A stretch of 64,000 nt of DNA from Hyphomicrobiales bacterium. GTDB taxonomy: Bacteria; Pseudomonadota; Alphaproteobacteria; Rhizobiales; Beijerinckiaceae. Positions 1 to 64,000 of the stretch are shown in pieces; the stretch's first letter is position 1, and each line of letters opens with the position of its first letter. The notes beneath the pieces are model-generated. The model worked only from the letters and a program-made list of their open reading frames with translations, ran no database searches and was not told the DNA's origin. The DNA lies in the NCBI GenBank assembly GCA_004144595.1, contig SEEM01000013.1, positions 29,609-93,608 on the forward strand, in the 5' to 3' direction. The position numbers and the translations under genes were made by a program.

Positions 1-93
1 GTTTCGCCGAACTCTCTCTTTTCCTGAGGGGAGACGGAAGGAACCTCTGTCCTATCTTCCGCACGACAATCCGCTTGCACGAACGGTGTATTC

Positions 94-115
94 GATATAA
101 AGATATCTTTATATC
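94..115. promoter_or_regulatory. Perfect 22-bp palindrome GATATAAAGATATCTTTATATC, candidate operator of the adjacent ArsR-type regulator
   Basis: Read directly; the sequence equals its reverse complement and lies 10 bp before the annotated start of the ArsR-methyltransferase ORF. Confidence 0.75.
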
Positions 116-124
116 TTTTTCCGT

Positions 125-1159
125 GTGGGCAGAGGGCGCGAACCGGTGCGGCAGCCGACAACATTGTCTTCCGATGTGCTTCTCGCAGGCTTGCGTGCGG
201 CCGGCGAGGAGACGCGGCTGCGCATTCTCGCCCTGCTCTCCGAAGGCGAGCTCTCGGTCTCCGACCTGACCGACATCCTCGGCCAATCGCAGCCGCGCAT
301 CTCGCGCCATCTCAAGCTTCTCGCCGAGGCCGGGCTGGTCAGGCGTTCGCGTGAGGGCGCCTGGGCCTTCTTCCGGCTCGACGAAACCGGGCCGGGCGGG
401 GCCTTCGCCGCCTCGCTGGCCGCCTGGCTCGACCTGAGCGATCCGGTGCTCGCTGCCGACCGGGAGAGGCTCGCCGCTGTTCGCACGACGCGGGCGGAGG
501 CTGCGCAGAATTATTTCGCCAGCGTCGCGCGGGACTGGGACCGGTTGCGCGGACTGCATGTGCCCGATCATGCGGTCGAGGCCGCGGTCGAGGAGGCCGT
601 CGGCGAGGGCTCGCCCGGAGCGATGCTCGATCTCGGCACCGGAACGGGGCGGATGCTGGAGCGGATCGCGCCGAAATTCGGCCGCGCCGTCGGCGTCGAT
701 GCCAATCACGCGATGCTGGCGGTGGCCCGCGCCAATCTGGAGCAGGCGGGGCTTTCCCGCGTCGAACTCCGGCAGGGCGACATCTATGCGCTGCCCTTCG
801 CGCGCGGCACCTTCGATCTCGTCGTCATCCATCAAGTCCTGCATTTCCTCGACGATCCCGGACGAGCCGTGCGCGAGGCCGCCGCGATGCTGGCGCGCGA
901 AGGTCGCTTGATCGTCGTCGATTTCGCGCCGCACGACATGGAATTTCTGCGAACCGAGCATGCGCATCGCCGGCTGGGCTTCTCCCGCCAGCAGATTGCC
1001 GCCTGGTTCTCCGAAGCGGGCCTGTCCTGCGACATCTCCCGCGAAGTCACCCTTGCCGATGGCGGCTCGGGCCAGCTCCCGGTCATGCTCTGGCGTGGCC
1101 GCGACCGGCGCGTCCAGGCCGATCCGCCGGTCCGCACGATCAATCTCGAGGTTGCGTGA
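125..1159 (+). CDS. ArsR-family HTH regulator fused to a SAM-dependent methyltransferase domain
   Basis: N-terminal winged HTH (LRILALLSEGELSVSDLTDILGQSQPRISRHLKLL) and class I MTase motif LDLGTGTGRMLE; upstream of metF. GTG start at 125 is uncertain. Confidence 0.88.
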   Translation: MGRGREPVRQPTTLSSDVLLAGLRAAGEETRLRILALLSEGELSVSDLTDILGQSQPRISRHLKLLAEAGLVRRSREGAWAFFRLDETGPGGAFAASLAAWLDLSDPVLAADRERLAAVRTTRAEAAQNYFASVARDWDRLRGLHVPDHAVEAAVEEAVGEGSPGAMLDLGTGTGRMLERIAPKFGRAVGVDANHAMLAVARANLEQAGLSRVELRQGDIYALPFARGTFDLVVIHQVLHFLDDPGRAVREAAAMLAREGRLIVVDFAPHDMEFLRTEHAHRRLGFSRQQIAAWFSEAGLSCDISREVTLADGGSGQLPVMLWRGRDRRVQADPPVRTINLEVA

Positions 1160-2070
1160 TGAATGCTTTCCGTCCCAGCCGCCACGGCTCGCGCCGTCCG
1201 CGCGTTTCCTTCGAATTCTTCCCGCCGAAATCCGAGGAGATGGAGGTCGCGCTGTGGGAGAGCGTGCGCCGGCTCGAGCCGGTCGGCCCCAGCTTCGTCT
1301 CGGTGACCTATGGCGCCGGCGGCTCCACCCGCGAGCGCACCCACGCCACCGTCAAGCGCATGATCGAGGAGACCGGGTTGAAGCCGGCTGCGCATCTGAC
1401 CTGCGTCTCGGCCTCCAGGTCCGAGGTGGACGAGGTCATCCGCTCCTATTGGGATGCGGGCGTGCGCCATGTCGTGGCCCTGCGCGGCGATCCGGCCGGC
1501 GGCCTCGGCACGACCTACGAGCCGCACCCCCAAGGCTACGACCAGACTTCGGACCTCGTCGCCGGCCTGAAGCGGATCGGCGACTTCGAGGTTACCGTTT
1601 CGGCCTATCCGGAGAAGCATCCGGAAGCCGCTTCGCTCGACGACGATATCGATGCACTCCAGAAAAAGGTCGATGCCGGCGCGACGCGGGCGATCACCCA
1701 GTTCTTCTTCGATAACGACGTCTATTTCCGCTATCTCGACAAGGTGCGTGCGCGCGGTATCGAAATCCCGATCCTGCCCGGCATCGTGCCCGTCGAGAAT
1801 TTCAAGCAAACCGCGAACTTCGCCCGCAAGACCGGCGCCAGCGTGCCGCAATGGCTGGCCGACCGTTTCGAGGGGCTGGAGGAGGATGTCGCGACCCGGC
1901 GTCTGGTGGCCGCTGCCGTCTGCGCCGAGCAGGTCCTCGACCTGATCGATCGCGGCGCTACCGACCTGCATTTCTACACGATGAACAAGGCCGACCTCGT
2001 CTATGCCATTTGCCATCTCGTGGGGTTGAAGCCCGAGAAGGCGGCGGCGCAGGCAGTGGCGGCGGAGTAA
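1156..2070 (+). CDS. metF: 5,10-methylenetetrahydrofolate reductase
   Basis: RVSFEFFPPKSEEME, SVTYGAGGSTRERT, ITQFFFDN motifs; ATGA overlap with upstream ORF. Confidence 0.95.
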   Translation: MMNAFRPSRHGSRRPRVSFEFFPPKSEEMEVALWESVRRLEPVGPSFVSVTYGAGGSTRERTHATVKRMIEETGLKPAAHLTCVSASRSEVDEVIRSYWDAGVRHVVALRGDPAGGLGTTYEPHPQGYDQTSDLVAGLKRIGDFEVTVSAYPEKHPEAASLDDDIDALQKKVDAGATRAITQFFFDNDVYFRYLDKVRARGIEIPILPGIVPVENFKQTANFARKTGASVPQWLADRFEGLEEDVATRRLVAAAVCAEQVLDLIDRGATDLHFYTMNKADLVYAICHLVGLKPEKAAAQAVAAE

Positions 2071-2073
2071 AAG

Positions 2074-2161
2074 CGTCATTGCGAGCGCAGCGAAGCAATC
2101 CAGGAGACGTAGAGCTCAGCGACCCCTGGATTGCTTCGTCGCTCCGCTCCTCGCAATGACG
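2074..2161. repeat. Intergenic inverted repeat (CGTCATTGCGAGCGCAGCGAAGCAATCCAGG / mirrored arm)
   Basis: Arms of ~31-37 nt that are reverse complements apart from a short indel, between metF and metH. Confidence 0.9.
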
Positions 2162-2196
2162 GCCATGACTGAGCATCAATTGGCGAAAGCGTAACG

Positions 2197-5949
<3,753 letters not shown>

Positions 5950-6005
5950 TTGCCTTCCAGTGTTGCGGCAGGCATCACGCCTGTCGCAGCGAGGGAGAGA
6001 TTGTC

Positions 6006-6440
6006 GTGACGACTGACGAGGCAAGGCTGATCCGCAAGGCGGTGGCGGCGGACCAGCCGCGCATCCACGCCATTCGCATGGGCGTGCGCGAGAACATCCT
6101 GAGCGACCCTTCCAAGGTGACGGCCGAGGATGTCGCCTGGTATCGCGAGCAGGCCATCTTCCTCGTCGCGGAAAGCGCGGGCGAGATCGCCGCCTTCGCG
6201 TGCGCCAATCATCAGACCGGTCTGATCTGGGCCTTGTTCGTCGACCCGGCTCTGGAAGGGCAGGGCCATGGCCGCGCCCTGCTCGATGCGGCGCTGGCGG
6301 GGCTGAAGGCTGCCGGCCATGCCCAGGCCTGGCTCGAAACCGGGGCGGGCACGCGGGCGGAACGCTTCTACATCCGCCACGGCTGGCGCGACATGGGCCG
6401 CGGCCTCGACGGGCAGACCGTCTTCACCAAGCTGCTCTGA
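6006..6440 (+). CDS. GNAT-family N-acetyltransferase
   Basis: ALFVDPALEGQGHGRALLDAAL acetyl-CoA motif; GTG start at 6006 preferred over the upstream extension. Confidence 0.8.
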   Translation: MTTDEARLIRKAVAADQPRIHAIRMGVRENILSDPSKVTAEDVAWYREQAIFLVAESAGEIAAFACANHQTGLIWALFVDPALEGQGHGRALLDAALAGLKAAGHAQAWLETGAGTRAERFYIRHGWRDMGRGLDGQTVFTKLL

Positions 6441-6447
6441 CGACAGA

Positions 6448-6469
6448 AAGCCGCCCGATGGGGCGGCTT
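6448..6469 (+). terminator. Possible hairpin terminator AAGCCGCCC-GAT-GGGGCGGCTT
   Basis: Stem-loop right after the GNAT stop, but no clear T-tract. Confidence 0.4.
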
Positions 6470-6559
6470 AAGCGCCGACGATTCGGGCGATCGCCGGGCG
6501 CCGAGCGCAAGGCGTTGGCACAGGGGCATCGCTCCGGCGGCAACGCCGCATCGGGAATG

Positions 6560-7501
6560 TCAGGCTGAAACGGCGGCAGGGCGCAGCCCGGTGGCTGGCC
6601 CGTCGAAGACGCGGACGCAATCCCCGCCTGCCAGGCCCGCGACATGGAGCGCCGCCTCGGCTTCCGTGAAAACGTCGTTCTGCTCGCGGTAGTTCTCCGG
6701 CTTCAGCAGGGCCGCGCCGATCGAAAGCGTGAAATCGATGACGAGGTAGCCCCGCGGCATCGGTCGACACAGCAGCTTGCGCGTGCCGGCGAGCATCGAG
6801 GCCAGGTAGCCCTTGTCGCACGGCATCCGCAGCATCAGAGCGAAAGCGCCCGGTCCTGTCTGGTCTATCGCCAGTGCATCGGGGAAGAGCCGGCGCAGGC
6901 GCTCGCCGAAGCAGCGCATGACGTCCTCGCCCGCAGCCCGGCCATGGTGTTCGACGATTGCCGGAAAGCTGTCGATCTCGAAGATCGCGACGGCGATACG
7001 GTCGGGCTCGCGATCCGGTGCCTGCCGGAAATGCCTGAGCGCTTCGGTTAAGCTGCGGCGCGCTGCGGGGCTGGTCGGCGGTTCCGCCCGTGTGAGGTTC
7101 GAAACGCCGTTCCACAAGCCCTTCTCGGCGGTCACGTCCTGCTTGGAGCCGAAGATCCTGATCGGCCGGCCATGCTGATGGCCGACGCCGACGATGAGAC
7201 GCATCCAACGCTTCTCGCCATTCACCGCCCTGATCCGGCAATCGAGCGCAAAACCCTGCCCGGTGCGGAGGCTGTTGCTGCGATGCTGCTCCATATCGCG
7301 CCTGGACCGCTCCTCGTAGAGATCGAGCGTCGCCTTGCGGTAGATCTCGCTGCCGCGCTGGAGGCCGAACAGGTCGTAGACGCCGTCCGTCCAGCTCAGC
7401 GTCTCGTTGGCCAGGTTGCATTCCCAGGCACCCAGCGCGGAAGGCGAGAGCGCGCTCTCGTAAAGGGGCCTGGTTGCTGCGACGAGCTGCTGGCTGTTCA
7501 C
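6560..7501 (-). CDS. PAS domain plus degenerate GGDEF-like domain protein
   Basis: PAS-like N-terminus (LGAWECNLANETLSWTDGVYDLFGL...GKQDVTAEK-type end); C-terminal GGDEF fold features (VAIFEIDSFPAIVEHHGRAAGEDVMRCFGERLR) without a GGDEF signature. Confidence 0.7.
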   Translation of the reverse strand: MNSQQLVAATRPLYESALSPSALGAWECNLANETLSWTDGVYDLFGLQRGSEIYRKATLDLYEERSRRDMEQHRSNSLRTGQGFALDCRIRAVNGEKRWMRLIVGVGHQHGRPIRIFGSKQDVTAEKGLWNGVSNLTRAEPPTSPAARRSLTEALRHFRQAPDREPDRIAVAIFEIDSFPAIVEHHGRAAGEDVMRCFGERLRRLFPDALAIDQTGPGAFALMLRMPCDKGYLASMLAGTRKLLCRPMPRGYLVIDFTLSIGAALLKPENYREQNDVFTEAEAALHVAGLAGGDCVRVFDGPATGLRPAAVSA

Positions 7502-7591
7502 GATGCCCCCCTACCGGTCGACCGGTGGAGGCAGACTATGTCCGGGAGCGTTAAGCGTCCCTTGCCGCATGCAGGAAAATCGAGCGCCGTC

Positions 7592-8820
<1,229 letters not shown>

Positions 8821-8824
<4 letters not shown>

Positions 8825-9585
8825 GCCGCAGCCTCCGGCAGATCCGCCTCTGGCAAGGCAGCACCTGCATCGAGCCCAGCCAGCGCGGCGCGGGCATCGG
8901 CCGGCTCCTGCCTGAGATCGCTGAGCAGATGGCCATCGCGGAAGCGGATCAGGCGCCTGGCATGGCGGGCGACCTCGGCATCATGGGTGACCAGGACGAC
9001 GGTGACGCCCTCGCGGTTGAGGTCCTGGAAGAGGGCGAGGATTTCGAGCGCGGTGCGGCTGTCGAGAGCGCCGGTCGGCTCGTCGGCGAGCAGCAGGCGC
9101 GGCTCGTTGACCAGCGCGCGGGCGATGGCGACGCGCTGCTGCTGGCCGCCGGAGAGCTGCATCGGGCGGTGATGGGCGCGCTCGGCAAGGCCGACGCGGG
9201 CAAGTGCGGCCAACGCGCGCCGCTTCCGTTCGGCACGGGCGACCCCGGCATAGACCATCGGCAGTTCGACATTGGCGCAGGCGTCGATGCGCGGCAGCAG
9301 GTTGAACTGCTGGAAGACGAAGCCGAGCTTGCGATTGCGAAGCTCCGCCAGCCCATCGCCCGACAAGGTCTCGACCGCGACGCCATCAAGCACGTAGTGC
9401 CCACCGCTTGGCCGGTCGAGGCAGCCGATGAGGTTCATGAAGGTCGATTTGCCGGAGCCGGACGGCCCCATCACGGCGGCGAGGTCGCCGGCATCGATCG
9501 CCAGCGAGACCCGGTCCAGTGCCGTGACGCGGCCGGAATCGAGATCGTAGACGCGCGAGAGGTCGCGGGTTTCGATCAGGGGCAT
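8821..9585 (-). CDS. MacB-type ABC transporter ATP-binding protein
   Basis: Walker A GPSGSGKST, signature LSGGQQQRVAIARAL, Walker B LLLADEPTGALD. Confidence 0.94.
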
Positions 9586-9620
9586 GGCGTGTGCTCCGTC
9601 GTCTGAGACGAGGCAGTACC

Positions 9621-9712
9621 GTCATGCTCGCCCTTGTGGCGAGCATCCGCGTCTTGAACGCGACTTTTGACCGGCGAAGACGTGGATGGTCGGGACAAGC
9701 CCGACCATGACG
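9621..9712. repeat. Two-hairpin REP-like element, copy 1
   Basis: GTCATGCTCGCC-CTTGT-GGCGAGCAT ... GAAGACGTGGATGGTCGGG-ACAAG-CCCGACCATGAC; same layout at 55.8, 60.1 and 63.7 kb. Confidence 0.88.
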
Positions 9713-9745
9713 TCGAGCGCGCGGACCAGTCTTGGTTGCTGACCA

Positions 9746-11491
9746 TCAGAACAGCCGCGGCCCGCGGGCGCGGGAGGCCGGCGGTTCGGGTGCCGTCGTC
9801 AGGCGCGGGCCGCCGCCGGTCACGACCTGCGCGCCATCCTTGACCTCGCCGGTCAGCAATTCGGTGAAGGCGCCATCGGTCGGGCCGAGCATCACCGTGA
9901 CAGGCTTGGGCTGGCCGGCCTCGTCGAGCACATAGACGCGACCGGGAACGCCCTGACGCGGTGCCCCGCGGCCTTCCTGCATGATCGCCTCGAACCTGGC
10001 ACGCCGCTCGGGGTCGAGCACGGCGCCGATCTTCGTGACGATCTCGTTGCGCGCCGTGCGGAAGGCGGCGCGCCGCTCCTCCGGCGAGAGCCCTGCCATG
10101 GCCTCGCGATTGCCGCGACGTTCCCGGAGGATTTCGCCGATCGCCTGCTTCTGCTCGGGCGTCGGCTGCAACTCGGTCTCGATCCGCTCGCGCAGGGCCG
10201 AGGCGGCGCGCGGGGCCCGTTCACCGGCATCCGGAACAACCACCGGTCCGCCGACAGAGGATGGCGGGGCGCCGGCCGCGCCGACAGGGCGGAAGCGCAG
10301 GGCGGCATTGGGTACGCGCAAAGCGTCCGGCCGGTCCTCGGTCACGACCTGAAGATTGGCGGTCATGCCCGGCAGGAGCGCCATGTCGCGATTCTCGACG
10401 CGGACGATGCCGGTATAGGTGACAACGTTCTGGATGGTCTGGGCACCGAGCCGGACCATCTCGACCCGGCCCTGGAAATTGCGGTTGGGATAGGCGTTGA
10501 CGGTGAAAGAGACCGGCTGGCCGGGCTTCAGCCGGCCGACATCGGCCTCGTCGATATTGGCATAGATGTCGATGGTGCGCAGGTCCTGCGCGATCTGGAA
10601 CAATGTCGGCGCCGAGAGCGAGGCGGCGACGGTCTGGCCGAGATCGACCTGACGCTGGACCACCACGCCATCGACCGGCGAGCGGATCTGCGTGCGTTCG
10701 AGATCGATCAGGATGTCCCGCAGCTTGGCATCGCGGCCGGCGATCAGGGCCTGGGAGGACTGGACCTGCCCCTCGCCGAGCTGGATATCGGCATCGAGCC
10801 CCTTGAGCTCGGCCTGCGCCGAGGCGAGCTGGGCCTCGTTCGAGGCGAGCGAGGCGGTCTGGACCTCGACCTGCGTGCGGGCTGTATCGAGGTTCTGTTG
10901 CGAGCCGGTGCTGCGGCTGAAGAGCTGCTCCTGCCGCTCGAAGGTTCGCTTCGCGTCGGCGAGCTGGGCGGAGGTGCGGGTGCGCTGCGCCTCGATATCG
11001 CGGATGAACGAATCCGCCTTGATCCGCGCGGCGCGGGCGCGTTCGAGCTGAGCGGTCTTGACGACGAGATCGGCCCTGGCCTGCTCGAGATCGGCCTGCG
11101 CGGCGTCCCGACGCGTCCGGATCTGATCGCTCTGCAGGCTGGCGACGACCTGGCCGGCCTTCACCTGCGAATTGTAGTCGGCGAGAACCTCGACGATCTG
11201 GCCGGACAATTGCGAGCCCACGAGCACGGTGGTGACCGGCGTCAGCGTGCCGGTGGCGCGCACCGCCGCAGTGATGCGGCCGCGATCGAGCGCCGCCGTG
11301 CGATAGGGCGGCTCGTTGGCGTTGCCGCCGGCAGGGCGCAGCGCCCAGTAGCCGGCAGCCACCGCAAGCACGATCAGCCCGGTCCCGATCAGCCATCTGC
11401 GCAAGGTCGTATCCCCATCCGTCCGCGCCTCGGCGCGGGCTTGGGAGAGATTGACAGAAACCGCGCCCTCCGGCGAGTTAACTTCCTGCAA
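9746..11491 (-). CDS. MacA/HlyD-type periplasmic adaptor with a Spy/LTXXQ-like insertion
   Basis: Single N-terminal TM, long coiled-coil hairpin, VDGVVVQRQVDLGQTVAA; inserted segment LQPTPEQKQAIGEILRERRGNREAMAGLSPEERRAAF...LDPERRARFEAIM. Confidence 0.88.
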   Translation of the reverse strand: MQEVNSPEGAVSVNLSQARAEARTDGDTTLRRWLIGTGLIVLAVAAGYWALRPAGGNANEPPYRTAALDRGRITAAVRATGTLTPVTTVLVGSQLSGQIVEVLADYNSQVKAGQVVASLQSDQIRTRRDAAQADLEQARADLVVKTAQLERARAARIKADSFIRDIEAQRTRTSAQLADAKRTFERQEQLFSRSTGSQQNLDTARTQVEVQTASLASNEAQLASAQAELKGLDADIQLGEGQVQSSQALIAGRDAKLRDILIDLERTQIRSPVDGVVVQRQVDLGQTVAASLSAPTLFQIAQDLRTIDIYANIDEADVGRLKPGQPVSFTVNAYPNRNFQGRVEMVRLGAQTIQNVVTYTGIVRVENRDMALLPGMTANLQVVTEDRPDALRVPNAALRFRPVGAAGAPPSSVGGPVVVPDAGERAPRAASALRERIETELQPTPEQKQAIGEILRERRGNREAMAGLSPEERRAAFRTARNEIVTKIGAVLDPERRARFEAIMQEGRGAPRQGVPGRVYVLDEAGQPKPVTVMLGPTDGAFTELLTGEVKDGAQVVTGGGPRLTTAPEPPASRARGPRLF

Positions 11492-11510
11492 TCTTTGACT
11501 TAGCCAGAGT

Positions 11511-12314
11511 TCAGGCGGTGCGGGCGCCCTGCGAGGCGGCGAGCAGGTCGCGCAGCGTGGTGATCGTCGAGGAATCGGCGACGCCGTCGACCTTGTCCGG
11601 GCGCCAGTGACGCTGGAAGGCCGCGACCACCGCCTCCAGCTTATCGTCGAAGACGCCGTCGACCGTCACGCCATAGCCCAGCATGGCGAACATCGCCTGC
11701 AGCGCCTCGACCGGCTGGCCGCTCTCGCCGCGGGCGAGGAAGCGCCCGCCGCGGATCGGAGCGGGTTCGCTCCATAGTCCGATGCCGGCCTCGGCGAAAC
11801 GGCGCCACGGGAATTTCTCGCCGGGATCGATCTTGCGGCCGGGCGCGATATCGGAATGGGCGAGCACGCGCTCGGACGGGATCGACCAGCGCTCGCAGAT
11901 GTCGCGGCAGAGGTTCAGCGTCGCCGCGATCTGCTCTTCCGGATAGTCGGGGAGGCCGCCGGGATGGCCGGGATTGGCGATCTCGATGCCGATCGAGCAG
12001 GAATTGACGTCGGTCTCGCCAGCCCAGTGCGAGGCGCCGGCATGCCAGGCGCGCCGGCCCTCCGGCACGAGCTGGAGCGTATGGCCGTTCTCGAAGACGA
12101 AATAGTGCGACGAGACCTGCGCGACCGGATTGCACAGCCATTGCAGCGCTTCGCCCGCGACCGGCATGCCGGTGTAGTGCAGGATCAGCATATCGGGCCG
12201 GCGGCCCGGCGTCCCGTCCGCATGCTTGCGCTCGCCATGGTTGGGCGAGGGGAAGATTTTTGCGGCGAAGCGGCTGTCGGGCTTGGCCGCGTCCGGCGAG
12301 GCGATGTCGGTCAT
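11511..12314 (-). CDS. N-acetylmuramoyl-L-alanine amidase (AmpD-like) with C-terminal peptidoglycan-binding domain
   Basis: LILHYTGMPVAGEALQWL, RRAWHAGASHW, VLAHSDIAPGRKIDPGEKFPW; PG_binding-like tail (VEALQAMFAMLGYGVTVDGVFDDKLEAVVAAFQRHWRP). Confidence 0.9.
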   Translation of the reverse strand: MTDIASPDAAKPDSRFAAKIFPSPNHGERKHADGTPGRRPDMLILHYTGMPVAGEALQWLCNPVAQVSSHYFVFENGHTLQLVPEGRRAWHAGASHWAGETDVNSCSIGIEIANPGHPGGLPDYPEEQIAATLNLCRDICERWSIPSERVLAHSDIAPGRKIDPGEKFPWRRFAEAGIGLWSEPAPIRGGRFLARGESGQPVEALQAMFAMLGYGVTVDGVFDDKLEAVVAAFQRHWRPDKVDGVADSSTITTLRDLLAASQGARTA

Positions 12315-12322
12315 GGAGCGGC

Positions 12323-13072
12323 TCAGGCGGGTTGCTGCGCGAGGCTGCGGTTCATGCCGCGTTCCCGTTGGATCGCGTCCCAGGCGGCATTGATGGCGGC
12401 GATGCGGCGGGTCGCGATGGCGATCGCTTCCTCCGGCAGGCCGCGGGCGATTTCGCGGTCGGGATGGGTCTCGGCGACGAGGCGGCGGTAATGGCGCTTG
12501 AGTTCGGCGTCGTCCATCTCGCGGCTGGCGCCAAGAACGAGGTAGGGATCGTCGGGGCGGCGGGCATGGCGGGCCTCGATCCGGGCAAAATCGGGCTCGG
12601 TGATGCCGAAGATGCCGGCGACGGATTGAAGATAGGCGTGCTCGGCCTCGTGGATCGCGCCATCGGCCGCGGCGATCAGGAAGAGCCCGTCGAGCACATC
12701 CTCAAGCAGGGCGGGCTCGTCCTTGAAGGCGGCGGCGATCTGCTCAGCATAGGCCTCGAAGCCGGCGCTGGTCTGCTTGGCGAGATCGAACAGCGCCTCG
12801 ATGCGCTGCTGCTGGTCGGGCGGGACATCGACGATGCGCCGGAACGCGGTGATCTCGTCGCAGGTCACGACCCCGTCGGAGCGAGCCATCTTGGCGGCGA
12901 GCGCGACGAGGCCGGTGGTGAAGACCAGCTCGCGCGGCGCTGCGCCGAAGGGCGCGCCCTCGCGGTCGACCAGGACATGGCCGGCGAGCGCGCCGACAAG
13001 TGCACCCAGCGGGCCGCCGATCACGAGGCCGAGTCCGCCGCCGCCCAGAGCGCCCCAGAAAGAGGAAGCCAT
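12323..13072 (-). CDS. TerB-like plus C-terminal DnaJ domain protein (DjlA-like)
   Basis: KMARSDGVVTCDEITAFRRIVDVP (TerB-like); YLVLGASREMDDAELKRHYRRLVAETHPDRE (J domain). Confidence 0.82.
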   Translation of the reverse strand: MASSFWGALGGGGLGLVIGGPLGALVGALAGHVLVDREGAPFGAAPRELVFTTGLVALAAKMARSDGVVTCDEITAFRRIVDVPPDQQQRIEALFDLAKQTSAGFEAYAEQIAAAFKDEPALLEDVLDGLFLIAAADGAIHEAEHAYLQSVAGIFGITEPDFARIEARHARRPDDPYLVLGASREMDDAELKRHYRRLVAETHPDREIARGLPEEAIAIATRRIAAINAAWDAIQRERGMNRSLAQQPA

Positions 13073-13424
13073 CACAAAACCGATCCCGTGAATCCGAATG
13101 CCCGGATGATGGAAGAAGGGGGCTTGTCCGCGCAAGAGCGCCCGGTGCGACGGCCTGCCGCGCCCAAAAAGTACATCCGGCCGCGAATGAGCCCGAAATG
13201 CGGCAGCTGATTCGCCTGCTTGATTCGTACCCGGAGGCCGGAAGCCGACAAAGATTTTTCAGCGAGCGAATACATATGAATACTGAATAGCTAAATACAG
13301 AATAGATTTATGTGAGCGCCTATTATTTTGGTTTTGTCTGAGAATGTGACAGATTATCGACACATTCGCCCATCAGTTGAGCGGCCCCATCGGCCAGTCA
13401 TGGCTCAACGGGGTTCAATACGAC

Positions 13425-14063
13425 ATGCGGTATATCTGTGGTGGTCTCGCGGTTACGTGCCTGATTAGCCTCTCCGGGGTGGCCCTGGCCGAGGAATTCG
13501 TCAACGCGGAAACGGACCCCAGAGCTATCGTTCGCCGCGACGCCGAGATCGCCCGTGCCAAGGCTGCCGAGGACAAGGGCGAGGAGGTCCAGGCCGAGGC
13601 GCCCAAGGCGCAGCCTGCGACCCGTGCTGCCAAGGCCGAAACCGAGAAGCACGAGACCCGCGCCAGCCGCGTGCCGGCTGCACCGGTCGGGGCTGAGGAC
13701 ATCAAGGCAATCGTGGCCCGCCATGCCGCCGCCAATGGCGTGCCGTTCTCGCTGGCCGACGCGATCGTGCGCGTCGAGAGCCGCTACAATCCCCGCGCTG
13801 CGCATGCCGGCAATTTCGGCCTGATGCAGATCCGCCACCAGACGGCGCGCGGCATGGGCTATTCCGGCGGCGCCGGCGGGCTGCTCGATGCCGAGACCAA
13901 CGCGCGCTACGGCATGAAGTACCTCGCCATGGCCTACAAGATGGCCGGCGGCGACACCTGCCGCACCATCATGAAATATCAGAGCGGCCATATGGCGACC
14001 CGGATGAGCGGCGCCAACCGCACCTATTGCGCCAAGGTGCGCACGATCACCGCCCGCAACTGA
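13425..14063 (+). CDS. Lytic transglycosylase (SLT domain) protein
   Basis: Signal-like N-terminus from ATG 13425; DAIVRVESRYNPRAAHAGNFGLMQIRHQTARGMGY, ALA-type MKYLAMAYKMAGGD. Confidence 0.85.
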   Translation: MRYICGGLAVTCLISLSGVALAEEFVNAETDPRAIVRRDAEIARAKAAEDKGEEVQAEAPKAQPATRAAKAETEKHETRASRVPAAPVGAEDIKAIVARHAAANGVPFSLADAIVRVESRYNPRAAHAGNFGLMQIRHQTARGMGYSGGAGGLLDAETNARYGMKYLAMAYKMAGGDTCRTIMKYQSGHMATRMSGANRTYCAKVRTITARN

Positions 14064-14118
14064 TCCGAAACGGCCCGGTTTTGCTTGACGCCGCGCGCGC
14101 CAGCGCGCATCTCCCCCT

Positions 14119-14530
14119 CGCCAGTCGGCCGGACGGCCGCTCTCGCTCGCGAGGGAGGAAAGTCCGGGCTCCACGGAAATACGGTGCCGGATAACGTCCG
14201 GCGGGGGCGACCCCAGGGAAAGCGCCACAGAGATCGAACCGCCTTGCGCTGGAGAGCTTCGGCTTTTCCGGCGAGGTAAGGGTGAAAAGGTGCGGTAAGA
14301 GCGCACCGCGGACCCGGCAACGGGGACGGCATGGCAAGCCCCACCGGGAGCAAAACCGAATAGGGACGATGCTGCCCGCGCAAGCGGGGAGGGGCAGGTT
14401 TCTGTGCCTTGTCGTCCGGGTTGGTTGCTCGAGGCGCGCAGCAATGCGCGTCCCAGAGGAATGGCCGTCACGTCGGGGGAGCGATCCTCCGGCCATCCAA
14501 AACCCGGCTTACAGGCCGACTGGCGCTTCG
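14119..14530 (+). ncRNA. rnpB: RNase P RNA (bacterial type A)
   Basis: Conserved 5' core GAGGAAAGTCCGGGCTCCA, GTAAGGGTGAAAAGGTGCGGTAAGAGCGCACCG, 3' GGCTTACAGGCCGACTGGCG pairing with 5' CGCCAGTCGGCC (P1). Confidence 0.95.
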
Positions 14531-14699
14531 ACCGTCGTGAATTCTGCTCCGCGGGGCATCCGACGCGGCCTTCTGCGCTTCCGGTGCTCCCGGACTGATG
14601 TCCGCGGCGCGCCGGTTCTCGAAAGCCACGCCGGCCGCCTCACCGGAGCGAATTCCCGATCGGTCTCAAGGCTCGGCTCATCAAGCCGGGATATTGGCC

Positions 14700-15122
14700 T
14701 TAGGCCACCGTCGTCTCGACCGGGATGTTGCCCTTCGTCGCGTGCGAATAGGGGCAGACCACATGGGCCTTCGTCACGAGGTCCTCGACTGCGGCCTTGT
14801 CGAGGCCGGGCACGGACACCGTCAGCTTCGCGGTGATGCCGAAGCCCTGGCCGTCATCGCGCGGGCCGATGCCTATATCGGCCGAGACCTTCGCGTCATC
14901 CGGGATCTTCACGTTCTCCTTGCCGGCGACGAACTTGAGCGCGCCGAGGAAGCAGGCCGAATAGCCCATGGCGAAGAGCTGTTCGGGGTTGGTGCCTTCG
15001 CCGCCGCCGCCGCCGAGTTCCTTTGGCGTGTTCAGCACGAGCTTGACGTTGCCGGTATCGGTCGCGGCCTGGCCTTCGCGGCCGCCGGTGGCGGAACCAT
15101 GGGCGGTATAGAGCGTCTTCAT
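14700..15122 (-). CDS. ohr: Organic hydroperoxide resistance protein (Ohr/OsmC family)
   Basis: TNPEQLFAMGYSACFLGALK and AHVVCPYSHATKGNIPV with both conserved Cys. Confidence 0.95.
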   Translation of the reverse strand: MKTLYTAHGSATGGREGQAATDTGNVKLVLNTPKELGGGGGEGTNPEQLFAMGYSACFLGALKFVAGKENVKIPDDAKVSADIGIGPRDDGQGFGITAKLTVSVPGLDKAAVEDLVTKAHVVCPYSHATKGNIPVETTVA

Positions 15123-15154
15123 GGCGGGTCTCCTGCCTCGCTGGGTTGATGGTT

Positions 15155-15198
15155 GTCTTTAGATTGTACACAATTAGATTGTCAACGATTAAATTGAG
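15155..15198. promoter_or_regulatory. Candidate OhrR operator in the ohr/ohrR divergent region
   Basis: ATTGT-AC-ACAAT dyad at 15163-15174 and a second AT-rich repeat AGATTGTCAACGATTAAATTG. Confidence 0.65.
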
Positions 15199-15252
15199 CC
15201 GAAGCAGAAGGCGGTTGATTGTGGCGCCGCTTTCGGTTTTGCCTGAAACAGG

Positions 15253-15738
15253 ATGACGGGCGAGGGTGCGATGACGAAGCGGGACAAGGCCGGGGATGGA
15301 GGGCCGCGTCTGGAGCAGCAGCTTTGCTTCGCGATCTATCAGGTCGGCCATGCCTTCAACCGGGCCTATCGCGCGATCCTGGGCGAACTCGGGCTGACCT
15401 ATCCGCAATATCTCGTGATGCTCGTGCTGTGGGAGCGGGACGGGCTGACGGTGAAGGCGCTCGGCGAGCGCTTGCTGCTTGATTCCGGCACGCTGACGCC
15501 GCTCCTGAAACGGCTCGAAGCGTCCGGCCTGATCCGGCGCGAGCGCGACGCCCGCGACGAGCGGCAGGTGCGAATCCATCTGGCCGAAAAGGGTGAGGGG
15601 CTGCGCGGGCAGGGACGTTGCGTCCAGGAGGCGATCGGGCAGGCGCTGGGCGGTACGGCTGGGGAAGCGGGACGCTTGCGCGACCAGCTTGGGCTCGTCC
15701 GCGATGCGCTGCTGACGTCGTCGTCTCGCAAGGACTGA
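15253..15738 (+). CDS. ohrR: MarR-family transcriptional regulator, probable OhrR
   Basis: QLCFAIYQVGHAFNRAYR (OhrR-type Cys near N-terminus), LDSGTLTPLLKRLEASGLIRRERD; divergent from ohr. Start may be ATG 15271. Confidence 0.9.
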   Translation: MTGEGAMTKRDKAGDGGPRLEQQLCFAIYQVGHAFNRAYRAILGELGLTYPQYLVMLVLWERDGLTVKALGERLLLDSGTLTPLLKRLEASGLIRRERDARDERQVRIHLAEKGEGLRGQGRCVQEAIGQALGGTAGEAGRLRDQLGLVRDALLTSSSRKD

Positions 15739-16032
15739 GCCGGCGCTTTTTGCATCAGCTGCCAAGCTTGTCCGGGGCTTCGCGCCTGCGGCGCGCCCTG
15801 GAACGACAAAGGGTACGCGCCCCTCGTGTCGCTTCCGGGCTGTCATGTTTTGCGCTGACCAAAAAGAACGGCGCGCCTTCATAAAATTTTTCGCAACGTT
15901 GATGCGTTCCGCCGCCTGCCCATAGGGCCGCGCCGTGCCGAATTGCGCGTGCTTACGGATACTTAACCTTAACGAGCTGTGATGCCGGAGAGACCCTGCC
16001 GGTGCGTTGCCGCGCCCCCGATTCCATTGACG

Positions 16033-16067
16033 CCCATAAAGGCCCATGCTATCCCAAATCATCCCGT
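16033..16067. promoter_or_regulatory. Candidate MraZ-binding array: four CCCNN repeats at exact 10-bp spacing
   Basis: CCCATAAAGG CCCATGCTAT CCCAAATCAT CCCGT; reverse complement is a TGGG-type direct repeat (last unit ACGGG). Confidence 0.8.
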
Positions 16068-16214
16068 CGAAGCCGGCAGGCAATCCAAAGGTCAGGCTCC
16101 GTGTGCCGCGCGGAATCTGGCGTGCGGGAGTGCCTTGCCCGCTTCGACGGGAAGACCTTTCGCCGCTGGCTCATCTGCGCCGCGGCGCCTTGAAGAGCAG
16201 GCCGGGAGGCGGCG

Positions 16215-16691
16215 TTGACGGACCGCTTCGTCTCGAACTTCACGAACCGGCTCGACGCCAAGGGGCGTGTTTCCATTCCCTCGAGCTTTCGGGCTGTCCT
16301 TGCGAAGGACGGCTACGAGGGCCTCTACGTCCATCAAGCGCTCGACCTGCCGGCGCTGGATGCCGGCGGCAACGCGCTCAGGTCCACGATCGACGACATC
16401 CTGGCGCGCTTCTCGCCGTTCTCGGACGAGTGGGAATTGCTCTCGACGGCGCTGAACGGCACCTCGGAGGTGCTGAAGATCGACACGGAGGGACGGATGA
16501 TGCTGAGCGAGGCGCTGAAGGTGCATGCCGGGATCGGCGACGCCGTGACCTTCGTCGGCCACGGCCACAAATTCCAGATCTGGGAGCCGGAGCGGTTCCG
16601 CGCGCATCTCGAGACGGCGCGAACAAGGCTGCGCGACGTGAAGCGCACGCTCGGCGGCTTGACGGCTCCAACGGGAGGCGCGGGCACATGA
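16215..16691 (+). CDS. mraZ: Transcriptional regulator MraZ
   Basis: [25 protein letters not shown] start; first gene of dcw cluster. Confidence 0.95.
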
Positions 16692-17728
16692 GCGACCATG
16701 GCGACCGTTCCGGCGGAGCCATTGGCGGACCGGCTCGTCATTTGCCCGTGTTGCTTGCCGAGGTTCTCGCCGCGCTCGCGCCGCAGGCCGGCGGGCGCTA
16801 TCTCGACGGAACCTTCGGGGCAGGGGGGTATTCGCGCGCCATCCTCGATTCCGCGCCGGGCCTGACGCTTCTCGGGCTCGACCGCGACCCTTCGGCGATC
16901 GCCGGCGGGGCCGATCTCGTCGCAGCGATGGCTGGACGCCTGACATTGTCGCAGGCCAATTTCGGCGAACTGGCCGAGGAGGCGCAGCGTTTCCAGATGG
17001 CGCCGCTCGACGGCGTCGTGCTCGATATCGGCGTTTCTTCCATGCAGATCGATCAGGCCGAGCGCGGCTTTTCGTTCCGCTTCGACGGACCGCTCGACAT
17101 GCGCATGAGCAGCAGCGGGCAGAGTGCCGCCGATCTGGTCAATGAGGCCGAGGAAGGGCTGCTCGCCAATATCTTCTACCATTACGGCGAGGAGCGTCGC
17201 TCGCGCGCCGTGGCGCGGGCCGTGATCGAGGCCCGCCGCAAGGCGCCGATCACCACGACCAAGCAACTGGCCGATCTCGTCGCCGGTGTGGTGTGGGGCG
17301 AGCCGGGTGGGGCGCATCCGGCGACGCGCGTCTTCCAGGCGCTGCGCATCGCCGTCAATGACGAACTCGGCGAGCTGGTCAGGGCGCTGCATGCGGCCGA
17401 GACGGTTCTGAAGCCCGGCGGACGGCTGGTCGTGGTCACTTTCCATTCCCTCGAGGATCGCATCGTCAAGCAGTTCTTCGCCGAGCGTTCGGGCCGGGTG
17501 CCGTCGGGCTCGCGCCATGCACCCGCGGTCGCCGCCGCTCAGCCGACCTTCAAGCTGGTCGAGAAGGGCGCCGTCGCGCCGTCCGAGGCGGAGATGCGGA
17601 TCAACCCGCGGGCACGCTCGGCCAAGCTGCGCGCCGCCGAACGCAACGAGGCACCGGGTCGCCGGGCCGATGCCGGTCTCGTCGCGCTCTCCACCGTCCC
17701 CGACCCGCAGCCGCGCCGGAGGCCCTGA
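16688..17728 (+). CDS. rsmH: 16S rRNA (cytosine1402-N4)-methyltransferase
   Basis: [58 protein letters not shown] at 16688 overlaps mraZ stop. Confidence 0.96.
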
Positions 17729-17730
17729 GC

Positions 17731-18117
17731 GTGATCAAGCTCCTGCATGTCATCGCCATCGGCGCGCTGGTCTCCTCGGCGGTCTATGCCTATTCGATCA
17801 AGTACGAGACGACGCTGGCGACCGAGCATCTCCAGAAGCTCAAGGGCAAGACCCAGCGCGAGCGCGACGCCATCGCCGTGCTCAAGGCCGAATGGCAGTT
17901 CCTCAACCGGCCGGATCGCGTCCAGATGCTGGCCGAGCGCCATCTCGACCTGCAGCCCTTCGTCGTGACCCAGGTGGTCAAGCCCTCCGACATCCCGAAC
18001 CGCGGCCCGAAGGTCGACACCATCGGCCGCAAGCTCGAGGATCTCGGGCTCGGCCTGCCGACCGAGACGCCCCGGAGCACCAAAGCGGGCGCGACCACGC
18101 CGAGGCCGATGCCATGA
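17731..18117 (+). CDS. ftsL: Cell division protein FtsL
   Basis: Short single-TM protein between rsmH and ftsI; LKGKTQRERDAIAVLKAEWQFLNRPDRVQMLAERHLDL. Confidence 0.85.
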   Translation: MIKLLHVIAIGALVSSAVYAYSIKYETTLATEHLQKLKGKTQRERDAIAVLKAEWQFLNRPDRVQMLAERHLDLQPFVVTQVVKPSDIPNRGPKVDTIGRKLEDLGLGLPTETPRSTKAGATTPRPMP

Positions 18118-19892
18118 CCGAACCTACAGGACACGGGATTCCGATGGAGCACCAGCACGAGGCAGCCGAGGGCGCGGTGAAGCGCGGGCGCCTGGCCTGG
18201 CTCCGCGACGTCTTCCGCATGAGCGGCGAGAAGAGCGAGCCGCGGGTCGGCCTCGTCATCCTCGGCTTCTCCGCCCTGTTTCTCGCCATCACCGGCCGGC
18301 TTGTGTATCTCGGCGTGGCGCCCAACGAGCAGGTGGGCCTGCGCCGCGCCACCTCCAATGCCATCTCCTCCGCCCGGCCCGATATCGTCGACCGCAACGG
18401 CGAGGTCATGGCCACCGATATCCGCACGGTCTCGGTCTTCGCCGAGCCGCGCCGCATCCTCGACAAGGACGAGGCGACGGAGCTGCTGACTGCCGTGCTG
18501 CCGGATCTCGACGCCAAGGACCTGCGCGACAAGCTCGGCACCAAGAAGGGCTTCGTCTGGGTGAAGCGCGAGATCACCCCGCGCCAGCAGGCGGAAGTGC
18601 ACCGTCTCGGCATTCCCGGCGTCGGCTTCGTGCCCGAGAACAAGCGCGTCTATCCGAACGGCAACGCCGCGGCGCATGTGCTGGGCTTCGCCAATATCGA
18701 CAATGTCGGCATTGCCGGCATTGAAAAATACATCGACTCGCAGGGGTTGCAGGATCTGAACGGCGCCGGCCTCGCGACCGAGGCGTCGGACCTGAAGCCG
18801 GTCAGGCTCTCGATCGACCTGCGCGTCCAGCACCTGCTGCGCGACGAGCTCTCCAAGGGGTTGGAGCGCTTCAAGGCGATCGCGGCCGCAGGCGCCATCA
18901 TGGACGTTAATACCGGCGAGGTGATCGCGCTGGTCTCGCTGCCCGATTTCGATCCCGGCAATCCGGTCGATGCGCTGGAGAAGGACCGGATCAACCGAAT
19001 GAATGTCGGCGTCTACGAGATGGGCTCGACCTTCAAGGCGCTGACCATCGCGATGGCGCTCGATTCCGGCAAGGTCAACATCAATTCGAGCTTCTCGACC
19101 GCCGGCGGCATGATGCGGTTCGGCCGCCAGGTCATCAAGGAATACCACGGCACCGGCCGGACGCTGACCGTGCCGGAAGTATTCCTGCATTCGTCTAACA
19201 TGGGCTCGATCAAGATGGCGCTGGCCGTCGGCGTCGAGGGCCACAAGGCCTTCCTCAAGAAGATGATGCAACTCGACCGGATGACGACGGAGCTGCCGGA
19301 GAGCGCCGCCCCGATCGTCCCGCAGCGCTGGGGCGAGATCAACACGGCGACCATCGCCTTCGGGCACGGCCTCGCCGTCGCGCCGCTCCAGGCGCTGACC
19401 GCGGTGGCGGCGCTGGTCAATGGCGGCTACCTGATGAAGCCGACCTTCCTGCAGCGTTCCGAGGATGACGCACGCAAGGTCTCGACGCGCGTCATCAAGA
19501 CGGAAACCTCCGAGGCGATGCGCTACATCATGCGTCTCAACGGCGAGAAGGGCTCGGCGCGCAAGGCGAATATCGAAGGCTATTTCGTCGGCGGCAAGAC
19601 CGGCACGGCCGAGAAGGTCATCAACGGCCGCTACGCCAAGAACAGGAACTTCACGACCTTCACGGCGATCGCCCCCTCCGACAAGCCGAAATACCTGTTC
19701 CTCGCGATCTACGACGAGCCGAAGGGCTATGCCGAGAGCGGCGGCTATTCGACCGCGGCGTGGAATGCCGGTGTGACCACGGGCAAGGTGATCGAGCGCG
19801 CCGCGCCGATCCTCGGGCTCAACCCGCGCTTCGACCCGCCGCCGTCGCCGTTCCCGCTGATGGCCCGGCTCGGCGCCTGGGGTTCGCGCTGA
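18114..19892 (+). CDS. ftsI: Peptidoglycan transpeptidase FtsI (PBP3)
   Basis: YEMGSTFKALTIAMAL (SxxK), SSN, GGKTGTAEK (KTG); ATG 18114. Confidence 0.96.
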   Translation: MTEPTGHGIPMEHQHEAAEGAVKRGRLAWLRDVFRMSGEKSEPRVGLVILGFSALFLAITGRLVYLGVAPNEQVGLRRATSNAISSARPDIVDRNGEVMATDIRTVSVFAEPRRILDKDEATELLTAVLPDLDAKDLRDKLGTKKGFVWVKREITPRQQAEVHRLGIPGVGFVPENKRVYPNGNAAAHVLGFANIDNVGIAGIEKYIDSQGLQDLNGAGLATEASDLKPVRLSIDLRVQHLLRDELSKGLERFKAIAAAGAIMDVNTGEVIALVSLPDFDPGNPVDALEKDRINRMNVGVYEMGSTFKALTIAMALDSGKVNINSSFSTAGGMMRFGRQVIKEYHGTGRTLTVPEVFLHSSNMGSIKMALAVGVEGHKAFLKKMMQLDRMTTELPESAAPIVPQRWGEINTATIAFGHGLAVAPLQALTAVAALVNGGYLMKPTFLQRSEDDARKVSTRVIKTETSEAMRYIMRLNGEKGSARKANIEGYFVGGKTGTAEKVINGRYAKNRNFTTFTAIAPSDKPKYLFLAIYDEPKGYAESGGYSTAAWNAGVTTGKVIERAAPILGLNPRFDPPPSPFPLMARLGAWGSR

Positions 19893-19907
19893 TCTCGATC
19901 TATAACG

Positions 19908-21374
19908 GTGACCATGACGATGACCGGACACAGCCTCGGAGACCTCTTCCCCGAGATTTTCGAGGCTGAGGCCGCCAGCCAGCAGGTGAATGGCGTCGCC
20001 TTCGACAGCCGCAAGGTGACCGGCGACGACGTCTTCGTCGCGCTCGCCGGGGCAAAGGCCGATGGCGCGCGCTTCATCATGGATGCGGTCGGGCATGGCG
20101 CCGTCGCCGTGGTTTCGGGCGGGCCGCGACCGGCGGACCTGCCGGCCGGCGTCGCCTTCGCGCGGGTCGCCGACCCTCGGCTCGCTCTCTCGCTGGCGGC
20201 GGCGAAAATCCATCCGCGCCAGCCCAAGACCATCGTTGCGGTGACCGGCACCAGCGGCAAATCCTCGGTCGCGGATTTCACCAGGCAGATCTTCCAGGCG
20301 CTCGGCCATGAGGCGGCGAGCGTCGGCACCATCGGCGTGGTGACAGCCAAGAGCGCCGATTACGGCTCGCTGACCACGCCCGATCCGCTTTCGCTCCATG
20401 CCTCGTTCGACAAGCTCGCGGGCGAGGGCGTCACGCATCTGGCCATGGAAGCCTCCTCGCATGGTCTCGACCAGCGCCGCCTCGACGGCGTGCGATTGAG
20501 CGCCGGCGCCTTTCTCAATCTCGGGCGCGACCATCTCGACTATCATCAAAGCGTCGAGGAGTACCTTGCCGCGAAGCTACGGCTCTGGGAGTTGCTGCCG
20601 GCAGGCGCGCCGGTGGTGATCAATCGCGACGAACCCTATGCAGGGGAGGCGGCTGAGGCTGCGGTCAAGGCCGGGCATCCGATCATCGGCATCGGCCGCA
20701 AGGGCGAGACGCTGACCCTGCTGCGCAACGAGCGCGACGGCTTCTCTCAGCGGCTGACGGTCGGTTTCGACGGGCAGGAACTGTCCGTCGAGCTGCCACT
20801 GGTCGGCGATTTCATGGCCGGCAATGCGCTGGTTGCTGCCGGGCTCGCCATTGCGACCGGCGAGGACAAGGCTGCGTCGCTGAAGGCAAGTTCCGGTCTT
20901 ACGGGCGTCGCCGGGCGGCTCGAACGCGTCGGCGAGGCCAATGGCGGGCTCGTCGTCGTCGACTACGCCCATAAGCCTGATGCGCTCGCGGCGGTGCTGA
21001 CGACACTCAGGCCCTATGCGACAGGGCGCCTGATCTGCGTCTTCGGTTGCGGTGGCGACCGCGACAAGGGCAAGCGCCCGCTGATGGGTGCGATCGCCGC
21101 CGAGAAGGCCGATATCGCGATCGTCACCGACGACAATCCGCGCTCCGAGGACCCGGCGACGATCCGGGCCGAGATCATGGCCGCCTCGCCGAATCTTTCG
21201 GAGATCGGTGATCGCGAGGAAGCTATCCACGCCGCCGTCAGGATGCTGAAGCCTGGGGATTTGCTGGTCGTAGCCGGAAAGGGTCATGAATCCGGCCAGA
21301 TCATAGGCGACCGGACGCTGCCCTTCTCGGATCACGACGTGGTTCGCAAGGCGCTATCGGAGATCACGAGATGA
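19908..21374 (+). CDS. murE: UDP-MurNAc-tripeptide synthetase MurE
   Basis: VTGTSGKSSVADF, MEASSHGLDQRRL, VVDYAHKPDAL, VTDDNPRSEDP. Confidence 0.97.
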   Translation: MTMTMTGHSLGDLFPEIFEAEAASQQVNGVAFDSRKVTGDDVFVALAGAKADGARFIMDAVGHGAVAVVSGGPRPADLPAGVAFARVADPRLALSLAAAKIHPRQPKTIVAVTGTSGKSSVADFTRQIFQALGHEAASVGTIGVVTAKSADYGSLTTPDPLSLHASFDKLAGEGVTHLAMEASSHGLDQRRLDGVRLSAGAFLNLGRDHLDYHQSVEEYLAAKLRLWELLPAGAPVVINRDEPYAGEAAEAAVKAGHPIIGIGRKGETLTLLRNERDGFSQRLTVGFDGQELSVELPLVGDFMAGNALVAAGLAIATGEDKAASLKASSGLTGVAGRLERVGEANGGLVVVDYAHKPDALAAVLTTLRPYATGRLICVFGCGGDRDKGKRPLMGAIAAEKADIAIVTDDNPRSEDPATIRAEIMAASPNLSEIGDREEAIHAAVRMLKPGDLLVVAGKGHESGQIIGDRTLPFSDHDVVRKALSEITR

Positions 21375-22798
21375 GCGGCCCTCTGTGGACCGGAGATAAG
21401 TTGATCGCGGCGATGCGTGCGCGGCCCGAGGGCGCCGTGCCGCCGGCCGTGACCGGCGCCTCGATCGATACCCGCACGCTGGAGCCCGGCGACGTCTTCT
21501 TCGCCATCCAGGGCGAGACGCGGGACGGGCATGAGTTCGTCAAGGGCGCGCTTGGCAAGGGCGCGGCACTCGCCGTGATCGACGAAGCGCATGCTGCGGA
21601 ATTCGAAGGTGCCGGGGCGCTTGCCGTCGTGCCGGACGTGCTGAAGGCGATGGAACATGCTGGCACGGCGCGGCGCGCCGAGCTCAAGGCCGGCGTCGTC
21701 GCGGTCACGGGCTCCGTCGGCAAGACGGGCACCAAGGAGGCGCTGCGCCTCGTGCTCTCGCGCCAGGGCAAGACCCATGCGCCGGTTGCCTCCTACAACA
21801 ACCATTGGGGCGTGCCGCTGACGCTGGTGCGCACGCCGGCCGACATAGCCTATGGCGTCTATGAGATCGGCATGAACAGCCCCGGCGAGATCCTGCCGCT
21901 GGCGCGGATGGTGCGCCCGCAGGTCGCGATCATCACCACGATCCAGCCAGTGCATCTCGCCGCCTTCGCCTCGGTCGAGGGGATCGCCGAGGAGAAGGCA
22001 GGCGTTTACTGGGAGCTCGAGAAGGGCGGCACGGCGATCGTCAACGCCGATATCCCGCAATCCGAGCTGCTGCGCGATATCGCCCGGTCCGGACCGGCCG
22101 GGCGGATCATCACCTTCGGCGAAAGTCCGGATGCCGATGTGAAGCTGATTTCCTGCGCGCTCAAACCCGACCTGTCGACGGTCGAGGCCCGCGTCTTCGG
22201 TGAACCCGTGACCTATCGCCTGGGCAGCCCGGGCAAGCATATCGTGCTGAACTCGCTCAGTGTGCTAGCCGCCGTACACGCGCTCGGCGCCGATCTCGCG
22301 CTGGCGGCGCTGGCGCTGGGCGACCTCAAGCCGCCGGCCGGGCGCGGCGCGCGGCAAGTGCTGCAGGCGCCTGGCGGCAGGATCACGCTGCTCGACGAGA
22401 GCTATAACGGCAATCCGGCCTCGATGCGCGCCGCGATCGAGAATCTCGGCCGGCTGCCCGTCGAAGGCCGCGGCCGGCGCATCGCCGTGCTCGGTGACAT
22501 GCTGGAGCTCGGGCCGACCGGGCCGGAGCTGCATCGCGGCCTGGGGGAACCGCTGGTTTCCAACGGAATCGACAAGGTCTTCACCTGTGGCCCGTTGATG
22601 AAAGGGCTCCATGAGAGCTTGCCTTCCGCCATGCGGGGGGCTTATGCCGCCACGGCGAGCGAGCTGGAGCCGCTCGTGCTCGATGCGATCCGCGGCGGCG
22701 ATACCGTCACGGTCAAGGGATCGCTGGGCACGCGCATGGGTCCGATCGTCAAGGCGATACTCGCGCGTTTTCCTGCCGTGCCTGCCGAAGACCAATAG
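21371..22798 (+). CDS. murF: UDP-MurNAc-tripeptide:D-Ala-D-Ala ligase MurF
   Basis: VTGSVGKTGTKEALR, NNHWGVPLTLVR, LLDESYNGNPASMRAAIE. Confidence 0.96.
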   Translation: MSGPLWTGDKLIAAMRARPEGAVPPAVTGASIDTRTLEPGDVFFAIQGETRDGHEFVKGALGKGAALAVIDEAHAAEFEGAGALAVVPDVLKAMEHAGTARRAELKAGVVAVTGSVGKTGTKEALRLVLSRQGKTHAPVASYNNHWGVPLTLVRTPADIAYGVYEIGMNSPGEILPLARMVRPQVAIITTIQPVHLAAFASVEGIAEEKAGVYWELEKGGTAIVNADIPQSELLRDIARSGPAGRIITFGESPDADVKLISCALKPDLSTVEARVFGEPVTYRLGSPGKHIVLNSLSVLAAVHALGADLALAALALGDLKPPAGRGARQVLQAPGGRITLLDESYNGNPASMRAAIENLGRLPVEGRGRRIAVLGDMLELGPTGPELHRGLGEPLVSNGIDKVFTCGPLMKGLHESLPSAMRGAYAATASELEPLVLDAIRGGDTVTVKGSLGTRMGPIVKAILARFPAVPAEDQ

Positions 22799-22816
22799 AC
22801 AAGAGAACCCTGCAGC

Positions 22817-23899
22817 ATGCTCGTCTGGCTCGCCGACTTCGCCGGCACCTTCCCGGTGCTGAACGTCTTCCGCTACATCACGTTCCGCGCAGGCGGAGCG
22901 ACCGCGACGGCACTGCTCTTCGTCTTCTTCTTCGGGCCCTCGGCCATTTCCTGGCTCCGCATCAAGCAGGGCAAGGGCCAGCCGATCCGCACCGACGGGC
23001 CGGAATCGCACCTCGCCAAGCGCGGCACGCCGACAATGGGCGGGCTGATGATCCTGACAGGCGTATTCGTCGCCGTGCTGCTTTGGGGCAACCTGCGCAA
23101 TCCTTATGTCTGGATCGTGCTCGGCGTCACCGCGGCCTATGGCGCGATCGGTTTCTATGACGATTTCCTCAAGGTCACCAAGCAGTCGCACAAGGGCTTC
23201 TCCGGCAAGGCGCGCATCGCGATCGAGGTCGTCGTCGCGCTGATCGCCTGCTATTTCGTCATGCAGAACCAGCCGCCGGCGATCGGGTCCGGCTTCGCGA
23301 TGCCCTTCCTCAAGGAAGCGATCATTCCGCTCGGCATCCTGTTCCCGCTGGTCGCGTCCTTCGTCGTGGTCGGCGCCGGCAATTCGGTGAACCTGACCGA
23401 CGGGCTCGACGGTCTCGCCATCGTGCCGGTGATGATCGCGGCCGGCACCTTCGGCTTCATCTCCTACCTCGTCGGCAATGCGATCTTCGCCAACTACCTG
23501 CAGATCCACCACATCCCCGGCGCGGGCGAGCTCGCGGTGATCTGCGGCGCGGTGATCGGCGCCGGCCTCGGCTTCCTCTGGTTCAACGCGCCGCCGGCCC
23601 AGATCTTCATGGGCGATACCGGCTCGCTCGGGCTGGGCGGCCTGCTCGGCACCATCGCGGTCGCGACCAAGCACGAGATCGTGCTGGCCATCGTCGGCGG
23701 CCTCTTCGTCGTCGAGGCGCTCTCGGTCATCATCCAGGTCTTCGTGTTCAAGCGCACGGGCAAGCGCGTCTTCCTGATGGCGCCGATCCACCACCATTTC
23801 GAGAAGCTGGGCTGGACCGAGCCGCAGGTCGTGATCCGTTTCTGGATCATCTCGGTCGTGCTGGCGCTGGTCGGCCTCGCCACTCTGAAGCTGCGCTGA
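22817..23899 (+). CDS. mraY: Phospho-MurNAc-pentapeptide transferase MraY
   Basis: [52 protein letters not shown]. Confidence 0.98.
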
Positions 23900-23900
23900 G

Positions 23901-25334
23901 ATGACTCCGGTTACGGTCTTTTCCGGGCGCAAGGTCGCCCTGTTCGGGCTCGGCGGTTCCGGGCTTGCGACGGCGCGCGCGCTCAAGGCGGGCGGCGCAG
24001 AGGTAGCGGCCTGGGACGACAATGAGAAGAGCCGGGAGAAGGCGACGACTGAGGGCATCGCCGTCCTCGATCTGACAACCGCCGACTGGTCGGGCTTCGC
24101 GGCCTTCGTGCTGTCGCCCGGCGTGCCGTTGACCCATCCCGAGCCGCACTGGACCGTGGCAAAGGCGAAGGCTGCCGGCGTCGCGATCATCGGCGACGTC
24201 GAATTATTCTTCCTGGAGCGGGCTAAGATCGCGCCGGGCTCCCCGATCATTTGCATCACCGGCACCAACGGCAAGTCGACCACGACGGCGCTGATCGCGC
24301 ATGTGCTAAGGGAAGCCGGCCGAGACGTGCAGATGGGCGGTAATATCGGTACCGCCGTGCTGGCGCTGGAGCCGCCGGCCGAAAACCGCATTCATGTCAT
24401 CGAGTGCTCGAGCTACCAGATCGACCTCGCGCCCTCGCTCGCGCCGACCCTCGGCATCCAGATGAACCTGACGCCGGATCATCTCGACCGGCACGGCACG
24501 CTCGAAAACTACGCCGCGATCAAGGAGCGGCTGGTTACTGCCGCCGATATCGCGGTCGTCGGCGTCGACGACGACGCCTCGAAGCAGATGGCGCGCCGCC
24601 GCGCTGCTTGCGGGCGCCCGCTGGTCAAGATCAGCGGCGAGCAGCCGCTCGACGAGGGCGTCTTCGCTGGCGTCACCGCTAATCAGGGCCGGCTCGACAC
24701 GCGCATCGTCGAGGTCAAGGGCGGCAAGCCGCGCGTCGTCGCCAATCTCGCCGGCATCGGTAGCCTACGCGGCTCGCATAACGCGCAGAATGCTGCCGCT
24801 GCCTTCGCCGCCTGCTCGGCATTGGGCCTCACCGCAGACGAGATCGCGGCGGGCTTCAAGACCTATCCGGGGCTGGCGCATCGCATGGAGGAGATCGGCC
24901 GGATCGGCCGCGTCGTCTTCATCAACGATTCCAAGGCGACCAATGCGGATTCGACCGAGAAGGCGCTGACCTCCTTCCACGGCATCTTCTGGATACTCGG
25001 CGGCAAGGCCAAGGACGGCGGCATCGAGAGTCTGCGCCGCTATTTCCCGAACATCGCACGGGCCTACCTGATCGGGGCGGCGAGCGACCTCTTCGCCGCG
25101 ACCTTCGACGATGACGGGCGCGTCGCCTACGAGCGCAGTGTCACGCTCGACAAGGCCGTGGCGGATGCGACGCGCGACGCGCTGGCGGCGCCGGGCGATG
25201 GCGAGATCGCTGTGCTGCTCTCGCCGGCCTGCGCTTCCTTCGACCAGTTTCCGAATTTCGAGGTGCGCGGCGACGCGTTCCGCAAGCTGGTCGCGGAATT
25301 GCCGGGTTTCCAGCCTTTCGGCGGCAAGCGCTAG
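23901..25334 (+). CDS. murD: UDP-MurNAc-L-Ala:D-Glu ligase MurD
   Basis: [42 protein letters not shown]. Confidence 0.96.
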
Positions 25335-25337
25335 GCC

Positions 25338-25817
25338 TCAGCCGCGTCGGGCGGCCTCGATCTTGGCGACGTCGATCTTCTGCATCGTCATCATCGCGGC
25401 GAAGGCGCGCTTCGATTCCTCGCCGCCGGCGGCGAGCGCCTCGGTCAGCACGCGTGGCGTGATCTGCCAGGACAGGCCCCATTTGTCCCGGCACCAGCCG
25501 CACTCGCTCTCCTTACCGCCATTGCCGACGATGGCGTTCCAGTAGCGATCCGTCTCCTCCTGGTCCTCGGTGGCGATCTGGAAGGAGAAAGCTTCGCTGT
25601 GCTTGAACATCGGCCCGCCATTGAGCCCGAGGCAGGGGATGCCGAGCACCGTGAAGGTGACGGTCAGCACGTCGCCGGCCTTGCCTGAGGGAAAGTCGGT
25701 CGGTGCGCGGAAGACCTCTTTCACCGCGCTGTCGGGGAAGGTCTGGGCATAGAAGCGGGCGGCGGCCTCGGCGTCCTTGTCGTACCACAGGCAGATCGTG
25801 TTCTTGGCGGTGGCCAT
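25338..25817 (-). CDS. VOC/PhnB-like (3-demethylubiquinone methyltransferase-like fold) protein
   Basis: ICLWYDKDAEAAARFYAQTFPDSAV, GLNGGPMFKHSEAFSFQIATEDQEETDRYWNAI, CGWCRDKWGLSWQITP. Confidence 0.88.
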   Translation of the reverse strand: MATAKNTICLWYDKDAEAAARFYAQTFPDSAVKEVFRAPTDFPSGKAGDVLTVTFTVLGIPCLGLNGGPMFKHSEAFSFQIATEDQEETDRYWNAIVGNGGKESECGWCRDKWGLSWQITPRVLTEALAAGGEESKRAFAAMMTMQKIDVAKIEAARRG

Positions 25818-26112
25818 GATCAGTCCTTTCGCTGTCGAGACGGTGCGGCGCGCAACTCCCGGTATGAGCACGACAATGCGTGTCAGGAGTGCTCGTTGCA
25901 TCTCGGACGGTGCAAGGCTATCGCGGCGTCGAGATGGCGAGCGCGAGGCGGGAGCCGCCATCTCCGCATCCCGGCTTCCCGTTTCCGGGTGATCCGGCCG
26001 CGGGCCGCCGTGCTTCTCGTCGGCGTCGCTGCGGCGTTCCGGGCCGCGCCGGCACCATGATGTGGATGGCGGTGCCCGAAACCCGGCGATCCGACGGATC
26101 GGAATCAATCGG

Positions 26113-26127
26113 TTAACCATTCATTGA
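26113..26127. promoter_or_regulatory. CtrA-like site TTAA-CCATTCA-TTGA upstream of ftsW
   Basis: TTAA-N7-TTGA, one mismatch from TTAA-N7-TTAA; ~65 bp upstream of the preferred ftsW start. Confidence 0.55.
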
Positions 26128-26191
26128 CAGAGTGATTCGCCACGCAAGCGCGGTTTCGGCCGCGCGGAATTTGCCGATAGGACGCCCCGTC

Positions 26192-27316
26192 ATGGTCTCG
26201 CGCGCGGAACCTTCTCTCAGCGGTCGCTGGTGGTGGTCGATCGACCGCCTGATCCTCACCGCGCTCGTCGCGCTGATGGTCTCGGGCGTCGTGCTGCTGA
26301 TGGCGGGCGGGCCGCCGGTCGCAGAGCGGCTCGGCCTCTCGACCTTCCATTTCGTCAACCGGCAGGCCGCCTATCTCGGCGCCGCGATGGTGATCTTCCT
26401 CGGGGTGTCGCTGATGACGCCGCGCCAGGTGCGCCGCGCCGCGCTGCTGATCTATCTCGGTTCGCTCGTCATGGTGGTGGCGACGCTTTATTTCGGCGTC
26501 GAGGTGAAGGGCGCGAAACGCTGGCTGACGCTCGGACCGCTCGGCTCCGTGCAGCCCTCTGAATTCCTGAAGCCCGCCTTCGTGGTGATGGCGGCCTGGG
26601 CCTTTGCCGAAGGCATGCGCCGGCCCGACCTGCCGGGTACGATCCTCGCGTTGCTGCTGCTGCCGTTCACCATCGTGCCGCTCGTCCTCCAGCCCGATTT
26701 CGGCCAGACCATGCTGGTCAGCCTGGTCTGGGCCGGACTGTTCTTCGTGGCCGGCCTGCACTGGTTCTGGGTGGTCGGGCTGGGGGGCATCGGCGCCGTT
26801 GGCATCGTCGTCGCCTATGAACTCGTGCCGCATGTCCGTGCCCGCATCGAGCGCTTCATGGACAAGGGTTCGGGTGACTCGTTCCAGGTCGATACGGCGC
26901 TGGAGAGCTTCGCGCAGGGTGGCTGGCTCGGCAAAGGTCCGGGCGAGGGCACGGTGAAGCGCATCCTGCCCGACGCCCATACCGACTTCATCTTCGCGGT
27001 CACGGCCGAGGAGTTCGGCATCGTGGTCTGCATGCTGCTCGTCGCGCTCTTCGCGGTCATCGTGATCCGGGCGCTGCTCGTGGCGCAGAAGTCGGAAGAC
27101 CCGTTCATCCGTCTGGCGGTCACCGGCCTCGCACTGCTCTTCGGCATCCAGGCGGCGATCAATATGATGGTCAACCTGCACATGATGCCGGCCAAGGGCA
27201 TGACGCTGCCCTTCATTTCTTATGGCGGCTCGTCGCTGCTTTCGCTCGCGGTCGGGATGGGTTTCCTGCTGGCGCTGACCCGGCGACGCCCGCGCTCCGT
27301 CGATTTCGGGCGCTGA
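26192..27316 (+). CDS. ftsW: Peptidoglycan glycosyltransferase FtsW
   Basis: SEDS membrane protein; GAKRWLTLGPLGSVQPSEFLKPAFV, MNLHMMPAKGMTLPFISYGGSSL; ATG 26192 with an AGGA-type RBS preferred over GTG 26132. Confidence 0.94.
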   Translation: MVSRAEPSLSGRWWWSIDRLILTALVALMVSGVVLLMAGGPPVAERLGLSTFHFVNRQAAYLGAAMVIFLGVSLMTPRQVRRAALLIYLGSLVMVVATLYFGVEVKGAKRWLTLGPLGSVQPSEFLKPAFVVMAAWAFAEGMRRPDLPGTILALLLLPFTIVPLVLQPDFGQTMLVSLVWAGLFFVAGLHWFWVVGLGGIGAVGIVVAYELVPHVRARIERFMDKGSGDSFQVDTALESFAQGGWLGKGPGEGTVKRILPDAHTDFIFAVTAEEFGIVVCMLLVALFAVIVIRALLVAQKSEDPFIRLAVTGLALLFGIQAAINMMVNLHMMPAKGMTLPFISYGGSSLLSLAVGMGFLLALTRRRPRSVDFGR

Positions 27317-27320
27317 GCCG

Positions 27321-28424
27321 ATGGCGGCTGGCAAACTCGTCATGCTGGCGGCCGGGGGAACCGGCGGCCATCTCTTCCCGGCGGAGGCGCTGAGCCACGC
27401 GCTCCATGCCAAGGGCATGCGCGTCGTGCTGATGACCGATACGCGCGCTGCCGCGTTCGCCGGTAGTTTCCCGGCAGAGGCCGTCCATGCCGTGCCGGCG
27501 GCGACGCCGTCCGGGCGCTCGCCGCTGCAGAAGGCCAAAGCGCTCTTCGCCATCGCCAAGGGTACTTTCGCGGCGCGACGCATCATCGGGCAGGTGAAGC
27601 CTGCCGTGGTCGTCGGCTTCGGTGGTTATCCGACCGTGCCGCCGGTGCTCGGCGCTTCGCTCGCAGGCGTGCGCACCCTGATCCACGAGCAGAACGCCGT
27701 GATCGGCCGGGCCAACCGCTTCCTCGCCGGGCGGGCCGATGTTATCGCCACCGGCTTCGCAGAGGTCGGCGGGCTCACCCAGGCGCAGCAGGCGAAGTGC
27801 CGCCATGTCGGCAATCCCGTGCGCCCGGCCGTGATCGAGGCTGCCGGTCGCGACTATGACGGGCCGAGCGAAGGCAAGATCAGGCTGCTCGTCTTCGGCG
27901 GCAGCCAGGGCGCGCGCATCATGGCCGACATCGTGCCGCCGGCGCTCGAGCTTCTGACCGAGGCCGAGCGGGCACGCCTGACCATCGTCCAGCAGGCGCG
28001 CGCCGAGGACGACCAGCGCGTGCGTGGCATCTACGAGACGCTCGGCATCCAGGCGACGATCGCGCCTTTCTTCAAGGATCTGCCGGCGCAGATGGCGGCG
28101 GCGCAACTCGTCATCGCGCGCTCCGGGGCCTCGACGGTGGCGGAACTCACCGTGATCGGCCGGCCGGCTTTGCTGGTGCCGCTGCCGGGCTCGCTCGACC
28201 AGGACCAGGCCGCGAATGCCGCCTTCCTCCAAGGGGTGGGCGGGGCGATCCGCATCCTCCAGCCTGATTTCACGCCGCGCCATCTTGCTGACGAATTGTC
28301 GAAGCTGATCGCACAGCCCGCACACTTGACGATGATGGCCGCAAACGCGAAGAGCGCCGGTATCCCCGACGCTGCCGACCGCCTGGCCGATCTCGTGATC
28401 GCCACGGCCCATTCCCAGAACTGA
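27321..28424 (+). CDS. murG: UDP-GlcNAc:lipid I transferase MurG
   Basis: AAGGTGGHLFPAEAL, HEQNAVIGRANRFLA, FGGSQGARIM, RSGASTVAELTVIGRPALLVPLP. Confidence 0.97.
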   Translation: MAAGKLVMLAAGGTGGHLFPAEALSHALHAKGMRVVLMTDTRAAAFAGSFPAEAVHAVPAATPSGRSPLQKAKALFAIAKGTFAARRIIGQVKPAVVVGFGGYPTVPPVLGASLAGVRTLIHEQNAVIGRANRFLAGRADVIATGFAEVGGLTQAQQAKCRHVGNPVRPAVIEAAGRDYDGPSEGKIRLLVFGGSQGARIMADIVPPALELLTEAERARLTIVQQARAEDDQRVRGIYETLGIQATIAPFFKDLPAQMAAAQLVIARSGASTVAELTVIGRPALLVPLPGSLDQDQAANAAFLQGVGGAIRILQPDFTPRHLADELSKLIAQPAHLTMMAANAKSAGIPDAADRLADLVIATAHSQN

Positions 28425-28439
28425 CAGGATTCAAGGACC

Positions 28440-29846
<1,407 letters not shown>

Positions 29847-29869
29847 CCGCGGCTCGCCGCAATTGCGCC

Positions 29870-29944
29870 GTCATGCTCGGGCTTGACCCGAGCATCTCCT
29901 GCCAGAGATTCTCGGGTCTACGCTTCGCTTCGCCCGAGAATGAC
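29870..29944. repeat. Two-hairpin intergenic repeat, GCTCGGG/CCCGAGC type
   Basis: GTCATGCTCGG-GCTTGA-CCCGAGCAT followed by ATTCTCGGG...CCCGAGAATGAC; same GTCATG...ATGAC boundaries as the 9.6 kb family. Confidence 0.75.
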
Positions 29945-29985
29945 GGCCTGTTCCGTCTCGGACCACCATGCTCTAAAGCGACGCC

Positions 29986-30912
29986 ATGCCCTTCGCAGAC
30001 CTTTCCTCCGACATCCGTGCCTCGGCTCCCGATCTGCGGGGCCGGCTCCTCGCCAATCAGGAGCTTTCGGGCCTGACCTGGTTCCGCGTCGGCGGCCCGG
30101 CGCAGATCCTGTTCACGCCGGCCGATGAAGACGACCTCGCCTATCTCCTGTCGAAGCTGCCCGAAGACCTTCCGGTCACGGTGATCGGGCTCGGCTCCAA
30201 CCTGATCGTGCGTGATGGCGGCATTCCCGGTGTCGTGATCCGGCTCGGCGGCAAGGCCTTCGGCGAGATCGCGCTGGAGAGCGGCGACCGCCTGCGCGCC
30301 GGCACGGCCGTGCCGGACGTCAAGGTCGCCCGCGCTGCCGCCGATGCCTCGCTCGACGGGCTTGCCTTCTATCGCGGCATTCCCGGCTCGATCGGCGGGG
30401 CGCTGCGCATGAATGCCGGCGCCCATGGCGGCGAGACGACCGACGTGCTGGTCTCCGTGCGTGGCGTCACCCGCAAGGGCGAGATCGTCACGCTCTCCCA
30501 TGCGGAGATGGGCTTCACCTATCGCAACAGCGCGGCCTCGACCCGCGACGTCATCTTCACCTCCGCGCTGTTTCAGGGCCGGCCGGGCGATCAGGCGGAC
30601 ATCCAGGCCGAGATGGACCGGGTGACGCAGGCGCGCGAAGCGGCGCAGCCGATCAAGGAGCGCACCGGCGGGTCGACCTTCAAGAACCCCGACGGCGGCA
30701 AGGCCTGGAAGCTGATCGATGCCGCCGGCTGCCGCGGCTTGCGCGTCGGCGGGGCGCAGGTCTCGGAGATGCATTGCAACTTCCTCATCAACACCGGGGG
30801 CGCTACAGCCGCCGATGTCGAGGGGTTGGGCGAGGAGGTTCGCCGCCGGGTCAAGGAGAATTCCGGCTTCGACCTGCAGTGGGAGATCAAACGGCTGGGT
30901 GTGGCGGGCTGA
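29986..30912 (+). CDS. murB: UDP-N-acetylenolpyruvoylglucosamine reductase MurB
   Basis: [55 protein letters not shown]. Confidence 0.97.
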
Positions 30913-30918
30913 CGCGGA

Positions 30919-31293
30919 TCAGCCGCTGCCGCCAGGCGGAAAGTTCACGCCGAGAATCACGAACCACGCCAGGATGGCGCCGACCCAGAGCACGGCGAGA
31001 TAGCACAGGCGCCGCCAGCCCGGCGTGATACCGCGCCGCTTGAGCAGCAGCCCGAGAGCCCCCGCGACCATGAAGCTGGGCGCCCAGGCGACGGTTACGC
31101 CCACGAGCACAGGCCATACCCATGGCCCGTGCCATTGCTCCATGGGCGGATAACGCAGCGTCAGGAGCGGCGAGGCGACGGCGTAAAGGATAAGGCTGGA
31201 GTATCCGAGCGTGAGAAAGGCCGCCGCAATCGCCACGGCAAATGCGATAAGCGATCCGCGCATCGCCCAGACGGCTCTCAGGATCTGACGCAC
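30919..31293 (-). CDS. Small predicted membrane protein (about 124 aa)
   Basis: Three to four hydrophobic segments; divergent from ddl; no family recognised. Confidence 0.6.
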   Translation of the reverse strand: MRQILRAVWAMRGSLIAFAVAIAAAFLTLGYSSLILYAVASPLLTLRYPPMEQWHGPWVWPVLVGVTVAWAPSFMVAGALGLLLKRRGITPGWRRLCYLAVLWVGAILAWFVILGVNFPPGGSG

Positions 31294-31367
31294 CGGCTGT
31301 CTCCTTTCGTCGGGCGCTTATGCGTCACTGATGGGCCGAGAATGTGAAGCCGACCGATCAGGCCGCA

Positions 31368-31392
31368 TTAACCCCGCGTTAACCATGGTTAA
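31368..31392. promoter_or_regulatory. CtrA-like site TTAA-CCCCGCG-TTAA followed by palindrome TTAACCATGGTTAA
   Basis: Exact TTAA-N7-TTAA spacing at 31368-31382 and a perfect 14-bp palindrome 31379-31392, upstream of ddl (31426). Confidence 0.7.
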
Positions 31393-31425
31393 CCACAGTC
31401 CGACGCAAGCGGGAGCGAAGCGTCG

Positions 31426-32340
31426 ATGACCAAACATGTCGCAGTGCTGATGGGCGGCTGGTCCGTCGAGCGGGAGGTCAGCCTCAACAGTGGCGCGGCC
31501 TGCGCCCGGGCGCTGGAAAGCATCGGCTACCGCGTCACCCGCGTCGACGTGCAGCGCGACATCGCCGAGGTGCTGGCAAAGCTGAAGCCGGACGTCGCCT
31601 TCAACGCCCTGCATGGCCGCTTCGGCGAGGACGGCACGATCCAGGGCGTGCTGGAGATCCTGCGCATCCCCTACAGCCATTCCGGCGTGTTGGCCTCGGC
31701 TCTGGCGATCCGCAAGGATCGGGCGAAGACCGTGGTGAAGGCGGCCGGCGTGCCGGTCGCGCACGGTGTCAACGTCTCGCGATTCGCGGCCGCGAAAACG
31801 CACGTGCTGCCGCCCCCTTACGTGCTCAAGCCGATCGACGAGGGCTCTTCAGTCGGCGTCGTGATCGTGAAGCAGGGCAGGGAGCATCCGCCGCAGGAAA
31901 TCGCCCGGCCGGACTGGCCTTGCGGCGAGATGCTGCTGGCTGAGACCTTCATCGCCGGGCGCGAACTGACCTGCGCCGTGATGGGCGAGCGCAGCCTCGG
32001 TGTGACCGAAATACAAGCCGCAACCGGTGAGTTTTACGACTACGACGCGAAGTACGCGAAAGGTGGCTCGATCCACATCTGTCCGGCTCAAATTTTACCA
32101 AAAATTTACCAGCAGATCGAAGAGTGTGCGTTAACGGCGCATCAAGCAATCGGATGCCGGGGCGTCAGCCGATCTGACTTCCGCTACCACGACGAGAGCG
32201 ACACGCTCGTCTGGCTGGAAGTCAATACGCAGCCCGGGATGACCGAGACCAGCCTGGTGCCCGAATTGGCTGCCCATGCGGGCCTGGATTTCGGTGAGCT
32301 CGTCAAATGGATGGTGGACGACGCCTCCCTCGATCGGTGA
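31426..32340 (+). CDS. ddl: D-alanine--D-alanine ligase
   Basis: VAVLMGGWSVEREVSLNSG, LHGRFGEDGTIQGVLEILRIPYSHSGVLASALAIRKD, EVNTQPGMTETSLVPELA. Confidence 0.97.
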   Translation: MTKHVAVLMGGWSVEREVSLNSGAACARALESIGYRVTRVDVQRDIAEVLAKLKPDVAFNALHGRFGEDGTIQGVLEILRIPYSHSGVLASALAIRKDRAKTVVKAAGVPVAHGVNVSRFAAAKTHVLPPPYVLKPIDEGSSVGVVIVKQGREHPPQEIARPDWPCGEMLLAETFIAGRELTCAVMGERSLGVTEIQAATGEFYDYDAKYAKGGSIHICPAQILPKIYQQIEECALTAHQAIGCRGVSRSDFRYHDESDTLVWLEVNTQPGMTETSLVPELAAHAGLDFGELVKWMVDDASLDR

Positions 32341-32345
32341 AAGCG

Positions 32346-33305
32346 ATGACGGCGAAACCCGTTCCTGTGCGCAAATTCGCTCCAGCCCGGCCGCTCTCGC
32401 GGCTGCCGGTGCCGTCTGCCGCCCCGCAATTGCTGGTCGGGGAGCGGCAGGGCCGCTGGATGCGCCGGTCGCGCCGCAGCGCGGTCGCGGTGCCGCTGGC
32501 GCAGCGCCTGCCCCGCAGCCTCGGCACCTGGCTGGCGCTCGGCTTTCTCACGCTCAGCCTCGGCAGCGGCTTCGTGCTCGGCGGCCACTGGCAGACCATG
32601 CAGGACAATTACGGCGAACCGCGGCACATGTTCGCGCGGGCGCTGGGCTTCGGCATCGACCGCATCACCATTTCAGGGCTCTCGGGCCTGTCGGAGCAGG
32701 AAGTCCTGGTCGCGGCCGGCATCGATTCGAAAACCTCGCTGGTGTTCTTCGACGCCGACGAGGCCCGCAAGCAGCTCGAGGCGACGCCGCTGATCCGCGA
32801 GGCCGCCGTGCGCAAGCTCTATCCGGGCGAGGTCTCGATCCAGCTCACCGAGCGCGAGCCCTATGCGCTCTGGCAGGTGAAGGGCGAGCTCTTCGTGATC
32901 GCTGCCGACGGCACGGTGATCGACAAGATGGATGACGGTCGCTTCGCCTATCTGCCGCTGGTCGTCGGCAAGGACGCCAACAGCCGCGCCGCCGAATATC
33001 TGGCGATCCGCAGCCAGGCCGGCGCCTTCGCCCAGCATATCCGCGCCGCGACGCTCGTCTCCGGGCGCCGCTGGAACCTGAAACTCGACAACGGCATGGA
33101 TGTGCGCTTGCCCGAGACCAAGCCGGAAGCCGCGGTGCAGCGCCTCGTGTCGATGGAGAGCGATTATCGCATCCTCGAAAAGGACGTGCTCGCCATCGAC
33201 CTGCGCCAGCCCGACCGGGTGACGATGCGGCTCTCGGAGGAGGCGGCCGCGGCGCGTGCCGAGCTGCTCAAGAGCAAGGCCAAGAAGAAGGGAGGCGAGG
33301 CGTGA
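32346..33305 (+). CDS. ftsQ: Cell division protein FtsQ
   Basis: POTRA region ITISGLSGLSEQEVLVAAGID; REAAVRKLYPGEVSIQLTEREPYALWQ; position between ddl and ftsA; start placed at ATG 32346. Confidence 0.93.
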   Translation: MTAKPVPVRKFAPARPLSRLPVPSAAPQLLVGERQGRWMRRSRRSAVAVPLAQRLPRSLGTWLALGFLTLSLGSGFVLGGHWQTMQDNYGEPRHMFARALGFGIDRITISGLSGLSEQEVLVAAGIDSKTSLVFFDADEARKQLEATPLIREAAVRKLYPGEVSIQLTEREPYALWQVKGELFVIAADGTVIDKMDDGRFAYLPLVVGKDANSRAAEYLAIRSQAGAFAQHIRAATLVSGRRWNLKLDNGMDVRLPETKPEAAVQRLVSMESDYRILEKDVLAIDLRQPDRVTMRLSEEAAAARAELLKSKAKKKGGEA

Positions 33306-34633
33306 ACCACGTTACCTCCCAGGGCCTGACCCCGCGCATGCGTCCCCTGTCGTCGCGCAAGAGCGCGACCTTGTCGATTCTCGACATCGGCACCAGCAAG
33401 GTCGTCTGCCTCATCGCCGAGCTCAGCCCGGCTGAGACTAACGAGCGGCTGCGCGGCCGCACCCATGTCGCCCGCATCATCGGCATCGGCCACCAGCGCT
33501 CGCTTGGCCTGAAGGGCGGCGCGATCGTCGATCTCGAAAGCGCCGAGCGCGCGATTCGGGCTGCCGTGGATGCGGCCGAGCGCATGGCCAAGGTCGAGGT
33601 GCAGTCGGTCATCGTCAACCTGACCGGCGGGCGCATCGGCTCGCAGCATTATGCGGCCAGCGTCGACCTGCGCTCCGGCTCGGTCGGCGATGCCGATGTG
33701 AAGCGCGTGCTCGCGACCGCCGCGACCCATGCGTTGCGCCCCGGCAAGGCCGTGCTCCATGCCCTGCCGACAGGCTATGCACTGGACGGCGTGCCGGGCG
33801 TGCTCGATCCGCGCGGGCTGATCGGCGGCAAGCTTTCGGTCGACATGCATGTCGTCGCCAGCGAAGTGGCGGCGGCGCGCAACGTCATGCTCGCGGTCGA
33901 ACGCTGCCATCTCGAAGTCGAGGCGGTGGTGGCAACGCCCTACGCCTCCGGCCTCTCGGTCCTCGTCGACGACGAATCGGAGATGGGCGTCGTCCTCGTC
34001 GATCTCGGCGGCGGCTCGACCTCGCTGGGCGTCTTCTCGGGCGGGCATCTCGTCCATGCCGACGCGATCGCCGTCGGCGGCAACCACATCACCATGGACG
34101 TGGCGCGCGGCCTTTCAACCCGCGTCTCGGCGGCCGAGCGGCTGAAGACGCTGCACGGTTCCTGCATCGCCAGCGCCTCCGACGAGCGCGACATGATCGC
34201 GGTGCCTCAGGTCGACGACGACGAGCGCGACATGCCGAACCATCTCGCCAAGTCGCATCTGGTGCGCATCATCAAGCCGCGCGTCGAGGAAATCCTCGAA
34301 CTGGTGCGCGACCGGCTGAACAATGCCGGCTTCTCGGCCCAGGCCGGGCGGCGCGTCGTCCTCACCGGCGGTGCCTGCCAGCTCACCGGCCTGCCGGAAC
34401 TGGCGCGGCGCATCCTCGGCGGCCAGGTCCGCACGGGACGGCCGCTCGGGATCAAGGGTCTGCCTGAAGCGGGCAAGGGCCCGGCCTTCGCGGCGGCGGT
34501 CGGTTTGCTGGTCTACCCGCAGGTCGCCCATGTCGAGCATTTCGAGCCGCGTGCCATCAGCGGGCGGCAGCTGATGAACGGCACGGACAACTACTTCTCG
34601 CGGGTCGGGCGGTGGCTGAAAGACAGTTTCTAG
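33302..34633 (+). CDS. ftsA: Cell division protein FtsA
   Basis: LSILDIGTSKVVCLIAEL, GVVLVDLGGGSTSLGVF, VVLTGGACQLTGLPELARRIL. Confidence 0.96.
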   Translation: MNHVTSQGLTPRMRPLSSRKSATLSILDIGTSKVVCLIAELSPAETNERLRGRTHVARIIGIGHQRSLGLKGGAIVDLESAERAIRAAVDAAERMAKVEVQSVIVNLTGGRIGSQHYAASVDLRSGSVGDADVKRVLATAATHALRPGKAVLHALPTGYALDGVPGVLDPRGLIGGKLSVDMHVVASEVAAARNVMLAVERCHLEVEAVVATPYASGLSVLVDDESEMGVVLVDLGGGSTSLGVFSGGHLVHADAIAVGGNHITMDVARGLSTRVSAAERLKTLHGSCIASASDERDMIAVPQVDDDERDMPNHLAKSHLVRIIKPRVEEILELVRDRLNNAGFSAQAGRRVVLTGGACQLTGLPELARRILGGQVRTGRPLGIKGLPEAGKGPAFAAAVGLLVYPQVAHVEHFEPRAISGRQLMNGTDNYFSRVGRWLKDSF

Positions 34634-34729
34634 TGAGTACGGCTCGTCCGGCGGACGGGCCACGGCGTCAAACGTAGCAATCGGGACGGCTCCCGCCAGG
34701 CGCCGGACAAGGGATCAAAAGAGGCAACC

Positions 34730-36445
34730 ATGGCGATGAATCTGCAAGCCCCGGACATCCGGGAACTGAAGCCCCGGATCACGGTGTTCGGCGTCGGTGG
34801 CGCCGGCGGCAATGCGGTCAACAACATGATCGAGGCCGGACTCGACGGCGTCGATTTCGTCGTTGCCAACACCGACGCGCAGGCTCTCGCCCTGTCGCGC
34901 GCCTCCCGCATCGTCCAGATGGGCCTGCAGGTCACCGAGGGCCTCGGCGCCGGCTCGCAGCCGGAAGTCGGCCGCGCGGCGGCCGAAGAGGTTATCGACG
35001 AGATCCGTGACCATCTGGCGGGCGCGCACATGGTGTTCATCACCGCCGGCATGGGCGGCGGCACCGGCACCGGCGCTGCTCCCGCGATCGCCCGCGTTGC
35101 CCGCGACATGGGCATCCTGACCGTCGGCGTCGTCACCAAGCCGTTCCAGTTCGAAGGCCAGCGCCGCATGCGCATGGCAGAAGCCGGCATCGGCGAGCTC
35201 AACGAGGCGGTCGACACCCTGATCGTCATCCCGAATCAGAACCTCTTTCGCGTCGCCAACGAGACCACCGGCTTCGCCGACGCCTTCGGCATGGCCGACC
35301 AGGTGCTCTATTCGGGCGTCGCCTGCATCACCGACCTGATGGTCCGTCCGGGCCTGATCAACCTCGACTTCGCCGACGTGCGCGCCGTGATGCGCGGCAT
35401 GGGCAAGGCGATGATGGGCACCGGCGAGGCGCAGGGCGAGAAGCGCGCGCTGACCGCGGCCCAGGCCGCGATCAACAACCCGCTGCTCGACGATGTCTCG
35501 ATGAAGGGTGCGCGCGGCCTGCTGATCTCGATCACCGGCGGGCGCGACATGAAGCTCTATGAGGTCGACGAGGCCGCCACCCGCATCCGCGAGGAGGTCG
35601 ACTCCGAGGCCAACATCATCGTCGGCGCGACCTTCGACGAATCGCTGGAAGGCACCGTGCGCGTCTCCGTCGTCGCGACCGGCATCGACAAGCCGATCTC
35701 GTCGCTGGTCGAGAACGACGACACCGAGGCCCGCATCGCCCAGGTCGCCGAGCGCCTGAAGGCCGAGGCCCGCCTGCGCAGCAATGCAGCGGTTGCGACC
35801 GCCCGCCCGGTCACACCATCCGTGCCGGTGATCGAGACGGCCCGCATCGCTCCGATGCCGATGCCGGAACCCGCTCCCGTCGCGCATGTCGCCCAGGACA
35901 TCCGGATCGAGCCGGTGCAGCCGCGCCCGGTGATGGCTGCTCCCCCGGCGCCCGAGCCCGTCCATCATGCCGAGCCGAGCCTTCATTTCGACGAGAGCTT
36001 CATCCCGCCGATGCCTGAACGCGCTGTCGTCCGCCCGACCCGCATGCCGCGTGTCGAGGACCTGCCGGCTCCCGGCCAGGCCCAGCTCAACGCGCATCGC
36101 GGCGCGCAAGCTGCGCCGCAGCCTCCGAGCGCCGTCGAGCAGAAGCGCATGTCGCTGATGCAGCGCCTCGCCTCGGTCGGCTTCGGCGGACGGAAGGACG
36201 AGGAGATGATGGAGCCGCAGCAGGCGCCGGTGCGCCACGCCCAGGCCCCCGTCGCTCCGCCGATGCCGCAGGCTCCGGCGCCGAGCGCCGCTCATGCCGA
36301 GTACATGCGCCGTCCGGTGCAGCCGCAGCAGGCCTCGCGCCCGGCCCAGGGCCAGCTCGATCCGCATGGCCGCGCTGCCCCGACTCGCTCCAACGAGGAA
36401 GACCATCTCGAGATCCCGGCCTTCCTCCGCCGCCAGGCGAACTGA
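34730..36445 (+). CDS. ftsZ: Cell division protein FtsZ with long Pro-rich C-terminal linker
   Basis: [36 protein letters not shown]-terminal conserved peptide [12 protein letters not shown]. Confidence 0.99.
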
Positions 36446-36478
36446 GCAGGCAGGCCTCTCGCGGCCCTGCAACAAGAC

Positions 36479-36507
36479 CCGCCGCGGTTCCTCCGCGGCG
36501 GTTTTTC
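36479..36507 (+). terminator. Rho-independent terminator after ftsZ
   Basis: CCGCCGCGG-TTCCT-CCGCGGCGG-TTTTT. Confidence 0.88.
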
Positions 36508-36737
36508 GTTGTTAGAAAATGTTTATCTTTCAGTGCCTTATATGATCTGATCCGACTGGACGCCGCTGTAACACAGCGAAAGAAAGCGTGATTTTGAGAG
36601 GCGGCTCCAAAAGCTTATCTTGCGGCGCATCAGAACACAGCGTCGCCGGGTCTGCTCCGGTGCCGGCCTTGGAAAGACATCGCCGGACCGTGCCACCTTC
36701 GCCTCGGCTGAGGGCAGGCTGAACCCGGTGATCAGGA

Positions 36738-37697
36738 TTGGATAACCGAATGACCTTCGATCGGCAGACGACCCTGCGGGCAGCCGTGACCCTGAGCGGC
36801 ATCGGCGTTCATTCCGGAGCGCCCGCCGGTATCTGCCTCAAGCCCTCCAGCGCCAATTCCGGCGTCGTCTTCCTGCGGACGGGCATCGAGGGCATGCCGC
36901 CTCAGCTTATCCATGCCAAGCACACCAAGGTCAGCGCCACCGAGCTTTGCACCGTGATCGGTGATCGCGGCCCCGCTTCGGTCTCGACCATCGAGCACCT
37001 GATGTCGGCCTGCGCCGGCCTCGGCCTCGACAATGTTCTCGTCGAGATCGACGGGCCGGAAATGCCGATCATGGACGGCAGCGCTCGCGAATTCGTCGCC
37101 GCCATCGAGACGGTCGGCATGACGACGCTCGCCGCGCCGCGCCGCTATCTCAAGGTTCTGCAGCCGGTTCGCATCGAACAGGGCCGCGCCTTCGCGGAGC
37201 TTGCTCCGGCCGAGCACGGCTTCCGCCTCGATGTCGAGATCGATTTCGACAGCGTCGTGATCGGCCGCCAGCGCAAGATTTTCGACCTCGACGCGCAAGG
37301 CTATGCCAGCGAGATATCGAAGGCCCGCACCTTCGGCTTCATGCGCGATGTCGAGCAGCTCTGGAAGGCGGGTTTCGCCCAGGGCGCCTCGCTCGAGAAC
37401 ACCGTCGCGGTCGGTGACGACAAGGTGATCAACCCCGAGGGCCTGCGTTACGGCGACGAGTTCGTGCGCCACAAGGTGCTCGACGCGATCGGCGATCTCG
37501 CGCTCGCTGGCTATCCGATCATCGGTGAGTTCCGCTCCTATTGCGGCGGCCATCGGATGAATGTCCGCATCCTCGAGGCGCTGTTTGCCGACCGTGCGAA
37601 TTTCGCGATCGTCGAATCCCAGCCGGTCTTCGCGGCGCCGCGCGCCGTGCAGATGGCTGCGGGCGCTCCGGCCGCCTTTGCGCCGGATCTGCACTGA
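36738..37697 (+). CDS. lpxC: UDP-3-O-acyl-N-acetylglucosamine deacetylase
   Basis: SGIGVHSGAPAGICLKP, TIEHLMSACAGLGLDN, GDLALAGYPIIGEFRSYCGGHRMN; start may be the internal Met (MTFDRQTTL). Confidence 0.97.
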   Translation: MDNRMTFDRQTTLRAAVTLSGIGVHSGAPAGICLKPSSANSGVVFLRTGIEGMPPQLIHAKHTKVSATELCTVIGDRGPASVSTIEHLMSACAGLGLDNVLVEIDGPEMPIMDGSAREFVAAIETVGMTTLAAPRRYLKVLQPVRIEQGRAFAELAPAEHGFRLDVEIDFDSVVIGRQRKIFDLDAQGYASEISKARTFGFMRDVEQLWKAGFAQGASLENTVAVGDDKVINPEGLRYGDEFVRHKVLDAIGDLALAGYPIIGEFRSYCGGHRMNVRILEALFADRANFAIVESQPVFAAPRAVQMAAGAPAAFAPDLH

Positions 37698-37838
37698 AGC
37701 AGGGCGGAACGCTGCTTCGCCTTCCTATCGCCGGTTTTTTGTCCCAGATGCCTCAGCACTGCGGAAACACGTCATAACCGATTTTCGGCAGTGGCGCGGG
37801 GGAAGCGTCTGAGGTAAGGCATGCTTCCCGGAGGCTGG

Positions 37839-37934
37839 ATCGCCAGGCGTCCCACCAGACGCAGCGTGGCGATCAGGTTCTTGGTTTCAGCATCGGATTG
37901 TCCCGAAAGTGGCTTACACTTTTCGGTCCGGTGC
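37839..37934. repeat. Compound repeat copy A (ATCGCC-hairpin-GGCGAT + GCATCGG...TCCGGTGC hairpin)
   Basis: atcgccaggcgtcccaccagacgcagcgtggcgat + 16 nt + gcatcggattgtcccgaaagtggcttacacttttcggtccggtgc; related to 41.66 and 62.8 kb. Confidence 0.75.
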
Positions 37935-37964
37935 CTGAGGGACGATCGAAAGAGGACGGACGAC

Positions 37965-38888
37965 GTGAGCGTGACGCGGCAAAGCCTACCGGCAATCCAT
38001 CGCGGTCTTTCGCAGCGCAAGGGCATCGCGCTCGCGCTGGGTGCCGCCTTGCTGCTCGGCGGCTGCGATACCCTGTCCTCGCTCAACCCCTTCGACAAGC
38101 CTGAGGTCTACAAGCCAGACCTGACTCCGCCGACGCCGGCCGACAAGCTCTACAACGAGGGCCTCGCCCGGTTGCAGAACGGCGACAGCGAAGGCGCCTC
38201 GAAGAAGTTCGAGGATATCGACAAGTCCGCGCCGTTTTCGCCTTATGCCCGCAAGGGCCTGCTGATGTCGGCCTATACCAATTTCCAGGCGTCGAAATGG
38301 GAAGAGGCGATCACCGCCTCGAAGCGCTTCATAGCCCAGAACCCGGCAAGCCCCGACGCGGCCTACGCGCAGTATATCCTGGCGATGTCCTATTATAACC
38401 AGATTCCGGACGCGACCCGCGACCAGGAGCGGACCGCCCAGGCGATCCAGGCCCTGGAGCAGCTCGTCGCCAACTATCCCAAGTCGGAATACGTGATCGA
38501 CGCCAAGGAGAAGCTCCTGGTGGCGCGCGACCAGCTCGCCGGCAAGGAGATGAATGTCGGGCGCTACTATCTGGAGAAGCGCAACTATACCGGGGCGGTG
38601 AACCGCTTCCGCGAGGTGATCATCAAGTACCAGACCACGCGCCATGTCGAGGAGGCGCTGATGCGCCTGACCGAGGTCTATATGGCGATGGGCATTACCA
38701 ACGAGGCGCAGACGGCGGCCGCCGTCCTCGGACACAATTTCCCCGACAGCCCGTGGTACAAGGATTCCTACGCCCTTCTCCAGAGCGGCGGCCTGGAGCC
38801 GCGCGAGGATCGCGGTTCCTATATCAGCCGCGCCTTCCAGGGTTTCTCGCGCACGGTCGGCGGCCTCGTCGGGATCAACCGTTTCTGA
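37965..38888 (+). CDS. bamD: Outer membrane assembly lipoprotein BamD
   Basis: Lipobox LLLGGCDTL, TPADKLYNEGLARLQNGD TPR start, TARDQERTAQAIQALEQLVANYPKSEY; GTG start 37965. Confidence 0.93.
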   Translation: MSVTRQSLPAIHRGLSQRKGIALALGAALLLGGCDTLSSLNPFDKPEVYKPDLTPPTPADKLYNEGLARLQNGDSEGASKKFEDIDKSAPFSPYARKGLLMSAYTNFQASKWEEAITASKRFIAQNPASPDAAYAQYILAMSYYNQIPDATRDQERTAQAIQALEQLVANYPKSEYVIDAKEKLLVARDQLAGKEMNVGRYYLEKRNYTGAVNRFREVIIKYQTTRHVEEALMRLTEVYMAMGITNEAQTAAAVLGHNFPDSPWYKDSYALLQSGGLEPREDRGSYISRAFQGFSRTVGGLVGINRF

Positions 38889-38959
38889 CGGGATAGGACG
38901 CCCCTTGCATGACGGGCCACGGGCGATCCTGCCAATTTCGAAGATGGGGTTGAGCGCCG

Positions 38960-40642
38960 ATGCTGGCGCAGCTCTCGATTCGCGACATCGTCCTGATCGA
39001 CCGGCTCGATCTCGGCTTCCATGAGGGGCTGAGCGTCCTGACCGGCGAGACAGGCGCCGGCAAGTCGATCCTGCTCGATGGTTTCGCGCTGGCGCTCGGC
39101 GGGCGCGGCGACGGCTCGCTCGTGCGCCATGGCGAGTCTCAAGGCCAGGTCAGCGCCGTCTTCGACCTTCCGCTGACGCATCCCGCGCGCAAGCTCGCTC
39201 AGGCGCAGGAGATCGACACCGACGGCGATCTCATCCTGCGGCGCGTGCAATATGCCGACGGACGCACCCGCGCTTTCATCAATGATCAGCCGGTCTCGGT
39301 GCAGATACTCAGGATGGTTGGCGCCGCCATCGTCGAGATCCACGGCCAGCATGACGACCGTGCTCTCACCGATCCTGCCCAGCATCGCACGATCCTCGAC
39401 GGATTCGATGGGCTCGAAGCGCAGGCTGAAGCCGTTTCCGGGGCGAGCGAGACGCTGAAGCGGGCGCGGCAGGCGTTGCAGTCGCAGCGCCTGCGCGTCG
39501 AAGCCGCCCGCAAGGAGGCGGATTTCCTGCGCCATGCCGTCGAGGAACTTGGCAAGCTCGCGCCACAAAGCGGCGAGGAGGAGGCGCTCGCCACAACCCG
39601 CCAGGGCATGATGCAGGCTGAGAAGGTCGCACGCGACCTCAACGAGGCCTATGAGGCTGTCGGCGGCCAATCCTCGGCTGTGCCGACGCTTGCCGCCGTG
39701 CTGCGCCGGCTGGAGCGCCGGGCAAGCCAGGCGCCGGAACTGGTCGATCCCTCGATCGCGGCGCTGAATACCGCAATCGTCGCGCTGGAAGAGGCCGGCG
39801 AGGCGCTGGCCGCCGCGATGCGCGCGGCCGAATACGATCCGCGCGAGCAGGAGCGCATCGAGGAGCGATTGTTCGGGCTCAGGGCTGCGGGCCGCAAATA
39901 CGACGTGCCGGTCGACGGGCTTTCCGTGCTGGCGGCGACGATGGCCAGCGATCTGGCTACGCTCGATGAAAGCGAATCGTCGTTGTCGCGGCTCGAAGCG
40001 GAGCTGAATGAGGCAGAAGCGACCTTCGTCGCGTTGGCGCAGGCGCTGTCGGAGGCGCGGCAGGAGGCTGCGGCGCGGCTCGATGCCGCCGTGAAAGCCG
40101 AGTTGCCGCCGCTGAAGCTGGAGCGGGCGCGCTTCATCACGCGGATCGACAGCGACACGAACGCGCGCGGGCCCGAGGGCTTCGACAAGGTCGAGTTCTG
40201 GGTCGAGACCAATCCGGGCACGCGGCCGGGGCCGATGATGAAGGTCGCCTCGGGCGGCGAACTCTCACGCTTCATGCTGGCGCTCAAGGTCGTGCTGGCC
40301 GAGCGCGGCTCGGCCCCCACCCTGGTCTTCGACGAGATCGATACCGGCGTCGGCGGGGCGGTGGCCGATGCGATCGGCGAGCGGCTGGCACGGCTGGCAG
40401 GCCGCGTGCAGGTGATCTCGGTGACGCATGCGCCGCAGGTCGCGGCCAAGGCCGGGCAGCATTTCCTGATCGCCAAGTCGGCAGGGGAGGGCGAGGATTC
40501 GCGCACCGTGACGCGGGTCACGGCGCTGGAGGACCAGGCCCGGCGCGAGGAGATCGCGCGGATGCTGGCCGGCGCCTCGATCACCGAGGAGGCCCGCGCC
40601 GCGGCTGGGCGCCTGCTCGAGGCGGCGGGCTTGCGGGGCTGA
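38960..40642 (+). CDS. recN: DNA repair protein RecN
   Basis: LAQLSIRDIVLIDRLDLGFHEGLSVLTGETGAGKSILLDGFALALG; VASGGELSRFMLALK; VFDEIDTGVGGAVADAIG. Confidence 0.97.
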   Translation: MLAQLSIRDIVLIDRLDLGFHEGLSVLTGETGAGKSILLDGFALALGGRGDGSLVRHGESQGQVSAVFDLPLTHPARKLAQAQEIDTDGDLILRRVQYADGRTRAFINDQPVSVQILRMVGAAIVEIHGQHDDRALTDPAQHRTILDGFDGLEAQAEAVSGASETLKRARQALQSQRLRVEAARKEADFLRHAVEELGKLAPQSGEEEALATTRQGMMQAEKVARDLNEAYEAVGGQSSAVPTLAAVLRRLERRASQAPELVDPSIAALNTAIVALEEAGEALAAAMRAAEYDPREQERIEERLFGLRAAGRKYDVPVDGLSVLAATMASDLATLDESESSLSRLEAELNEAEATFVALAQALSEARQEAAARLDAAVKAELPPLKLERARFITRIDSDTNARGPEGFDKVEFWVETNPGTRPGPMMKVASGGELSRFMLALKVVLAERGSAPTLVFDEIDTGVGGAVADAIGERLARLAGRVQVISVTHAPQVAAKAGQHFLIAKSAGEGEDSRTVTRVTALEDQARREEIARMLAGASITEEARAAAGRLLEAAGLRG

Positions 40643-40646
40643 CGCC

Positions 40647-41471
40647 TCAGGCCGGCTGCAATTCGTAGCCCGCACCCTTCCTGACCACCCGCCGGAAGCC
40701 CTCGACATGGCCGCCCGAGACGAGCCAGTTCTCATGTGCGGCGCGTTCCAGGATGCCGCGGCGGGAAGCGAGTGCGGTCGCGGCGTCCAGGTCGTAGACG
40801 AAGCCGATATCCGGGTCCGAGGCCTGCAGGTCGGAGAGATGCAACGCGTCGCCCCAGAGCAGCAGGCTGTCATCCTCGCCCTGGATCAGGTAGCCGCCAT
40901 GACCGAAGGTGTGGCCGGGCAGCGGGATCAGCGTCATTCCCGGCCGGGCTTCGCCGCCCGCCGGGACGGATCGGATGCGGCCGGCATAAAGCTTCTTCAG
41001 GGTCGCGGTGATGGCAAACGCGCCCTGCTTTTTCTCCGGTACCCGCGCGCGATTGGCCTCGTCGCCGTAGAAGCCGAAATCGGCTTCCGGCACGATAATC
41101 TCGGCATTCGGGAAAAACGGCTTGTCGCCATCGAACAGGCCGAGGGCGTGATCGCCATGGAGATGGGTGATCAGGATGCGAGCGACATCCCCGGCCGCGA
41201 TGCCCGCAGCCGCCATCGCTGCCGGGGCATGGCCCATCGCCGCGCCCCAGGAGGGGCCGGTGCCGGCATCGATCAGCGTGATCCCATCCGGCCCCTTCAG
41301 CGCGAAGCAGTTGACGACGACGCTGACCTTCGGCTTGCCCCAGCGCGCGAGCGCCTCATCACGGGCGGTCTCGCCGTCGGCATGAATGAGCACGTCGAGC
41401 GGCGCCTCGAAGACTCCGTCGTGCAGGATCGAGATTTCGTAGGCGCCGATGCGGCAGCGCTGTTGGATCAT
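40647..41471 (-). CDS. MBL-fold metallo-hydrolase
   Basis: LITHLHGDHALGL (HxHxDH), PGHTFGHGGYLI, LLLWGDALHL; start at ATG near 41471. Confidence 0.9.
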   Translation of the reverse strand: MIQQRCRIGAYEISILHDGVFEAPLDVLIHADGETARDEALARWGKPKVSVVVNCFALKGPDGITLIDAGTGPSWGAAMGHAPAAMAAAGIAAGDVARILITHLHGDHALGLFDGDKPFFPNAEIIVPEADFGFYGDEANRARVPEKKQGAFAITATLKKLYAGRIRSVPAGGEARPGMTLIPLPGHTFGHGGYLIQGEDDSLLLWGDALHLSDLQASDPDIGFVYDLDAATALASRRGILERAAHENWLVSGGHVEGFRRVVRKGAGYELQPA

Positions 41472-41655
41472 GTCTGTCACCCCGCTTCGGCATCGTGCGC
41501 GTTCTGTCAGGCGGGAAGCTAGGGCGGCGGCCGCCCCGCCGGCAAGGCGCGCCCGGCCGGGCTCAGCTCTGCGCAGGGCGCGGGAATGACGCATTTCCTT
41601 TTGTGTCGCTTTGCTTTATGAGCCGATGTCATCCGATGGTGCAGCTGCCCGTTAG

Positions 41656-41754
41656 ATCGCCATGCGTCCTTCGGGACGCCCTTGGGGGGCGATTTAACTA
41701 TTTGTTTTGGCATCGGATTTTCTGGAAAGTGAACCCCGCTTTCCAGTCCGATGC
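41656..41754. repeat. Compound repeat copy B
   Basis: atcgccatgcgtccttcgggacgcccttggggggcgat + 16 nt + gcatcggattttctggaaagtgaaccccgctttccagtccgatgc. Confidence 0.8.
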
Positions 41755-41832
41755 TCTCTTGCCGCTTCAATCCATCGCCGGCGCTTCGCGCAGTTCCTTC
41801 ATCTTACGCCGTAACCTTTAGGCCCATATCGC

Positions 41833-43872
41833 ATGTCCTTTTCTCTCACGAGCCCGCCGCTCGCGCGCGCGCTCGCCGATCGCAATTACGCTGACCCCAC
41901 GCCGGTGCAGAGCGCCGTCCTTGAAGACGGCGCCCGCGGGCGCGACCTGCTGGTCTCCTCGCAGACCGGCTCCGGCAAGACCATCGCCTATGGCCTCGCC
42001 ATCGGCGAGACCCTGCTGGGCACCGCAGAGAAGCTCGGCCCCGCTGCCGAGCCGCTGGCGCTGATCATCGCGCCGACCCGTGAACTCGCGATGCAGGTGC
42101 AGCGGGAACTCGCCTGGCTTTACGCTCAGACCGGCGCGCGGGTCATCTCCTGCGTCGGCGGCATGGATCCGCGCCGCGAGGCGATGCTGCTCGACGAGGG
42201 CGCGCATATCGTCGTCGGCACGCCCGGCCGCCTGCGCGACCATATCGAGCGTCGTCGTCTCGACGTTTCGGCGCTGAAGGCGGTCGTGCTCGACGAGGCC
42301 GACGAGATGCTCGATCTCGGCTTCCGCGACGATCTCGAATACATCCTGAAGACCACGCCGGCGGAGCGGCGCAGCCTGCTGTTCTCGGCGACCTTCCCGA
42401 AGGCGATCGTCCAGCTCGCGCAGAGCTACCAGCGCGATGCGCTGCGCATCGAGGTGGAAGCGACGCGGCGCGGCCATGCCGACATCTCCTACAAGGCCGT
42501 GCGCGTGTTCCCGAAGGAAGCCGAGCTCGCGGTCGTCAACCTGCTGCGCTTCCACAATTCGCCGGTGGCGCTGGTCTTCTGCAACACCCGCAACGCCGTG
42601 CGCCATCTCGAGGCGATCCTGCTGGAGCGCGGTTTCACCTCGGTCGCGCTGTCGGGCGAACTCGGCCAGAACGAGCGCAACGCTGCCCTGCAGGCGCTGC
42701 GCGACGGCCGGGCGCGGGTCTGCGTCGCGACCGACGTGGCGGCACGCGGCATCGACCTGCCGGGGCTTGATCTCGTCATCCATGCCGAGCTGCCCAACGA
42801 TTCCGAAGTGATGCAGCATCGCTCGGGCCGTACCGGCCGCGCCGGCAACAAGGGCACGAGCGTCCTGCTGGTGCCGCAGTCGCGTCGTCGCAAGGCCGAG
42901 CGTCTTCTGATGGAAGGGAAGGTCGAGGCCGAGTGGATCGGCCCGCCGACGGATGAAGAGATCCGCGTCCTCGATCAGGAGCGACTGCTCTCCGACCCGC
43001 TCCTCAACGGCGACGGCTCCGACGACGATGCCGGCATGATCGATGCGCTGATGGCGGGCCGCGAGGCGCGCGATATCGCCGCTGCGCTGGTCCGGCTTTA
43101 CCGCACCCGCCTGCCGGCGGCGGAAGAGGTCGGCGATCCCGGTTTCGGCCGCGACGAGCGTCGCCCTGTCCGCACGAACGAGGATTATGCCAGCAAGCGC
43201 ACGTTCGGTGCGGGCCGCGACCAGGGTGAGGATGGTGAGCGCCCGCGCAAGCCTGCCGGCCCGCGCGGCGACACTGTCTGGTTCCGGCTCGATATCGGCC
43301 GCAAGCAGGGCGCCGACCCGCGCCAGCTTTTGCCGATGCTGTGCCGCCGTGGCCGGATCACGCGCGACGAGGTCGGCGCGATCCGTATCTTCGACCGCGA
43401 GACCAAGGTCGAGATCGATGCCGATGTGGCCGATCGCTTCTATGACTCCGTTCGCATTCCGGATCGCGACAAGATCGTGATCGAGCCGACGACCGAGGCC
43501 GAGCGCCGCCCGGCCAAGGCCTTCGGCGACAAGGCCGAGCGTCCGGCCGCGCCGCGGAAGAGCTGGGGCGATGAGCCGGTTGCCGAGGACAGGCTGCAGC
43601 GGCCGCGATTCGAGCCCCGGGACGCAAATCAACGCGCGCCGCGGAGCGAGGAGCGCCAGCCCTATCGCGCCGATAGCAGGCCCGCGCGCGAGGATGCGCG
43701 TCCGCCGCGCCGCGACGATGGCAAGCCCGCAGGCGGCGGTTTCAAAAAGCCGTATGAGGGGAAGGGCAAACCGTTTGCCAGCAAGCCCTACGCCGGCAAG
43801 CCCGATGGCGCGCGCCCGACCGGCGGCAAGCCGTTCGGCAAGGGCAAGCCGCGGGGCGGCCCTCGCGGCTGA
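41833..43872 (+). CDS. DEAD-box ATP-dependent RNA helicase with DbpA-like RNA-binding region and basic tail
   Basis: SQTGSGKTIAYGLA, APTRELAMQV, VLDEADEMLDLGF, SATFP, HRSGRTGRAGNKG. Confidence 0.96.
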   Translation: MSFSLTSPPLARALADRNYADPTPVQSAVLEDGARGRDLLVSSQTGSGKTIAYGLAIGETLLGTAEKLGPAAEPLALIIAPTRELAMQVQRELAWLYAQTGARVISCVGGMDPRREAMLLDEGAHIVVGTPGRLRDHIERRRLDVSALKAVVLDEADEMLDLGFRDDLEYILKTTPAERRSLLFSATFPKAIVQLAQSYQRDALRIEVEATRRGHADISYKAVRVFPKEAELAVVNLLRFHNSPVALVFCNTRNAVRHLEAILLERGFTSVALSGELGQNERNAALQALRDGRARVCVATDVAARGIDLPGLDLVIHAELPNDSEVMQHRSGRTGRAGNKGTSVLLVPQSRRRKAERLLMEGKVEAEWIGPPTDEEIRVLDQERLLSDPLLNGDGSDDDAGMIDALMAGREARDIAAALVRLYRTRLPAAEEVGDPGFGRDERRPVRTNEDYASKRTFGAGRDQGEDGERPRKPAGPRGDTVWFRLDIGRKQGADPRQLLPMLCRRGRITRDEVGAIRIFDRETKVEIDADVADRFYDSVRIPDRDKIVIEPTTEAERRPAKAFGDKAERPAAPRKSWGDEPVAEDRLQRPRFEPRDANQRAPRSEERQPYRADSRPAREDARPPRRDDGKPAGGGFKKPYEGKGKPFASKPYAGKPDGARPTGGKPFGKGKPRGGPRG

Positions 43873-43885
43873 GCTTGAGGCTCCA

Positions 43886-43925
43886 CAAAAAAGCGCCCTC
43901 ATCCCGGATGAGGGCGCTTTTTCTT
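43886..43925. terminator. Strong bidirectional-type terminator after DEAD-box helicase
   Basis: AAAAAAGCGCCCTCAT-CCCGG-ATGAGGGCGCTTTTTCTTT. Confidence 0.93.
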
Positions 43926-43984
43926 TGAAGAACTCGCGCCTCGGGCGTGTCGCCCGTCGGGTGGGGCTGTCCCGTGCTTCCTCC

Positions 43985-44059
43985 TCAGCGCAGGCCGAGG
44001 AAGGACAGGATAGCGAGCACGACCACGATCAGGCCGACGATGTAAATGATATTGTGCAT
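43985..44059 (-). CDS. 24-aa hydrophobic microprotein MHNIIYIVGLIVVVLAILSFLGLR
   Basis: Complete ATG-to-TGA ORF on minus strand with G-rich (AGGGGGC) upstream sequence; below the ORF-track length cut-off. Confidence 0.65.
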   Translation of the reverse strand: MHNIIYIVGLIVVVLAILSFLGLR

Positions 44060-44271
44060 GAAAGCCCCCTGGCTGAATGGAGCCTCGCGGCTCGATGACA
44101 GAGGGTGAACCCGATCCAGGGTTCAAGGTTCCCGCCGAGATGCCGGGCTACCGGTGCGGCGAGACGATACCGTCATGGCAGGGCGGGAGCGCAGCATCTC
44201 GGAAACCAGTGTCTTTCCGTCAGAGTTCTCGGGTCGAAGCCTCGTTTCGCACGAAAGTGGCGGTTCCGCTG

Positions 44272-45063
44272 TCAGTCCACGAGCTTGCGGTAGAGATGCC
44301 AGGTGGCATGGCCGAGAACCGGCATGATGACGATCAGGCCGACCAGCATCGGCAGGCAGCCGAGCACGAGCAAGCCCGTCACCGTCAGGCCCCAATACAT
44401 CATGACGCGCGGATTGGCCTCGACCGCGGCGATCGAGGTGCGGATCGCCGTGGGGGCATCGACATGCCGGTCGATGATCAGCGGGAAGGACACCACCGAG
44501 ATCGAGAAGGCGAGGATGGCGAGGAGCAGTCCGATCGCGTTGCCGATCACCATCATGATCCAGCCATCCGCAGTCGTGAACACGGCCCGCAGGAAATCGG
44601 GGGTCGAGACATCGGCCGGCATGCCGAGGATGCCGCGATAGAGGAACCAGGCGCTGAAGAGCCAGGCGATGAAAATCCCGGTCAGCATCGCGCCGAGCAG
44701 GGCGATCTGCCCGATCGATGGCGAGCGCAGCACCGCCAAGGCGTGGACCCAGGACGTATCCATGCCCTTCTCCCGCCGTCGGCTGATCTCGTAGAGGCCG
44801 ATCGCGGCGAAGGGGCCGAGCAAGGCGAAGCCCGATAGCAGCGGGAAGAGGAGGGGGAAGATGTTGTAGCTCACCGTGAGCTGCGCCAGCATGATGCCGG
44901 CGACGGGGTAGATCAGGGCGATGAAGACGAGGTGGCTCGGCTGCGCCTTGAAGTCGTCCCAGCCGCGCAGCAGCGCTTCGTTCAGGTCCCGCGTGGTGAT
45001 CGTCCTGATACGCGGCTGCGAGAGCGCGGCAATGTCATGAACTGTGCCGTCGAGATTGGCCAT
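44272..45063 (-). CDS. DUF2189-like integral membrane protein
   Basis: RDLNEALLRGWDDFKAQPSHLVFIALIYPVAGIML...LLFPLLSGFALLGPFAAIGLYEISRRRE; multiple TM segments. Confidence 0.82.
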   Translation of the reverse strand: MANLDGTVHDIAALSQPRIRTITTRDLNEALLRGWDDFKAQPSHLVFIALIYPVAGIMLAQLTVSYNIFPLLFPLLSGFALLGPFAAIGLYEISRRREKGMDTSWVHALAVLRSPSIGQIALLGAMLTGIFIAWLFSAWFLYRGILGMPADVSTPDFLRAVFTTADGWIMMVIGNAIGLLLAILAFSISVVSFPLIIDRHVDAPTAIRTSIAAVEANPRVMMYWGLTVTGLLVLGCLPMLVGLIVIMPVLGHATWHLYRKLVD

Positions 45064-45265
45064 GGCGTGTCTCCCGGTTACGGCCCGGTTCGCCAATGGC
45101 TGTCGACATGAACCTTGGCGTCAACGGCCTGCGGCGTCGAGCTTCCAATTCCCAGCCCGGACGTTATACGCGCAACTGCCCGGTTTGTCGCAGGCTTTCG
45201 GGACTGCCAGCCCTGCGCTCGTCACAAAGGCTGCTGCCCTTCCTCGTCACGATCATCTCGCCTAA

Positions 45266-47455
<2,190 letters not shown>

Positions 47456-47495
47456 GCCCGAAATACTCGTCCGCGGCCGATCTTCAGTTTGCGCT

Positions 47496-47649
47496 GGGAA
47501 CCCTCTCCCGGAGGAGGAGGGCAGGGTGAGGGGTAGGCCGTTGGACGCTTTGGCCGTGACCGCACCGCAGCAGCGGTAAGAGCAGCAGGAAATGGTCCAG
47601 GGGCCTACACCTCACCCCTGCCCCTCTCCTTACAGGAGAGGGGGTTCCC
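47496..47649. repeat. Long inverted repeat, copy 1
   Basis: GGGAACCCTCTCCCGGAGGAGGAGGGCAGGGTGAGGGGTAGGCCG ... GGCCTACACCTCACCCCTGCCCCTCTCCTTACAGGAGAGGGGGTTCCC. Confidence 0.92.
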
Positions 47650-47663
47650 CGCACTTGCTGGAA

Positions 47664-48638
47664 CTACTCCGCAGCCGCCGCCACCGGGGTGAACATCGCC
47701 GCTGGCAAGGTTTCGCCTGCTGCCCGCACCTGGCTCGGCGCAACCCCGGTGATGCGCTTGAAGGCGCGGCTGAACGAGGCTTCGGACTCGTAGCCCAAGC
47801 GTTGCGCCACCACCGCGATCCGCAATTTGTCGCGCGCCAGCCATTGGCGTGCCTGATGCATCCTGACCTGCGCGACATAGCGGGCCGGTGTCTCGCCGAC
47901 GACCTCCGCGAAGCGCTCGGCGAAGCCGGAGCGAGAAGCGCCCATCAGTTCGGCAAGGCTCTCGACCGTCCAGTCGGTTTCGGGATGGGCATGGATCGCG
48001 GCCAGTACCTTGCCGATCGTCGGGCAGCGGGCGGCGGCGACCCAGCCCTTGGCGGCGCCGCAGCCGCGCTCGACCCAGGCGCGGATGATCGCCGCTGCCA
48101 GCACGTCGGCAAGGCGGGCGAGGATGCCGCCGGCCCCGACGCGGTCCATCATGACCTCGCGGCCCATCGCCTCCAGCAGATGCGGGACGCCCGGCTCGTC
48201 GGCGATGAAATCGCTCATCCGCATCAGATCGGGCATCAGGCGCAGCAGCGGATGGTCGAAATCGACATTGAAGGTCATGCGGCCGGTGAAGAGCAGCATA
48301 TGCGCGCCCGTGCCGCCGCCCTCGACATCGAAGATGTTGCCATAGGCCTCGCGCACGCGGCAGTCGCAGGGCGGGGAGGCGACGACCTCCGGTGAACTCG
48401 CCAGAACATGGCCGCCGCCGCGCGGCAGCAGCACGGCGTCGCCATCTGCAAGCTCCAGCCATTCGCCGGCCGGCGTCTTCAGCCAGCAACTGCCCCGCGA
48501 GATGAAATGGAAATAGGCCTGATGGGTCGGCGGGAAGACGACGCCCCACGGCGCGGCCAACTGGCAGCGGCTGTAATCGACGCCGTCGAGCCTCAGGCCC
48601 CGGAGCATCTCGGTCAGGTGGTCGGCGGAAGCGGTCAT
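47664..48638 (-). CDS. AraC-family regulator with N-terminal cupin_6-like domain
   Basis: C-terminal tandem HTH (WTVESLAELMGASRSGFAERFAEVVGETPARYVAQVRMHQARQWLARD...YESEASFSRAFKRITGVAPSQVR). Confidence 0.93.
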   Translation of the reverse strand: MTASADHLTEMLRGLRLDGVDYSRCQLAAPWGVVFPPTHQAYFHFISRGSCWLKTPAGEWLELADGDAVLLPRGGGHVLASSPEVVASPPCDCRVREAYGNIFDVEGGGTGAHMLLFTGRMTFNVDFDHPLLRLMPDLMRMSDFIADEPGVPHLLEAMGREVMMDRVGAGGILARLADVLAAAIIRAWVERGCGAAKGWVAAARCPTIGKVLAAIHAHPETDWTVESLAELMGASRSGFAERFAEVVGETPARYVAQVRMHQARQWLARDKLRIAVVAQRLGYESEASFSRAFKRITGVAPSQVRAAGETLPAAMFTPVAAAAE

Positions 48639-48721
48639 AGCATTCCTGGACGAACGGTCATGAGATGCGGATGATATAGCATGGAAACTCCATCGAGCCA
48701 CGCCCATCTTCCGGCAACCTG

Positions 48722-49978
48722 ATGGAGACCCCCATGTCAGATTCCCTGTCTGCGACGACCCTTGAATTCGACGATACAGCCGAGGAGGCCCGCGACAGGC
48801 CTGCCTGGGCTGCCGTGATATCGCTGACTTTCGGCGTCTTCGGCCTCGTCACGGCCGAGTTCCTGCCGGCGAGCCTGCTGACCCCGATGGCCAACGATGT
48901 CGGCGTCTCCGTCGGCGCCGCCGGGCAAGCCGTGACCGCGACCGCCGTGGTCGGCGCCATCGCCGGGCTTGCCGCGGCCATCGTGACGCGCGGCATCGAC
49001 CGGCGCATCGTAATCTGGTCGCTGACCGGCCTGCTGATCGTTTCCAGCGTCATCGCAGCGATCGCCACCGACCTGACGACGCTGCTCTTCGCCCGTGTCC
49101 TGCTCGGCATCGGTCTCGGCGCCTTCTGGTCGATGGTCGCGGCGACGGCGATGCGGCTCGTGCCGCCCAGCGCGTTGCCCAAGGCGATGTCGCTGATCTT
49201 CGCCGGCGTTTCCCTGGCGACCGTCAGCGCCGCGCCGATCGGGGCCTATCTCGGCAATCTGATGGGCTGGCGCTTCGTGTTCTGGCTCTCGGCGCTGGTC
49301 GGCGTCGCCGCACTCGTCATCCAGATGGCGGTGCTGCCGCGGTTGCCGGCGCGCGGCTCGCCCGATATCCGCACGCTGTTCCGCCTGCTCGGCCGGCCCA
49401 GCATCGCGCTCGTGCTCGCCGGGATCGTCGTGGTGATCTCCGGCCATTTCGCCGGGTTCACCTATGTCCGCCCGTTCCTGGAGCAGATCCCGAAGCTCTC
49501 GGTCGAGGCGATCTCGCTCGTCCTGCTGGCCTATGGCGTCGGCGGGTTCCTCGGCAATTTCGCGGGTGGGGCGATCACGGCGCGCAGCGCCAAGGCCTCG
49601 GTGATCTTCGGCGCCTTCCTGATTGCGCTGGTCGGCGTGGGACTGCTCTTCCTCGGTGCGTCGCCGATTGCGTCTGCCATCGCTGTCGGGCTCTGGGGCT
49701 TCGCCTTCGGCGCGCTGCCGGTCGGCTTCCAGACCTGGCTGGTGCGCGTCGCGCCGGAGGAGGAGGCGGAATCGGCCGGCGGCCTGATCGTCGCCGCATT
49801 CCAGATCGCGATCGCGAGCGGGGCCATCTTCGGAGGGCTCCTGGTCGATGGCTTCGGCACGCTCGGCGTCATCGCCTACGCGACTGTCGCCACGCTGGTC
49901 GGCGGGGCGGGCGTGCTGCTGCTCGGCTCCAGGAGCCCCGAACGTGTCGGTTCCAGCGCGGCCCCGCACGCCATCTGA
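48722..49978 (+). CDS. MFS transporter (AraJ/DHA1-like)
   Basis: 12 TM-type protein; FGLVTAEFLPASLLTPMANDVGVSVGAAGQAVTATA. Confidence 0.93.
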   Translation: METPMSDSLSATTLEFDDTAEEARDRPAWAAVISLTFGVFGLVTAEFLPASLLTPMANDVGVSVGAAGQAVTATAVVGAIAGLAAAIVTRGIDRRIVIWSLTGLLIVSSVIAAIATDLTTLLFARVLLGIGLGAFWSMVAATAMRLVPPSALPKAMSLIFAGVSLATVSAAPIGAYLGNLMGWRFVFWLSALVGVAALVIQMAVLPRLPARGSPDIRTLFRLLGRPSIALVLAGIVVVISGHFAGFTYVRPFLEQIPKLSVEAISLVLLAYGVGGFLGNFAGGAITARSAKASVIFGAFLIALVGVGLLFLGASPIASAIAVGLWGFAFGALPVGFQTWLVRVAPEEEAESAGGLIVAAFQIAIASGAIFGGLLVDGFGTLGVIAYATVATLVGGAGVLLLGSRSPERVGSSAAPHAI

Positions 49979-50076
49979 CGCTTCATTCCGGAGCGGCCAA
50001 AATCGATCGGGCGCGTGATGCGCCCGATCACTTTTCTTCAAGACAGGTCGTCGGGCTTCTGCGCTATCCTTGCGCC

Positions 50077-50940
50077 ATGCAGTCGATCTCGCAGGAACAG
50101 GCCTTGCTGGAGACCCCGCTCAGAGCGGGGGAGAGCGCGCACCTGTTCGCCGCGCGCCGTTTCGACGGGCTCGAGTTCCTAGCCGCGACCTTCCGCACCC
50201 ATGCCTACGCCCCGCATGCCCACGATACCTATGCGATCGGCACGATCGAGATGGGTTGCGAGGTCTGGCATGCGCGCGGACAGAAGCTCTATGCCGGCCC
50301 CGGCGATATCGTGATGAACCACCCGCTCGACGTCCATGACGGCGCGCCGAGCGACGGCGGTTATCGCTACCGGATGAGCTACCCGTCCGTCGAACTGATG
50401 CAGGAGATCGCCGCTTCCCTGACGGGCGGCGAGGTCATCGGCACGCCGTTCTTTCGCGATCCCGTGGTGCAGGATCCCGCCGGTGCCGCACTGTTCAGCG
50501 CGGCGCATCGCCTGCTGGAGAATGGCACCGACGCGCTGGCGGGCGAGGAGGCCTTGCTGCGCGCCTATGGTCATATGCTGGCGCGTCATGCCGATCTCTC
50601 GGTACGAGCGGTCGGGCGCGAGGACGGGCCGGTGGCGCGCACGCGCCGGGCGATCGAGGCCCGCTATGAGGAGGATCTGTCGCTGGCGGATCTCGCTGTC
50701 GTCGCCGGCCTGCCGCGGCATCATCTGATCCGGGCCTTCCGGCGCGAGACCGGGCTGACGCCGCACGCCTATCTCATCGATGTCCGCGTCCGGCGGGCGC
50801 GCGAGCGCTTGCGGCGCGGGGAGAGCCTGGGCGAGGTCGCGGCGGCGACGGGCTTCTGCGACCAGCCGCATCTGACGCGGGCCTTCAAGGCACGGCTGGG
50901 TGTCACGCCCGGCGCCTTTCGCGCGGCGCATGCGGGCTGA
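50077..50940 (+). CDS. AraC-family regulator with AraC-binding cupin domain
   Basis: HAHDTYAIGTIEMGCEVW; LSLADLAVVAGLPRHHLIRAFRRETGLTPHAYLIDVRVRRARERL. Confidence 0.93.
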   Translation: MQSISQEQALLETPLRAGESAHLFAARRFDGLEFLAATFRTHAYAPHAHDTYAIGTIEMGCEVWHARGQKLYAGPGDIVMNHPLDVHDGAPSDGGYRYRMSYPSVELMQEIAASLTGGEVIGTPFFRDPVVQDPAGAALFSAAHRLLENGTDALAGEEALLRAYGHMLARHADLSVRAVGREDGPVARTRRAIEARYEEDLSLADLAVVAGLPRHHLIRAFRRETGLTPHAYLIDVRVRRARERLRRGESLGEVAAATGFCDQPHLTRAFKARLGVTPGAFRAAHAG

Positions 50941-50969
50941 ACGACAAGCTTCAAGAGAATCGACAATCC

Positions 50970-51683
50970 ATGTCCACGATGCGTGACGACATCAGGCGCG
51001 GCCTGAACGATATCTGGCCGGCTGCGGTGGCTGCGGCGCCGATCGGCCTGCTCTTCGGTGCAGTGGCGGCCAGCAAGGGGCTCTCGCCGCTTGAAGTCTT
51101 CCTGATGAGCATCATGGTCTTCGCCGGCGGGGCGCAGTTCGCCGCAATCGAGCTCTGGGCGAGCCCGGCGCCGGTCGCGGCGCTGGTGTTCTCGACGTTG
51201 CTGATCAATGCGCGCCATGTGCTGATGGGCGCGTCTCTCGCGCCGAAGCTCGAGGGCTTCAGCCGCTGGCAGAAATTCCTCGGCCTCTACTACATGGCCG
51301 ACGAGAACTGGGCCTTGGCCGAGAAGCGCGCCCGCACGCACCGCCTGACGCCGGCCTATTGGTTCGCAATGGTGATCCCCTTCGTCTCGGGCTGGCTGAT
51401 CAACTCGACGCTCGGCGCGATGATCGGCGCGGTGTTGGGCGATCCCAAGCGCCTCGGCGCCGATTTCGCCTTCACGGCGCTGTTCATCGCGCTCGTCGCC
51501 GCCTTCTGGAAGGGCCGGGTGACGTTCTGGACGGTCGCGGCCGCCGGCATCGCCTCGGCTGTGACCTATCGCTTGGTCGGGCCGCCCTGGCACGTCGCGG
51601 CGGGAGCGCTTTGCGGGCTTCTGGCGGCTTGGCTCGCTGCCGGTGGCGAAACGCGACCCGCTACCGAGGAAGTCAAAGCGTGA
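50970..51683 (+). CDS. azlC: AzlC-family branched-chain amino acid exporter subunit
   Basis: AAAPIGLLFGAVAASKGLSPLEVFLMSIMVFAGGAQFAAIELW. Confidence 0.93.
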   Translation: MSTMRDDIRRGLNDIWPAAVAAAPIGLLFGAVAASKGLSPLEVFLMSIMVFAGGAQFAAIELWASPAPVAALVFSTLLINARHVLMGASLAPKLEGFSRWQKFLGLYYMADENWALAEKRARTHRLTPAYWFAMVIPFVSGWLINSTLGAMIGAVLGDPKRLGADFAFTALFIALVAAFWKGRVTFWTVAAAGIASAVTYRLVGPPWHVAAGALCGLLAAWLAAGGETRPATEEVKA

Positions 51684-51979
51684 GCGTCGACCCGATCAAC
51701 CTCCTCGCCTTCCTGGGAATGGCGATCGTGACCTATCTCACGCGAGTCGCCGGGCTAGCGCTGGCCGGTCGCCTCAGCCTCTCGCCGCGGGCGCAAGCTG
51801 CCTTCGACGCGATCCCGCCGGCCGTGCTGATCGCGGTGATCGCGCCAAGTGCGTTGGCCACTGGCTGGGCCGAGACGGCCGCGGCGGCGATCACAGCGCT
51901 CGCAGCGACGCGGTTGCCCTTGCTGGGTGTGGTCGCGGTCGGGGTTGTCGTGGTGGTTGGGTTCAGGATGGTGATGTGA
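51680..51979 (+). CDS. azlD: AzlD-family transport subunit
   Basis: FLGMAIVTYLTRVAGLALAGRLSLSPRAQAAFDAIPPAVLIAVIAP; GTG start overlapping azlC stop. Confidence 0.9.
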   Translation: MSVDPINLLAFLGMAIVTYLTRVAGLALAGRLSLSPRAQAAFDAIPPAVLIAVIAPSALATGWAETAAAAITALAATRLPLLGVVAVGVVVVVGFRMVM

Positions 51980-52009
51980 TCACACCTGTCCCGGCTCGAT
52001 AGCAAAGGC

Positions 52010-52170
52010 GCGGGGAACCCTCTCCCGGAGGGAGAGGGCAGGGTGAGGGGTCGGCCGCTCACCGCATTTCTGTGAGATGGTCGCTGCGCAGTGATGAGGC
52101 AGAGTTCCGCTGGTCGAGCGGCCTACACCTCACCCCTGCCCCTCTCCTTACAGGAGAGGGGTTCCCCGCG
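52010..52170. repeat. Long inverted repeat, copy 2
   Basis: GGGGAACCCTCTCCCGGAGGGAGAGGGCAGGGTGAGGGGTCGGCCG ... GGCCTACACCTCACCCCTGCCCCTCTCCTTACAGGAGAGGGGTTCCCC; right arm near-identical to copy 1. Confidence 0.92.
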
Positions 52171-52174
52171 CTCT

Positions 52175-54010
52175 TCACAAAGCCCGGCAGGCTTCCTCCA
52201 GCCAGGCCTTCGCTTCCCCTTCGACCTGCGGCGAGAGTTTCTCCCAGACCGTGGCGTGATAGGCGTCGATCCAGGCGATCTCGCCGGCATCGAGCATATC
52301 CTTCTCGATCAGGGTGCGCTCATAGGGACACCAGGTGATCGTCTCGAAGCCGTAGATCGTCCGCTCGGCGCCGGGGATCCGGCGTTCCTCGACGACGATC
52401 AGGTTCTCGATGCGGATGCCGTATTCGCCTTCCTTGTAGTAGCCCGGCTCGTTGGAGAGGATCATGCCTGGCTCCAAGGGTGTGGTGCCGAGCTTGGACA
52501 AGCGCTGCGGCCCCTCATGCACCGAGAGATAGCTGCCGACGCCATGGCCGGTGCCGTGGTCGAAGTCGAAGCCGCCCTGCCAGAGCGGCAGGCGCGCGAA
52601 GGCATCGAGTTGCGCGCCCGAGGTGCCCTTGACGAAGACCAGCCGCGAGATCGCGAGATGGCCCTTGAGCACGCGGGTATAGCGGTCGCGCATCTCGGCG
52701 GTCGGTGTGCCGATCGCCATGGTGCGGGTGATGTCGGTGGTGCCGTCCTCGTACTGGCCTCCTGAATCGACCAGGAAGATGCCGGGCTCCAGCCTGCGGT
52801 TGCTCGCCTCGCTGACGCGGTAATGCGGCAGCGCCGCGTTGGGGCCGGCGCCAGCGATGGTGGTGAAGGAGACGTCCTTGAGCAGACCGGTCTTCATGCG
52901 CTCGGCCTCGAGCGCGGCGACCGCGTCGATCTCGGTCAGATCGCCCTTCGGCGCCTCGCGCGCCAGCCAGGAGAGGTAGCGCACCATGACGGCGCCGTCG
53001 CGCAGATGGGCGTTGCGCGCGCCGTCCAGCTCAGCGGCGTTCTTGCGCGCTTTCATCAGGGCGATCGGATCGGCGCCCGCATCGGGCGTGCCGCCGGCCT
53101 CGCGTATCAGGGTCGCGAGTGCGGAGGCGGCGGTCGTGGCGTCGAGCCGGACCTTTGCCTTGGCTGCGCCGAGCTTCGCGATCTGTCTGTCGAGCTCGGC
53201 CGGAGGAGCGATCTCGCCAACGGCACCGATCGCGTCGCCCGCTTCGTTGGTGATCTTCTCCGGCGCGAGGAAGACGGTGGGGCGGCCCTCGCGCGGGATG
53301 ATCGAATAGCCCAGCGGCAGCGGCGTGTGCTCGACATCGCCGCCGCGGATGTTGAAGACCCAGGCCAGCGCATGCGGATCCGAGACGACGAGCGCGTCGA
53401 CTTTGGCCTCGGTCAGCGCCTTCTGGATGCGGGCGAGCTTCAAGACGCTGTCCTCGCCGGCTAAGGCGGCCGGGTGAGCCTTGACCGGCGCCGCGGGCGG
53501 GGCGGGGCGGTCGCTCCAGAGCGCGTCGATCGGGTTGGTCTTGACGGCGACGAGATTGCCGCCGGCTGCGGCCACTGCCTTTTCGAGCCGGGCGAGACCA
53601 TCGACCGTGTGCAGCCAGGGATCATAGCCGAGCTTGCCGCCGGCCGGCAGGTTCAGCTCGACCCAGCGCTCCAGCGGCGTTTCCTCCATCCGGACCGGCG
53701 TGACGACGGCGGTGTCGGTCTGCTCGGCCGACTGAATGGTGTAGCGGCCGTCGACGATCAGCGCCGCCTTGTCGGTGAGCACCACGGCATTGCCGGCCGA
53801 GCCGGTGAAGCCGGTCAGCCATGCCAGGCGGGCCATATGGGCGGGGACATATTCGCCCTGGTGCTCGTCGGCGCGCGGGATGACGAAGCCGGCGAGACAC
53901 AGCGCGGCTAGCGCCTTGCGCAGGGCGGCGACGCGGCCCGCAACCAGCTTCGGGTCGCTCGGTTCGGAGAAGGACTGGAAACGGCAGGTCGGCAGGGTCG
54001 AATCGGTCAT
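52175..54010 (-). CDS. M24-family aminopeptidase P (Xaa-Pro aminopeptidase)
   Basis: FLVDSGGQYEDGTTDITRT, FDHGTGHGVGSYLSVHEGP, LSNEPGYYKEGEYGIRIENL; ATG 54010. Confidence 0.95.
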   Translation of the reverse strand: MTDSTLPTCRFQSFSEPSDPKLVAGRVAALRKALAALCLAGFVIPRADEHQGEYVPAHMARLAWLTGFTGSAGNAVVLTDKAALIVDGRYTIQSAEQTDTAVVTPVRMEETPLERWVELNLPAGGKLGYDPWLHTVDGLARLEKAVAAAGGNLVAVKTNPIDALWSDRPAPPAAPVKAHPAALAGEDSVLKLARIQKALTEAKVDALVVSDPHALAWVFNIRGGDVEHTPLPLGYSIIPREGRPTVFLAPEKITNEAGDAIGAVGEIAPPAELDRQIAKLGAAKAKVRLDATTAASALATLIREAGGTPDAGADPIALMKARKNAAELDGARNAHLRDGAVMVRYLSWLAREAPKGDLTEIDAVAALEAERMKTGLLKDVSFTTIAGAGPNAALPHYRVSEASNRRLEPGIFLVDSGGQYEDGTTDITRTMAIGTPTAEMRDRYTRVLKGHLAISRLVFVKGTSGAQLDAFARLPLWQGGFDFDHGTGHGVGSYLSVHEGPQRLSKLGTTPLEPGMILSNEPGYYKEGEYGIRIENLIVVEERRIPGAERTIYGFETITWCPYERTLIEKDMLDAGEIAWIDAYHATVWEKLSPQVEGEAKAWLEEACRAL

Positions 54011-54176
54011 GGCGGGGTCCGGCTTAAGCGTGTCGCATCGTCGCCGCGCACTCGCGAAAGCGCCAGCGCAAATGCGTCGAATTGGGAATGCCTGTTCGGT
54101 GGGATCACGCTGCCTGCGGATGCCGCATTGTGCCGTTTGGTTATGCAATCTACGCAAACGTTAACGGATATCGGCG

Positions 54177-54236
54177 TTTCGCATGCGTTTTCTGCATATC
54201 TCGCATATGCGAACATATCTTCTCGCAAGTGCGAAA
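54177..54236. promoter_or_regulatory. Array of three related dyads: CGCATGCG, TCGCATATGCGA, TCGCAAGTGCGA
   Basis: Centres at ~54183.5, 54206.5, 54228.5 (spacing 23 and 22 bp); upstream of small ORF at 54309. Confidence 0.75.
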
Positions 54237-54308
54237 TAGCCCCACCTTAGTCACATAAGAGAACGAGGAAGCGACCGGGACTGTCCTTCGTTTTTCGGAG
54301 ATAGACCC

Positions 54309-54551
54309 ATGACCTATGTGCTTGATAATGCCGACGTGCTGCCCGTACCGGTTCGGACGCGTGGCGAAACCCGGGCCAGCCAGCCTGGTCTGATGCAGCG
54401 CTTCTATGCCGCGCTGATCGCGAGCCGCTCGCGCTCCGCAGACCGCCAGTTGCGCGCCCGCAATCTCCTCGTCAACGAGGCAGAGATGGTGCTGGGCGGC
54501 TTCCCGTCCGCGACGCTGTCGAGCGACGTCTCTCTGCCTTTCAATCGCTGA
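54309..54551 (+). CDS. 80-aa hypothetical protein
   Basis: Complete ORF after the three-dyad region; RFYAALIASRSRSADRQLRARNLLVNEAEMVLGG; no family recognised. Confidence 0.65.
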   Translation: MTYVLDNADVLPVPVRTRGETRASQPGLMQRFYAALIASRSRSADRQLRARNLLVNEAEMVLGGFPSATLSSDVSLPFNR

Positions 54552-54607
54552 ATTCACGCTGCCGCGGAATTGAGCTGCGCAGCAGACAACATTCAAGGAC
54601 CTTAGCC

Positions 54608-54736
54608 ATGATCGCCATCATCAAGCACATCTACGAACAGATCGCCGACGCCGTGAAGTTCACCGCCGCCGTCTGGCACGATGCCCGCAGCCTGCAGGCC
54701 GATGCCGAGAAGAAGTACGGCTATATCGCCTTCTGA
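54608..54736 (+). CDS. 42-aa small protein MIAIIKHIYEQIADAVKFTAAVWHDARSLQADAEKKYGYIAF
   Basis: Complete ATG-TGA ORF 56 bp after the 80-aa ORF, preceded by AAGGA, followed by a terminator; absent from ORF track because of size. Confidence 0.6.
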   Translation: MIAIIKHIYEQIADAVKFTAAVWHDARSLQADAEKKYGYIAF

Positions 54737-54779
54737 GCGACCTGATAACGGCCTCGCGCTTCCTCGGAAGCGCCGGAGG

Positions 54780-55727
54780 TCAGGCAAGGCGGCGCGGCCT
54801 CTGGGCTGCGCCGCCTTTTTTCATGACCAGCGTCGCCCAGCCTTCGCGTTGCGAATGACTGGCGAGATAGACGCCCTGGTGGCGATAGGTCGCGACGACG
54901 CCGGCGACATCCATCACCAGCAGGCCCGACAGGACCAGCGTGCCGTTCGACGAGAGTACGCGCGCGATCGAGGGGGCTAAGCGTTTCAGCGGGCCGGCCA
55001 GGATATTGGCGAAGACGAAATCGAAATGGCCGGGGCGGTCGGCCTTGGCGTGGCGCAGGCCCGGCGCGACATAGAGATCGAGCGCGTTGGGCGCATGGTT
55101 GAGCCGGGCGTTATGTGCGGAGACTTCGACCGCGACCGCGTCGATATCGCCGGCGACGACCTTGCGCTTGATCTGCTTGGCCAGCGCCAGCCCGAGAATG
55201 CCGGTTCCGGTTCCGATATCGATTCCGTGGCGCGGGCGGCGCTTCTTCAATTCGGCATCGAGGGCGAGCAGGCAGCCGGCGGTGGTGCCGTGATGGCCGG
55301 TGCCGAAGGCGAGCGCGGCCTCGATCTCGATGGCGACATCGTTGACGCGCACCACGTTCCGATCATGCGCACCATGGACGAGCACGCGGCCGGCGCGAAC
55401 GGGCTTCAGTCCATCCAGGCTGTTGGCGACCCAGTCCTTGGTGTTCACCGTCGTGAAGGGCGTCTTGTCGACGATCTCGCCGACGATCGGGCGCAGCAGG
55501 TCGCGCACCGCTTCCTCGTCGGGCGGGGTGGCGAAATAGATCTCGACCTTCCAGGGTATGTTCAGCGACAGCGTGGTGATGCCGTCCTCGACTTCGAAGG
55601 CGGAAATCGCCGTCTCCGTGGGGTCGAAGATCTCGCCCAGCAATTCGGTGAGGGTCCGGGCCTGTTCGCCGGAGGTCGAGAGTTCGAGGACGGTCGCGAC
55701 CGTCGCTGGCAGAAGGCCTTCGCGCAT
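54780..55727 (-). CDS. prmA: Ribosomal protein L11 methyltransferase
   Basis: LAFGTGHHGTTAGCLLALD, IDIGTGTGILGLALAK, FDFVFANILAGPLKRLAPSI. Confidence 0.94.
   Translation of the reverse strand: MREGLLPATVATVLELSTSGEQARTLTELLGEIFDPTETAISAFEVEDGITTLSLNIPWKVEIYFATPPDEEAVRDLLRPIVGEIVDKTPFTTVNTKDWVANSLDGLKPVRAGRVLVHGAHDRNVVRVNDVAIEIEAALAFGTGHHGTTAGCLLALDAELKKRRPRHGIDIGTGTGILGLALAKQIKRKVVAGDIDAVAVEVSAHNARLNHAPNALDLYVAPGLRHAKADRPGHFDFVFANILAGPLKRLAPSIARVLSSNGTLVLSGLLVMDVAGVVATYRHQGVYLASHSQREGWATLVMKKGGAAQRPRRLA
54786..54822 (+). terminator. Rho-independent terminator for the + strand small ORFs, lying inside the 3' end of prmA
   Basis: AAGGCGGCGC-GGCCTCTGGGCT-GCGCCGCCTT-TTTT. Confidence 0.85.
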
Positions 55728-55753
55728 GCGCTGGCATTAGCAGCGCATGGCGA

Positions 55754-55871
55754 GCTTGTCATGCGGGTCGCGCGCTGCGGCATGCCCGCCCTTGTGGCGA
55801 GCATGCCGGTGTCGAGCGCGAAGCTCGACCTGCGAAGACGTGGATGGTCGGGACACGCCCGACCATGACGC
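55754..55871. repeat. Two-hairpin REP-like element, copy 2
   Basis: GTCATGC...GCATGCCCGCCCTTGTGGCGAGCATGC...GAAGACGTGGATGGTCGGGACACGCCCGACCATGAC. Confidence 0.83.
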
Positions 55872-55890
55872 GACGTCGTGCGCCCTATGC

Positions 55891-56646
55891 TCAGCCGTGC
55901 TGCGCATTCAACGCCGCGAAGACCTGACCGAGAGTGCCGGTCGCCTCCGCGAAGCGCAGTGGCTTGCAACGCTCGACGATGACTTCGCCGGCCTCGGGCT
56001 GCGTTTCGAGGATCGTCATCACCTCGGTGATGAAATCGGCGAGGGGCATCGCAGCCGGGTCGACCGCCTGATGCGGGCCGAGCAATTCGGTCTGCACGTA
56101 GGGCGGGGCGATCTCGATGACCTCGACGGTCGTGTTCTTGAGCTGCTCGCGCAAGCCCATCGACCAGGAATGGATCGCAGCCTTGGTCGCGCTGTAGCTC
56201 GGGGTCGCCGACAGCGGCACGAAGGCCAGGCCCGACGAGACGGTCAGCACCGTGGCACGCGGCTGCTGCAGGAAATGCGGCAGCAGCGCCGTGGTCAGGC
56301 GGATCGGCCCGAGCAGGTTGGTCGCGATCGTCTCCTCGGCGATGGCGAGATTGTCTGCGGCGGGCACGTTCTCCGGCTTCATGACGCCGGCATTGTTGAT
56401 GACGGCATTGAGCTGCGGGAAGCGCTCGATCGCCTGCAGGGCGAAGGCCGCGACATCGTCCTCGTCCTGGATGTCGAGCAGCATCGATTCGATGCCGGGA
56501 TTTCTTGCGGTGACCGCGTCGAGCGCCGCTTCGCGGCGTCCCGCGACGATGACCTTGTTGCCCTTGGCGTGCATTGCCTCGGCCAGCGCCCGGCCGATGC
56601 CCGAGCCGCCGCCGGTGATGAGGATGGTGTTTCCGGAAATCTTCAT
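55891..56646 (-). CDS. Short-chain dehydrogenase/reductase (DltE-like SDR)
   Basis: NTILITGGGSGIGRALAEAMHAKG, NNAGVMKPEN, YSATKAAIHSW. Confidence 0.93.
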   Translation of the reverse strand: MKISGNTILITGGGSGIGRALAEAMHAKGNKVIVAGRREAALDAVTARNPGIESMLLDIQDEDDVAAFALQAIERFPQLNAVINNAGVMKPENVPAADNLAIAEETIATNLLGPIRLTTALLPHFLQQPRATVLTVSSGLAFVPLSATPSYSATKAAIHSWSMGLREQLKNTTVEVIEIAPPYVQTELLGPHQAVDPAAMPLADFITEVMTILETQPEAGEVIVERCKPLRFAEATGTLGQVFAALNAQHG

Positions 56647-56747
56647 GACATGGCCTCTCGTGGTTGCACGAGGGGAGATGGCGCCGTTACTCTTCATCGG
56701 AAAGTAGGCGCTGATAAGTGCCATACGCACCGAAAGGAGAGTGTCCG

Positions 56748-57167
56748 ATGCAGGCGATCCGAACCGCAATGGCGGCGATGCATCAGCGCAGCGAGGCTAT
56801 TCCCCCGGTCAGCGCGGCGGTGGAATCGCTGGTGCGACAGGTCATCGCGCAGATCGCCGACAAATGGACGATGCTGGTGCTGGAAGCACTGGAGGAGCAT
56901 GGGACGCTGCGCTTCACCGAGGTCGGACGCATCGTCGGCGGCATCAGCCAAAAGATGCTGACCAAGACCTTGCGCGAGATGGAGCGCGACGGGCTGGTGA
57001 TCCGCACGGTTCATCCGGTGATTCCGCCGCATGTCGACTATACGCTGACCGAACTGGGGCGCGAGCTCAGCGCCGCCTTCTGCGGCGTCTGGACCTGGGC
57101 CGAGACCTATTACGGCGAGGTCTCGGCGGCGCGGAAGGCGTTCCGCGAGCGGGAGGGCGGGGCGTAA
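56748..57167 (+). CDS. HxlR-family transcriptional regulator
   Basis: VIAQIADKWTMLVLEALEEHGTLRFTEVGRIVGGISQKMLTKTLREMERDGLV; divergent from SDR. Confidence 0.92.
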   Translation: MQAIRTAMAAMHQRSEAIPPVSAAVESLVRQVIAQIADKWTMLVLEALEEHGTLRFTEVGRIVGGISQKMLTKTLREMERDGLVIRTVHPVIPPHVDYTLTELGRELSAAFCGVWTWAETYYGEVSAARKAFREREGGA

Positions 57168-57170
57168 GCC

Positions 57171-57593
57171 TTAAAGGTCCTTGGTCAGGTAGACCCGTGT
57201 CGCGCCGGGCGGCTTCGGCGCGATCTCGCCGAAGACCTGCCAGCCGAGCTTCTTGTAGAATTCCGGAGCCTGGAAGCTGATCGTGAAGAGCACGGCCTTG
57301 CTGCAGCCGCGCCGGCGCCCTTCCTCTTCGGCCATGGCGAGGATGCGACTGCCGATCCCGGTGCCGCGCAGGCTTTTCGGCAGGTAGACGGTGTCGATGA
57401 AGAGCAGGCCGAGCGAGGTGCGCCCCGCGAGCCCGCCGATCGGTTCGCCGGTTTGCGGATCGGATATGCGGATCTGCAATTCCTGGCGATCATGCCGGCC
57501 GATCGCGGCGTCGTTGTAGTCTTTCAAGCCTTCGCCGAGCAGCTTGCGGAAAGCGTCGTCTTCGGCGTCGGTGAGGGTGATTTCGGGAGGCAT
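57171..57593 (-). CDS. GNAT-family N-acetyltransferase
   Basis: LFIDTVYLPKSLRGTGIGSRILAMAEEEGRRRGC, FYKKLGWQVFGE. Confidence 0.85.
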   Translation of the reverse strand: MPPEITLTDAEDDAFRKLLGEGLKDYNDAAIGRHDRQELQIRISDPQTGEPIGGLAGRTSLGLLFIDTVYLPKSLRGTGIGSRILAMAEEEGRRRGCSKAVLFTISFQAPEFYKKLGWQVFGEIAPKPPGATRVYLTKDL

Positions 57594-57628
57594 GGTGGGT
57601 CGTCTTTTCGAGAACGGTATCGGTTGGC

Positions 57629-59980
57629 TCAGCCGGCCTTCTGCACGAAGCTATCCAGCACCATCTTCCGGCCGGCCTTGTCGAAATCGACGGTCAGCTT
57701 GTTGCCGTCGACGCTGGCGACGGAGCCGGGGCCGAACTTGACGTGGAAGACGCGGGCGCCCTCGCCATAGGCGGATTCGCCCGAGGATGTCGCGGTCAGC
57801 TCGCCCTCGATCATCAGCGGGCCGCGCTGGCGAGAACCGCCGCCGAAATTGCCCTGGCCGAAGCCGCGGCCGCTTTCCGAGAAACCGCTACCTCCGCCGC
57901 CGTTCTTGGCCCGGTTCTCCTGCGCGCGCTGCCAGCCCGGCGTGTTATAGGACGAGCCGAAGCTCTCCATCCGGTCGAAGCGAGACGCGCCGTATCCGCC
58001 TTGCGAATAGGCGGTGGCGGCCTGCTCGACCTCGACATGCTCCTCCGGGAGTTCGTCGATGAAGCGGGAGGGCAGGTTGGTCTGCCAGAGGCCGTGCATC
58101 CGGCGGTTCGAAGCGAAATAGAGCTTCAGCTTCTTGCGGGCGCGGGTCAGGCCGACATGGGCGAGGCGGCGCTCTTCCTCCAGCCCGGCGCGGCCGCTCT
58201 CGTCGAGCGCGCGCTGGTTCGGGAACAGGCCCTCCTCCCAGCCGGGCAGGAAGACCGTGTCGAATTCCAGCCCCTTGGCGGCATGCAACGTCATGATCGA
58301 GACGCGCGCCTCGGCCCCTCCGTCCCCGACATCCATCACCAGCGAGACGTGTTCGAGGAAGGATGGCAGATCGGGGAACTCGTCGAGAGAGCGGACGAGT
58401 TCCTTGAGGTTTTCCAGCCGCCCGGCGGCATCGGCCGAGCGGTCCTTCTTCCACATTTCGGTATAGCCGCTCTCCTCCAGAACGAGCTCGGCGAGCTCGC
58501 CCTGCGGCATGTGCTCGGCGCGGGCCGACCAGCGGCCGAAGGCGTCGACCAGCTCGCGCAGCGAGGTGCGGGCCTTGGGCTTCAGCTCGTCGCTCTCGAC
58601 CGCGGCGCGAGCCGACTGCATCAGCGAGAAGCCGGTGGCGCGGGCGTGATTGTGCAGGAGCTGGATGGTGGCGTCGCCGAGACCACGCTTCGGTACGTTG
58701 ACGATGCGCTCGAAGGCGAGATCGTCGGTCGGCGACACGACGCAGCGCAGATAGGCCAGCGCATCGCGGATTTCGGCGCGCTCATAGAAGCGCGGGCCGC
58801 CGATGACGCGATAGGGCACGCCGGCCTGGACGAAGCGCTCCTCGATCTCGCGCATCTGCGCCGAGATGCGTACGAGCACCGCGACCTGGCCGAGGTCGTG
58901 ACCCTTGCTCTGCATCGCCTCGATCTCGTCGGAAACCAGCCGGGCCTCCTCCTGGCTGTCCCAGGCGCCGGTGACAGTGACCTTCTCGCCCAGCGCGTCC
59001 TCGGTGCGGAGCGTCTTGCCGAGGCGGCCTTCGTTGCGGGCGATCAGCTTCGAGGCGGTGGCGAGGATATGGCCGGTCGAGCGGTAGTTGCGCTCCAGCC
59101 GGATCACGGTCGCGCCCGGAAAATCGTGCTCGAAGCGCAGGATGTTGTCGACCTCGGCGCCGCGCCAGCCATAGATCGACTGGTCGTCGTCACCGACGCA
59201 GCAGATGTTGCGGCGGCCCTGTGCCAGCAGGCGCAGCCAGAGATACTGCGCCGTGTTGGTGTCCTGATACTCGTCGACGAGGATGTAGCGGAAGCGGTCG
59301 TGATAGGTCTGGAGCACGTCCGGATAGTCGCGGAACAGCGTCAGGCAATGCAGCAGCAGGTCGCCGAAATCGACCGCGTTCAGCGCCTTCAGGCGCTCCT
59401 GATAGGCGGCGTAGAGCTTGCCGCCCTTGCCGTTGGCGAACACGGCGGCTTCGCCGGCGGGCACGTCCTTGGGGCTGAGGCCGCGGTTCTTCCAGCTATC
59501 GATGAAGCCCGCCAGCATGCGGCCGGGCCAGCGCTTCTCATCGATATTCTCGGCCTGGATCACCTGCTTCATCAGGCGGATCTGATCGTCGGTGTCGAGA
59601 ATGGTGAAGTCGCTGCGCAGGTCGAGCAGCTCGGCATGGCGGCGCAGGAGCTTCGCCGAGATCGAGTGGAAGGTGCCGAGCCAGGGCATGCCCTCGGCGA
59701 CCGGGCCGACGAGATGGGCGACACGCTCCTTCATCTCGCGCGCGGCCTTGTTGGTGAAGGTCACGGCGAGAATCTGCGACGGGTAGGCGCGGCTGGTCGA
59801 GATCAGGTGGCCGATGCGGGTGGTCAGTACGCGGGTCTTGCCGGTGCCGGCGCCGGCCAGCACCAGGACCGGGCCGTCCGTCGCCTCGACCGCCTGGCGC
59901 TGCTCCGGGTTCAGTCCCGCGAGATAGCCGGCCGCCGGCTGCGCGGCAGCGCGCGCGGCGAGGCCGCCGGGGCGGGGCAT
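57629..59980 (-). CDS. UvrD/PcrA/Rep-type ATP-dependent DNA helicase
   Basis: [91 protein letters not shown]; start ~59980 uncertain. Confidence 0.95.
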
Positions 59981-60117
59981 CGGGGCCGATGAGGTTTCAT
60001 ATCCAGACAAGGGCGCAAGCTGCTCGTGCGTGATTCGTTCTCGACGCAATATAGGATGTCGCGAGCGGGATTGCGCGCTCGCGCAGGCGATTTCTGCAGG
60101 GCGGCACGGCTTCAATC

Positions 60118-60209
60118 GTCGTGCTCGCCGTTGCGGCGAGCACGACGCCTTGGACAACGATCTTCGCAAAGTGAAGACGTGGATGGTCGGGACAAGCCCG
60201 ACCATGACG
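60118..60209. repeat. Two-hairpin REP-like element, copy 3
   Basis: GTCGTGCTCGCCGTTGCGGCGAGCACGAC...GTGAAGACGTGGATGGTCGGGACAAGCCCGACCATGAC. Confidence 0.87.
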
Positions 60210-60222
60210 CCAGCGGGAGCGA

Positions 60223-60660
60223 CTATGCTTCCGGCTCGAACGTCATCGCCACGCCGTTGATGCAGTAGCGCAGGCCGGTGGGCGGTGGGCCGTCGGGGAA
60301 GACGTGACCGAGATGGCCGCCGCAATTGGCGCAATGCACCTCGACGCGGACCATGCCGAACTTGCGGTCTTCGCTGGTCTCGACGGCACCTTCCAGCGGC
60401 TGGTCGAAGCTTGGCCAGCCGGTGCCGCTCTCGAACTTCTTGCCCGCTTTGAACAGCTTCTGGCCGCAGCCGGCGCAGGAGAAGGTGCCGGCGCGCTTCT
60501 CGTAATTCAGCGCGCATGAGCCGGCCCGCTCCGTGCCATGGCCGCGCAGAACCTGATATTGTTCCGGCGTGAGACGCGCGCGCCATTCGGCGTCTGTGAG
60601 CTGGAAGGGGAAGCTCTCGTCCTGCTTCTTCTCAGCTCCTAACATGCTCATCAGACCCAT
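60223..60660 (-). CDS. msrB: Peptide-methionine (R)-S-oxide reductase
   Basis: CAGCGQKLFKAGKKFESGTGWPSFDQP, CANCGGHLGHVFPDGPPPTGLRYCING. Confidence 0.96.
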   Translation of the reverse strand: MGLMSMLGAEKKQDESFPFQLTDAEWRARLTPEQYQVLRGHGTERAGSCALNYEKRAGTFSCAGCGQKLFKAGKKFESGTGWPSFDQPLEGAVETSEDRKFGMVRVEVHCANCGGHLGHVFPDGPPPTGLRYCINGVAMTFEPEA

Positions 60661-60783
60661 TGCGATCTCCTTGCTGGCGGGGCGCCTTGTCGGCTTCGTA
60701 CCGCCAATATGGCGTCTGATCGAACAGATTTCAGCCCCGCGGCCCGGGCGGATTTTCACGATGCCGTGGAGTCCTCCCGGATG

Positions 60784-60801
60784 TCGTCACCGGACCGTCA
60801 C
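60784..60801 (+). promoter_or_regulatory. Possible Pho-box-like direct repeat TCGTCAC-CGGA-CCGTCAC
   Basis: GTCAC repeated with 11-bp period, ~46 bp upstream of proposed btaA GTG start. Confidence 0.4.
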
Positions 60802-60846
60802 GCGACTCCTCTAGCAGCCCGGCCACCCGCAAAGGGAGGAAAACCG

Positions 60847-62100
60847 GTGACGCAAACGGCACGCGCGGCCCGCCGCATGACAAGCTCCGGCCTGGGACAG
60901 GCTGTCCGGCGCAGCAAGACGCTCTCAAAGTCCGGCATGCTGGAATGGCTATTTGCCCGCGCCTTCTCCGGCCTGGTCTACCCGCAGATCTGGGAGGACC
61001 CGGTCGTCGACATGGCAGCGCTGGAACTCAAGGCCGGCGACCATGTCGTCGCGATCGCGTCCGGCTCCTGCAACATCCTGTCCTATCTGACGGCGGCGCC
61101 GATCCGGGTCAGCGCGGTCGATCTCAACGCCGCCCATATCGCGCTCGGCAAGCTCAAGCTCGCGGCACTGGCGCGGATTGAGCGGCAGGAGGACTTCCTG
61201 CGCTTCTTCGGCAGGGCGAACGAACCCGCCAATGTCGCGCTCTACGATCGCGAGATCGCTGACCATCTCGATGCGGTCTCGCGTGGCTACTGGGAGGGGC
61301 GGGGCTTGAACGGGCGACGCCGGATCAATCTCTTTGCGCTGGGATTCCATCGCTACGGCCTGCTCGGCCGCTTCATCGGCACCGGCCATATTCTGGCGCG
61401 CCTCCTCGGCGGCAACCCCAAGGCGATGCTGGCTGCGCGTGATCTCGCAGAGCAGCGGGCGCTCTACGACAAGCATCTCGCGCCAGTCTTCGAGCGCAAG
61501 CTGGTGCGCTGGCTGGTGCGCCAGCCGGCCTCGCTCTACGGGCTCGGCATCCCGCCGGCGCAGTACAAGGCGCTGGCCGCAGATGGCGAGGACGGTATTC
61601 TGGGTGCGCTGAAGCGCAGGCTGGAGCGGCTGGCCTGCGATTTCGACCTCAAGGACAACTATTTCGCCCAGCAGGCCTTCGGGCGGCGCTATTGCGAGGG
61701 GCCGGACGCAGCTTTCCCGCCCTATCTCCAGCCGGCGCATTTCGCGGCGGTGACGGCGCGTGCTTCCGGCGTCACCTATCGCCAGAGCGCGGTCACGGCC
61801 TTCCTGGAAGACCTGCCGGCCGAAAGCTGCGACGCCTATGTGCTGCTCGATGCGCAGGACTGGATGAACGATGCCGACCTGAAAGCACTTTGGTCGCAGA
61901 TCACGCGGACGGCCCGGCAGGGCGCACGGGTGATCTTCAGGACGGCCGCGGACGAGCGCCTGCTGCCCGGCCGGGTGCCGGCTGCGATCCTCGACCAGTG
62001 GCACTACGAGGATGAGACGAGCCGCGAGCTCTGCCGGCAGGACCGCTCGGCGATCTATGGCGGCTTCCACCTCTATGTGCTGAAAGGGCAGAGCCGGTGA
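60847..62100 (+). CDS. btaA: BtaA-like (DUF3419) diacylglycerol 3-amino-3-carboxypropyltransferase
   Basis: FSGLVYPQIWEDPVVDMAALELKAGDHVVAIASGSCNILSYL, AVDLNAAHIALGKLKLAAL; GTG 60847 with GGGAGG RBS chosen over track start 60709. Confidence 0.88.
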   Translation: MTQTARAARRMTSSGLGQAVRRSKTLSKSGMLEWLFARAFSGLVYPQIWEDPVVDMAALELKAGDHVVAIASGSCNILSYLTAAPIRVSAVDLNAAHIALGKLKLAALARIERQEDFLRFFGRANEPANVALYDREIADHLDAVSRGYWEGRGLNGRRRINLFALGFHRYGLLGRFIGTGHILARLLGGNPKAMLAARDLAEQRALYDKHLAPVFERKLVRWLVRQPASLYGLGIPPAQYKALAADGEDGILGALKRRLERLACDFDLKDNYFAQQAFGRRYCEGPDAAFPPYLQPAHFAAVTARASGVTYRQSAVTAFLEDLPAESCDAYVLLDAQDWMNDADLKALWSQITRTARQGARVIFRTAADERLLPGRVPAAILDQWHYEDETSRELCRQDRSAIYGGFHLYVLKGQSR

Positions 62101-62774
62101 GCGCGGCGGAGACGCCGGCCGGCACGGCTGCCGGGTTGATGGACCGGATCTACCGGCATCAGCGCCATATCTACGACGCCAGCCGCAAGTTCTACCTGCT
62201 CGGCCGCGACCAGCTCATCGATGGCTTGCAGCTCCCCGCGGGCGGAAGCGTGCTGGAAATCGGCTGCGGCACCGGGCGCAACCTGGTCCGGATCGCCCGG
62301 CGCTATCCGGATTGCGCCTGTTACGGGCTCGACGTCTCCAGCGAAATGCTGGCGACGGCGCGGGCTTCGGTTGCAAAGGCGGGCCATGAGGACCGCATCC
62401 GGCTCGCGCAGGGCGATGCCACCGGCTTCGATCCGCAGGCGCTGTTCGGCCGGGCCGGCTTCGACCGGATCGTCATCGCCTATGCGCTGTCGATGATCCC
62501 GCCCTGGCAAGGCGTCGTCGCCGAGGCGTTGCGCCGGCTCGAGCCTGGCGGTTCGCTCCATATCGTGGATTTCGGCGATCAGGCCGGGCTGCCGGCGGCT
62601 TTCAAGGCGGTGCTGCTGCGCTGGCTGGCGCAGTTCCATGTCACGCCGCGCGTGAGCCTCCCGCAGGTGGTAGCGGCCCTGGCAGAGGCTGCCGGAGCCG
62701 AATGCCGGCTCGGCGCGCCGTATCGTGGTTATGCGATCCACGCCGTTGCGACACGCCCCCGGGACGCAGCGTAG
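62097..62774 (+). CDS. btaB: BtaB-like SAM-dependent N-methyltransferase
   Basis: Class I MTase VLEIGCGTGRNLVRIARRYPDCACYGLDVSSEML; overlaps btaA stop. Confidence 0.87.
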   Translation: MSAAETPAGTAAGLMDRIYRHQRHIYDASRKFYLLGRDQLIDGLQLPAGGSVLEIGCGTGRNLVRIARRYPDCACYGLDVSSEMLATARASVAKAGHEDRIRLAQGDATGFDPQALFGRAGFDRIVIAYALSMIPPWQGVVAEALRRLEPGGSLHIVDFGDQAGLPAAFKAVLLRWLAQFHVTPRVSLPQVVAALAEAAGAECRLGAPYRGYAIHAVATRPRDAA

Positions 62775-62797
62775 CGGCGCGCCGGTCTTTTGTTCTT

Positions 62798-62843
62798 GCA
62801 TCGGCATTATCCGAAAGCCGCGTCGCACTTTTCGGGCCGATGC
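62798..62843. repeat. Compound repeat copy C (right hairpin clear, left half decayed)
   Basis: GCATCGGCATTATCCGAAAGCCGCGTCGCACTTTTCGGGCCGATGC; preceding GGACGCAGCGTAGCG resembles copy A. Confidence 0.75.
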
Positions 62844-62853
62844 TTTAGCCCCT

Positions 62854-63663
62854 ATGCTGGCGGCGATGGATGCCGCCGACGCCCCGCCTGAACAATGCCG
62901 CTTCGAAGCCCTGCGCGACCGGCTGCGTCAGCTCTATCACGGCCGCTCGCCGGCGGCGCTGCGCTTTCAGGCGGTGACGACGGTCGTCGACCTCCTGATC
63001 ATCGCCTTCTTCATCCTGACGCCGCTGCTGCGGGAAAAGTCGGCCTTTCTCTGGATCGACTATTCCGTCGCTGTGATCATGGTCGTCGAGATCGCGGCGC
63101 GCCTGTTGGCTTCGAGCAACATGTTCAGGCTGCTGCGCCAACCGTCCATGCTGCTCGACCTGTTCATCCTGCTGACGCTGCTCATGCCGCAATGGCTGGA
63201 GAATTTCGGCTTCCTGCGCATCCTCAGGCTATGGTCGCTCTCGCATAAGGGCATCGTCTGGGCGCAGTTCCGCCAAACCCGCTTTCGCGAGTGGGAGAAC
63301 GTGGTCCGCGCGCTGAGCAATATCGCGACCTTCCTCTTCGTGGTGACCGGCTTCGTCTACACCTTCTTCTTCCAGCATGAAGGCGGGCTGGAGAGCTATG
63401 TCCAGGCGCTCTATTTCACGGTCGCGACGGTGACGACGACGGGCTTCGGCGACGTGGTCCTGCCCGGCATCGCGGGCAAACTGACCTCGATCCTGGTGAT
63501 GATCGTCGGGATCACGCTGTTCGTGCGTCTGGCACAGGCGCTTTTCCGGCCCAACAAGGTCCTGTTCCCTTGCCCGGAATGCGCCCTGCAACGGCACGAA
63601 CCCGATGCAGTCTATTGCAAGGCCTGCGGGCACAAGCTCAAGATTCCCGATGACGACCCGTGA
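62854..63663 (+). CDS. Voltage-gated-type cation (potassium) channel with C-terminal zinc-ribbon-like motif
   Basis: TM segments, pore TVATVTTTGFGDVVLPG, C-terminus CPECALQRHEPDAVYCKACGHKL; ATG 62854. Confidence 0.82.
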   Translation: MLAAMDAADAPPEQCRFEALRDRLRQLYHGRSPAALRFQAVTTVVDLLIIAFFILTPLLREKSAFLWIDYSVAVIMVVEIAARLLASSNMFRLLRQPSMLLDLFILLTLLMPQWLENFGFLRILRLWSLSHKGIVWAQFRQTRFREWENVVRALSNIATFLFVVTGFVYTFFFQHEGGLESYVQALYFTVATVTTTGFGDVVLPGIAGKLTSILVMIVGITLFVRLAQALFRPNKVLFPCPECALQRHEPDAVYCKACGHKLKIPDDDP

Positions 63664-63708
63664 GCTGCTGTGGAGAGCCGTGGCTCCGGTCTTGTCGCGG
63701 CTGTCCCC

Positions 63709-63799
63709 GTCATGGTCGGGCTTGTCCCGACCATCCACGTCTTCCTTCATCGAGACCGGTGTTCAAGACGTGGATGCTCGCCACAAGGGCGAGCATGAC
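63709..63799. repeat. Two-hairpin REP-like element, copy 4 (reverse orientation)
   Basis: GTCATGGTCGGGCTTGTCCCGACCATCCACGTCTT...AAGACGTGGATGCTCGCCACAAGGGCGAGCATGAC. Confidence 0.9.
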
Positions 63800-63844
63800 G
63801 AGGCTGGGCTCAGCCCGATGGAGCGACAAGCCCGCCGAAGCCGT

Positions 63845-64000
63845 TCAGTGCCGGGTTTCTGTCGCCGTCTCGGTCTCGCGCTCACCGGCGGCCTCGTCGA
63901 CCCGGATCGCGGATTTCCGGGGCATGCCGATGATGCGGCCGATCGTGGCCGGCAGCGGCATCATGCTGTGCGCCGCCTTCATCAGGGCGATATTGGCGAG
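63845..64000 (-). CDS. 3' end of a CDS truncated by the window edge, product unknown
   Basis: Open minus-strand frame LANIALMKAAHSMMPLPATIGRIIGMPRKSAIRVDEAAGERETETATETRH*. Confidence 0.5.
   Translation of the reverse strand, partial: LANIALMKAAHSMMPLPATIGRIIGMPRKSAIRVDEAAGERETETATETRH

Follow-up and report, generated by a model that had tools for sequence, protein, structure and literature searches.

Between pepP and prmA in the 64,000-nucleotide stretch of DNA analysed here (the window), which belongs to the genus Bosea (own genome 5 Mb), lie two small open reading frames (ORFs) preceded by a series of short dyads, raising the question of whether these ORFs form a genuine operon, what they encode and how they are controlled. 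The gene order runs from a divergent pepP-like aminopeptidase P gene (52175-54010, minus strand), the upstream anchor of synteny, through P80 (80 amino acids; 54309-54551, plus strand) and P42 (42 amino acids; 54608-54736, plus strand) to a rho-independent terminator (54786-54817, or 54786-54822 at its widest, plus strand), which comprises a 14-pair stem with 11 G-C pairs and then a T run, and a convergent prmA-like ribosomal protein L11 methyltransferase gene (54780-55727, minus strand). A single copy of P80 was present in each of 64 of the 67 Bosea-group genomes, with P42 downstream of it in all 64 loci, starting 263-351 bases past the P80 start, with pepP and prmA flanking every Bosea-group locus. 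The compact operon of two small ORFs and a terminator that had been proposed from the window alone (the original prediction) is thus a real, conserved two-gene operon, so far without a name, that has two convincing operators together with an ultra-conserved leader and is retained by almost all sequenced Bosea species.

Both ORFs show conservation at the amino-acid level, their insertions and deletions comprise whole codons, ribosome-binding sites precede each of them, and dN is lower than dS for both genes in nearly all comparisons, which were made among close relatives. Judged by these patterns of substitution, both P80 and P42 evolve as coding genes, consistent with the two translated small proteins originally proposed. 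The same features argue against a reading of the locus as a non-coding RNA or an artefact with untranslated ORFs; the small size of the ORFs, the missing database matches and several weak, sub-threshold Rfam matches would fit such a reading, but Rfam gave nothing over threshold and we regard it as highly improbable. Among close relatives, synonymous divergence in P42 (54608-54736) is far below that in P80, which may mean that this part of the RNA is under an additional constraint. In one genome (G177), P80 has apparently been lost, so that promoter, operators and a portion of the leader run directly into P42, and because this genome retains these elements without P80, P42 appears to be separable from it.

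Neither protein had been recognisable at first sight, and searches of Pfam and NCBIfam likewise gave no match to P80 or P42. AlphaFold predicts a single helix for each, spanning residues 28-61 of P80 with moderate confidence and residues 2-37 of P42 with a pLDDT of 70. Profile searches placed P80 in a wider context, with relatives in 104 of 298 genomes of the family, representing 23 of 43 genera, and with nearly all of the inspected loci positioned between pepP and prmA. A short P42-like ORF follows most of these relatives within the family; outside it the second cistron is mostly absent, and the first order-level profile search, performed with P42, returned little outside Bosea. When the profile was widened, the small protein was detected in 66 of 229 genomes of the order, and 25 of 28 inspected order-wide loci adjoin pepP and/or prmA even though the search ignored position. 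Comparison of the Bosea P80 profile with these order-wide orthologues returned a probability of 97.1 and an E value of 5e-11 over residues 23-76, indicating that P80 is a divergent representative of an unnamed pepP-small protein-prmA family found across much of the Rhizobiales. The description of the locus as undescribed therefore holds for the two Bosea proteins with respect to Pfam and NCBIfam, with the qualification that P80 belongs to an order-wide syntenic family.

The closest domain candidate for this family is DUF1127 (PF06568). Its model gave no match to P80, P42 or the Beijerinckiaceae relatives, and matched 3 of 17 distant orthologues weakly, the best scoring 23.1 bits where the cutoff is 23.3, such that the order-wide family appears marginally DUF1127-like. 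SMc01834 of Sinorhizobium meliloti was considered as a P80 orthologue and rejected, as it is a peroxiredoxin. DUF1127 proteins reportedly work via protein partners (PMC12501420). Because P80 is small, has a basic helix and weakly resembles DUF1127, it is probably a basic helical adaptor that acts on a protein or RNA partner.

Closer inspection of the region upstream of P80 confirmed the sequences, positions and centre spacings of the three dyads that had been described, namely CGCATGCG at 54180-54187, TCGCATATGCGA at 54201-54212 and TCGCAAGTGCGA at 54223-54234, with centre-to-centre distances of 23 and 22 bp. Across 58 aligned genomes the second and third of these (operators 2 and 3) have mean conservation of 0.91 and 0.97, respectively, with conserved outer bases and a variable centre, the pattern that contacts of a dimer with two half-sites would be expected to leave. 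Although the centres vary, operators 2 and 3 stand 22 bp apart without exception (58 of 58 genomes), and the exact pattern TCGCANNTGCGA is present in 22 of 22 non-redundant Bosea upstream regions compared to 0.015 in shuffles. Dyad 1 has a mean conservation of 0.83, its first bases reaching just 0.40 and 0.64 across the same genomes, and the invariant bases in its vicinity form another dyad, ATGC-N7-GCAT (54183-54197), of which ATGC (54183-54186) and GCAT (54194-54197) are each conserved at 1.00. Of the three phased dyads originally proposed, dyads 2 and 3 consequently retain the predicted cooperative-type spacing, whereas dyad 1 is only half conserved and finds no support as an equal third operator. 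Further upstream, TATGC and TTAA(C) (54142-54166) are also almost invariant in Bosea, and TTAAC resembles a CtrA half-site.

The exact 12-base operator pattern occurs only at the two operator positions in the whole 64 kb. Six matches in the Bosea genome to which the window belongs, compared to 4 for the control, do not amount to enrichment on their own; however, the 15-base version, TCTCGCANNTGCGAA, was found at 47 other places in 67 Bosea-group genomes compared to 7 control matches, counting intergenic and other positions alike in genomes that are related rather than independent, and the notion that TCGCA-N2-TGCGA sites arise by chance was rejected on this basis. These sites include several orthologous sets, located close to the gene of a HAMP-domain protein in 11 genomes, to ppdK in 5, to an aldehyde dehydrogenase gene in 5, to genes for a response regulator and for a MarR regulator in 4 each, and to the malate dehydrogenase gene in 2. 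In the eleven Bosea genomes with the first of these sets, TCGCA-N2-TGCGA precedes the HAMP-domain gene, which is chemoreceptor-like. Because TCTCGCANNTGCGAA recurs near other genes in this manner, TCGCA-N2-TGCGA is likely the site of a regulator with its own regulon. We noted no XRE/RamB-like gene beside the locus, in agreement with the expectation that the regulator is not encoded alongside the operon, and none of our results point to a regulator of the XRE/RamB-like kind that had been suggested speculatively; a literature search for the operator sequence returned nothing relevant. What had been named as counter-evidence to the original prediction (dyads that are not conserved, no other sites and untranslated ORFs) did not materialize, the first two being contradicted directly by these data and the third by conservation.

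To which mode of control these operators belong depends on their placement relative to the promoter. A consensus promoter scan made no call at P80; however, alignment with TATATT, TACCTT and TATCTT in relatives points to CACCTT (54243-54248, plus strand) as the putative -10 element, which would place the transcription start near 54255. We propose that a dimeric regulator binds operators 2 and 3, two helical turns apart, and that its occupancy of operator 3 most likely represses transcription. Repression is the likelier mode because operator 3 overlaps the inferred -35 and spacer, as sites of this kind do at the PHO4 and ppdK promoters, where TCGCA-N2-TGCGA follows TTGACA at core-promoter distance in the placement of a repressor site; this positional evidence is indirect, and operator 2 alone could serve activation. 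Were the regulator instead an activator that recruits RNA polymerase through both operators, the fixed two-turn spacing of two sites upstream of a weak -10 would be readily explained, as would the reach of operator 3 to the -35 in the manner of class II activation. With respect to the inferred start, however, the centre of operator 3 falls near -28, inside the spacer, and the similar overlap with the core promoter at PHO4 and ppdK speaks for repression as well, leaving activation an unlikely alternative.

PhaR is a storage-polymer regulator that senses stored polyhydroxybutyrate. The recognition core of its site in S. meliloti, where ppdK is among its targets, is YGCRNYGCR (PMC12542648). We observed this core upstream of P80 relatives in 33 of 51 other Beijerinckiaceae (8.2 in shuffles, largest 15), in 17 of 28 regions from other families (5.5, largest 12) and in 6 of 7 from the Bosea sister clade (1.1), and in other genera it often stands at the position of operator 3. 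Upstream of the core Bosea P80 genes, YGCRNYGCR is found in 4 of 22 regions, which is the shuffle level (3.6). The simplest reading of these sequences is that TCGCA-N2-TGCGA replaced YGCRNYGCR in the Bosea lineage, such that the gene would be under PhaR in most relatives and the Bosea lineage would have swapped its site.

This replacement requires that PhaR itself does not recognize the Bosea operators. If Bosea PhaR bound TCGCA-N2-TGCGA as well, one base wider than its usual site, nothing would have been replaced and the operon would remain responsive to polyhydroxybutyrate. Such dual recognition would account for the Bosea sites standing where relatives carry PhaR-type sites and for the TCGCA-N2-TGCGA site at ppdK in the sister clade, given that ppdK is a PhaR target in S. 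meliloti (PMC12542648); moreover, PhaR is present in 67 of 67 Bosea-group genomes (143 of 149 genomes in the family), and a study of B. diazoefficiens has suggested PhaR sites with other gap lengths (PMC10888616). Against this, the main Bosea phasin promoter keeps two ordinary YGCRNYGCR sites that the P80 locus lacks, which led us to reject canonical PhaR at Bosea P80, and the sister clade carries both kinds of site side by side at this locus, approximately 20 bp apart. A PhaR-type site near the other TCGCA-N2-TGCGA sites was found at 2 of 47, no more than at random positions, and was rejected as a general partner. We consider binding of both sites by PhaR unlikely, and retain the replacement of YGCRNYGCR by TCGCA-N2-TGCGA as the preferred reading.

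Downstream of the putative start lies a leader block of 37 bases (54255-54291, plus strand) that is almost invariant across Bosea. Nearly all of its positions have conservation of 0.93-1.00 in 58 genomes, compared to approximately 0.63 in the upstream flank and 0.70 at P80 third codon positions, so that the leader surpasses the genes in conservation and is the most conserved element of the locus, although it was absent from the original prediction. A scan of 85,462 species for an exact 21-base piece of the leader returned 38 stretches, 36 of them from named Bosea or unplaced Rhizobiales or Beijerinckiaceae records, one in a Chloroflexi metagenome-assembled genome (MAG) that is apparently a chance match, and one in the Methylobacterium sp. 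MAG DS1.3.43. The leader-bearing contig of the latter is Bosea DNA, and this MAG is probably mislabelled or mixed. With 3 mismatches allowed, a search of 398 genomes of the order returned the leader in Bosea only. The shorter core GGAA-CG occurs in 26 of 55 Beijerinckiaceae relatives compared to 4.0 in shuffles. A known RNA family was rejected for the leader, as no Rfam family exceeded its gathering score at the leader or locus and the matches obtained were weak and below threshold.

The leader can fold into a hairpin, GGG.CUGUC...GAUAG.CCC (54277-54308, plus strand), which pairs the Shine-Dalgarno sequence GGAGA (54297-54301) and is adopted by the majority of 25 distinct Bosea leaders. Of these leaders, related to one another in sequence, 22 fold better than the mean of shuffles of their variable part, with a mean z of -0.96; for leaders taken one at a time the advantage over shuffles is small (z about -0.6), and a competing 5' hairpin exists. 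The folding signal over the ribosome-binding site is suggestive only. No double compensatory changes were found among Bosea leaders, because one arm of the hairpin never varies. We propose that the transcript starts near 54255 with this fixed leader, and that its pairing with the P80 ribosome-binding site would limit translation until relieved. The near fixation of all 37 positions, including unpaired ones, is more than a stem alone would require and, together with the weak folding signal, would also suit a leader that is recognized by a small RNA or by a protein binding either RNA or DNA, with no switch at the ribosome-binding site. That 22 of 25 leaders surpass the shuffle mean, mostly through the same hairpin over the ribosome-binding site, and that relatives in two other genera form a similar hairpin with different loops, argue against such a target, which we consider rather unlikely.

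Collectively, our best explanation of the locus is an operon repressed through operators 2 and 3, with translation limited by the leader, P80 acting as a helical adaptor, P42 as a second, separable helical protein and a PhaR site having been replaced; we judge the chances of this whole being correct as evenly balanced. A bolder account, which we advance tentatively and consider unlikely, is that an order-wide small regulatory protein, under PhaR in most lineages, passed in Bosea to a putative other repressor through a one-base change in spacing, with the ultra-conserved leader added as a second, independent control. The locus offers a test case for how an operator may pass between regulators by a change of spacing, and the list of TCGCA-N2-TGCGA sites could serve to identify the new regulator. 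In addition, the family gains a fixed address between pepP and prmA, by which members can be found where sequence fails, and the 37-base leader presents an element constrained more strongly than the genes that follow.

Leaders that mask a ribosome-binding site are a general class of cis-acting RNA. The Bosea hairpin resembles this class in pairing the Shine-Dalgarno sequence in most variants, and differs from it in that the leader has no Rfam match and that no ligand, temperature element or compensatory changes were found. The DUF1127 proteins, represented for example in Agrobacterium and Sinorhizobium (PMC12501420, PMC12218461), resemble the family described here in being small, arginine-rich and alphaproteobacterial, and the order-wide orthologues share A-R-x-R-Q-A ... 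L-D-D ... G-Y-x-R with them. One S. meliloti DUF1127 gene also has a regulatory leader; that leader acts via an upstream ORF, whereas no such ORF was identified at the Bosea locus. LdtR, a MarR-family protein of Liberibacter, is similarly a global regulator with a dyad site, but was rejected as the regulator here since its published site is A/T-rich (ATATTCCTTGTATTTTAA; PMC5481520), unlike TCGCA-N2-TGCGA in Bosea. In the PhaR/AniA regulon (PMC12542648, PMC10888616), PhaR binding is known from genes other than P80; P80 orthologues in many other genera likewise have YGCRNYGCR near the promoter, whereas Bosea P80 instead carries TCGCA-N2-TGCGA, one base wider.
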